Part shown: piece by piece, positions 1 to 37,721 of the stretch | Layout of the letters: the number at the start of each line of letters is the position of its first letter | Numbering within the stretch: position 1 is the stretch's first letter | DNA from: Vogesella urethralis | GTDB taxonomy: Bacteria > Pseudomonadota > Gammaproteobacteria > Burkholderiales > Chromobacteriaceae | Length of the DNA stretch: 37,721 nucleotides | Assembly (NCBI RefSeq): GCF_007644045.2 | Contig: NZ_VMDW02000043.1 | Location: 1-37,721 of the forward strand | Reading direction: 5' to 3' | Translations under genes and position numbers: made by a program | The notes under the pieces: model-generated | Databases searched by the model: none | What the model was told of the DNA's origin: nothing | What the model saw: the letters and a program-made list of their open reading frames with translations, nothing else

Positions 1-73
1 GGCTTGCTCATGACACCTCCTTGTAGGGCCTAGTGTGAGGCTCACGAGGTATCTAGGAAAGTGAGGGCGATTC

Positions 74-796
74 ATGTACCTCCTGAAACTGCCTGGCATG
101 GCCGAAGACTTGGCTCGCCAGCTGGCCACGCCGATGTCGAGTGAACTGCCGTTTGAGCAACGAGTGCGCAGTATGGTCGATCGTGAAATTACGCAGCGTG
201 ATAACAAACGTCTGCAAACCCTGCTAAAGCGGGCATCGCTCCCGCTGAATGCCTGTGTGGAAGACATCGACTATCGCTCCCCGCGCAATCTGGACAAGGC
301 AGCGGTCTATTCACTAACTTCGTTGGACTGGATCAGGAACGGGCACAGCTTGGTCATTACCGGTCCGACCGGTACCGGCAAATCCTGGTTGGCCTGTGCG
401 CTAGCCAACCAGGCGTGTCGCGAAGGGTTGTCATGCTATTTTGTGCGCGTACCGATCTTGATGGAAAACCTGACAGCAGCACGTGCAACCGCAACATTTG
501 TGCAACGTCTGCAGCAGCTCAGCAAATTCCACCTGCTGATCCTCGACGACTGGGGGATTGAACCATTTTCCAGGCGTACCGAAAACGACTTGCTAGAGTT
601 GATCGACAACCGCTTGGGGAAGTGTTCGCTACTCATCACCAGTCAGATGCCGATGAGCATTTGGCATGACACATTTCACAACAAAGCGGTCGCAGATGCA
701 CTGATGGATCGTATCATCCACGGCTCGTATCAAATCCAACTGTCCGGAGAGTCATTGCGCAAGGCACAAAATATTGCTGGTAAAAAAGCAACGTAA
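74..796 (+). CDS. istB: IstB-like ATPase of an IS21-family element, N-terminus shortened
   Basis: This is the AAA+ helper ATPase that works with the IstA transposase of IS21 elements in target selection. The 240-residue product has a Walker A motif GPTGTGKS near residue 97 and a Walker B LLILDDWG near residue 153, followed by the sensor-like LITSQMP, all typical of IstB. Family members usually begin with about ten more residues before the L-x-L-x-GMA motif; here the protein starts directly at MYLLKLPGMAEDL, with an in-frame TGA at 62-64, so the usual N-terminus is absent. No istA is recognisable in the 73 bases upstream; its gene would normally abut or overlap istB. The element may continue beyond the window, or the copy may be a remnant. 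The family call is secure; activity is doubtful. Confidence 0.85.
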   Translation: MYLLKLPGMAEDLARQLATPMSSELPFEQRVRSMVDREITQRDNKRLQTLLKRASLPLNACVEDIDYRSPRNLDKAAVYSLTSLDWIRNGHSLVITGPTGTGKSWLACALANQACREGLSCYFVRVPILMENLTAARATATFVQRLQQLSKFHLLILDDWGIEPFSRRTENDLLELIDNRLGKCSLLITSQMPMSIWHDTFHNKAVADALMDRIIHGSYQIQLSGESLRKAQNIAGKKAT

Positions 797-844
797 TATT
801 GTGCGTACCAGCGGTCTTATAAGCCGCTGGCCAGTTATAAAATT

Positions 845-871
845 ACCGAGCCCCATTTCATGGGGCTCGGT
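845..871 (-). terminator. Rho-independent terminator of the dsb block
   Basis: A perfect 10-bp stem (ACCGAGCCCC and its complement) closes a 7-base loop. Read on the minus strand it is followed by AATTTTAT, giving a short U-rich tail. It lies about 110 bases beyond the stop of the leftward dsbA-like gene, so it most likely ends that transcript. On the plus strand no U-tract follows, so it is a weaker stop for istB. Confidence 0.65.
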
Positions 872-978
872 AAGCTAAAAACACTGACTTGAATTTCTTT
901 GTATAGTCAGACGACATCCAGACGGATACCCTCTCACCGACTAGACTTGCTGATTATTATGGCTGGAGTAAGCCATGC

Positions 979-1632
979 TCAGGGCTTGCTCTTGTCAATC
1001 TCCTCTGCCACCAGTGTCTTGAGCTGCTCAAAACCAAAGCTTGGCAAAGGCTTGCCATTGACGTAGAACTCTGGCGTCTTGCTCACCTTCAGGGTTTGTG
1101 CATCAGCTAGATCCTGAGCAATCACATTGGCAATATCCGGCGATGCCATATCGGCTTTCAACTTGTTCAGATCTAATCCGAGCCCATCCAAGTACTTCCA
1201 GATACGATCTGTTTCTACAGTATGGTTCTGGGCAACATTGTCCTGCTCTGCCAGCAGCGCTTCTAACGCTTCCCAGAATTTTCCTTGTCGACGTGCTGCC
1301 TCCAATGCGGCCACCAGCTGGTCGGAACCAGCATGGAAAGGAGCGTAGCGCAAAACCAGGCGAATCTTGCCTGGGTTGGCCGCCATCATCTCCTTGACCA
1401 GTGGATAAAACGCCCGGCAGGTTTCGCAGGCTGGATCAAAAAATTCTACTAGTACTACCGGCGCATTTGCGTTGCCAAGGGTCGGTGAATACACCCGCAC
1501 CAGAGCTTCGCGATTGGCGCTAGCCTGCTGCTCAGCCTGCTCACGCTGGTTGTTCTTGTAGATGACGGCAGTGGCCAGAAAGCTCAACAGCAAGGCAGCA
1601 GCGGCCAAGATGAATATGGTTTTTTGTTTCAT
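979..1632 (-). CDS. DsbA-like thiol:disulfide oxidoreductase, membrane-anchored or secreted
   Basis: This is a DsbA-family thioredoxin-fold protein (217 residues), expected to introduce disulfides into exported proteins. It has a hydrophobic N-terminal segment (residues 5-25) that could be a signal or anchor, the redox pair Cys69-Glu-Thr-Cys72 inside FFDPACETCRAFYP, and a cis-proline loop VSKTPEFYVNG near the C-terminus. The ATG at 1632 is chosen because it overlaps the dsbB stop by 4 bases (ATGA) and begins with a proper signal-like sequence; the longer reading upstream lies inside dsbB. It pairs with dsbB as a two-gene redox unit, similar in form to BdbD/BdbC. Placement beside cadmium genes suggests repair or maintenance of periplasmic thiols under metal stress (inference). 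Confidence 0.88.
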   Translation of the reverse strand: MKQKTIFILAAAALLLSFLATAVIYKNNQREQAEQQASANREALVRVYSPTLGNANAPVVLVEFFDPACETCRAFYPLVKEMMAANPGKIRLVLRYAPFHAGSDQLVAALEAARRQGKFWEALEALLAEQDNVAQNHTVETDRIWKYLDGLGLDLNKLKADMASPDIANVIAQDLADAQTLKVSKTPEFYVNGKPLPSFGFEQLKTLVAEEIDKSKP

Positions 1633-2081
1633 TTGCAAGCTCGAAAGAACGTTGCCAACAGCAACGCGATAATGGTGAAGAAAGCAGCTGCGGATAGCAG
1701 CGGGATGGTGATAAAGCCAAACCACTCAATTACCGTGGCCGAACACGGTACGCCTTGTGAACAAGGCTGGATGGCCTCTGGAATCACCCCAGCCACCAGT
1801 AGCAAGTGGAATGTCGCGATCAGTGCCCCAGGCACGGCCAGAGCCAGCGCATAGCGCACCACCTTGCGATCGAAGGGGAACAGCCCCAGCGGCAGAATCA
1901 GAACGAGGGGAAACATAAAGATGCGCTGGTACCAACACAATACGCAGGGTGGTAGCAACATCACTTCGCCAAAAAACAGCGCCCCAAGCGTGGCAACCGT
2001 GGCCAGCAGCCAGGCGCCAAAAACCAGCAACCAGGCCGTAGGGTTCGACCGTGCCGGTGCGGAAAGCTCCAGAGATGTCAT
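1629..2081 (-). CDS. dsbB: DsbB/BdbC-type disulfide bond formation protein
   Basis: This 150-residue inner-membrane protein would reoxidise its DsbA-like partner by passing electrons to quinone. It has four hydrophobic spans, the first periplasmic redox pair Cys46-Val-Leu-Cys49 followed by WYQR, and a second pair Cys107/Cys113 in PCSQGVPCS, all hallmarks of DsbB/BdbC. The stop codon overlaps the start of the dsbA-like gene, so the two are translationally coupled. The 119 bases upstream separate it from the Cys-rich peptide gene; no convincing promoter was found there. The family assignment is strong. Which DsbB subclass it belongs to cannot be settled by reading alone. Confidence 0.9.
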   Translation of the reverse strand: MTSLELSAPARSNPTAWLLVFGAWLLATVATLGALFFGEVMLLPPCVLCWYQRIFMFPLVLILPLGLFPFDRKVVRYALALAVPGALIATFHLLLVAGVIPEAIQPCSQGVPCSATVIEWFGFITIPLLSAAAFFTIIALLLATFFRACK

Positions 2082-2200
2082 GGGATGGTCTTTGTCAGAC
2101 GGGAGATATACCGAGGCCGGACAAGCCGGTAACGGTCAACGGGATACACGACACAATAGTTATAGCGGCATGGAAACCACCGCTAATCGCCTTGTATCGA

Positions 2201-2530
2201 TCAGCAGAATGAACTACAGGCTGTAGGGGGGCGTAGAGGGGGCGCGACGGCACGTCCCGTCAGCGGGTGAGGTTCACAGGCTTGCTGCGGTGCCATTATC
2301 GTGCCAGACAAGCCCATGCTGGCAACCGGCTGCGGGCCAGCCTGCAAGGCGCAGCAATCCGCATCGACCGAGGGAGGCTCTTGTCCATCGTCTAATTTAC
2401 CGCTACCCCCTTGTCCGCAACACCGTACCGCCGCATCGGTGCAGACACTGCCACCATGTGGCATGCCCATAGCTTGCAGCGACAGCAGCACCAGCGCCAG
2501 GAAAAGGTAGATAAAGCGGAAGATACGCAT
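2201..2530 (-). CDS. Small Cys-rich secreted protein, leader-like
   Basis: This is an unrecognised protein of about 109 residues. It begins with a clear signal sequence (MRIFRFIYLFLALVLLSLQAMG), then a Cys-rich middle with a Cys-Cys pair twice (RCCGQ, DCCAL), and ends with a Pro/Arg-rich tail APPLRPPTACSSFC. An alternative in-frame ATG at 2548 adds six residues and lies only six bases from the stop of the zinc-ribbon gene, which would favour coupling; neither start has a good Shine-Dalgarno. The shape (signal peptide, Cys pairs, RPP near the end) matches three other small genes in this window at 6328, 13972 and 24630. It resembles the DUF2946/CzcI-type metal-linked peptides, but sequence identity to a named family is not established. 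Confidence 0.6.
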   Translation of the reverse strand: MRIFRFIYLFLALVLLSLQAMGMPHGGSVCTDAAVRCCGQGGSGKLDDGQEPPSVDADCCALQAGPQPVASMGLSGTIMAPQQACEPHPLTGRAVAPPLRPPTACSSFC

Positions 2531-2554
2531 GCGGAGGTCATCAGCCATCAGAAA

Positions 2555-2842
2555 CTAGTCGAACAGCTCTTTCCAGAACGACTTGTGATGGCCGTGCTTG
2601 CGCTCATGGTATTCATGCTGGCGATGTTGATGGCCATGACTACCGTAAGGTTGTGGTGTTGGCGGTGCATGGAACGGCTGGGCGTTCTGGGCTGGGCGAG
2701 TGTCCCCAACCGAGCGCTCGATTATCTTGTCCAGCTCACCGCGGTCTAACCACACACCACGACATTGCGAACAGTAGTCGATTTCTATTCCTTGCCGTTC
2801 AGTCATGGTCAGTGTGACATCGGGACAGACTGGGCACTTCAT
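2555..2842 (-). CDS. Zinc-ribbon (TFIIB-type) protein with His-rich tail
   Basis: This is a 95-residue soluble protein. Residues 1-45 form a zf-TFIIB domain with two Cys pairs, MKCPVCPD and DYCSQCRGVWLDRGELD, the last being the family signature. The C-terminal third is rich in His (GSHGHQHRQHEYHERKHGHH), which suggests extra metal binding. The ATG at 2842 is preceded by GGAG at good spacing; the longer open reading upstream has no such support. Domain function is unknown in bacteria. It lies directly downstream of cadA on the same strand and is probably co-transcribed with it, so it may act as a cytoplasmic Zn or Cd buffer (inference). Confidence 0.82.
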   Translation of the reverse strand: MKCPVCPDVTLTMTERQGIEIDYCSQCRGVWLDRGELDKIIERSVGDTRPAQNAQPFHAPPTPQPYGSHGHQHRQHEYHERKHGHHKSFWKELFD

Positions 2843-2986
2843 GGTCGCTCCTTGATGAGATGACAGTTTGGCAGAAAGTACATCTGCCTTGAGCGTGGGG
2901 GTGCCACAGATAGAACTTGCAGCGCAATGGCGTATTGAGACCCACCACCACACCGCAGGTTCCATGAGACTGCGGCCAACCCTAGT

Positions 2987-5311
2987 TCACTTGCGCAGCA
3001 GACGCAAACCATTACCCACTACCAGCAGGCTGGCACCCACATCGGCGAACACCGCCATCCACATAGTGCCCAGTCCCAACAGCGTTAGCACCAAGAATAC
3101 GCTTTTGATACCCAATGCCAGCGTGATGTTCTGTACCAGTATCGCTCGGGTGGCGCGCGACAGACGCACAAAGGTCGGGATCTTGCGCAGGTCGTCATCC
3201 ATCAGCGCCACGTCGGCGGTTTCTATTGCGGTATCGGTGCCCATGGCGCCCATGGCGAAGCCGATATGGGCGCGCGCGAGTGCAGGTGCGTCATTGATGC
3301 CGTCACCTACCATACCCACGGTGCCCTCTTGTTCGAAGGATGCCACGGCCTGCAGCTTGTCCTCCGGCAACTGGTTGCCGCGCGCCTGGTCGATACCGAC
3401 TTGCTGCGCGATCGCCTCCGCAGTGTGCGGGTTGTCGCCGGTCAGCATCACCGTCTTGACCCCCAGTTGGTGCAGCTCGGCAATGGCAGCGCGGCTACTA
3501 TCCTTCACCGTATCCGCCACTGCGAACAAGGCCAGCACCTGCTTGCTATCGCTCAGCATCACAACCGTCTTGCCTTGGCGCTCCAGCGCATCCAGCCTTA
3601 CCTCTAATGCTGGGCTGCACAGGTCGAGTTCATGCAATAGACGGTGGTTGCCCAAAGTGTAAGTATTGCCATCGATGACGCCACGCACACCGCGACCAGG
3701 TAACGCCTCGAAGCCATCCACCGCCGCATGCGCGCCGGCCCCCAGGTTGGTCGCACGGACAATGGCTTGCGACACCGGGTGGTCGGAGCGGCCAGCCAGG
3801 CTGGCTGCCAGGTGGCGGCAATGCTCAACGTCCAGCGCGACACGCGGCTCGAAGTCGGTTTGCTCGGGTTTGCCGTGGGTGATGGTGCCGGTCTTGTCCA
3901 GTGCCAGCCAGGCCAGTTTGCGGCCTTCTTCCAGGTAGACGCCGCCCTTGATCAGAATGCCGTGGCGCGCAGCGGCAGCCAGGCCGCTGACGATGGTAAC
4001 CGGGGTAGAGATCACCAGCGCACACGGACAGGCGATCACCAGCAGTACCAGCGCCTTGTAAATCCAGTCATGCCAGCTGGCACCCAACAGCAGCGGCGGC
4101 AGGATGGCAAGCAGCAGCGCAATGACAAACACTGCCGGTGTGTAGACACGGGCAAACTGATCCACGAAGCGCTGAGTCGGCGCCTTGGCACCCTGTGCCT
4201 CCTCCACCGCATGAATGATGCGCGCGAGCGTGGTGTTGCTGGCGGCGGCGGTCACCCGGTAGACAAAGGAGCCAGATTCGTTGATGGTGCCGGCGAATAC
4301 CGTGTCGCCTTCGGTCTTATCCACAGGCAGGCTCTCGCCGGTGATCGGCGCCTGGTTGACGCTAGAACGACCGCTGACGATTTCACCATCCAACCCGATG
4401 CGCTCGCCAGGCTTGACCCGTACCATGCGGCCCACCGTTACGCTGCCGGCGTCGACTTCCTGCCAGGAACCATCCGCCTGTTGCACGGTTGCCGTTTCCG
4501 GCACCAGCTTTAGCAGGCCGGAAATAGCATTGCGTGCCCGATCCAGCGATTTGGCCTCGATCAGTTCGGCAATAGTGAACAGCACCATCACCATGGCGGC
4601 CTCCGGCCATTGTCCCAGCGCCAGAGCGCCGGTGACCGCAATGCTCATCAGGGCATTGATATTCAGATTGCCGTTACTGATCGCCACCCAGCCCTTCTTG
4701 TAGGTTGTGACTCCGGACAAGGCCACTGCCAGAACACCAAGGCTTGCGGCCAACCAGCCGGGCAGCCCCATCCAGCTGGCAGCCTCCGATGCCAGCGCGG
4801 CCACGCCGGCCAGTGCCAACGGCCACCACGGCTTGGCTGTTTCTTGGCTAGCGGCCAACTGACCACTGGCATCTGGCAGTTCCGGGTGAAAACCCAGCGA
4901 ACGCACCGCATCCATCACAGGCTCCAGCGCGTCGGGGGCATGCACTACCGTCAGTACGCGCTGCATCAGGTTGAATTCCAGGCTCTTCACCGTCGCCATG
5001 CCGCCCAGCTTCTTACGGATCAGCGCTTCCTCGGTCGGGCAGTCCATCTGCATGATACGCATCGAGGTACGCACCCCGCCATCCACCACCTCTGCAGCCG
5101 CCAGACTGCCGAAGCTGGCCGGCGCAGGGGCACAGCAGGCGCTAGCAGCGTGATCATGGTTGTGCTCATGCGCGTGCGGTGACTGTTGCAGCTGTCCCGT
5201 GATTGGAATGATGCGGTGCTTGGGGGGTTGGCTGGTAGTCGCCTGATCCTGTGATGTCGCCCCGGTGGCAGGTTTCTTGTCATGGTGGTCGTGGTCGCAG
5301 CAGCTGGACAT
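2987..5311 (-). CDS. cadA: Zn2+/Cd2+/Pb2+-exporting P1B-type ATPase
   Basis: This inner-membrane pump of 774 residues would export Zn, Cd or Pb from the cytoplasm using ATP. The N-terminus is unusually His/Cys-rich (MSSCCDHDHHDKK, HAHEHNHDHAASACC), followed by an HMA-like domain with MDCPTEE at Cys91, as in ZntA/CadA. Membrane spans start near residue 165. The transport motif CPC is at residues 428-430, the phosphorylated Asp472 is in DKTGT, and the hinge is GDGINDAP. The dehydrating TGES motif is also present. The gene is divergent from cadR and its promoter carries a MerR-type operator, so metal induction by CadR is expected. Substrate class follows from the CadA/ZntA-type motifs; the exact metal preference is inference. 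Confidence 0.95.
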   Translation of the reverse strand: MSSCCDHDHHDKKPATGATSQDQATTSQPPKHRIIPITGQLQQSPHAHEHNHDHAASACCAPAPASFGSLAAAEVVDGGVRTSMRIMQMDCPTEEALIRKKLGGMATVKSLEFNLMQRVLTVVHAPDALEPVMDAVRSLGFHPELPDASGQLAASQETAKPWWPLALAGVAALASEAASWMGLPGWLAASLGVLAVALSGVTTYKKGWVAISNGNLNINALMSIAVTGALALGQWPEAAMVMVLFTIAELIEAKSLDRARNAISGLLKLVPETATVQQADGSWQEVDAGSVTVGRMVRVKPGERIGLDGEIVSGRSSVNQAPITGESLPVDKTEGDTVFAGTINESGSFVYRVTAAASNTTLARIIHAVEEAQGAKAPTQRFVDQFARVYTPAVFVIALLLAILPPLLLGASWHDWIYKALVLLVIACPCALVISTPVTIVSGLAAAARHGILIKGGVYLEEGRKLAWLALDKTGTITHGKPEQTDFEPRVALDVEHCRHLAASLAGRSDHPVSQAIVRATNLGAGAHAAVDGFEALPGRGVRGVIDGNTYTLGNHRLLHELDLCSPALEVRLDALERQGKTVVMLSDSKQVLALFAVADTVKDSSRAAIAELHQLGVKTVMLTGDNPHTAEAIAQQVGIDQARGNQLPEDKLQAVASFEQEGTVGMVGDGINDAPALARAHIGFAMGAMGTDTAIETADVALMDDDLRKIPTFVRLSRATRAILVQNITLALGIKSVFLVLTLLGLGTMWMAVFADVGASLLVVGNGLRLLRK

Positions 5312-5343
5312 GGTGGAACTCCGGTTTTCGTCGTATGCTTGGC

Positions 5344-5374
5344 ATTGAACACCCTGAAGTAACTACAGGGTCAA
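5344..5374 (-). promoter_or_regulatory. CadR-controlled cadA promoter with MerR-type operator
   Basis: On the minus strand a -35 box TTGACC (5369-5374) is separated from a -10-like TTCAAT (5344-5349) by 19 bases, the over-long spacing that MerR-family activators correct. A near-perfect dyad centred on 5361 (arms ACCCTG and CAGGGT, 5351-5371, nine of ten bases paired) fills the spacer. It lies between the starts of cadA and cadR, so CadR probably binds here to control both. Confidence 0.8.
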
Positions 5375-5391
5375 GCGGAGAAAGGTACAGC

Positions 5392-5883
5392 ATGCAAATA
5401 GGTGAGTTGGCGAAACAGGCCGGCTGTCCCGTCGAGACGGTGCGCTATTACGAGCGCGAAGGTCTACTACACGCGGCAGTGCGTAACGAAAGCAATAACT
5501 ATCGGCAGTACAACCTCAGCCACCTCGACCGGCTGACCTTCATCCGTCGCTGCCGCTCACTAGACATGACCCATGGCGAGATCTGGGCCTTACTGGACGC
5601 CCGCCAGCAACCGGATGCCAGCTGCGAATCCATCAACGAGCTGATCGACACCCACCTGCTGCACGTACAGGCACGGATGACCGAACTGCGGGCACTGGAG
5701 GGCCAACTGATCGACTTGCGTAGCCAGTGCCATGCCGCACGGGCCACCCGCGACTGCGGCATCCTGCGCGAGCTCGACCACCCAGGCGATACCGCTTGGC
5801 GCAGCCCGGCGCTGACACATAGCCACGTTTCCGGCAGCCATAGCAACAGCGATGTCCATAACCACGGGGAAACGCAAAAATGA
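5392..5883 (+). CDS. cadR: MerR-family Cd/Pb/Zn-responsive regulator CadR
   Basis: This 163-residue activator has an N-terminal winged-helix MerR domain (MQIGELAKQAGCPVETVRYYEREGLL) and a dimerisation helix with Cys78, Cys113 and Cys122 at the positions used by CadR/PbrR to bind divalent metals. The C-terminal tail is His-rich (LTHSHVSGSH, VHNHGE), as in Pseudomonas CadR. The ATG at 5392 is chosen because the MerR fold begins there; longer readings run back through the operator. Divergent from cadA across 80 bases, it should activate cadA when Cd, Pb or Zn binds. A CueR-type Cu sensor is ruled out by the cysteine pattern and by the presence of a separate cueR at 31.9 kb. Confidence 0.93.
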   Translation: MQIGELAKQAGCPVETVRYYEREGLLHAAVRNESNNYRQYNLSHLDRLTFIRRCRSLDMTHGEIWALLDARQQPDASCESINELIDTHLLHVQARMTELRALEGQLIDLRSQCHAARATRDCGILRELDHPGDTAWRSPALTHSHVSGSHSNSDVHNHGETQK

Positions 5884-5894
5884 AAGCTCTGGAT

Positions 5895-5917
5895 TTTCCT
5901 CTGTCGGTGAGAGGAAA
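5895..5917 (+). terminator. Possible stem-loop after cadR
   Basis: TTTCCTCT and AGAGGAAA form an 8-bp stem around a 7-base loop 12 bases after the cadR stop. There is no U-run after it on the plus strand, so it is at best a weak terminator. Confidence 0.35.
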
Positions 5918-6043
5918 CAATTAAGTCTGTCGGAGCTATCTACCCTCTGGGTCGGACAACCTCGGCAGACCGAGGTGGCCCCTGCGTGTCGCCGAGTTGG
6001 TGCGGATCCGCCTCAGTTTCGCCCGACAGACTTGACGTAATTG
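5918..6043. repeat. Nested inverted-repeat structure in the cadR-cus gap
   Basis: CAATTA plus AGTCTGTCGG at 5918-5933 is mirrored by CCGACAGACT (6023-6032) and TAATTG (6038-6043), with a 5-base offset between the two paired blocks on the right side. Inside lies a perfect hairpin CCTCGG-CAGA-CCGAGG (5960-5975). No reading frame of interest spans it. It could be a small non-autonomous mobile element, a structured RNA or a site remnant; nothing decides between these. The rest of 5884-6327 holds no gene I can support; a TTGACA at about 6146 has no matching -10. Confidence 0.4.
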
Positions 6044-6327
6044 CGCACCAAAAGGCTTGCACCAAACAGAGACTCGATTGATTTTCGCATCACTTTGTTA
6101 ATTCACCCAGCGTATGCAAACCAGCCACTTGGCGACCCGTGTTTTGACAGAATGTATTGTTTGTGAACATCGACAGACCCGTCCCTAGCCGTATTGGCTG
6201 AACTACCGCTCGGGCAAAGAGATTATTCAGAACCCATGTGAATATTGGCGGCTTGCTCATCAGAAAACAGCTATTCTGGTGTTGGGTGCTTTCCTTTTTC
6301 AGTCACTTTCACATACACTTCGTCCCC

Positions 6328-6696
6328 ATGAAATTGCTGCGGCTTATGTTTTCTCTTGTGCTGATGCTGGCGATCCCGTTTCTGGGCACGCCGGCACTTG
6401 CCATGCCGCAAATCCCGCCTTGCCCGATGCAGTCTGACATGGCGCACAGTATGGGCATGTCGGCCGATCACGATTGCTGCCAGATGGACAAGGTGGGCAG
6501 CCAGAAATCGTCGAAGGCCAAGTTGCCCACCCCATGCAAGCCGGGGCAGGAGTGCAAGCTCGGCCAGGTCTTTTCTCCCGTACTGGCTTCTCTGGCGTTC
6601 CAACCCTTGCCGGTCAGCGCCGTTGTTGCCATTTATCCCGACACCGTAATTCGTTCCCATGACCCGTCCGGGTTGTGGCGCCCCCCTCAGTCCTGA
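6328..6696 (+). CDS. Small Cys/Met-rich secreted protein heading the cus operon (CzcI/DUF2946-like)
   Basis: This 122-residue protein starts with a signal peptide (MKLLRLMFSLVLMLAIPFLGTPALA). The mature part has metal-ligand clusters CPMQSDMAHSMGMS, DHDCCQMDK and PCKPGQECK, and ends HDPSGLWRPPQS. The C-terminal RPP just before the stop resembles small CzcI/DUF2946 proteins that precede RND metal pumps. The ATG at 6328 is chosen over a GTG at 6238 because the signal peptide begins there; no strong Shine-Dalgarno is visible. It lies 90 bases upstream of cusC with a hairpin in the gap. It may buffer periplasmic Cu/Ag, or act as a translated copper-sensing leader; both are inference. Confidence 0.72.
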   Translation: MKLLRLMFSLVLMLAIPFLGTPALAMPQIPPCPMQSDMAHSMGMSADHDCCQMDKVGSQKSSKAKLPTPCKPGQECKLGQVFSPVLASLAFQPLPVSAVVAIYPDTVIRSHDPSGLWRPPQS

Positions 6697-6747
6697 CTCC
6701 GTTTGACGTCCCGATCCGGTGCGATTCTCGTCGCCCGGGTTGCTGCC

Positions 6748-6763
6748 GTGCGCATTCGCGCAC
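6748..6763 (+). promoter_or_regulatory. Hairpin between the Cys leader-like gene and cusC
   Basis: GTGCGC-ATTC-GCGCAC forms a perfect 6-bp stem with a tetraloop, ending 23 bases before the cusC start. It has no U-tail, so it is not a simple terminator; it could take part in leader-dependent control or translation coupling. Confidence 0.35.
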
Positions 6764-6786
6764 CTGTCACGCCATGGAGTTAGAAC

Positions 6787-8031
6787 ATGTCCCCTCGCTG
6801 GATACGATTCCCCCTGCAGCTGTCGCTGGCAGGGCTGCTCGGCCTTGCCCAGGCCGCACCGCTCACGTTTAACTCGGCACTTGAGCAAGCCGTAAATACG
6901 TCCCCGACACTTGTCGCCCAACGCGCGCAAATCGGTGCCACCCAATCCGCTGCCATGCCGGCTGGCGCCTTGCCGGACCCGAAGCTGTTCGTCGGGATCG
7001 ACAACTACCCGATCACCGGACCGATGCGCGGCTCGCTGACTCAGGATTTCATGACCATGCAGAAGGTTGGCGTGATGCAGGAAATCCCCAACGCTGACAA
7101 GCGCCGGGCGAGGGTCGAGGTCGCCGCGGCCGAGATCGAGGTGGCCGAAGCGCAAAACCGGATGGTTCGCCTCAAGGTGCGCCGTGAGGTCGCGCTCGCC
7201 TGGCTCAACCGATACGCCCTGGAGCGCAAGCTGACGCTGTTTGATGCGCTCGGACGGGAGAGCCAGCTACTTGCCACGGCGGTTCGGGCGCAGATTGCGT
7301 CAGGTCGTGCCCAGCCCGCCGATGCGGTGATGCCGAAGCAGGAGGCCGCCCAACTGGCCGATCGGCACGATGACCTGACTCGCGACCTGGCCAAGGCGAA
7401 GGCCGAGCTGCGCCGCCTGATCGGTCCCGCGGCCGATGAACCGCTGGCAGGCGAACCACCAGCATTCAACCTCGATGCCGGCAGCTTGCGCTTGCATCTG
7501 TCCCAGCACCCGGAAATCGCGGCATTCGGCGCGGCGGCGCACAAGGCTGAAGCCGAAGTAAGCGAAGCAGTCGCCATGAAAAAACCGGACTGGGGTGTGG
7601 AGTTGGCCTACCAGAAACGGGGTGCCCAGTTCGGCGACATGGTGTCGCTGCAGTTCACCTTTGACCTACCGCTTTTCACCAGGACACGCCAGGACCCGAA
7701 CATTGCGGCCAGGCAGCAGGAATTGACCAGGATCGAGGCCGAGCGCGAAGCGCTGCTACGCGATCATGCCAACGAATTGGACAGCAACGTGGCGGATTAC
7801 GTCGCACTCGGTCGCCAGCTGGATCGGGCCCGTCAAGAATGGCTGCCGTTGGCGCAGCAAAAGGTCGACCTGGCCACCGCCAGCTACCAAGCGGGCAAGG
7901 CCGAGTTGACGGTGGTACTGGCGGCGCGGCGCGAGTTGATCGAACAGCGCTTCAAGCTCATCGAGCTGGACTACCAGCGCGCCAGTAGCGCCGCCCGACT
8001 CTACTTCGCCTATGGGGAGAACGCATCATGA
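6787..8031 (+). CDS. cusC: CusC/CzcC-type outer-membrane efflux protein
   Basis: This 414-residue TolC-family protein forms the outer-membrane channel of a tripartite Cu/Ag pump. It has a signal peptide (residues 1-23, LGLAQAAPL), then the two OEP repeats with long alpha-helical, Ala/Glu/Arg-rich stretches (for example ADKRRARVEVAAAEIEVAEA), and beta-barrel segments. Length fits CusC/CzcC. Its last codons overlap the start of cusB by 4 bases (ATGA), indicating a tight operon. The specificity (Cu/Ag rather than Co/Zn/Cd) is drawn from the CusA and CusF neighbours, not from this protein itself. Confidence 0.9.
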   Translation: MSPRWIRFPLQLSLAGLLGLAQAAPLTFNSALEQAVNTSPTLVAQRAQIGATQSAAMPAGALPDPKLFVGIDNYPITGPMRGSLTQDFMTMQKVGVMQEIPNADKRRARVEVAAAEIEVAEAQNRMVRLKVRREVALAWLNRYALERKLTLFDALGRESQLLATAVRAQIASGRAQPADAVMPKQEAAQLADRHDDLTRDLAKAKAELRRLIGPAADEPLAGEPPAFNLDAGSLRLHLSQHPEIAAFGAAAHKAEAEVSEAVAMKKPDWGVELAYQKRGAQFGDMVSLQFTFDLPLFTRTRQDPNIAARQQELTRIEAEREALLRDHANELDSNVADYVALGRQLDRARQEWLPLAQQKVDLATASYQAGKAELTVVLAARRELIEQRFKLIELDYQRASSAARLYFAYGENAS

Positions 8032-9533
8032 ACAAGCAGCAATGCAAACTCGTCGCCCTGGTGGTGGCTGTGGCACTGGCAAGCGGCGGCGGGGGCTACT
8101 GGCTGGCCCGCCAAGGTCAGACCGAGCACACGGCAAGCCCTGCAGCCACGGCGGCCGACGCCACAGGCGGCAAAGTGTTGTACTGGTACGACCCGATGAT
8201 GCCGAACCAGCACTTCGACAAGCCGGGCAAGTCGCCGTTCATGGACATGCAACTGATACCCAAGTACGCCGACGAAGGGGGCGAGGCTGCCGGGGTCAAG
8301 ATCAACCCCGACGTGGTGCAGAACCTGGGTATTCGGCTCACCATGGTCGAATCCAAGACCCTGACGGAAGCGGTCGACGCGGTGGCGACCGTCGGGTTCA
8401 ACGAGCGGGAAGTCGCCGTCGTCCAGGCTCGTAGTGCCGGTTTCGTGCAAAGAGTGTATGCCCGAGCCACGGGCGATGTGGTTTCAGCCGGCGCCCCCAT
8501 CGCCGATCTGCTGGTGCCGGAGTGGGCTGGCGCCCAGCAGGAATATTTGGCCATGCGCAACACCGGCGACAAGGCGCTGGCCAATGCCGCCCGGGAGCGC
8601 CTGCGCCTCACCGGGATGCCGGAGTCGCTGATCAGCCGCGTCGAGCAAACCGGCACCCTTCACCCCATTGTCACCATTTCTACCCCGCTTGGCGGCGTCA
8701 TCCAGGAGCTGGACGTACGCAGTGGCATGACCGTCAGCATGGGCATGACGCTGGCCAGGGTCAACGGGCTGGGCAGCGTATGGCTGGAGGCGGCCGTCCC
8801 CGAAGCTCAGGCTGGTCGTGTCCGGACCGGACAGCCGTTGGTGGCGCAGTTGACGGCCTATCCCGGTGAGACGTTCAAGGGCAAGGTCATCGCGGTGCTG
8901 CCGCAAACCAATACCGATAGCCGGACCCTGCGCGTGCGCATCGAGTTGCCCAACCGGGATGGCCGGCTCAAGCCAGGCATGTTTGCCCAAGTGCGCGTCG
9001 AGGCGGGAACGGGTAAACCAGCAATCGTGGTGCCTTCCGAAGCCATCATTCGCACTGGTACGCGTGCGGTGGTACTCCTCGCCGCCGACGGCGGGCACTA
9101 CCAGCCGGTCGAGGTACAGATCGGCCGGGAGTCTGGCGGCAAGACCGTCGTGCTCAAGGGGCTGACGGAAGGGCAGAAGGTGGTCGCTTCCGGTCAGTTC
9201 CTGATTGACTCCGAAGCGAGCCTCAAGGGTGTGCTAGCACGGCTGGACGGAGGCGCGGCGTCCACCACGACAGCTCCTCAGCTATCCCGCGACAAAGCTG
9301 CCACGCTCAACCAGGCGATTGGCAAGGTGGAGGCCATCCAGGCCGGTGAGATCACCATTTCACACGGGCCGGTTGCCACACTCGGCTGGGGGGCGATGAC
9401 CATGACCTTCAAGCTCGCCAAACCCGAGCTAGCCGCCGGTCTGAAACCGGGTGACAGTGTCTCGTTCGGCTTCAGCCAGAACGGCAGTGACTACGTGGTG
9501 CAGCAACTCGGTAAGACCGGAGGTGGGCAATGA
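8028..9533 (+). CDS. cusB: CusB membrane-fusion protein with C-terminal CusF domain
   Basis: This periplasmic adaptor (501 residues) links CusA to CusC and passes Cu(I)/Ag(I) to the pump. An N-terminal anchor (residues 7-27) is followed by a heavy-metal-binding domain [14 protein letters not shown]...SPFMDMQL (residues about 49-81). Next come the barrel-sandwich/lipoyl and hairpin regions of RND adaptors. Residues about 427-501 form a complete CusF-like fold: ITISHGP with His446, then [10 protein letters not shown] with Trp454, Met457 and Met459, which are the Cu/Ag ligands of CusF. So the chaperone is fused to the adaptor, while a separate cusF also lies downstream. It overlaps cusC and cusA by 4 bases on each side. 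Confidence 0.95.
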
Positions 9534-12500
9534 TCGAGAAACTCATCCGCTGGTCGGTCGCCAACCGCTTCCTGGTGGTACTTGCCACGCTGTTCGTGGC
9601 GGTCTGGGGAGTGTGGGCGGTCAAAACCACCCCGCTTGATGCGCTGCCCGACCTGTCCGATGTGCAGGTCATCATCCGCACCAGCTACCCGGGGCAGGCG
9701 CCGCAGATCGTCGAGAACCAAGTGACTTATCCTCTGGCGACCACCATGCTGTCGGTACCGGGCGCCAAGACGGTGCGAGCCTACTCGTTCTTTGGCGACT
9801 CCTTCGTTTACGTGCTGTTCGAGGACGGTACTGATCTCTACTGGGCACGCTCGCGCGTACTGGAGTACCTGAACCAAGTGCAGGGCCGGCTGCCCGCCTC
9901 CGCCAAGGCCTCGCTGGGGCCGGACGCGACCGGTGTCGGCTGGGTGTATGAGTATGCGTTGGTAGACAAGAGCGGACAGCATGACCTCGCCCAGCTGCGC
10001 AGTCTGCAGGACTGGTTCCTCAAGTTCGAGCTGAAGAGCCTGCCCAACGTGTCCGAGGTGGCCACTGTTGGCGGCATGGTGAAGCAGTACCAAGTGGTAC
10101 TCGACCCGCTGAAGCTGTCGGCTTACCGCATCCCGCAAAGCAAGGTGGTCGCTGCGATTCAGCAAGCCAATCAGGAAACCGGTGGCTCGGTACTGGAGCT
10201 AGCCGAGACCGAGTACATGGTGCGTGCTTCTGGCTATCTGAAGACGCTGGATGACTTCCGCGCCATCCCGCTCACCACCTCGCAAGCCGGGGTGCCGGTG
10301 AAGCTGGGCGACGTCGCCACGGTCCAGCTCGGCCCGGAGATGCGGCGCGGCATCGGTGAGCTCAACGGCCAGGGCGAGACCGTCGGCGGGGTGGTGATCT
10401 TGCGCTCCGGCAAGAACGCGCACGAGACCATCGCGGCCGTCAAAGCCAAGCTGGCCGAACTCAAGTCCAGTCTGCCGGCTGGGGTGGAGATCGTGCCAAC
10501 CTATGACCGTAGCCAGTTGATTGACCGTGCCGTGGACAACCTCAAGGACAAGCTCATTGAGGAGTTCATCGTGGTGGCGGTGGTGTGTGCAGTGTTTCTG
10601 TGGCACCTGCGCTCAGCATTGGTAGCGATCGTATCGCTGCCGCTGGGCATCCTGATCGCCTTCATCGTGATGCGGGAGCAAGGCGTCAACGCCAACATCA
10701 TGTCGCTCGGCGGTATCGCCATTGCCATTGGTGCCATGGTCGATGCGGCCGTGGTGATGATTGAGAACGCGCACAAGCACATCGAAACCTGGCGGCACAA
10801 GCACCCGGGCGAAACGCTGGAGAGAGAAACACATTGGCGGGTGATGACCGAGGCGGCGGCCGAGGTCGGCCCGGCGCTGTTCTTCTCTCTACTGATCATC
10901 ACGTTGTCCTTCATCCCGGTGTTCACGCTGCAGGCGCAGGAGGGTCGACTGTTCGGGCCGCTGGCGTTCACCAAGACCTACGCCATGGCTGCGGCAGCCG
11001 GCTTGTCGGTGACGTTGATCCCGATCCTGATGGGCTACTGGATTCGCGGCCGCATCCCGGATGAACATCAGAACCCGCTCAATCGTTGGCTGATCCATTG
11101 CTATCGTCCCTTGCTGGATGCGGTGCTACGCCGGCCAAAGACGACGCTGGTCGTTGCGGGTCTGGCGTTGCTGACTACCCTGTGGCCCGTCAGCCGGCTC
11201 GGCGGAGAGTTCATGCCGCCGCTGGACGAGGGTGACCTGCTGTACATGCCGTCGGCGTTGCCTGGGCTCTCGGCAGCCAAGGCAGCCGAGTTGCTGCAGC
11301 AGACCGACCGGCTGATCAAGACCGTACCCGAGGTGGCAAGCGTGTTCGGCAAGGCGGGTCGCGCCGAGAGCGCCACCGATCCAGCGCCGATCGAGATGTT
11401 CGAGACCACCATCCAGTTCAAACCGCGCGCCGCATGGCGACCGGGCATGACCCCGGAAAAACTGGTCGACGAGTTGGACCGGGTGGTCAAAGTGCCGGGG
11501 TTGTCCAACATATGGGTACCGCCGATCCGCAACCGCATAGACATGCTGGCTACCGGCATCAAGAGCCCGATCGGGGTCAAGGTATCGGGTACTGATCTGG
11601 CGGCGATTGACCGGGTGGCACAACGCGTGGAACAGGTCGCCAAGGGCGTTCCCGGCGTCAGTTCCGCGCTGGCGGAACGGCTGACCGGTGGGCGCTACGT
11701 CGACGTTGATATCGATCGTGCCGCGGCGGCGCGTTACGGCCTCAACGTTGCCGACGTGCAGGCCGTGGTGTCGACGTCTATCGGTGGCGAAAACATCGGT
11801 GAAACCATTGAGGGACGGGCGCGCTACCCGATCAACGTGCGCTACCCACGCGAGATCCGTGACTCGTTGGAAGGATTGCGCAACCTGCCGATCCTGACTG
11901 AAATGGGGCAGCAGATCACACTGGGTGCTGTCGCTACCATCCGCATCAACGATGGCCCTCCAATGTTGAAAAGCGAGAACGCCCGCCCGTCGGGCTGGGT
12001 ATACGTCGACGTGCGTGGCCGAGATCTAGCCTCGGTCGTCGCTGAACTGCGTACCGACATCGCCAGACAGGTGAAGCTGGAACCTGGTATCAGCCTCGCC
12101 TACTCGGGGCAGTTCGAATATATGGAGCGCGCCAACGCCCGATTGAAGCTGGTGGTGCCGGCGACGCTGGTGATCATCTTCGTACTGCTCTATCTGACCT
12201 TCCGCCGACTGGACGAGGCCGCACTGATCATGGCGACCCTGCCGTTCGCTCTGGTAGGCGGGGTGTGGTTCCTGTACCTGGCGGGCTACAACCTGTCGGT
12301 AGCGACCGGCGTTGGCTTCATTGCGCTGGCCGGGGTGTCTGCGGAATTCGGGGTTGTGATGCTGCTGTACCTGAAACAGGCAGCGGCCGAGCGACAGGAG
12401 CATGGACTCATCTTGGATGTGCACATGCTCGATCAGGCGATCCGGCAGGGGGCGGTATTACGCGTGCGTCCCAAGGTGATGACAGTAGCGGTGATCCTGG

Positions 12501-12709
12501 CCGGCCTGCTGCCGATTCTGCTCGGCTCCGGCACTGGCTCCGAGGTGATGAGCCGCATTGCCGCGCCGATGGTTGGCGGCATGATCACCGCGCCACTGCT
12601 ATCAATGTTCGTGATTCCGGCCGCGTATCGCTTGATGAGGGCCAAAAAACAGCCATCTCAGGCACAGCCTGAATCAACCCGTATTCGCCAACCTATCCAG
12701 GAGAAATAA
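9530..12709 (+). CDS. cusA: CusA Cu(I)/Ag(I) RND efflux pump
   Basis: This 1059-residue inner-membrane proton-driven pump is the core of the tripartite exporter. The three methionines that bind Cu/Ag in E. coli CusA fall here at the same numbers: Met573 ([10 protein letters not shown]), Met623 (PIEMFETT) and Met672 ([12 protein letters not shown]). This is strong support for a monovalent-metal pump of the HME-RND class rather than CzcA. Family landmarks include [12 protein letters not shown] near the N-terminus, the proton-relay region with [14 protein letters not shown], and the conserved [20 protein letters not shown] near the end. It overlaps cusB and is two bases from cusF, so cusC-B-A-F form one operon. 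No frameshift or missing motif was seen. Confidence 0.97.
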
Positions 12710-12711
12710 AG

Positions 12712-13047
12712 ATGTCCAAGTTACTTTCTATGCTGTTTGCCGCAATGTTCGGCCTCGCCGTAGTGCTCCCTGCCCAGGCCGCCGAAATCGGCATCACAAG
12801 TACAGTGAAACCGACGGGTCAGCTGGCTCATGGAGAGGGGGTTATCAAAGCACTTGATGCCAAGGCTGGCATGGTGACGCTGTCGCATGGTCCGGTGCAG
12901 GAGCTGAATTGGCCCGCGATGACTATGGCGTTCAGGCTGGCCAAGCCGGAGTTGGCCAAGGGGCTCGCCGTTGGCAAGAAAGTGAAGTTCGAGTTTCAGG
13001 CTCAAGGGATGTCGGCGGTGATCACTAGCATTAAGATCATCGGCTAA
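12712..13047 (+). CDS. cusF: CusF periplasmic Cu(I)/Ag(I) metallochaperone
   Basis: This 111-residue protein has a signal peptide (residues 1-23, VLPAQAAE) and a small OB-fold. The metal site is complete: His59 in LSHGP, Trp67 in LNWPAMTMAF, and Met70 and Met72, matching CusF, where Trp covers the bound ion. It would hand periplasmic Cu(I)/Ag(I) to CusB. It starts two bases after cusA. Its core is closely similar to the CusF domain at the end of CusB (SHGPV...PAMTMAFRLAKPELAKGL versus [18 protein letters not shown]), which points to a duplication and fusion. Downstream, 13048-13220 holds only a poor stem-loop and no gene. Confidence 0.95.
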   Translation: MSKLLSMLFAAMFGLAVVLPAQAAEIGITSTVKPTGQLAHGEGVIKALDAKAGMVTLSHGPVQELNWPAMTMAFRLAKPELAKGLAVGKKVKFEFQAQGMSAVITSIKIIG

Positions 13048-13220
13048 AGCCTGTCTGGTGGGAATGGCCAGTGATGTCCATCCCCATTAACTCAGGAGTA
13101 TTGCGCCAGCATTTACATCACAGCACAAAGTAGTGCATTCGACAATCGTATTTTGAAAACTATTGCTGGACGTATAGTCGGAATCGTTCGGTACTGATCA
13201 ACAGTATTGGGGTCATTCAG

Positions 13221-13772
13221 TTGGAAGTGTTTTACGGAATAACCAGTCGATTTCGTTTTGGGTTAGTGAGCATGATCTTGTTATCCATGTGCTTGCCTAG
13301 CTTAGGAGCAAGCCATGTTGCGCCTATTACACCTGAGCAGGAGCCGCCAGCAGTAGAGGCCGGGGGGAGCTCTGACCTTGTCGGCGCCCTGCTATTACAA
13401 GCTATGAGCTTGACTGGCATCGCTTACCGTTTTGGCGGGAACTCCCCTGCTACTGGTTTCGACTGTAGTGGTTTGATCCGCTATGTGTTTTTAAAAGCAG
13501 TGGGCATGAATCTACCCAGGACGGCAGCAGAGCAGGCTCGCCAAGGACGATCAGTCGCGCGCAATGAATTGAAAGCCGGGGACATCGTGTTTTTTGATAC
13601 TCGTGGTTTCCGCTATTCCCATAGTGGAATTTATTTAGGGAACGGTAAATTTATTCATGCACCCCGTACGGGTAAGAATATCGGTATCAGTGATATGACT
13701 CTGCCGTATTGGGTAAAACGTTTCAATGGAGCTAGGCGTGTATTGACTCCTCCAAACGGTATACGTGACTAG
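13221..13772 (+). CDS. NlpC/P60-family peptidoglycan hydrolase
   Basis: This is a secreted cysteine peptidase-like protein (183 residues) expected to cut peptide links in murein. The NlpC/P60 domain spans about residues 55-175 with catalytic Cys82 in GFDCSGLIRYVF, His134 in SHSGIYLG and His146 in FIHAP. The N-terminus has basic residues then a hydrophobic run ending PSLGASHVA, a signal peptide. The start is uncertain: TTG at 13221 has GGGG at 9 bases; GTG at 13227 and ATG at 13272 are in frame, the last leaving no basic residues before the hydrophobic run. No metal-binding feature is seen. Such enzymes help open the wall for envelope machines, so a role with the Cus pump is possible but unproven. 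Confidence 0.85.
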   Translation: MEVFYGITSRFRFGLVSMILLSMCLPSLGASHVAPITPEQEPPAVEAGGSSDLVGALLLQAMSLTGIAYRFGGNSPATGFDCSGLIRYVFLKAVGMNLPRTAAEQARQGRSVARNELKAGDIVFFDTRGFRYSHSGIYLGNGKFIHAPRTGKNIGISDMTLPYWVKRFNGARRVLTPPNGIRD

Positions 13773-13894
13773 CACCGTCAAGAAGTTGTGCCCATCGACC
13801 GACATTCCGGTTACATCGGAAGGCTGTCGTAAGCTGCGAGGCTGCAAAATAGTCCCTCGCTTTTTGTGCCAAGGACATCAACCTACTGTTGTTG

Positions 13895-13906
13895 TGATGT
13901 ACATCA
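13895..13906. promoter_or_regulatory. 12-bp perfect palindrome upstream of the second Cys leader-like gene
   Basis: TGATGTACATCA is fully self-complementary and lies 66 bases before the ATG at 13972, a good place for an operator. No regulator is assigned; it is unlike the CueR, CadR or CopR sites in this window. Confidence 0.3.
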
Positions 13907-13971
13907 AATCAATTACGCTTTCATGCCATGGGCGCATGCATGGGCAAGTAGACGGTGCTATGGTAATAGCC

Positions 13972-14340
13972 ATGAAGACCCTTTGCCGCATTTTCATCAT
14001 GGTCCTGCTGATGCTGCCTGCACTTAATGTGCTGGCGGCAGATGTTGATGCGATAGTACTGAATAGCGCGGTGCAAGTAACTGATTGCATGGCAATGCAA
14101 AAAGTCGCATGCCATGAAGACAAGGCGTCTAAGCCAGCCGACAAGATGGCTATGGTGAAACACCACGGCTTGCTTTGTTCTTCACTGAGCTGTAGCCCAC
14201 TTTGTGCTCCTTCCTTGCTTGGGCATGAGTCTTTGATTGTCGCTGCGATACAGGTGTCTGGCCCCATGTTGCCGACGCAGCCGGCCAGACTTTCCAGCAT
14301 CGTCATCACCCCTCCGCATCGTCCTCCCTTGCTGGTTTGA
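13972..14340 (+). CDS. Small Cys-rich secreted protein, leader-like
   Basis: This 122-residue protein has a signal peptide (MKTLCRIFIMVLLMLPALNVLAADV). The mature part carries DCMAMQKVACHED, a His pair (VKHHG) and a Cys cluster LLCSSLSCSPLCAPS. It ends in the Pro-rich tail SIVITPPHRPPLLV. An in-frame ATG at 13960 adds four residues and cannot be excluded. Longer readings start in the preceding gene and lack a signal. It resembles the products at 2530 and 6328 in plan: signal, Cys cluster, RPP near the stop. It lies 77 bases upstream of the DUF411 gene, with a stem-loop between. A periplasmic metal-binding or CruR-like leader role is inferred; it is not recognised as a named family. Confidence 0.65.
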   Translation: MKTLCRIFIMVLLMLPALNVLAADVDAIVLNSAVQVTDCMAMQKVACHEDKASKPADKMAMVKHHGLLCSSLSCSPLCAPSLLGHESLIVAAIQVSGPMLPTQPARLSSIVITPPHRPPLLV

Positions 14341-14353
14341 CCCTCTGCTATCG

Positions 14354-14382
14354 CAGCCTGCGGCATGTTTCGCAGCAGGCTG
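14354..14382 (+). promoter_or_regulatory. Stem-loop between Cys leader-like gene and DUF411 gene
   Basis: CAGCCTGC and GCAGGCTG form an 8-bp stem with a 13-base loop, 14 bases after the upstream stop and followed by GCTTTGAG. It could be an attenuator that reduces read-through into the DUF411 gene. Confidence 0.4.
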
Positions 14383-14417
14383 GCTTTGAGTCGAACACCA
14401 TCAAGTAGGAGGCAATT

Positions 14418-14855
14418 ATGTCTTTACTTCGTACCGTGGTACTTGCCAGCCTGTTAGGTGTAGCAAGTGCGCCGGCCCTGGCTGCTATTTCCGCCACTGT
14501 CTACAAAAGTCCCTCTTGCGGCTGCTGCGAGGCGTATATCGCCTACCTGAAACAAAACGGCTTCCAGGTAACCGCTGTTAACCGTAACGATATGCCACAA
14601 CTCAAACAGCAGTTTGGCGTGATTCCCGGCATGGAAAGCTGCCATACCACGCGTATCGCCGGCTACAGCCTGGAAGGTCATGTGCCGGTGGCCGCTATCC
14701 GCAAGCTGCTTGCCAGTAAGCCTCAATTGGTAGGGCTGGCGGTGCCTGGTATGCCGGCTAACAGCCCCGGCATGGGGCCCGAAAAGCCGGGCAGTCTGGC
14801 GGTCTACAGCATGGCTCGCAGCCCACAGACCAGCACGTTGTACGGTGACTTCTAA
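14418..14855 (+). CDS. DUF411 metal-binding protein (CopG-like)
   Basis: This 145-residue exported protein has a signal peptide (residues 1-23, APALAAIS) and the DUF411 core. The motif YKSPSCGCCEAYIAYL supplies Cys34, Cys36 and Cys37, and a further Cys/His pair occurs in GMESCHTTRIAGYSLEGHVP, the family signature. DUF411 proteins occur in copper and silver clusters of Proteobacteria, and some are called CopG; the fold is thioredoxin-like. A good Shine-Dalgarno (AGGAGG) precedes the ATG. It heads a set with the Met-rich protein and multicopper oxidase downstream. A periplasmic Cu(I) binding or redox role is likely; the reaction is not known to me. Confidence 0.9.
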   Translation: MSLLRTVVLASLLGVASAPALAAISATVYKSPSCGCCEAYIAYLKQNGFQVTAVNRNDMPQLKQQFGVIPGMESCHTTRIAGYSLEGHVPVAAIRKLLASKPQLVGLAVPGMPANSPGMGPEKPGSLAVYSMARSPQTSTLYGDF

Positions 14856-14976
14856 CTGACATTCACGTTGTTTGATAGAGACGAGGGGGCCCCTCGATGG
14901 TTGAACCTTGCCTTGCGCTTTGGCCAACCCTCATCAAAGGGACCCTCGTGCCTGGCTAACCGAATTGGATACCAAC

Positions 14977-15411
14977 ATGACTTCACTGATGAAATTACTG
15001 ATTGCTACGGCATTAACCGTTTCTGTCGTAACTGTAAGGGCCAATGAAGCCCATCATGCCGATACCTCGGCCCCATCCGCCGTACTCAAGTCGGCTCCTG
15101 CTGCTAGTAAGGCCAGGACCAATAAAACGATGGATGCACAGATGAAGAAGATGCAGGCGGCACACGACAGGATGTTGGCCGCAAAAACGCCGGAAGAGCG
15201 CCAAGCCGCGATGCAGGTTGCCATGCAGACGATGAAAGATGGCATGGCCATGATGAAGAAGATGCGGATGGATGGTTGCCAACAACGCGGCAGGACTACC
15301 GGCAGTCGTGCCGACGGCATGGGCATGCATGGGGACGGTCAGATGATGGACATGATGATGAAGATGATGGATCAGCAGTCGTCCATGATGTCGATGCCAA
15401 TGGCCCAGTAA
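14977..15411 (+). CDS. Met-rich periplasmic copper-binding protein
   Basis: This 144-residue exported protein has a signal peptide (about residues 1-22, VVTVRANEA). Its mature part is helical and Met-rich: MDAQMKKMQAAHDRML, AMQVAMQTMKDGMAMMKKMRMDG, then a run ending DMMMKMMDQQSSMMSMPMAQ. The spacing of Met residues suits Cu(I) or Ag(I) binding. It is a paralogue of the protein at 24146-24517, sharing the core M-x-x-HD-x-M-x-AAKTP-x-ERQ. The ATG at 14977 is taken for its signal peptide; ATG 14989 is an alternative. It sits 11 bases before the multicopper oxidase gene, so the two are probably co-translated. It may deliver or store Cu(I) for that oxidase. Confidence 0.8.
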   Translation: MTSLMKLLIATALTVSVVTVRANEAHHADTSAPSAVLKSAPAASKARTNKTMDAQMKKMQAAHDRMLAAKTPEERQAAMQVAMQTMKDGMAMMKKMRMDGCQQRGRTTGSRADGMGMHGDGQMMDMMMKMMDQQSSMMSMPMAQ

Positions 15412-15422
15412 GGAGAATCAAC

Positions 15423-16895
15423 ATGCAAAGACGAACTTTCCTGCAAGGTATGCTGTTGGCTGGCGCTGGCGGCTTTTCGCTCAAGGCACTGGCTGGAACA
15501 ATGCCTTTGGCACCTGCCGGTATGGCGTTGCTGAACCCAGCGTTGCTGCCGTCGGGGGCCGATCTACAAGCACTGCCCAGACTGGCCAACCAAAGTACCG
15601 AAGCCGGCATGTTCCGTGCCACGCTGACGGCGGCTCCGGTGAGTGTGCCTCTGCTTAAGACTGGGCCAACCGAATTTTGGGCCTATAACAATACGCTGCC
15701 CGGCCCATTGATCGAGGTACGCGAAGGCGACACGGTAGAAATCACGTTGATTAACCGCCTGTCTCAACCCACCACGATTCACTGGCATGGGTTGCCAGTA
15801 GCACCGGAGCAGGATGGTAATCCACAGCAGCCGGTGTTGCCTGGACAGCAGCACACTTACCGCTTCACTCTGCCAGTAGGTAGTGCTGGCACCTATTGGT
15901 ATCACCCCCACCCACATGAAGTTACCGCCGAGCAGGCATTCCGTGGCCTGGCTGGCGGATTCATTGTCCTGGCCAAGGATGACCCGCTAGCGGGCATACC
16001 TGAGCGGCATCTGATTCTGTCTGATCTGAAGCTCGACCAGTCGGGTTTCATTGCACTCAATGACAGTAACGACTGGATGAACGGGCGCGAGGGGCAGTTC
16101 GTGCTGGTGAATGCACAGCAGCGGCCAAACTTGCGTTTCGCTGCGCAAGGTCGTGAGCGCTGGCGGGTGTGGAATGCCTGCAGTGCGCGTTACTTGCGCT
16201 TGCAGCTGCCTGGCAGCCAGTTCACCTTGGTTGGTACCGATGGCGGCTTAATTGAAAAGCCTGTTCAGGGGTTGAACGAATACCTGCTGGCGCCAGGTCA
16301 GCGGGCCGAGCTGGTGGTGGATGCTGGCCGTCGGCACGACACTGCCACGTTGACGGGGGCCATTTACGATCGCGGCAAAATGGGCAAAGTCGCTCCCGAG
16401 CAGGCGATTGCCATCCTGAATGTGGATTTCTCCGCGGTTGCCAACAGCGAGTTGGCCGCATTGCCCTCCCAACTGACCACAATTGCCGACCTGGGGGCTC
16501 CGGTCGCCCGCAAGCAAGTGGTGTTCTCCGAGCAGATGACCATGGACAACGGCCAGCATGGCATGCAGTTCCTGGTGAATGGTCGGCAGTACGACATGAA
16601 TCGTATCGATCTGACTAGCCGGGTAAACGAGGTCGAGCTCTGGGAAATCGTCAACCAGTCGGATATGGATCACCCGTTCCACTTGCACGGCACTCAGTTC
16701 CAGGTGCAATCCCGCGAAATAGATGGCGTGATAACGCCCGAACCTTTCAAAGCTTGGCGGGATACTGTCAACCTGCGTTCCGGTGAAACGGTACGGATCA
16801 AGACGGTGCAGCACTGGCCCGGCATCCGCATGTTCCACTGCCACATTCTGGAACATGAGGCTGCCGGCATGATGGGGCAACTGAAGGTTATCTGA
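15423..16895 (+). CDS. Tat-exported multicopper oxidase, CueO-like
   Basis: This 490-residue periplasmic oxidase would convert Cu(I) to the less toxic Cu(II). It begins with a Tat signal (MQRRTFLQGMLLAGAGGFSL), which suits export of a folded copper enzyme. The four copper-ligand stretches are all present: TIHWHGLPV, YWYHPHPHEV, HPFHLHGTQFQV and MFHCHILEHEAAGMM, the last with the type 1 Cys and axial Met. The Met-rich insert of E. coli CueO is not obvious, but a Met-rich partner lies immediately upstream. The ATG has a good AAGGAG; the reading upstream of it is inside the Met-rich gene. CueO and CopA/PcoA-type oxidases are not cleanly separated by eye. Confidence 0.93.
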   Translation: MQRRTFLQGMLLAGAGGFSLKALAGTMPLAPAGMALLNPALLPSGADLQALPRLANQSTEAGMFRATLTAAPVSVPLLKTGPTEFWAYNNTLPGPLIEVREGDTVEITLINRLSQPTTIHWHGLPVAPEQDGNPQQPVLPGQQHTYRFTLPVGSAGTYWYHPHPHEVTAEQAFRGLAGGFIVLAKDDPLAGIPERHLILSDLKLDQSGFIALNDSNDWMNGREGQFVLVNAQQRPNLRFAAQGRERWRVWNACSARYLRLQLPGSQFTLVGTDGGLIEKPVQGLNEYLLAPGQRAELVVDAGRRHDTATLTGAIYDRGKMGKVAPEQAIAILNVDFSAVANSELAALPSQLTTIADLGAPVARKQVVFSEQMTMDNGQHGMQFLVNGRQYDMNRIDLTSRVNEVELWEIVNQSDMDHPFHLHGTQFQVQSREIDGVITPEPFKAWRDTVNLRSGETVRIKTVQHWPGIRMFHCHILEHEAAGMMGQLKVI

Positions 16896-16929
16896 GTCAT
16901 AAGCCGGCCAGTGAGCTGGTAGCTTTTCT

Positions 16930-16959
16930 ACCTTGTCCGGGCATCCGCCTGGGCAAGGT
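16930..16959. terminator. Stem-loop between convergent genes
   Basis: ACCTTGTCCGGGC pairs with GCCTGGGCAAGGT (11 of 13 plain pairs, the others wobble-like or mismatched) around a 4-base loop. It lies 35 bases after the multicopper oxidase stop and 105 bases beyond the convergent kinase stop. No U-run follows on either strand, so termination strength is uncertain. Confidence 0.45.
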
Positions 16960-17063
16960 CCATACACTCGTTATCAGTAAAGGCTGGGGGAGGGGCGGCA
17001 CTTAAGCTGCCTACTCTCTCAGGCGTGGGTGGCGTGGTGGTCCTCGGCAAGATAGAGGGGTGA

Positions 17064-18449
17064 TCAGCCATCTGCCGTGGCACTAGCGGGAAACTGTAGT
17101 GTAAAACAAGTCCATCCGTCGGCAGACGTGACATCAATACCCCCCCCATGCACTTCGGCAATTGAGCGGGTGATGGCCAATCCCAGCCCAGCCCCGTCAG
17201 ACTCTGCAACTACACGAGCAGAGTCTGCCCGGAAGAAGCGGTCGAACAACCGTGGCAATTGCGTGGCAGGAATGGTGGGGCCGGGGTTGCTGATACTGAC
17301 GGTGGTTCCTTGCTGATCCTGCTGAATAAGAATACTAACCACACTATCAGTCGGTGTGTAACGCAGTGCATTGGACAGTAGATTGCTGAGGGCTCGGCGC
17401 AACATCAAGCGATCGCCCCAAATGATGCCATGACCGGTTTGCTGTAAACGGATGTTTTTCTCTTCCGCCAGTGCCTCATAAAACTCCAGCAACGCCGCCA
17501 CTTCATCCTCGATGGTAATCCGCTCCCGGCTTGGCAGTACCAGACCATGCTCGGCCTTGGCCAGAAACAACATGTCAGACACCATACGGGCCAAACGCTG
17601 AAATTCCTCGGCATTCGATGCCAAAATGTCGCGGTACTCAGCCGCAGAGCGTGGCATGGAAATAGCTACTTGTGTTTCGGTGAGCAAGTTGCTGATGGGG
17701 GTACGCAACTCGTGCGCAAGGTCGGATGAAAATTCCGACAGCTTGCGAAATTCCCCCTGTAGTCGGCGAAGCATGGCATTCAGGGACTCTGCTAGATCTG
17801 CCATTTCCACCGGTACAGACTCTACTGGCATTTGGGCTTCCAAGCGCTGGCCAGTGATTGCCTGTGCCCTCGCTTTCATGGCACGCAACGGTGCTAAGCC
17901 ATTGTGTGCCACCCACCAAGCTAACAAGCCTCCAACTAGTGCCGACAGTAAGATATACACAGCCAGTGATTGACCAATCATGCCAATGAAATGTTGGTGT
18001 CGTCGGGTATCAATTGCTGCGCAGATAGTCAACGTCGTGCTATCAGTATCGGAGAGCTGCCCACTGCCACACATACCGTGATAGTCAATGCCGCTATGCC
18101 GCCAACTTACCATCTGTTGGCTTGTATTGGTGCCTGGAGACGGAAAGTGAAATGCTGCGGGCGATTGGGAGGCGTAAACAGGATAGTCCAGTCTTTGTAG
18201 TTGGACATAAAGGTCACGGTGATTGTGTACCACATCATCCAGCCGAGAGGCCAAGGCGGGAATGCTGGATGATGTGCTCATCACTTCGCGGATCAATCCT
18301 AGTTTATCGCGCAGATCATCAGCATCCTGTTCCGCAAAATGCTGGTCGATCATCACGCTGACCAATATACCGAGACCTGCCAATAACAGTACTGACACTG
18401 CGGCATAGAACATAGTCAGTCGTGTCGTCAGCGAAAACCTTCGCTTCAC
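17064..18449 (-). CDS. Copper-sensing histidine kinase, CusS/CopS-type (copy 1)
   Basis: This 461-residue inner-membrane kinase has two membrane spans (about residues 11-35 and 161-181) enclosing a periplasmic sensor region. That region contains [12 protein letters not shown] and a DYHGMCGSG stretch, likely metal ligands. A HAMP domain follows, then the H-box with His246 in [13 protein letters not shown], and the ATP-binding G box [13 protein letters not shown]. It overlaps the response-regulator gene by 4 bases (ATGA). A second kinase of the same length and plan lies at 30543-31928. The two proteins are highly similar, but the DNA of this copy is clearly less GC-rich. The partner gene upstream has lost its 5' end and promoter, so expression of this kinase is in doubt. 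Confidence 0.92.
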
Positions 18450-19094
18450 GCTTTCTCCTCCGATACTTCGAGCACATAGCCCATGCCGCGTACGGTATGG
18501 ATCAGCTTAAGGTCAAAATCATCGTCTACCTTGGCACGTAATCGCCGCATGGCCACGTCGATTACATTGGTGTCGCTATCGAAGTTCATGTCCCATACCT
18601 GCGAGGCAATTAGCGAGCGCGGCAGCACCTCGCCCTGGCGGCGCATTAGCAGTTCCAGCAGACCAAATTCCTTGGCGGTCAGTGTGATACGTCTTCCATC
18701 ACGACTAACACGGCGGCGTAACAGATCCAACTCCAAGTCGGCGACCTGCAAGGTTGTAACCTCCACCGTTCCTCGTCCGCGGCGCAAGATAATACGTACT
18801 CGTGCCAACAGCTCGGCAAAGGAGAACGGTTTGACCAGGTAGTCATCTGCTCCCAGCTCCAGTCCCTTCACCCTATCTTCAACTTGATCGCGCGCAGTCA
18901 GGAATAGCACCGGCATGGTTTTCTGCTGCCGGCGCAGTTGGGTTAGAACCTGCCAGCCATCCATGCTGGGTAGCATCACGTCCAAGATCAACAGGTCATG
19001 GTTGCCTTCCATCGCTAGGTGCAGTCCATCCAGCCCATCGTGGGCCAAGTCCGCGGTAAAGCCCGCCTCACTCAATCCAAGACGCAGGTATTCA
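18446..19094 (-). pseudogene. Copper response regulator CusR/CopR, 5'-truncated (copy 1)
   Basis: This OmpR-family regulator gene lacks its beginning. Homology to the complete copy at 29860 starts abruptly at TGAATACCTGCG (19094), about codon 13; upstream of that junction the frame meets a TAG within five codons. The residual reading gives 209 residues from a TTG (Leu20 of the full protein). Lost are the first beta strand and the acidic pair Glu7/Asp8 that hold Mg2+, while the phospho-acceptor Asp in [14 protein letters not shown] and the whole winged-helix domain remain. A regulated receiver is therefore unlikely, though a shortened product could still bind DNA. Promoter and ribosome site are also lost. 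The gene overlaps the kinase start by 4 bases. Confidence 0.85.
18550..19094. repeat. Near-identical inverted repeat shared by the two response-regulator genes
   Basis: About 545 bases here are almost identical, in opposite orientation, to 29898-30443. The encoded residues differ only at a Val/Ala site within this stretch. Identity ends sharply at the truncation junction on one side and fades at about codon 195 on the other, beyond which synonymous changes become frequent. The long identity inside otherwise diverged gene pairs points to recent recombination or gene conversion. Confidence 0.8.
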
Positions 19095-19269
19095 ATCCAC
19101 CCAAGCTAACAAAATTGCAGCAAGGCCACGCTGGCAATCTCCCTTTGGACTTAAGATCAACAACTAGGGTGGCAGGCCTGACCGTCTCCAACTCGGCCAA
19201 AACAGACATTCAGCTACCAATTAGGCAAACGGCTGCTTCCTCTGGGAAAGCCGCCGTTACCGTCTCCGC
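19095..19269. other. Junction segment of unknown origin
   Basis: These 175 bases lie between the broken regulator gene and the stop of the beta-propeller gene. They match neither the copper regulator upstream region at 29.8 kb nor any feature I recognise. Short open readings exist on both strands but none has a start, ribosome site or recognisable protein pattern. It may be a remnant left by the rearrangement that truncated the regulator. Confidence 0.4.
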
Positions 19270-20271
19270 TTAATCGCGGTAGCTGATGCCGTTTGGCCCG
19301 GCGCCTACTTGGTAAGTACTGAGCACGCGGTGTTGACGGCTATCGATCACCGACATGGTGCCGGATTCGATATTGCTGACGAAAACATATTGCCCGTCAC
19401 TGCTGATCGCCACGCCGTGCGCACCGTTGCCTGTTTTCACCTCGGCAATCGCCTTGCCGGCGGCCGGGTCCACCACCGATACCCGGTTATCCGGTTGCTT
19501 GCTGCTGCCCTGGTTGGCCACGAACACCTTGCTGCCGTCCGGGGTGGCGTACATCTGGATCGGATTGCGGCCAACCTTGACCTTGCCGCTCAGCTTGCGG
19601 CTGGCGGTGTCGATCAGGCCCAGCGCGTTTTCCGCGCTCAGCGACACATAGGCCTGTTTGCCATCAGCAGAGAAACCAACCTGTACCGGGGCCTTGCCCA
19701 CGGCGATGCGCCCGGTTTCCCGCAGGCTGGCCACGTCGATCACCGAGACGCTGTCGCTCTTCACGTTGGCCACGTACAGGCTGCGGCCGTCCGGGCTCAG
19801 GCGCAGGCCGTGCGGGTAGTTGCCGGTGTTGATGGTGGCGAGCTGCCGCTTGCTTTCCAGCTCGTATACCTGCACCGCATTGTTGTCGGCATCGGTAACG
19901 AAGGCCAGCTTGCCATCGCGGTCGGTCACGACATGGCCCGGGTGCCCGGCCACCGGCAGCACCAGGTTCGGCTTGCTGCCCAGCGGCAGCTCGAACACCT
20001 GCAGCTCGCCACCGCTCTGGCCGCTGCCGTGGTGGCCGGCATGAATGTTCATGCCCACCGCCAGCAGGCGCTTGCCATCGGCACTGACCTGCACATTGTG
20101 CGGCGAGATTTCCAGCGGGATGGTGGTGACATTACCATCTGCCAGCGTGATCTGGCTGATAGAGTTGCCACGCTCGTTGGCGGTAAACACCGTGCCGGAT
20201 GGCGCCGCCAGTACGGAGGTGGCTGCCAGCGAAAACGCGAGTAGCAACGAGGCGGGAATAAGCTTGCGCAT
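19270..20271 (-). CDS. YncE-like secreted beta-propeller (YVTN repeat) protein
   Basis: This 333-residue exported protein has a signal peptide (MRKLIPASLLLAFSLAATSVLAAP). It is followed by repeated blades of about 42 residues with YVTN-type strands, such as SLYVANVKSDSVSVIDVASL, KVFVANQGSSKQPDNRVSVV and YVFVSNIESGTMSVIDSRQ. One loop carries a His-rich MNIHAGHHGSG that could bind metal. Such propellers usually bind partners or ligands rather than catalyse. The ATG at 20271 has GAGGA at suitable distance and begins the signal peptide; a longer reading runs into the methyltransferase gene. It ends the long leftward operon, 11 bases after the preceding stop. Its task in copper handling is not known. 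Confidence 0.85.
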   Translation of the reverse strand: MRKLIPASLLLAFSLAATSVLAAPSGTVFTANERGNSISQITLADGNVTTIPLEISPHNVQVSADGKRLLAVGMNIHAGHHGSGQSGGELQVFELPLGSKPNLVLPVAGHPGHVVTDRDGKLAFVTDADNNAVQVYELESKRQLATINTGNYPHGLRLSPDGRSLYVANVKSDSVSVIDVASLRETGRIAVGKAPVQVGFSADGKQAYVSLSAENALGLIDTASRKLSGKVKVGRNPIQMYATPDGSKVFVANQGSSKQPDNRVSVVDPAAGKAIAEVKTGNGAHGVAISSDGQYVFVSNIESGTMSVIDSRQHRVLSTYQVGAGPNGISYRD

Positions 20272-20282
20272 GAGGGATTCCT

Positions 20283-20930
20283 CTAATGATGTTGTGTCAG
20301 CCCCTTGGCGGGGATGAAGGCGGGGGTGTGCTGTCGGTAGGATTGGTAGCGCTCGCCAAACTGCGCCAGCATGTCGGCCTCTTCGTGCAGTGCAAGACGG
20401 GAGTAGATCCATACCAGAATCGGGAACATCAGCAAGGTCAGCAAGGTTGGCCACTGCAGCAGGAAGCCAAACATGATGATGACGAAGCCGACGTATTGCG
20501 GATGTCGAATACGGGCATAGGGCCCCGCTGTCGCCAGCTCATTCCGGCGCTGGGCGTGATACAGCACACGCCAGGCGGCGGACAGCAGCCAGAAGCCGGC
20601 AAAAATCAGCACCGTGCTGAGTAAGTGGAATGGCCCCCAGTGCGGGTTGCCACTCCAGCCAAACATCACCTCAAGCAGGTGGCCATTGTCGTGCGACATG
20701 AAATCGACACCGGGGAAACGGCTGCCCAGCCAACCGGACAGCAGGTAGATCGTCAGCGGAAAGCCGTACATCTCGGTAAACAGCGCCACGATGAAGGCAG
20801 AAAACATCCCCAGGGAGCGCCAGTCCCGTGCCGACTTTGGCTTGGTGAAGCTGAAGGCAAAGATGATGAAGACCAGCGAGTTGATCAGCACCACCCCCCA
20901 CAGGCCGTAGGATTGCATGGTGTCGTTCAT
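20283..20930 (-). CDS. Isoprenylcysteine-carboxyl-methyltransferase-like membrane protein
   Basis: This 215-residue integral membrane protein has about five hydrophobic spans. Its C-terminal half carries the ICMT/PEMT signature [21 protein letters not shown] followed by [20 protein letters not shown], the S-adenosylmethionine-binding region of the family. Eukaryotic members methylate prenylated Cys, but bacterial members in metal clusters have no proven substrate. The N-terminal half is longer than in the shortest bacterial homologues. It overlaps the DUF2933 gene by 4 bases (ATGA), which indicates a shared function with the small membrane proteins and the YHS-type copper ATPase upstream. Methyl transfer to a lipid or thiol is possible but unproven. 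Confidence 0.85.
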
Positions 20931-21166
20931 GGCTGTTCTCCATCCTGTCCGTGCCGGTGTTGCCGGGACGATGGGCCACCATGCTGATGGCCGTGGCCGT
21001 GGTGCATGAACAGGTGCATCAGCGGGCAGGCAAGCAGCAACAGATACGGCAGAGCCCCCAGTACATGTGCCCGGTGCTCGGTAAACAGCAAGAATCCAGC
21101 CACCAGCACAAAGCCGATGAAAACCCAGTGGCTGCGCTTACTGTGTTGGTCATGGTGTTCGGGCAT
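20927..21166 (-). CDS. DUF2933 small membrane protein
   Basis: This 79-residue protein has a short His-rich head ([12 protein letters not shown]), two membrane spans ([22 protein letters not shown] and [19 protein letters not shown]) and a His-rich tail ([19 protein letters not shown]). The plan and the [15 protein letters not shown] motif match DUF2933, often found beside copper ATPases. His, Met and Cys around the second span could bind Cu. The ATG at 21166 follows AAAGGAG at good distance. It starts one base after the stop of the preceding gene and overlaps the methyltransferase-like gene by 4. Function is not known. Confidence 0.82.
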
Positions 21167-21167
21167 A

Positions 21168-21407
21168 TCAGACTCCTTTGCTATCTTGGCTGTTTTGTTC
21201 GTTCTGCTTCTTGGTAGCGATGGCTGCATCAATCTCGGACTCCGCCTGACGTGTCAGCCGGTAGCTCAGCCAGATCACGCCCCACGGGCATGCGGCCAAC
21301 AGCAGTGCCAGCAACAGCGTGCCCAGCGATAAACCGAAACGCAGCAGCACGAACAGCATGATGGCGACCGCCAGCAGCGCGCATAGTTGGTAGGCACGGG
21401 TCTTCAT
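21168..21407 (-). CDS. Small two-span membrane protein
   Basis: This is a 79-residue protein of unrecognised family. It has two hydrophobic spans (about residues 8-25 and 27-48) joined by a short turn, with one Cys in each, then a charged tail [21 protein letters not shown] predicted inside the cell. It overlaps the stop of the YHS-type ATPase gene by 4 bases, so translation is coupled, and the DUF2933 gene starts right after it. The tight packing argues that it is a real gene and perhaps a subunit or assembly factor for the ATPase. Confidence 0.7.
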
Positions 21408-23746
21408 GATGTCGCTCCTTCTGCCTGGGTACTGATCGGCACGCGCTTCAGCAATGCCGAGTTGACGATGACCGAGAGCGAACTCATTGCCATGGCGGCG
21501 CCGGCCACCATCGGGTTCATGAACCCCAGGGCGGCGATGGGAATGCCGATGCTGTTGTAGATGAAGGCCCAGAACAGGTTCTGCTTGATCTTGCGCATGG
21601 TGGCGCGTGACAGGCGGATGGCGTTCTCCACGTCGCGTACATCGTTGCGAATCAGGATGATGCCGCCGGTTTCCTTGGCAACATCCGAACCGGAGCCGAT
21701 GGCGATACCGATGTCGGCGGTAGCCAGTGCCGGCGCATCGTTGACGCCATCACCCACCATAGCCACCACTTCACCTTCCTGCTGCAGCTGCTGGATAACC
21801 TTGGCCTTATCCTCTGGCAGCACCTCGGCAATTACCCGCTCGATCCCCAGCTGCCGGGCAATGGCATCCGCAGTACGCTGGTTGTCGCCACTGAGCATGA
21901 CCACCTTGATGTGTTGCTGCTTGAGCAGGGCGATGGCTTCACTGGCCTCTGGCTTGAGGGTATCGGCCACGGCAATGATGCCGACCAGCTTGTCGCCATA
22001 GCCCACCAGCATCGCTGTCTTGCCGTTTTGCTCCAGGCTCTGCATGGCGTCATCAGCCACACCGGTGGCGATGCCCTGCTGGGCCAGTAGCCGCCGGTTG
22101 CCCAGCCATACCGGCAAGCCGTTGACCTGCCCGCGAATGCCCAGACCGGCAAGACCGGTGATGGCGCTGGCCTGCGGCAAACTCAGCTGCCGATGGGCGG
22201 CCTCCCGCACGATCGCCTCACCCAACGGATGCTCCGAACCGGATTCCACCGCCGCCGCCAGACTCAATACCTCCAGCTCGGTGTGCACGTCGAAAGGCAC
22301 GATGTCGGTTACCGTCGGCTCGCCGCGCGTGAGGGTACCGGTCTTGTCGAAGACCACGCAGCTGAGTTTCTCCGCCCGCTCCAGCACCTCACCGCCGCGA
22401 ATAAGCATGCCGCCGTCCGCCCCCTTGCCAACGCCCACCATCAGCGCCGCCGGGGTGGCGATGCCCAGAGCACACGGGCAGGAGATGATCAGCACCGCGA
22501 TGAAGGCCAGCAGCCCTTGCGGGAAATCGCCAGCCAGCCACCAGCCGACAAACGCCAGCACCGCCACGCTGATCACGGCCGGCACAAAGTAGCGGGTCAC
22601 CTCGTCCGCCAGACGCTGGATGTGGGCGGTGCTGGTTTGGGCTTCTTCCACCATGCGGATGATCTGTGCCAGCGCGGTATCCGCCCCGATACGGGTGGCG
22701 CGGAAGCTGAACACACCGGCCCGGTTCAAGGTACCGCCAATCACGGTGCTGCCGGGCTGTTTTTCTACTGGCATGGATTCGCCAGTCAGCATCGACTCAT
22801 CCACCGTAGATTGGCCTGAAATGACTTCGCCGTCGGTCGCGATTTTTTCACCGGGCTTCACCACCACGGTTTCCCCAACCATGATGCTACCGGCCGGAAT
22901 CTCCACCTCCTGACCATCGCGCCGTACATGGGCGGTGGCGGGTTTGAGGTCAAGCAACCGGCGCACGGCGGCGGAAGATTTCTTCTTGATGATTTCCTCC
23001 ATGTAACGCCCCAGCAGTACAAAGGCGATGATCACGGCGGAGACTTCAAAGTACACGTCACGCTCGGCCACTTTGATCGGCAACACGTCTGGGAAGAACA
23101 TCACCACCACGCTGTAGAAGTACGCCACTGAGGTACCCAGCGCGATCAGGAAGTCCATGTTGATATTGCGGGTGCGCAGCGCGTTCCAGGCGCCACGATA
23201 AAAGGTCCAGCCGCCAATGAACTGCACCGGGGTCACCAGCAGGAACAGCCACACCCCCCAGGTGAACCATGGCAGATTGGGAATCGGCGCCCAACTCAGT
23301 AGCGTGGCACCAGTCGCCAACCCGAGGAAGGCGGCGGCCCGCAGCACCGCCAGCGCCAGTACCCCGGTCATGGCGATGGTGACGCGGGTTTTCATCGACT
23401 TCAGTTCGTTTTCCGGCGACTCGAAAGTGCGCAGGCAGGTCTCGCTGCAGAAGTAATAGCTGCGTCCGCCACGTTCGCTCTTCAGCGCGGTAGCCTTGTT
23501 GACCAGCATGCCGCAGATCGGGTCTTTGGCCTTTTCCCCAGGTTCGGTCTCCGCGCTTGCGGGGGCATCGTGCTGATGTTGAGGCCCGGGCGCCGGCGCC
23601 GCCGTATAGCGCGCCGGGCTGGCAACAAACTGCTGCTGGCAGTGCGCGGAGCAGAACCAGTATTCCTGTCCGGCATAGCGATAGTTGGCCGCAGCCTTGC
23701 CGCTGTCCACCGCCATGCCGCATACCGGGTCTTTGACGTTAGCCAT
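21404..23746 (-). CDS. Copper P1B-type ATPase with two N-terminal YHS domains
   Basis: This 780-residue inner-membrane Cu pump has, instead of HMA domains, two YHS metal-binding domains: [12 protein letters not shown]...YWFCSAHC (residues 5-47) and [12 protein letters not shown]...YYFCSETC (74-115), separated by a His-bearing linker. Membrane spans follow from about residue 120. The ion motif CPC is at 423-425, the TGES loop near 321, the phosphorylated Asp467 in DKTGT, and the hinge GDGVNDAP. The ending [21 protein letters not shown] is typical of copper (CopA) ATPases. YHS variants have been linked to chaperone-specific delivery of Cu to periplasmic enzymes, which would suit the oxidases in this operon (inference). 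ATG 23746 has an AAGGAG. Confidence 0.93.
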
Positions 23747-23750
23747 GCCT

Positions 23751-24062
23751 TTACTCCTTGTCGTGGTGGGCTGCACCGGGCGCCGAGTGATGACAGCAGC
23801 GATCCAGACCACGGCTTACCCAGCCGAACACGGTGCCGGTGATAAACCCCCATACCAGCAGCACCGTCATCGGCATGAAGAAATCGGACAGATTGAAGGG
23901 CGCCGGCGTGACCAGCCGCCCGAAATCCAGCCCGTGAAAAAGTGCGTTCAGGAAGGCAACGCCTTGCTCCGGCCACAGCCGGTACAACAGCGCGCACACG
24001 GTGTAACTGATTGCCATGGTGATCGCGAGACTGCGACCGGTATGCCAGGGTGAGGACTGCAT
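23751..24062 (-). CDS. DUF5676 membrane protein
   Basis: This 103-residue protein has two membrane spans ([21 protein letters not shown] and [20 protein letters not shown]) and a short His/Cys tail [17 protein letters not shown]. The block [15 protein letters not shown] plus [10 protein letters not shown] is typical of DUF5676, a family that keeps company with copper ATPases. A good AGGAG precedes the ATG. Its stop lies four bases before the start of the YHS-type ATPase. The Cys-Cys-His-His tail could bind Cu at the cytoplasmic or periplasmic face. Function unknown; an accessory role for the ATPase is inferred from the gene order. Confidence 0.82.
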
Positions 24063-24094
24063 GTGGAGACTCCTACTGAATGGCTCAAGCCTGC

Positions 24095-24105
24095 GGGGGG
24101 GGGGG
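24095..24105. repeat. Homopolymer tract of 11 G upstream of the DUF5676 gene
   Basis: An unbroken run of 11 G lies 32 bases before the DUF5676 start, in the untranslated gap after the Met-rich gene (poly-C on the transcribed sense strand). Such tracts vary in length by slippage and are also a known site of base-count errors. Confidence 0.9.
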
Positions 24106-24145
24106 CGCCGAAATCCGCTCCGCGCCCACCATCATGGCGCCCGAT

Positions 24146-24517
24146 CTATTGCATAGGCATCGCGCCGCCGGGCTGCCCCATCATCTGCTGCATCATATCC
24201 ATCATTTTCATGCGCTGATCCATCATTTCCGCCATCCCCTGGCCATCAGCCATTCCTGCACATTTATTCATCATGTCCTTGTCCATGGCCTGCATCATGG
24301 CCATACCTTCCTGCATCGCCTGCATCTGCTCGGTCATGAGCTTTTGCCGCTCCTGCGGCGTTTTCGCCGCCATCATCTTGTCGTGCATGGTTTGCATCTT
24401 GCTCATCTGCATGTCCATGTTGGCTGCATTGGGAGGCATCGGTGGCTGGGCGGCCAGGGTCTGGCTGGTAATGGCGGCAAGCAGCAAGGCTGCAGACAAA
24501 TTCTTCAGGCTATTCAT
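24146..24517 (-). CDS. Met-rich periplasmic protein (paralogue of 14977)
   Basis: This 123-residue exported protein has a signal peptide (residues 1-22, TSQTLAAQP) and a strikingly Met-rich mature part. Examples are NMDMQMSKMQTMHDKMMAAKTP, AMQEGMAMMQAMDKDMMNK, MAEMMDQRMKMMDMMQQMM and PMQ at the end. It shares the core HDKMMAAKTPQERQ with the protein at 14977-15411. A GAGGA precedes the ATG. A single Cys (NKCAGM) is present. The Met pattern suits several Cu(I)/Ag(I) ions in the periplasm. It sits between the Cys leader-like gene and DUF5676 in the long operon. Confidence 0.82.
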   Translation of the reverse strand: MNSLKNLSAALLLAAITSQTLAAQPPMPPNAANMDMQMSKMQTMHDKMMAAKTPQERQKLMTEQMQAMQEGMAMMQAMDKDMMNKCAGMADGQGMAEMMDQRMKMMDMMQQMMGQPGGAMPMQ

Positions 24518-24629
24518 GATCGAAGTCCTCTAAGTGAAAAACGGCGAGCGAAATGGCATGCAATTGCGTGGTAGGCGCGAGCGAAGTCACTACGAGGCAA
24601 GGCGTCGCAGTGGCGGAATACTGGATTGG

Positions 24630-25040
24630 CTAGTTGTTGAAGCGCTGGAACAGCAGATGTGGCCGCGGTGGAGTGCCACCGGTGGCGGGAGGCAAAAACA
24701 GATGGGAGCCAATTGCCGGAGGGAATAGTAGCAACGGTGGCAGCAAGAACCAGGTAATCAGTAAGGAGGACAGCAGCGGTAGGGCAACGCTGACATCAGC
24801 CTTGGCAAGCGGAGAGGAAAGTGTCTGGCAGGCTTGTTCACACAGGGAGGTCTCGTCGTGAGTTCCGGCATGGTGAGCTGCCGTCAGTTGCAGAGCCTGC
24901 AAGGAACCCGGCGTGGCAAAGCTATGAGTCTCTTGCGCTTGCCCCTGACAACCAAGCAGTACGCCAAACGCAAACACCAGACACCATGTCGCCACTAACA
25001 GGCGACATAGTTGCCGGGTTTTTGTTTGGGTGAGGCGCAT
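24630..25040 (-). CDS. Small Cys-containing secreted/lipoprotein-like protein with Pro-rich tail
   Basis: This 136-residue protein starts with a basic head and hydrophobic run (MRLTQTKTRQLCRLLVATWCLVFAFGVLLGC), which could be a lipoprotein signal with Cys31. The middle has TSLCEQACQTL and two His-bearing stretches (LTAAHHAGTHDE). It then has a hydrophobic Pro-rich segment LPPLLLFPPAIG and ends ATGGTPPRPHLLFQRFNN. This ending is like that of DUF2946/CopL-type metal-linked peptides. It precedes the Met-rich gene by 112 bases on the same strand; that gap holds no other gene. It is grouped with the small proteins at 2530, 6328 and 13972. Function not established. Confidence 0.65.
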   Translation of the reverse strand: MRLTQTKTRQLCRLLVATWCLVFAFGVLLGCQGQAQETHSFATPGSLQALQLTAAHHAGTHDETSLCEQACQTLSSPLAKADVSVALPLLSSLLITWFLLPPLLLFPPAIGSHLFLPPATGGTPPRPHLLFQRFNN

Positions 25041-25130
25041 GATGACAGGCTCCTGAATGTATCAATGGCACTATAGACCGCTGCTCGTAAATCGGGCTTG
25101 ATGACGGTCAATCACGCATTAGCGGCGTAA

Positions 25131-25625
25131 TCAGTTTTTCTTGGCCCGCAGGTTTACCGCATCTTGCTGGGCGCGTATCTCGGCTGGCCATTGGCTTTTT
25201 ATCCACGACAGCGCGGCGACAATGTCGGCATCACTCAGTTTGCCCTCGTAAACTGGCATGGCGGATTGGTAATCCGGCATTTTGGCCACCTTGGCAATAC
25301 CGTATTTGGTGATGGCAAACAGCATGTCGTCCGGGTGGTGCCAGGTATGCCCGGTTTCGTTGTGGGGCGGCGCCGGCAACATGCCCTGTGCATTACGTTC
25401 GCGCCAGTGGGCTTGCCCTTCCAGCTTGCTACCGTGGCAGCTGGCGCAATTGGCCAGGTAAACCTGCTGGCCGCGCACAATCAGGGCGGCATCGTCCGGA
25501 CGCAGCGTGAGCGATGTCGGCCCGGGGGTCGTGGCGGTATACCAATAAAACCCCAAGCCTGCGGCAAACAGGCCGGCTACGGCGGTGGCAACAATGATGT
25601 TTCGTCTGCGATTGAGTGACGGCAT
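25131..25625 (-). CDS. Class I cytochrome c, membrane-anchored or exported
   Basis: This 164-residue protein has an N-terminal hydrophobic segment (residues 9-29) and one c-type heme site Cys60-Ala-Ser-Cys63-His64 (LANCASCHGSKLEGQ). A likely axial Met is in YQSAMPVYEGKLSDADIVAALSWIKSQWP, the standard C-terminal helix of these cytochromes. It probably carries electrons between a periplasmic donor and the respiratory chain. Lying between the CusF-like gene and the Met-rich block, it may accept electrons from Cu(I) oxidation by the neighbouring cupredoxin or multicopper oxidase (inference). Confidence 0.9.
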   Translation of the reverse strand: MPSLNRRRNIIVATAVAGLFAAGLGFYWYTATTPGPTSLTLRPDDAALIVRGQQVYLANCASCHGSKLEGQAHWRERNAQGMLPAPPHNETGHTWHHPDDMLFAITKYGIAKVAKMPDYQSAMPVYEGKLSDADIVAALSWIKSQWPAEIRAQQDAVNLRAKKN

Positions 25626-25684
25626 GCTTCACGGTCGACAAAAAAGTGGATGGATCATGGCCAGGTTTCAGCTGGCCATGATGG

Positions 25685-26014
25685 TCAGTTGGCGGGCTGA
25701 ATATCGGTGACCAGCATCTTGCCATCTTCATGGCTGACCATGAAACGGATTTTGTCACCGACCTTGACCTGATCCAGTAGTGCCTTGTCCTTGGCGGTAA
25801 ACACCATGGTCATGCCAGGCATGTCCATATGTACGATTGGACCGTGCTTGATGGTGATCTTGCCGGCGGATGGGTCGATCTTGCGGACCTCACCATCGGT
25901 CAGCATCGCCATATTGCTACTGGTGGTAGCAACCGGCGTCTGAGTGGCTTGGGCAAAGGGGCTCAGGGCGGTCAACCCCATGGCGGTGGCGAGAATCAGT
26001 GTGCGGATAGTCAT
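25685..26014 (-). CDS. CusF-like periplasmic copper-binding protein
   Basis: This 109-residue exported protein has a signal peptide (residues 1-23, PFAQATQT) and the CusF fold. His57 (IKHGP) and the pair Met68/Met70 (PGMTMVF) are kept, but the Trp that covers the metal in CusF is replaced by Met65 in HMDMPGMTMVF, and His62/Met63 are added. The site is thus more Met/His-rich than that of cusF at 12712, and may bind differently or also take Cu(II). It belongs to the same leftward operon as the cupredoxin and cytochrome. Confidence 0.88.
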   Translation of the reverse strand: MTIRTLILATAMGLTALSPFAQATQTPVATTSSNMAMLTDGEVRKIDPSAGKITIKHGPIVHMDMPGMTMVFTAKDKALLDQVKVGDKIRFMVSHEDGKMLVTDIQPAN

Positions 26015-26075
26015 CGTGTCATGCTCCTGAAGAATGAAAACGGTGGCTAGCCATCAGGCCAGCCACGGTGCGGCG

Positions 26076-26552
26076 TTATTTTTTGGCAACCTTGATCTGC
26101 CCCTTCATGCCGGCCTCGTAGTGGCCCGGGTGCAGGCAGGCGAAGTTAACAGTGCCGGCTTTGGAAAACTGCCAGATCACCTCGCCCTTGGCGCCTGGAG
26201 CCAGCGATACCTTGCTGGGCTCGTCGTGCTCCATGTCCGGAAATTTCTTCATCTGCTCGTAGTGTTCCAGCAATTCTTTTTCAGTGCCCAGACTGAACTC
26301 GTGTTTCACCTTGCCCAGGTTTTTCACCATGAAGCGGATGGTTTCGCCTTGCTTCACCGTGATCAGCGGCGCGGAGAAACGCATGTTGTCGGACATGTCT
26401 ACCTGAATGGTGCGGTTGACGTTGGTAGCCTTGCCCGGTAGGCCAATAGCGGATTCTTCATGGCCGCCGGCGTGGGTGCCACCGGCAAAGGCCGAGGTAA
26501 TGCCCAAGCTAGTTAGCAGGGTAATAGCGAGAAGGTGGTGGGTGGTTTTCAT
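26076..26552 (-). CDS. Cupredoxin (plastocyanin/azurin-like blue copper protein)
   Basis: This 158-residue exported protein has a signal peptide (residues 1-23, SAFAGG) and a His-rich mature start GGTHAGGHEES. The type 1 copper ligands are visible: His84 in KVKHEFSLG, Cys139, His144 and Met149 in FACLHPGHYEAGMKGQIKV. This is the usual H...C-x4-H-x4-M pattern. An extra helical insert (EKELLEHYEQMKKFPDMEHDEP) separates the first His from the Cys loop, as in the copper-cluster cupredoxin family. It probably shuttles electrons or holds Cu for the multicopper oxidase encoded just upstream. Confidence 0.92.
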   Translation of the reverse strand: MKTTHHLLAITLLTSLGITSAFAGGTHAGGHEESAIGLPGKATNVNRTIQVDMSDNMRFSAPLITVKQGETIRFMVKNLGKVKHEFSLGTEKELLEHYEQMKKFPDMEHDEPSKVSLAPGAKGEVIWQFSKAGTVNFACLHPGHYEAGMKGQIKVAKK

Positions 26553-26575
26553 GCTGCGCTTTCCTGGTGGTGTGG

Positions 26576-27970
26576 TTAATGCTGTCCAGGGGTCATCCCC
26601 GGTTTTTTGGCTTTGACCGTGGTCGTGGTAGCAGTCGGGTTGGCCGCAGCTTGCTGGCGCGGCGCAGTCGGCAGGTCACCGCTGTACTCGTATGCGACGG
26701 TACCAGCTGGATGCTGGTACCAACCCGGATCCTTGTAGTTACCGGCGGGCTGGTCCTTGCGCACCTTCAGCACGCTGAACATGCCACCCATTTCCAGTGG
26801 GCCGAAAGGTCCCTGCCCGGTCATCATCGGTGCGGTGTTGTCGGGGATCGGCATTTCCATTTCACCCATGTCAGCCATGCCACGCTCACCCATCAGCATG
26901 TAGTCTGGTGCTACTTTCTGGATCTTCTGCACCAGACCACGGTGATCGACGCCGATCATGGTCGGCACATCGTGGCCCATGGCATTCATGGTGTGGTGGC
27001 TCTTATGGCAATGAATCGCCCAGTCGCCTTCTTCGTCAGCAATGAACTCCAGCTGTCGCATCTGGCCGACCGCCACATCGGTGGTGACCTCGTGCCAGCG
27101 GGTGGATTTCGGTGTTGGGCCGCCATCGGTACCGGTGACCAGAAACTCATGACCATGCAGGTGGATCGGGTGGTTGGTCATGGTCAGGTTGCCGACCCGG
27201 ATGCGCACCTTGTCGTTCAACCGCACATTCAGCGAGTCGATACCCGGGAAGATGCGGCTGTTCCAGGCCCAGATGTTGAAATCGGTCATGGTGTTGACCT
27301 TGGGCGTCTTGCTGCCAGGCTCCACGTCGAAGGCGTTGAGCAGGAAGCAGAAGTCACGATCCACCTCATCAATCAGTGGGTGCTTTCCCTTGGGGTGGGT
27401 TACCCAGAAGCCGTGCATACCCATCGCCATCTGCACCATTTCGTCGGCATGTGGGTGATACATGAAGGTGCCAGGACGACGCGCCATGAATTCATAAACG
27501 AAGGTTTTGCCGGGCTTGATGCTGCGCTGGGTCAGACCGGAAACACCATCCATGCCACTGGGCAGGCGCTGGCCATGCCAGTGGATACTGGTATGTTCCG
27601 GCAGCTTGTTGGTGACGAAGATGCGCACGCGGTCGCCTTCCACCACCTCGATGGTCGGACCCGGGCTCTGGCCGTTGTAACCCCACAGTTGTGCAGTAAA
27701 GCCCGGCGCCATCTCGCGCTCCACCGGTTCGGCTACCAGATGGAATTCCTTGACGCCGTTGTTCATGCGCCACGGCAAGGTCCAGCCGTTCAGGGTGACC
27801 ACCGGGTTGTATGGGCGGCCGGTATTCGGGATCAGCGGCGGTGCCGTTTCCACCGAGGTCTGGATCACCGGTTCCGGCAAGGCTGCCAGCGCCGAACGAG
27901 CCACGGTGGCTCCGACGACCGCGGTGGCGGCACCGGCAACGAATTGGCGACGGGATTGATCGATATTCAT
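26576..27970 (-). CDS. Multicopper oxidase, Tat-exported (second copy type)
   Basis: This 464-residue oxidase starts with a Tat signal (MNIDQSRRQFVAGAATAVVG). The copper motifs are SIHWHGQRLP, FMYHPHADE, NHPIHLHGHEFLVTG and AIHCHKSHHTMNAMG. The last motif is HCHxxxHxxxxM-like, as expected for type 1 and type 3 ligands. It differs clearly from the CueO-like oxidase at 15423 in length and in a C-terminal extension with Met-rich MADMGEMEMPIPDN and a Pro/Thr/Lys tail. Periplasmic Cu(I) oxidation is the likely role; substrate is inferred from context. It starts 11 bases after the tolC-like stop. Confidence 0.92.
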   Translation of the reverse strand: MNIDQSRRQFVAGAATAVVGATVARSALAALPEPVIQTSVETAPPLIPNTGRPYNPVVTLNGWTLPWRMNNGVKEFHLVAEPVEREMAPGFTAQLWGYNGQSPGPTIEVVEGDRVRIFVTNKLPEHTSIHWHGQRLPSGMDGVSGLTQRSIKPGKTFVYEFMARRPGTFMYHPHADEMVQMAMGMHGFWVTHPKGKHPLIDEVDRDFCFLLNAFDVEPGSKTPKVNTMTDFNIWAWNSRIFPGIDSLNVRLNDKVRIRVGNLTMTNHPIHLHGHEFLVTGTDGGPTPKSTRWHEVTTDVAVGQMRQLEFIADEEGDWAIHCHKSHHTMNAMGHDVPTMIGVDHRGLVQKIQKVAPDYMLMGERGMADMGEMEMPIPDNTAPMMTGQGPFGPLEMGGMFSVLKVRKDQPAGNYKDPGWYQHPAGTVAYEYSGDLPTAPRQQAAANPTATTTTVKAKKPGMTPGQH

Positions 27971-27981
27971 GGATTACCCTT

Positions 27982-29067
27982 TCAGTGGCCAGCAGCGGCA
28001 GGGCTATCGCCGCCACCTGCTGCCAGAGAAACAAAACTTTCCGGAACATGCCCCAGCATCACTAATTGCAAATCGGCTTCCGCCAACCAAAAGTCCCGCA
28101 AGGCATTGATCGCATCTACCTGGGCTAATGCACGGGCACGAGACTCTGCCAGTAACTCCCACGTATTCATAAGCATGCCGTTGTAGCGCAGTACGGTTTC
28201 GTCGTAGATGAACTGTCTCAGTTTAAGAACCTGCTGCTGACTATCCTTGGCCAGGGTATAGGCTGTGCGATAAGCGCTGTATGCCAGTTCGGCATTGGCA
28301 CGCATTGCAATTTGCTCACCTCGCGACAGAGTGGCTGCCACATTATTCAGACGAGCTTGTACCTCCTGCTCGGATTGAATGCTTGCTGGCAAGGGAGGCA
28401 GGGCTGCGGGTAAGGCTAATGTCTGTGGCGTACTACGGTTCCACTGCTGCAAGGATTTGAGAACTGCAGCACGGCTTTGCAGGGAGGCGTACTGACTGCG
28501 CTGCCATTGCTGTAGAGAAGCAAGACGGGATAGTTGCTGCTGGGCATCACGCAGTTTGCTCCAGTTACCCGCCTGGGCAAGCCGGGCGCTAAGCTCTGCC
28601 CCGGCTTCATCGGCCTGCATAGCTTCTTTCTGGGCGGGCAAGCTTTGTTCAACAGCAATCGCGGCCAAGACGGATTTACGCGTGGCATGCGCAATACCAA
28701 TGACTTCATCGACATCATCGATCTTGCGTAACTTCGAAAGAGATACTGCTTGCCATTGTCCGCTTGCAATCAACCCCGTTTCCGTCCGCCCCAATTGGGA
28801 GAGTGGTTTAGCCAGATCAGGATGCGCTTGCCATGCAAGGTACACCGCATCATCAATACTCTTTAACGACAGAGAGGCTGGTTTGTTGTCACTCACATCA
28901 GTTGCAATTGGGTTTGCTTGCTCCCACTTCAGTACATCTGCATGCCCCCTAGGGAACTCTGCCACTTGTTGATTGGCTCGACGCCAGTCGGAGTCAGGCG
29001 TTTGTTGCGCCTGAGCAAAACTAGCCAGCAAAAATAAATGACTTGCAAATACTATCTTTTTGTTCAT
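27982..29067 (-). CDS. Short TolC-family outer-membrane protein
   Basis: This 361-residue exported protein has a signal peptide (MNKKIVFASHLFLLASFAQAQ) and a long helical, Gln/Ala-rich body as in outer-membrane efflux proteins. The ending VLRYNGMLMNTWELLAESRARALAQVDAINALRDFWLAEADLQ is characteristic of TolC-family members in copper clusters. It is shorter than CusC (414 residues), yet has a good GGAG ribosome site and an intact end, so it looks complete rather than broken. No adaptor or RND gene follows, so it may act alone or with the Cus pump. It is the first gene of the long leftward operon, with a CopR-like box about 110 bases upstream. Confidence 0.85.
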   Translation of the reverse strand: MNKKIVFASHLFLLASFAQAQQTPDSDWRRANQQVAEFPRGHADVLKWEQANPIATDVSDNKPASLSLKSIDDAVYLAWQAHPDLAKPLSQLGRTETGLIASGQWQAVSLSKLRKIDDVDEVIGIAHATRKSVLAAIAVEQSLPAQKEAMQADEAGAELSARLAQAGNWSKLRDAQQQLSRLASLQQWQRSQYASLQSRAAVLKSLQQWNRSTPQTLALPAALPPLPASIQSEQEVQARLNNVAATLSRGEQIAMRANAELAYSAYRTAYTLAKDSQQQVLKLRQFIYDETVLRYNGMLMNTWELLAESRARALAQVDAINALRDFWLAEADLQLVMLGHVPESFVSLAAGGGDSPAAAGH

Positions 29068-29175
29068 GTACCTGACTCCTTCCCTTTCTCCGCCATTTTG
29101 CTGTGATCAAAGTTTAGGTTATGAAATATGTATTGCAATACTGTCTTGCCAATAGGAACAGGAACCTGACAACTA

Positions 29176-29193
29176 GATTACAAATTTGTCATC
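29176..29193. promoter_or_regulatory. CopR/CusR-type box upstream of the long operon
   Basis: GATTACAAATTTGTCATC is an imperfect dyad like the CusR/CopR sites (AC-AAAT-TTGT type). It is matched at 17 of 18 bases by 29785-29802. It lies 109 bases before the tolC-like start and would let the copper two-component system induce the operon. Confidence 0.65.
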
Positions 29194-29320
29194 TTAGCCG
29201 ACTGCCTTAGTGCAAACATGGCACCATTCACATCAAGGCTCTGAAAGCTAGCTGGACAGCACGACTAAGTGAAGCAACCAAGAAGGCTGTAATGTATGGC
29301 CCTCTTGATTGCATGTCGTT

Positions 29321-29593
29321 TTATGCGATGTAACGCGCATCGCCGGTTTCACGCTTGGCGATATAGCGGGCATCACCGGTCTCTCGCTTGGCGATATAAG
29401 GCGCATCACCGGTCTCACGCTTGGCAATGTAAGACGCATCACCGGTTTCACGCTTGGCGATATAGCGGGCATCACCGGTCTCACGCTTGGCGATGTAGCG
29501 AACATCTCCGATTTCACTTTGTGCAATTACCCCTGCTTGGGTGATACCGGTCAGCAGCGCAAAGATAGACGCAAGCATTAGCTGTTTTTTCAT
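29321..29593 (-). CDS. Secreted peptide of six 11-residue repeats
   Basis: This 90-residue product is not of a family I know. A signal peptide (MKKQLMLASIFALLTGITQA, then GVIA) is followed by six tandem 11-residue units filling the whole mature part: QSEIGDVRYIA, then KRETGDARYIA, and versions with S or P before YIA. The stop codon falls exactly at the end of unit six. The unit is highly charged (K, R, E, D, R) with one Tyr and no Cys, Met or His, so it is not a classical copper binder. AAAGGA precedes the ATG. It lies divergent from the copper regulator gene, with a CopR-like box between, so copper control is likely. A structural, assembly or stress role cannot be told from sequence. Confidence 0.75.
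   Translation of the reverse strand: MKKQLMLASIFALLTGITQAGVIAQSEIGDVRYIAKRETGDARYIAKRETGDASYIAKRETGDAPYIAKRETGDARYIAKRETGDARYIA
29324..29521 (-). repeat. Six tandem 33-bp repeats inside the secreted peptide gene
   Basis: Exactly 198 bases (6 x 33) encode the 11-residue units. Units 2-6 are near-identical in DNA and differ by a few bases; the first, next to the signal sequence, is most diverged. Such an array can gain or lose units by slippage without breaking the frame. Confidence 0.9.
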
Positions 29594-29784
29594 GGCTCAA
29601 TCCTTTTGAAAATTATTAATAAATTCGGCAAATAGGTTATAGGGCAACCCCATTTTTGTTTATGCGTGTGACGTAGTTTTTTATTGCCTGATAGTGTTTC
29701 TGCGTAATTTGGACAGAACATTGCTTTGTCAGGCTTTGTTGTCATCATTCTGGATGAACAAAGCAAACAGAAAGCTGACGTGCA

Positions 29785-29802
29785 GATTACAAATCTGTCA
29801 TC
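29785..29802. promoter_or_regulatory. CopR/CusR-type box between repeat peptide gene and regulator gene
   Basis: GATTACAAATCTGTCATC differs by one base from the box at 29176. It ends 57 bases before the regulator ATG (29860) and 192 bases upstream of the repeat peptide start, so it could serve autoregulation and the divergent gene. Confidence 0.65.
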
Positions 29803-29859
29803 TGCCGCATAACGAGGCTGGCGATGGCAAACTACAAGGGTGCAGAAGGAGTGTGCGTC

Positions 29860-30546
29860 ATGAAAATTTTGATCGTTGAAGATGAAGTTAAGACAGGTGA
29901 ATACCTGCGTCTTGGATTGAGTGAGGCGGGCTTTACCGCGGACTTGGCCCACGATGGGCTGGATGGACTGCACCTCGCGATGGAAGGCAACCATGACCTA
30001 TTGATCTTGGACGTGATGCTACCCAGCATGGATGGCTGGCAGGTTCTTACCCAACTGCGCCGGCAGCAGAAAACCATGCCGGTGCTATTCCTAACTGCGC
30101 GCGATCAAGTTGAAGATAGGGTGAAGGGACTGGAGCTGGGAGCAGATGACTACCTGGTCAAACCGTTCTCCTTTGCCGAGCTGTTGGCTCGGGTACGTAT
30201 TATCTTGCGCCGCGGACGAGGAACGGCGGAGGTTACAACCTTGCAGGTCGCCGACTTAGAGTTGGATCTGTTACGCCGCCGTGTTAGTCGTGATGGAAGA
30301 CGTATCACACTGACCGCCAAGGAATTTGGTCTGCTGGAGCTGCTGATGCGCCGCCAGGGCGAGGTGCTGCCGCGTTCGCTGATTGCCTCGCAGGTATGGG
30401 ACATGAACTTCGATAGCGACACCAATGTAATCGACGTGGCCATGCGCCGCCTGCGCGCCAAGGTCGACGACGACTTCGAACCCAAGCTCATCCACACCGT
30501 GCGCGGCATGGGCTACGTGCTGGAAGTGCCGGAGCCGGACGCATGA
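29860..30546 (+). CDS. copR: Copper response regulator CusR/CopR (complete copy 2)
   Basis: This 228-residue OmpR-family activator has a receiver ([20 protein letters not shown]) with acidic pair Glu7/Asp8, phosphorylated Asp51 in [14 protein letters not shown], and Lys in [11 protein letters not shown] winged-helix DNA-binding domain ends in [16 protein letters not shown]. The ATG at 29860 has AAGGAG; an upstream in-frame ATG at 29824 adds 12 unconserved residues. From codon 13 to about codon 195 its DNA is nearly identical to the truncated copy at 18446-19094. After that its base composition shifts to the GC-rich style of the kinase gene downstream, so the gene looks like a mosaic. It overlaps the kinase gene by 4 bases. 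copR is used for CusR/CopR-type regulators generally. Confidence 0.93.
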
Positions 30547-31928
30547 GGCAGCGCCTTTCCCTGACGGCACGACTGACCCTGCTCTACGCGCTGGTTTCCG
30601 TGCTGCTGCTGGCCGGGCTGGGCGTGCTGGTCGGCGTGATGATGGACCGGCACTTTGCCGAACAGGATGCCGACGACCTGCGCGACAAGCTCGGACTGAT
30701 CCGGGAGGTGATGAGCACTTCGCCCGATATCGCCACGCTGGCCGAGCGGCTGGACGACGTGGTGCACAATCACCGCGACCTGTACGTGCAATTGCAGCGG
30801 CTGGGCTACCCGGTCTACGCCTCCCGATCGCCGGCGGCGTTCCACTTCCCCGCCGTCGATGCGGCCGCGAACCGGCAGATGGTGAGCTGGCGGCATGCCG
30901 GGGCCAACTATCACGGCATGTGCAGCAGCGGCCGGCTGGCCGACGGTGGCCGCACCGAGCTGACCATCTGCGCGGCGATCGACACCGGCCGGCACGAGCA
31001 CTTCATGCAGATGATAGGCCGGTCACTGGCGGTCTACATCCTGCTGTCGGCACTGCTGGGCGGCGTGCTGGCCTGGTGGGTGGCGCACAACGGCCTGGCA
31101 CCGCTGCGGGCGATGAAGGCCCGGGCGCAGGCCATTACCGGGCAGCAGCTGGACACCCAGATGCCGGTGGCGTCGGTGCCACCGGAAATGGCCGATCTGG
31201 CCGAATCGCTGAACGCCATGCTGCGCCGGCTGCAGGCAGATTTCCGCAAGCTGTCGGAGTTCTCCTCCGACCTCGCGCACGAGCTGCGCACGCCGATCAG
31301 CAACCTGCTGACCGAAACGCAGGTCGCCATCGCCCAACCGCGCTCCGCCGACGAATACCGCGACATCCTGGCCTCCAATGCCGAGGAGTTCCAGCGGCTG
31401 GCGCGCACGGTATCGGACATGCTGTTCCTGGCCAAGGCCGAGCACGGGCTGGTGCTGCCCAGCCGGGAGCAGATTGCCATCGAGGACGAGGTGGCGGCGC
31501 TGCTGGAGTTCTACGATGCGCTGGCGGAAGAGAAAGCCATCCGCCTGCAGCAGACGGGGCACGGACGGATGCTGGGTGACCGGCTGATGCTGCGCCGCGC
31601 GCTCAGCAACCTGCTGTCCAACGCGCTGCGCCATACGCCGACAGGCGGCGTGGTCAGCATCAGCCTGCAGCAGGACGGCAATATGACCGCCGTCAGTATC
31701 TGCAACCCCGGCCCCGCCATCCCGGCGGAGCAGCTGCCCCGGCTGTTCGACCGCTTCTACCGCGCCGACCCCGCCCGCGTGGCGGGCGAGTCGGATGGCG
31801 CCGGGCTGGGACTGGCCATTACCCGCTCCATTGTCGAAGTGCACGGCGGCCGCATCAGCGTCACCTCGGTCGATGACGCCACCTGCTTCACGCTGTGGTT
31901 TCCTGCTCAGCCGCCGCTTGCGGGCTGA
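30543..31928 (+). CDS. copS: Copper-sensing histidine kinase CusS/CopS (copy 2)
   Basis: This 461-residue kinase has the same domain order as the copy at 17064: two spans, a periplasmic sensor region with [12 protein letters not shown] and [14 protein letters not shown]-box [13 protein letters not shown] (His246) and G box [13 protein letters not shown]. It would sense periplasmic Cu(I)/Ag(I) and phosphorylate the regulator encoded just upstream. The protein is highly similar to copy 1, but the DNA is far more GC-rich, so the two copies diverged for long or came by separate transfers. Its last 22 bases overlap the convergent cueR gene. Pairing with the chimeric regulator is expected to work because the receiver is near-identical in both copies. 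Confidence 0.93.
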
Positions 31929-32350
31929 TCCGTAGCCGCGTGGTGAGCACACTGCCCGCCATGCCCTTCGGCCAGACCGTGCAGGATGGGGCAGTCGGGG
32001 CGGCTATCCCCGCTGCAGGCATTGGCCAGGGTCTGCAGCGTGTCTCGCATGTCACTGAGTGCCCGGATACGCTCGTCCAGCTCGGCGATGTGGCTTGCGG
32101 CCAACCTTTTTACATCGGCACTGGCGCGCCCGGTGTCCTGCCATAGCGACAGCAGGATGCGGATCTGCTCCAGCGGAAAACCCAGGCTGCGCGCCTGGCG
32201 GATAAAGCGCAGCAGGTGCACCTCCCGCTCGCTGTACTGGCGGTAACCGGACTGGGTGCGCTGCCCGGGCGCGATCAGGCCGATGCTTTCGTAGTGCCGG
32301 ACCATCTTGGCGGAAACGCCGCTGGCCGCGGCGGCCTGACCGATATTCAT
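31907..32350 (-). CDS. cueR: MerR-family Cu(I)-responsive regulator CueR
   Basis: This 147-residue activator has the MerR winged helix (MNIGQAAAASGVSAKMVRHYESIGL) and a metal loop with Cys112 and Cys120 in CSGDSRPDCPIL, exactly the two-Cys +1-ion site of CueR. A further Cys-His-His (QCAHH) follows, as in other CueR proteins. An AAAGGAG precedes the ATG. It lies downstream of copA on the same strand, 62 bases apart, and should activate copA and copZ through the operators at 34836 and 35202. Confident for Cu(I)/Ag(I)/Au(I) sensing. Confidence 0.95.
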   Translation of the reverse strand: MNIGQAAAASGVSAKMVRHYESIGLIAPGQRTQSGYRQYSEREVHLLRFIRQARSLGFPLEQIRILLSLWQDTGRASADVKRLAASHIAELDERIRALSDMRDTLQTLANACSGDSRPDCPILHGLAEGHGGQCAHHAATDQPASGG

Positions 32351-32387
32351 GTTTCACTCCTTTTTTTATGACCAAGGGTATGACACA

Positions 32388-32407
32388 GGCGGGCCATGCG
32401 GCCCGCC
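32388..32407. terminator. Strong hairpin between copA and cueR
   Basis: GGCGGGCC-ATGC-GGCCCGCC forms an 8-bp perfect GC-rich stem with a 4-base loop, five bases beyond the copA stop. No U-run follows on the minus strand; it may trim or attenuate read-through into cueR. Confidence 0.4.
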
Positions 32408-32412
32408 CCGGC

Positions 32413-34803
32413 TCAATGCTGTTTGGCCGGTCGCCAGCGGCGCAGCAGCAGCGCATTGGAGACCACGCTGACGCTGGACAGCGCCATGGCCGCCCCGGCG
32501 ACGATGGGGCTGAGCATGCCCAGTGCCGCCAACGGAATGCCCACCAGGTTAAAGATAAATGCCCAGAACAGGTTCTGCCGGATCTTGCCGTAAGTCAGAC
32601 GGGAGATGGCAATCGCCTGCGCCACCAGCGTGGGGTCGCCACGCATCAGCGTCACCCCGGCCGCCTGCATGGCGACATCGGTGCCGGTACCCATCGCCAT
32701 GCCGACATCGGCCGCGGCCAGTGCCGGCGCATCGTTGACCCCGTCCCCCACCATGGCGACACGGCGGCCGTCCTGACGCAGCCGGGCAATGTGGCCGGCC
32801 TTGTCGCCGGGCAACACCTCGGCAATCACCTCGTCGATGCCCAGCGCGTCCGCCACCTGGCGCGCGGCCGCCCGGTTGTCGCCGGAGATCATCACGCTGC
32901 GGATACCCAGCGTATGCAACTGGTCGATGGCGGTCGCAGCGGCCGGCTTGACGCTGTCGCCGAAGGACAGCATGCCCAGCAGTTTGCCGTCGCCGGCACG
33001 CGCCAGCCAGGACACGGTGCGCCCCAGCAATTCCTGTTGTTGCTGATCGCTGCGCAGCGAAGACAGCTCGATGCCCTGCTCCTGCATCAGCCGCTGGTTA
33101 CCCAGCAGGTAGCCGATGCCATCGATGTCGCCACGCAGGCCACGGCCGGGCAGCGCCTGCAGTCCGGACAGCTTGCCTGGCGCGGGCGTGGTCACCGCAT
33201 TGAGCACCGCCTGCGCCAGCGGGTGCTCGCTGCCCTGCTGCAGGCTGGCGGCCAGTTGCAGCAATGTTTGCTCGTCACCGTTGGCCGCAACGGCATGCAT
33301 CAGCCTGGGCTTGCCCTCGGTCAGGGTGCCGGTCTTGTCGAAGGCGACGACCAGCACGCCGTGTGCCAGCTCCAGTGCCTCCGCATCCTTGATCAGGATG
33401 CCGTGCCGGGCGGCCACGCCGGTGCCGGCCATGATGGCGGTCGGCGTCGCCAGGCCCAGCGCACAGGGACAGGCGATCACCAGCACGGCGACGGCATTGA
33501 GTATCGCCTGTTCGACGTCCCCGCTGAACCACCACCAGCCGGCCAGCGTCAGCACGGCGATCAGCAGCACCACCGGCACGAACACCGCGCTGACCCGGTC
33601 CACCAGGCGCTGCACCGGCGCCTTGCCGGCCTGGGCATCCTCCACCATGCGGATGATGCGGGCCAGGGTGCTGTCTTCCCCCAGCGCCCGGGTTTCCACC
33701 AGCAGCAAGCCGTCGTGGTTGATGGCGCCACCAGTCACCTGGTCCCCGGCCTGCTTGCTGACCGGCAGGCTCTCGCCGGTCAGCATGGACTCGTCCAGCT
33801 GGCTGCTGCCTTCGACGATGACCCCATCGACGGCCACACGTTCACCCGGACGTACCACCACCAGGTCGCCCAGCTGCACCTGCTGCAATGGCAGGTCGAC
33901 ATCGACGCCATCGCGGCGCACGCGAGCCGTGGCCGGACGCAGCGCCTGCAGCGCCCGGATCGCCGCCGTGGTCTGCTGCTTGGCGCGCGCCTCCAGCCAC
34001 TTACCCAGCAGCACCAGGGTAATCACCACTGCCGATGCCTCGAAATACAGATGGCCACCACCATGACCGGCATGCAACCACCACTGGTACAGCGACAGCC
34101 CGTAGGCCGCGCTGGTGCCGATGGCCACCAGCAGGTCCATATTGCCGCTACGGGCCTGCAGCGCCTTCCAGCCGGCGCGATAGAAGCGTGCCCCCAGCCA
34201 GAACTGCACCGGGGTGGCCAGCAGGAACTGCAGCCAGGCCGGCAGCATCCAGTGCTCGCCGACCAGCCCGCCCAGCATCGGCAGCACCAGCGGCAGCGAC
34301 AGCAGGGCCGCCACCGCCACCGGCCACCATGGCGTCGCATGGGGACGTGGTGCGGAGGCGGCATCCTCGCGAAGGCTCGCCCGGTAGCCGGCTTTGGTCA
34401 CGGCCGCCAGCAGCAGTTGGCTATCGCTGCCGCCGCGCACGGTGACGCGGGCCGTCTCGGTGGCCAGGTTGACACTGGCGGCCGTGACGCCGGGAACGGC
34501 CAGCAGGGCTTTTTCCACGCGGCTGACACAGCTGGCGCAGGTCATCCCCTGGATGCTCAGGTTCACGCTATCGCCTCCGACCTGATAGCCGGCGCGCTCG
34601 ATGGCGGCGTGGGCGTCGGTCAGGGTGAAATCGGCGCCGGTTTCCAGCGTCACCGATTCGGTGGCCAGGTTGACGTTGGCCGCATGAATGCCGGGCACCT
34701 TGTGCAGGGCCTTTTCCACGCGCAAGACACAGCTGGCACAGGTCATACCCAGCACCGGAAAGCGCAGGGTCTGGCTGGCAGCGGGAGAAGTGAAACGGGA
34801 CAT
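32413..34803 (-). CDS. copA: Cu(I)-exporting P1B-type ATPase CopA with two HMA domains
   Basis: This 796-residue inner-membrane pump moves Cu(I) out of the cytoplasm. Two N-terminal HMA domains carry GMTCASC motifs (Cys22/Cys25 and Cys89/Cys92). The transport motif CPC is in [15 protein letters not shown], the phosphorylated Asp in [10 protein letters not shown], the ATP-binding HP in GSEHPLAQ, and the hinge GDGVNDAP. The ending [22 protein letters not shown] is typical of CopA. Its promoter has a CueR-type operator. The long open reading on the opposite strand (32368-34878) is only a GC-driven shadow. Base composition is high and uniform with copS and copZ. Confidence 0.97.
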
Positions 34804-34835
34804 GATGCGGACTCCTTGATCGGGGTTGTGAAGTC

Positions 34836-34866
34836 AGCATCGGCCTTCCCATCGTTGGAAGGTCAA
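34836..34866 (-). promoter_or_regulatory. CueR-controlled copA promoter
   Basis: On the minus strand TTGACC (34861-34866) and GATGCT (34836-34841) are 19 bases apart. A dyad with arms CCTTCC and GGAAGG (34844-34862) fills the spacer. This is the standard CueR operator plan. It lies 33 bases before the copA start. Confidence 0.85.
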
Positions 34867-34958
34867 GCCCTATTTTGACAAAAAATAAATCAATGGAGGC
34901 AGCGCTCAAAAAGCAACATGCCCCCGCGGAGGCAGGGGCATGTCGGGGGCGGGAGCGC

Positions 34959-35156
34959 TTACGCCAGCCGCGCCGGATAACCCATCTCGGTCAGCAGCTC
35001 GCAGACGGTCTGCAGCGCCTCGTCGGTATCGATGCTGGCCCGGCCACTGGTACGGTCGATATCCACTATGGCTTGGGCATCCAGATCCTTCAGTGCCTGG
35101 TTGATCTTGGCGACACAGCTGCCGCAGCCGATATTGTCTACTTGCAGGGTATACAT
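34959..35156 (-). CDS. copZ: CopZ-type cytoplasmic copper chaperone
   Basis: This 65-residue single HMA domain has the metal loop NIGCGSCVAKI with Cys11 and Cys14 (GCGSC instead of the usual MTCxxC). It would carry Cu(I) to CopA and to CueR. The ATG at 35156 follows AAAGGA; longer upstream readings are not needed. It has its own promoter with a CueR operator, and is separated from copA by that gene's promoter. The loop lacks the usual Met and has Ile-Gly before the first Cys, which may tune affinity. Confidence 0.88.
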   Translation of the reverse strand: MYTLQVDNIGCGSCVAKINQALKDLDAQAIVDIDRTSGRASIDTDEALQTVCELLTEMGYPARLA

Positions 35157-35201
35157 GGTGCGTCCTTTGCATGGAATGCGGCCAACCTTGGCCGTCATTG
35201 C

Positions 35202-35232
35202 AGTCTGGACCTTGCCATGATGGCAAGGTCAA
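35202..35232 (-). promoter_or_regulatory. CueR-controlled copZ promoter
   Basis: On the minus strand TTGACC (35227-35232) and CAGACT (35202-35207) are 19 bases apart. The spacer holds a perfect dyad (35209-35229, arms ACCTTGCCAT). It is closer to an ideal CueR site than the copA one. Confidence 0.88.
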
Positions 35233-35275
35233 CATCCACCGCGATATTCCTGCATTGAACACCCGTGCATGCCTG

Positions 35276-35291
35276 TTCAGGCGGACTTAAG
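35276..35291 (+). promoter_or_regulatory. PmrA-like direct repeat upstream of the PAP2 gene
   Basis: TTCAG and TTAAG are 11 bases apart (starts 35276 and 35287), like the half-sites of PmrA-type OmpR-family boxes; a TAGTCT lies 12 bases after. It is 66 bases before the PAP2 start. A perfect 14-bp palindrome AGGCTAGCTAGCCT follows at 35321-35334 in the leader. Confidence 0.35.
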
Positions 35292-35356
35292 GTGGGTTCT
35301 GCTAGTCTGCTCCTCCGCCGAGGCTAGCTAGCCTTGAACAACATGAGGCTACGTAC

Positions 35357-35938
35357 ATGGAAAACTGGAACCATCACCTTTTCATGCTGATCAACGCTGG
35401 CAGCCATCCTTCGACTGCCCTGCTGACGATGGCAATGTTTCTTGCGCAGTGGTTGATCTACGGTATTCCGCTGGTACTGGTATGGCTGTGGATCAGAGGT
35501 GGGCGAGTTGAACGACATGCAGCTGTCAGTGCTGCTTTCGGCGTAGGTCTGGCACTGCTAGTGGGGCAGATCATCACTGTGGTATGGCCACATCCTCGCC
35601 CTTTCATGATCGGCTTGGGCCATACGTTGCTGGCGCACAAATCCGAGGCGTCCTTTCCCAGTGATCACGCCACGGTATTTTTCACCCTTGGCATCGGCAT
35701 CCTGTTTTCAGGCCTGCGCAAACTGGGCACCGGGCTACTACTAGCAGGAGCTTTGGTCGGCTGGTCCCGCGTGTTTCTAGGGGTGCATTTCCCACTCGAT
35801 ATCGTCGGGGCACTGATTGTTGCACTGCCCTGTGCCTGGTTGGTGTGGAGAGCCTTTCAGCATCAGAGCGGAGCTCAACTCATCACCGTTTTGGAAAAAC
35901 TGTATGACCTGAGTTATCGGCGGGCTATCAAGCGATAA
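35357..35938 (+). CDS. PAP2-family membrane phosphatase (BcrC-like)
   Basis: This 193-residue inner-membrane protein has five or six spans and the PAP2 acid-phosphatase motifs: a C1-type region WPHPRPF, C2 SFPSDHAT and C3 SRVFLGVHFPLDIVGA. These form the phosphatase site with His in C2 and C3. Such proteins remove a phosphate from undecaprenyl diphosphate (BcrC) or from lipid A. The gene stands alone after copZ with its own upstream box, so it is an envelope-maintenance gene rather than a metal transporter; links between copper, polymyxin stress and such phosphatases are known in other bacteria. The exact substrate is not determined. From its stop to the IS4 transposase at 36194 no gene is seen. 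Confidence 0.85.
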   Translation: MENWNHHLFMLINAGSHPSTALLTMAMFLAQWLIYGIPLVLVWLWIRGGRVERHAAVSAAFGVGLALLVGQIITVVWPHPRPFMIGLGHTLLAHKSEASFPSDHATVFFTLGIGILFSGLRKLGTGLLLAGALVGWSRVFLGVHFPLDIVGALIVALPCAWLVWRAFQHQSGAQLITVLEKLYDLSYRRAIKR

Positions 35939-36193
35939 GTATGCTCCGAAGATCACGCATGACAAACGTAAGAAATAGTTGAGTCGCCAGAACCTTTGTA
36001 GGCATATTCCCGAGGCAGAAGAGATCGCATGTCTGAAATTCTGTGTGAACCGGTCTGCTTTTCACTATGTTAACGGACCGCTTTGGCCGATGAGCCAGCA
36101 TAGTGCGGCTGGATGCTGTGTTGAAAACCATTTGGTAGCTACTGATTCAGATTCGCGGCAATAGCTGTCTGATGAGCATGCTCACTGCCGATC

Positions 36194-37459
36194 TCAGCAC
36201 GGCTTATTGCTCAAGTGCTTATGTGGCTTGTTCCTTGGTTTTCTTGGTTTAGATAACCCATCTCGATGGAGATAGGTGCTGCTGGCAATCAGTAAAAAAA
36301 CCTCCTTGAGCAGTAAAGTCGCGTTTGCAGCCAGCAGAAGGATGGGCGGCAGTACTTGCTTTAGTGCCGTATGAGCATAGCCGTGATTAATTCTTCTCCC
36401 TGCTCGGAGCGGTTTATCTGCTGCCGCAGCGAGGCAAGCCAAAGCTTGCAAATTGTCGCACAGCACCTTGGCAGCAAAATCTTGCATCGCCGCTAGTTGA
36501 GATAGCCCAGACACGTGTTCCAAATTCAGGCGATGCTTCAGCCGTTTGAAGGCTTCTTCGATCCGCCATCGTTGGTGGTAAAGTTCACTAAACTCGGCCA
36601 CTGGAAATTCCTGGGAATCAAGCAAGTTGGTCATTAACACATGAGTGGTGTTTCCATCAGGGGAAATACTGCGGACAAGGCGAACTTCTTGCGGCATATC
36701 GGGGCAACCGTAATCAGCAACATCGCTTTGATCCGGCGCGTTCAGCGTGACAATGGCCTCTACATCGTCAGAACGCAAAAACTTACGCACGCATTCGAAG
36801 CCCCCCTTGTCTGCTCGGTCCACACGCATGCAAAACTTGATTTCTGCTTGATTTAGCGTGGCCACTAGCCACCGAGATGGGTAGCCTCGATCAAGCAAGA
36901 GCACATCATCTGCTCCCAGCTTTTCCAGGTGCTCAAACAGCATTTGACGCTCACCCACGCGGCGATCGTAAAGCGTTGCAGCTAGCGTCATTTCAACACC
37001 AGGCAGAAATAGCGCGAATGCGTTCTGTTCTGTGCTGGCGGCACGTGGTATGTGGCTTTCCCTTATACCAAAGTGCAGTTTTGACCCATCTGCAGCCACT
37101 AATCGTAAACCGCGCCACCTAGGAATCAACCCGGCTGCATCCACGCGTCGGATAAACCAATCATTGAGAGAGGGTATTGCCGCACCGGACACCTTGGCGC
37201 GCGCCTGTGCAAATGCCTGCTCAGAAACGTGATGAACCAGTTGGGATTGCTGCCGCAGATGGGCAAAGAACTCGTCAAGTTCCGCACGAACACTCTTGCG
37301 CATACCGCTGATCATGATTGCGATCAAGCTAGGTAGAGGTAGCTTTCCACCTTTTCGGGTGAATGCTGTGGGGCGTTCCGGGTGACGTGCGGCCTCCCGG
37401 AATTCATCGGATTGCAAGTGTTCCGCAAAAGTGCGGAACAACTGAACATGACAAGACAT
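36194..37459 (-). CDS. IS4-family transposase
   Basis: This 421-residue DDE transposase has the first Asp in LVAADGSKLHFG, the second in VLLLDRGYPSRW, and the IS4 signature YHQRWRIEEAFKRLKHRLNLEH around the catalytic Glu. The N-terminal domain (MSCHVQLFRTFAEHLQSDEF) is typical of the group. The reading is unbroken, so the enzyme could be active. I could not define terminal inverted repeats by eye: 35939-36193 holds only a 12-bp palindrome TGAGCATGCTCA (36173-36184), and 37460-37646 holds two stem structures listed separately. Confidence 0.9.
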   Translation of the reverse strand: MSCHVQLFRTFAEHLQSDEFREAARHPERPTAFTRKGGKLPLPSLIAIMISGMRKSVRAELDEFFAHLRQQSQLVHHVSEQAFAQARAKVSGAAIPSLNDWFIRRVDAAGLIPRWRGLRLVAADGSKLHFGIRESHIPRAASTEQNAFALFLPGVEMTLAATLYDRRVGERQMLFEHLEKLGADDVLLLDRGYPSRWLVATLNQAEIKFCMRVDRADKGGFECVRKFLRSDDVEAIVTLNAPDQSDVADYGCPDMPQEVRLVRSISPDGNTTHVLMTNLLDSQEFPVAEFSELYHQRWRIEEAFKRLKHRLNLEHVSGLSQLAAMQDFAAKVLCDNLQALACLAAAADKPLRAGRRINHGYAHTALKQVLPPILLLAANATLLLKEVFLLIASSTYLHRDGLSKPRKPRNKPHKHLSNKPC

Positions 37460-37519
37460 GGGGCTTCTCTGGCCGGGCTTTGCCCGCCGCTGTGCGGTTC
37501 AAACGGGCGAGAGAGGGCG

Positions 37520-37538
37520 CAAGCGCAGAATGCGCTTG
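37520..37538. repeat. Hairpin upstream of the IS4 transposase
   Basis: CAAGCGCA-GAA-TGCGCTTG is a perfect 8-bp stem with a 3-base loop, 60 bases upstream of the transposase start on its minus strand. Outer bases ACGGGC and GCCCGT extend the possible fold. It may restrict translation from outside promoters, as in other IS elements (inference). Confidence 0.5.
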
Positions 37539-37596
37539 ACAGCCCGTCCTAGAAAAGCCAACATGCCTGTGACAGTCCCGCAAGAATTGTCACCTG

Positions 37597-37639
37597 ACCC
37601 CCGAATCGCTCAGCGTCAACTGATCGGTAGTTCGGGGGT
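37597..37639. repeat. Inverted repeat near the IS4/IS3 junction
   Basis: ACCCCCGAA (37597-37605) and TTCGGGGGT (37631-37639) are perfect complements around a 25-base loop, eight bases from the IS3 end. It could be part of an IS terminus or of the target site. Confidence 0.45.
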
Positions 37640-37646
37640 TTGCCTT

Positions 37647-37721
37647 TGAATCGCCCCGGCTTCTCTAGACACTCCGGAGCTGTTGGAAATACTGCTTCTC
37701 GTACTCTACCGGCGATAGCCC
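37647..37721. mobile_element. End of an IS3-family element, cut by the window edge
   Basis: TGAATCGCCCCGG at 37647 looks like the terminal repeat of an IS3-family element. It is followed inward by the tail of its transposase gene on the minus strand. The rest lies outside the window. Confidence 0.7.
37665..37721 (-). CDS. IS3-family transposase OrfB, C-terminal fragment
   Basis: Only the last 18 codons are inside the window: GLSPVEYEKQYFQQLRSV then a stop. The string LSPVEYE is the conserved C-terminal motif of IS3-family OrfB (integrase-like DDE) transposases. The gene runs in from beyond the right edge. Confidence 0.7.
   Translation of the reverse strand, partial: GLSPVEYEKQYFQQLRSV

Follow-up and report, generated by a model that had tools for sequence, protein, structure and literature searches.

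The window, i.e. the whole analyzed stretch of 37,721 nucleotides on contig NZ_VMDW02000043.1 of Vogesella urethralis, contains at 29321-29593, on the reverse strand, an ORF of 90 codons starting with ATG, preceded on the same strand by a probable ribosome-binding site, AAAAGGATT (29599-29607), in a region which is alike in V. margarita. Its product begins with a probable signal peptide, MKKQLMLASIFALLTGITQA (codons at 29534-29593), placed by eye on account of a basic start, a hydrophobic core and TQA before the cleavage point, about 20 residues in all, and homologous to the signal peptides of the relatives described below. There follow the residues GVIA and six 11-residue units: a degenerate one, QSEIGDVRYIA (29489-29521), and five of the form KRETGDA[R/S/P]YIA (29324-29488), with R, S, P, R and R, in this order, at the variable place, and then the stop codon. 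The ORF has the coordinates given in the original prediction, which had described six units and a stop at a unit end; the 33-bp array was independently found by Tandem Repeats Finder, with scores of 242-297. The further claim that the mature protein contains nothing but repeats is right for the six units running to the stop, and fails for the four residues GVIA and, in part, for unit 1, identical to the consensus KRETGDARYIA at only 7 of 11 positions.

Cys, Met and His are absent from the mature part, as originally noticed. The protein is accordingly not a standard metal buffer, being devoid of such ligands and matching no family of copper-binding periplasmic proteins of the CusF, CopI, SilE or CopK type. 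No Pfam or NCBIfam family fits it, the best Pfam match, PGDYG, reaching 16 bits against a cut-off of 27 and the best NCBIfam match lying far under its cut-off, and no match was found among PDB sequences; its initial description as an exported-looking, undescribed repeat protein is thus upheld.

The gene lies within a copper island, again as predicted. On the forward strand copR, a heavy metal response regulator (29860-30546, TIGR01387 above cut-off), is followed by copS, the sensor kinase (30543-31928, TIGR01386 above cut-off), and, on the reverse strand, by cueR (31907-32350, TIGR02044 above cut-off) and the copper-translocating P-type ATPase CopA (32413-34803, TIGR01511 above cut-off). On the other side a copper operon, also on the reverse strand, starts with an exported-looking protein of 361 aa matched by no Pfam or NCBIfam family (27982-29067), and includes a multicopper oxidase (26576-27970, PF07732 and PF07731), a CopI-like cupredoxin (26076-26552, PF00127, with CopI models matching below cut-off) and a CusF-like copper-binding protein (25685-26014, PF11604). 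The 361-aa protein evolves fast, with 59-69% protein identity between clades against 94-95% for the adjoining multicopper oxidase.

CopR-type boxes and the place of the repeat gene

The CopR-like box announced between the repeat gene and copR was indeed identified, by pattern and comparison, at 29785-29802 (box 2), and a second one was found upstream of the copper operon, at 29176-29193 (box 1). Box 2, which also lies upstream of copR, carries behind it, towards the repeat gene, a conserved GTCAGnTTnnTGTT, the whole spanning 29766-29802; box 1 is followed by the same element (29157-29193). The pattern matches the window four times, i.e. two sites, each on both strands, against 0.02 matches expected in shuffles. 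In the upstream region of the repeat gene the predicted box core, TGACA-n5-GTAAT, is conserved in V. margarita, and it fits the P. aeruginosa CopR consensus, CTGACAn5GTAAT, as given in the accessible part of PMC11195947. Nine sites directed towards an operon or a repeat gene, three of which are near-identical orthologues, show ATGACAnATTTGTAATC and then GTCAGnTTnnTGTT at a constant distance.

With the 361-aa protein as a query, copper operons were detected in 7 of 61 genomes (E<=1e-20), all of Vogesella. Five of them are divergent from copR, with a single box in between and no repeat gene, ruling out that the gene is a part of every copper operon. In the other two, those of the window genome (G000) and of V. 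margarita (G006), the repeat gene lies between copR and the operon and has a box on each side, so that, seen from copR, it stands where the operon otherwise begins. About 190 bp separate box 2 from the start codon of the repeat gene (about 245 bp in V. margarita), and at such a distance it might control copR alone. The window copy is probably under CopR control and would then be induced by copper.

A family of repeat genes in Vogesella

The same genome contains, on another contig, a paralogue with 11 units of the form KRESGDA[P/A]YIA, located between an ABC-F gene, which we take to be EttA-like, and a LigB-type dioxygenase gene. A search with this paralogue (E<=1e-3) had matches in 13 of 61 genomes, corresponding to all 13 Vogesella genomes, one per species, and to none of the 48 other Chromobacteriaceae. 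Lack of any homologue with a conserved reading frame had been named at the outset as a finding that would speak against the gene; relatives keeping the frame are present in every Vogesella genome.

Fifteen complete arrays, each of 6 to 17 whole units, could be read, for a total of 175 units; those of G001, G010 and G011, cut by contig ends, were left out of the counts. Units are of three types: 11-mers (90 units), 12-mers of type RREGGDAPYMVA (56) and KIGDLEQPTNFA (29). The 11-mers are near-invariant for R at position 2 (89 of 90) and for E at position 3 and D at position 6 (90 of 90 each), KIGD-type units have no Tyr, and Cys and His are absent from all 15 mature proteins. All 15 arrays end exactly at a unit boundary. 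Two genomes, G012 (L068, 8555-10117) and G007 (L065, 9061-10284), feature two adjoining repeat genes with different units; in the G012c copy KRESSDNYFLA alternates with KRESGDSYNIA, forming a higher-order unit of 22 residues.

Outside the two copper islands the genes adjoining the repeat genes vary from locus to locus; a 313-residue frame just upstream of the G009 gene (L046) presumably resembles an IS5-type transposase. An Rfam search of three loci (L007, L066, L070) gave no match. The neighborhood of related repeats is a copper island in two genomes and something else for all other copies. The copper link, though real, concerns the copper-island copy in particular, and the view of the repeat protein as a copper component as such does not survive, the family being genus-wide and found outside copper loci, and the gene being absent from five of the seven copper operons. 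This also bears on the possibility that the protein is a weak copper buffer, acting through Glu, Asp and Tyr side chains, which the CopR-type box and the position within the island would favor. No Cys or His is available in any mature protein, nor Met in the window copy, the KIGD type does without Tyr, and the relatives reside outside copper loci: metal chelation by the repeat protein is unlikely, and we regard this form of it as very improbable.

Upstream of the non-copper copies a pair of TTCnAA-like motifs spaced 22 bp apart and a stretch resembling CTATAGTTAC were recognized by eye; they are absent from the copper copies. A 16-base pattern derived from this element, searched with up to 2 mismatches, gave 12 matches in the 13 genomes, as many as its reversed control, so that the evidence for the element lies in the position of the matches and not in their number. 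Merged into 10 sites, they fall in nine cases just upstream of repeat genes and in one within a frame resembling an O-antigen ligase; RREGG species have no match. A wider regulon is rejected, the pattern being no commoner than its control, and the common position of the putative element may derive from shared descent of the copies.

Searches were extended beyond the family Chromobacteriaceae. In the order-wide one (399 genomes, E<=1e-6), 8 genomes had matches, 6 of Vogesella and 2 others; in the class-wide one, performed with the RREGG protein on 369 genomes, matches were found in 2, G000 and one other. The three non-Vogesella matches (L063, L064, L092) look, by eye, like low-complexity stretches of unrelated frames. 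Nor was an ancestral repeat gene found beside ettA in sister genera: 26 non-Vogesella loci, among 30 taken from the 57 genomes with an ettA match (18 further non-Vogesella matches are outside this count), contain no tandem ORF with a signal peptide within flanks of 1.5 kb, from which genes 4-5 kb away from ettA, as in G007 and G012, would escape. One of the ettA loci (L123) features a weak 46-residue frame of period 18. No relative was found in phages, and 3 pattern matches in viral contigs yielded no confirmed one.

Plasmid matches were more abundant. The window protein matched 15 records (E<=1), including Paracoccus, Caedibacter and proteins of Streptomyces and others named pentapeptide; two Paracoccus matches span the whole query at 34% identity, and in one annotated Paracoccus record a pseudouridine synthase occupies the matched place, while another Paracoccus record carries no annotation. 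The RREGG and KIGD proteins matched 18 and 25 records, respectively, the best E among the matches listed being 2e-26 (Staphylococcus), and the best 15 in each set start beyond the signal peptide. Three of these were inspected: two run antisense to an annotated gene and one is a hypothetical protein of 281 aa of an S. epidermidis plasmid (L147, 300-1145), with repeats similar to those of the KIGDLEQPTNFA array (40% identity, E 2e-26). On the basis of the inspected records, plasmid matches are read as repeat-on-repeat similarity and not as family members. The proteins are not pentapeptide repeat proteins either, their period being 11 or 12 residues and the matches so named being weak. Similarly, G012c exceeds the Pfam cut-offs of Mucin-like (37.9 against 28.7 bits) and Pro_3_hydrox_C, and G008 those of APC_15aa and RinB; Mucin-like excepted, no single stretch passes alone, and all of these are taken as reflecting repeat composition.

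Judging from sequence, the repeat gene is a member of an undescribed family, found only in Vogesella in these searches. No such protein was encountered in a literature search carried out largely without subscription papers; exported tandem-repeat proteins are already known as a broad kind, while the family itself, the swapping of its units and its position behind a probable copper promoter seem to be undescribed.

Selection on the unit and turnover of the arrays

Variable columns of the 15 arrays fall on codon positions 1, 2 and 3 in 32, 26 and 113 cases, respectively; in the window array, 9 of 15 are third positions and pN/pS is 0.15. The excess at third positions (113 of 171) indicates that the unit peptide is under selection, although the corresponding binomial p of 3e-18 overstates the significance, orthologous arrays not being independent. 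In 14 of 15 arrays pN/pS ranges from 0.06 to 0.36; in the remaining one, that of G002, which has just two variable columns, it is 0.84. This pattern points to purifying selection on the unit peptide, while the number and the kind of units vary from array to array.

Codon usage was evaluated against 26 translation-region genes of the window genome, whose own values are 0.53-0.85. The codon adaptation index of the own-genome paralogue is 0.81, close to EF-Tu (0.85) and far from the mean of 22 other genes (0.46). Relative to random synonymous choice, 9 of 15 copies have z values above 4, and lower ones were obtained for G006cop (3.3), G008 (3.2), G007b (2.4), G002 (2.3), the window copy (1.3) and G012b (0.5); these values refer to a reference from one genome and are overstated to the extent that units copy one another. 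Many copies outside the copper island have a codon usage like that of ribosomal-protein genes, suggesting an abundant product for many, though not all, of them: the weak bias of the window copy, G012b, G002 and G007b indicates that abundance is not general. By all signs, the repeat genes are translated. That they make no functional protein, being DNA repeats left open by chance, would suit their restriction to one genus in these searches and the fact that the arrays can be read through in other frames as well; third-position bias, low pN/pS, the signal peptide and the codon bias of several copies make this the least credible of the readings considered.

Turnover is best seen at the ettA locus of G002 and G008, whose EttA DNA is 97% identical. 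Their arrays are unrelated, nine KRESGDAAYIA units in the former and twelve KIGDLEQPTNFA units in the latter, while about 300 bp of upstream DNA and the codons of the signal peptide are almost the same in both. After the stop, identity resumes in a piece of 43 bp (93%) and in a terminator-like one of 85 bp (94%), with about 190 bp more between the two in G002. At this one locus the alignments indicate that the unit was replaced wholesale, signal peptide and upstream DNA being kept. Upstream DNA and signal peptide codons (L066 and L078) are also better conserved than the neighboring dioxygenase gene. An ettA tree unites the RREGG species in a single supported group and places G002 among the KIGD species; two genomes of other genera sit beside G000, and the deeper branches were left unused.

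The copper copy of V. margarita is a mosaic, made of six 12-mers, a hybrid RREGGDARYIS and a final KRESGDARYIG. G000 and G006 share 94.5% of their multicopper oxidase DNA and 89.4% of ettA, G006 and G001 90.2% and 95.5%, respectively. From these identities and from the mosaic array, the island appears to have passed from one lineage to another: G006 has it in common with an 11-mer species, and in G006 it mainly carries the 12-mer of the resident clade. Conversion of the V. margarita copper array by the array of its own ettA locus is unsupported, its unit DNA being closer to G003 (0.88) than to its own (0.82).

Replacement of units with retention of the flanks, as in G002 and G008, and the V. 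margarita mosaic are what would be expected of a variable surface or decoy protein, its arrays being swapped as phages, predators or hosts recognize them. Conservation of the unit within arrays and clades is strong, though, and the two G006 arrays have the peptide RREGGDAPYMVA in common in spite of different DNA (0.82), both of which make such a role unlikely.

Possible function and comparison with known systems

The reading we rank first, while granting it somewhat less than an even chance, is that the family forms an abundant, near charge-neutral, disordered envelope polymer acting in bulk, whose window copy was recruited to the copper response. Copper would activate CopRS, and CopR would switch on the window copy; the product would reach the periplasm or beyond and, in what is the least certain step, stay intrinsically disordered, as a nearly neutral chain with one aromatic residue per unit. 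It would act as bulk material, forming a multivalent shield or matrix of the envelope, rather than by binding copper at defined sites. Constitutive copies would make the product abundant, and the copper copy would add more under copper stress.

Export, near-zero net charge, the single aromatic residue of each unit and the fact that the unit is under selection but free to vary in number are the reasons for preferring such a material over a chelator or an enzyme. Net charge per residue is -0.02 to +0.03 in 13 arrays and -0.09 in two KIGD arrays. On a charge-hydropathy plot, 14 of the 15 arrays are on the disordered side of the line, most only just, and disorder is predicted from composition only. 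Against it, the G003 array lies marginally on the ordered side, and the structure predicted for the window protein draws one long helix, at a mean pLDDT of 50, which makes the model uninformative and unfit for a fold search. Against the copper step stand the distance of box 2 and the five copper operons devoid of the gene.

Strict uniformity of the unit within each array, with one aromatic at a fixed place, the exact ends of all complete arrays and the prevalence, in the V. margarita copper copy, of its clade's unit type, as if matching were needed, would suit ordered self-assembly. Each unit would then contribute a strand (about xYIAKRE) and a turn (about SGDA), stacking into a fibre, a functional amyloid or a flat sheet, either within the envelope or beyond it. 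The missing confident fold, the high fraction of charged residues (0.25-0.39) and the fact that no accessory secretion or nucleator gene was recognized beside the loci looked at, in a partial annotation, place this reading second, as a possible but rather less probable one. The 12-residue and Pro-containing units of relatives would hardly favor one fixed short solenoid, initially suggested along with a polymer. Near-identical tandem peptides, almost all of which begin with a basic residue and close with Ala, and freely varying unit numbers also recall a multi-copy precursor, from which cleavage at unit borders (after Ala, before Lys or Arg) would free 11- or 12-mers, acting as signals or antimicrobial peptides. 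Spacers are missing, no processing or export gene was recognized nearby (again in a partial annotation), and two very different units at one locus of close relatives would mean a changed message; we consider this improbable, if marginally less so than the decoy.

More broadly, and with still less assurance, we tentatively suggest that the family represents a new kind of repeat polymer in bacteria. Its exported chains would consist of one short unit alone, which can give way wholesale to a quite different one at the same locus, with signal peptide and upstream DNA retained; the unit would tend to be of the host clade's type, even where the island arrived by horizontal transfer; and the chains could be placed under a stress regulator, here CopR, as ready-made envelope material. 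Exported proteins made of one short repeat alone are easily overlooked as low complexity. In Vogesella, selection at the protein level, change of unit number, wholesale replacement and capture by an apparent stress promoter are readable in 13 related genomes, which makes the family a comparative system for studying the origin of repeat proteins and what keeps them uniform.

Hydrophilins and group 3 LEA proteins are hydrophilic disordered chains, the latter with 11-residue repeats, thought to shield proteins under stress; hydrophilins are defined by more than 6% Gly and high hydrophilicity. The window protein has 9% Gly and a mean Kyte-Doolittle hydropathy of -1.01, while Gly is 0-5% in G007b, G012a, G012b and G012c, and hydropathy is only -0.53 to -0.85 in some other copies. 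The Vogesella family differs from both in its unit, in being exported, in the aromatic residue of each unit and in its 12-mer and Pro-containing variants. Curli-type functional amyloids and mussel-foot-type repeat proteins are exported chains with a structural role, built of short repeats in which aromatic or polar residues recur regularly; compared by description, they have units of other sequence and length, and no partner genes were recognized for the Vogesella family. Alleles of the Plasmodium S-antigen combine similar flanks with wholly different short repeat units. It is an antigen of a eukaryotic parasite, to our knowledge unrelated by sequence, whereas Vogesella units differ between species (one genome each).

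Bd0108 of Bdellovibrio, according to the accessible part of PMC4267844, is a small protein reported as intrinsically disordered, mentioned in connection with the periplasm and involved in a lifestyle switch; as far as that description goes, it is similar in its small size and in the disorder that is predicted for the Vogesella family, and differs in role. Pseudomonas has PtrA and further small periplasmic proteins controlled by CopR (PMC11195947, accessible part), which are likewise small, exported and members of the CopR regulon of a copper-resistant bacterium, a membership that is predicted for the Vogesella protein. By the same partial description, PtrA is not presented as a tandem repeat, and the Vogesella family, in contrast, is mostly found outside copper loci. 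A component of a copper response other than a chelator, a pump or an oxidase may be represented by this repeat protein.
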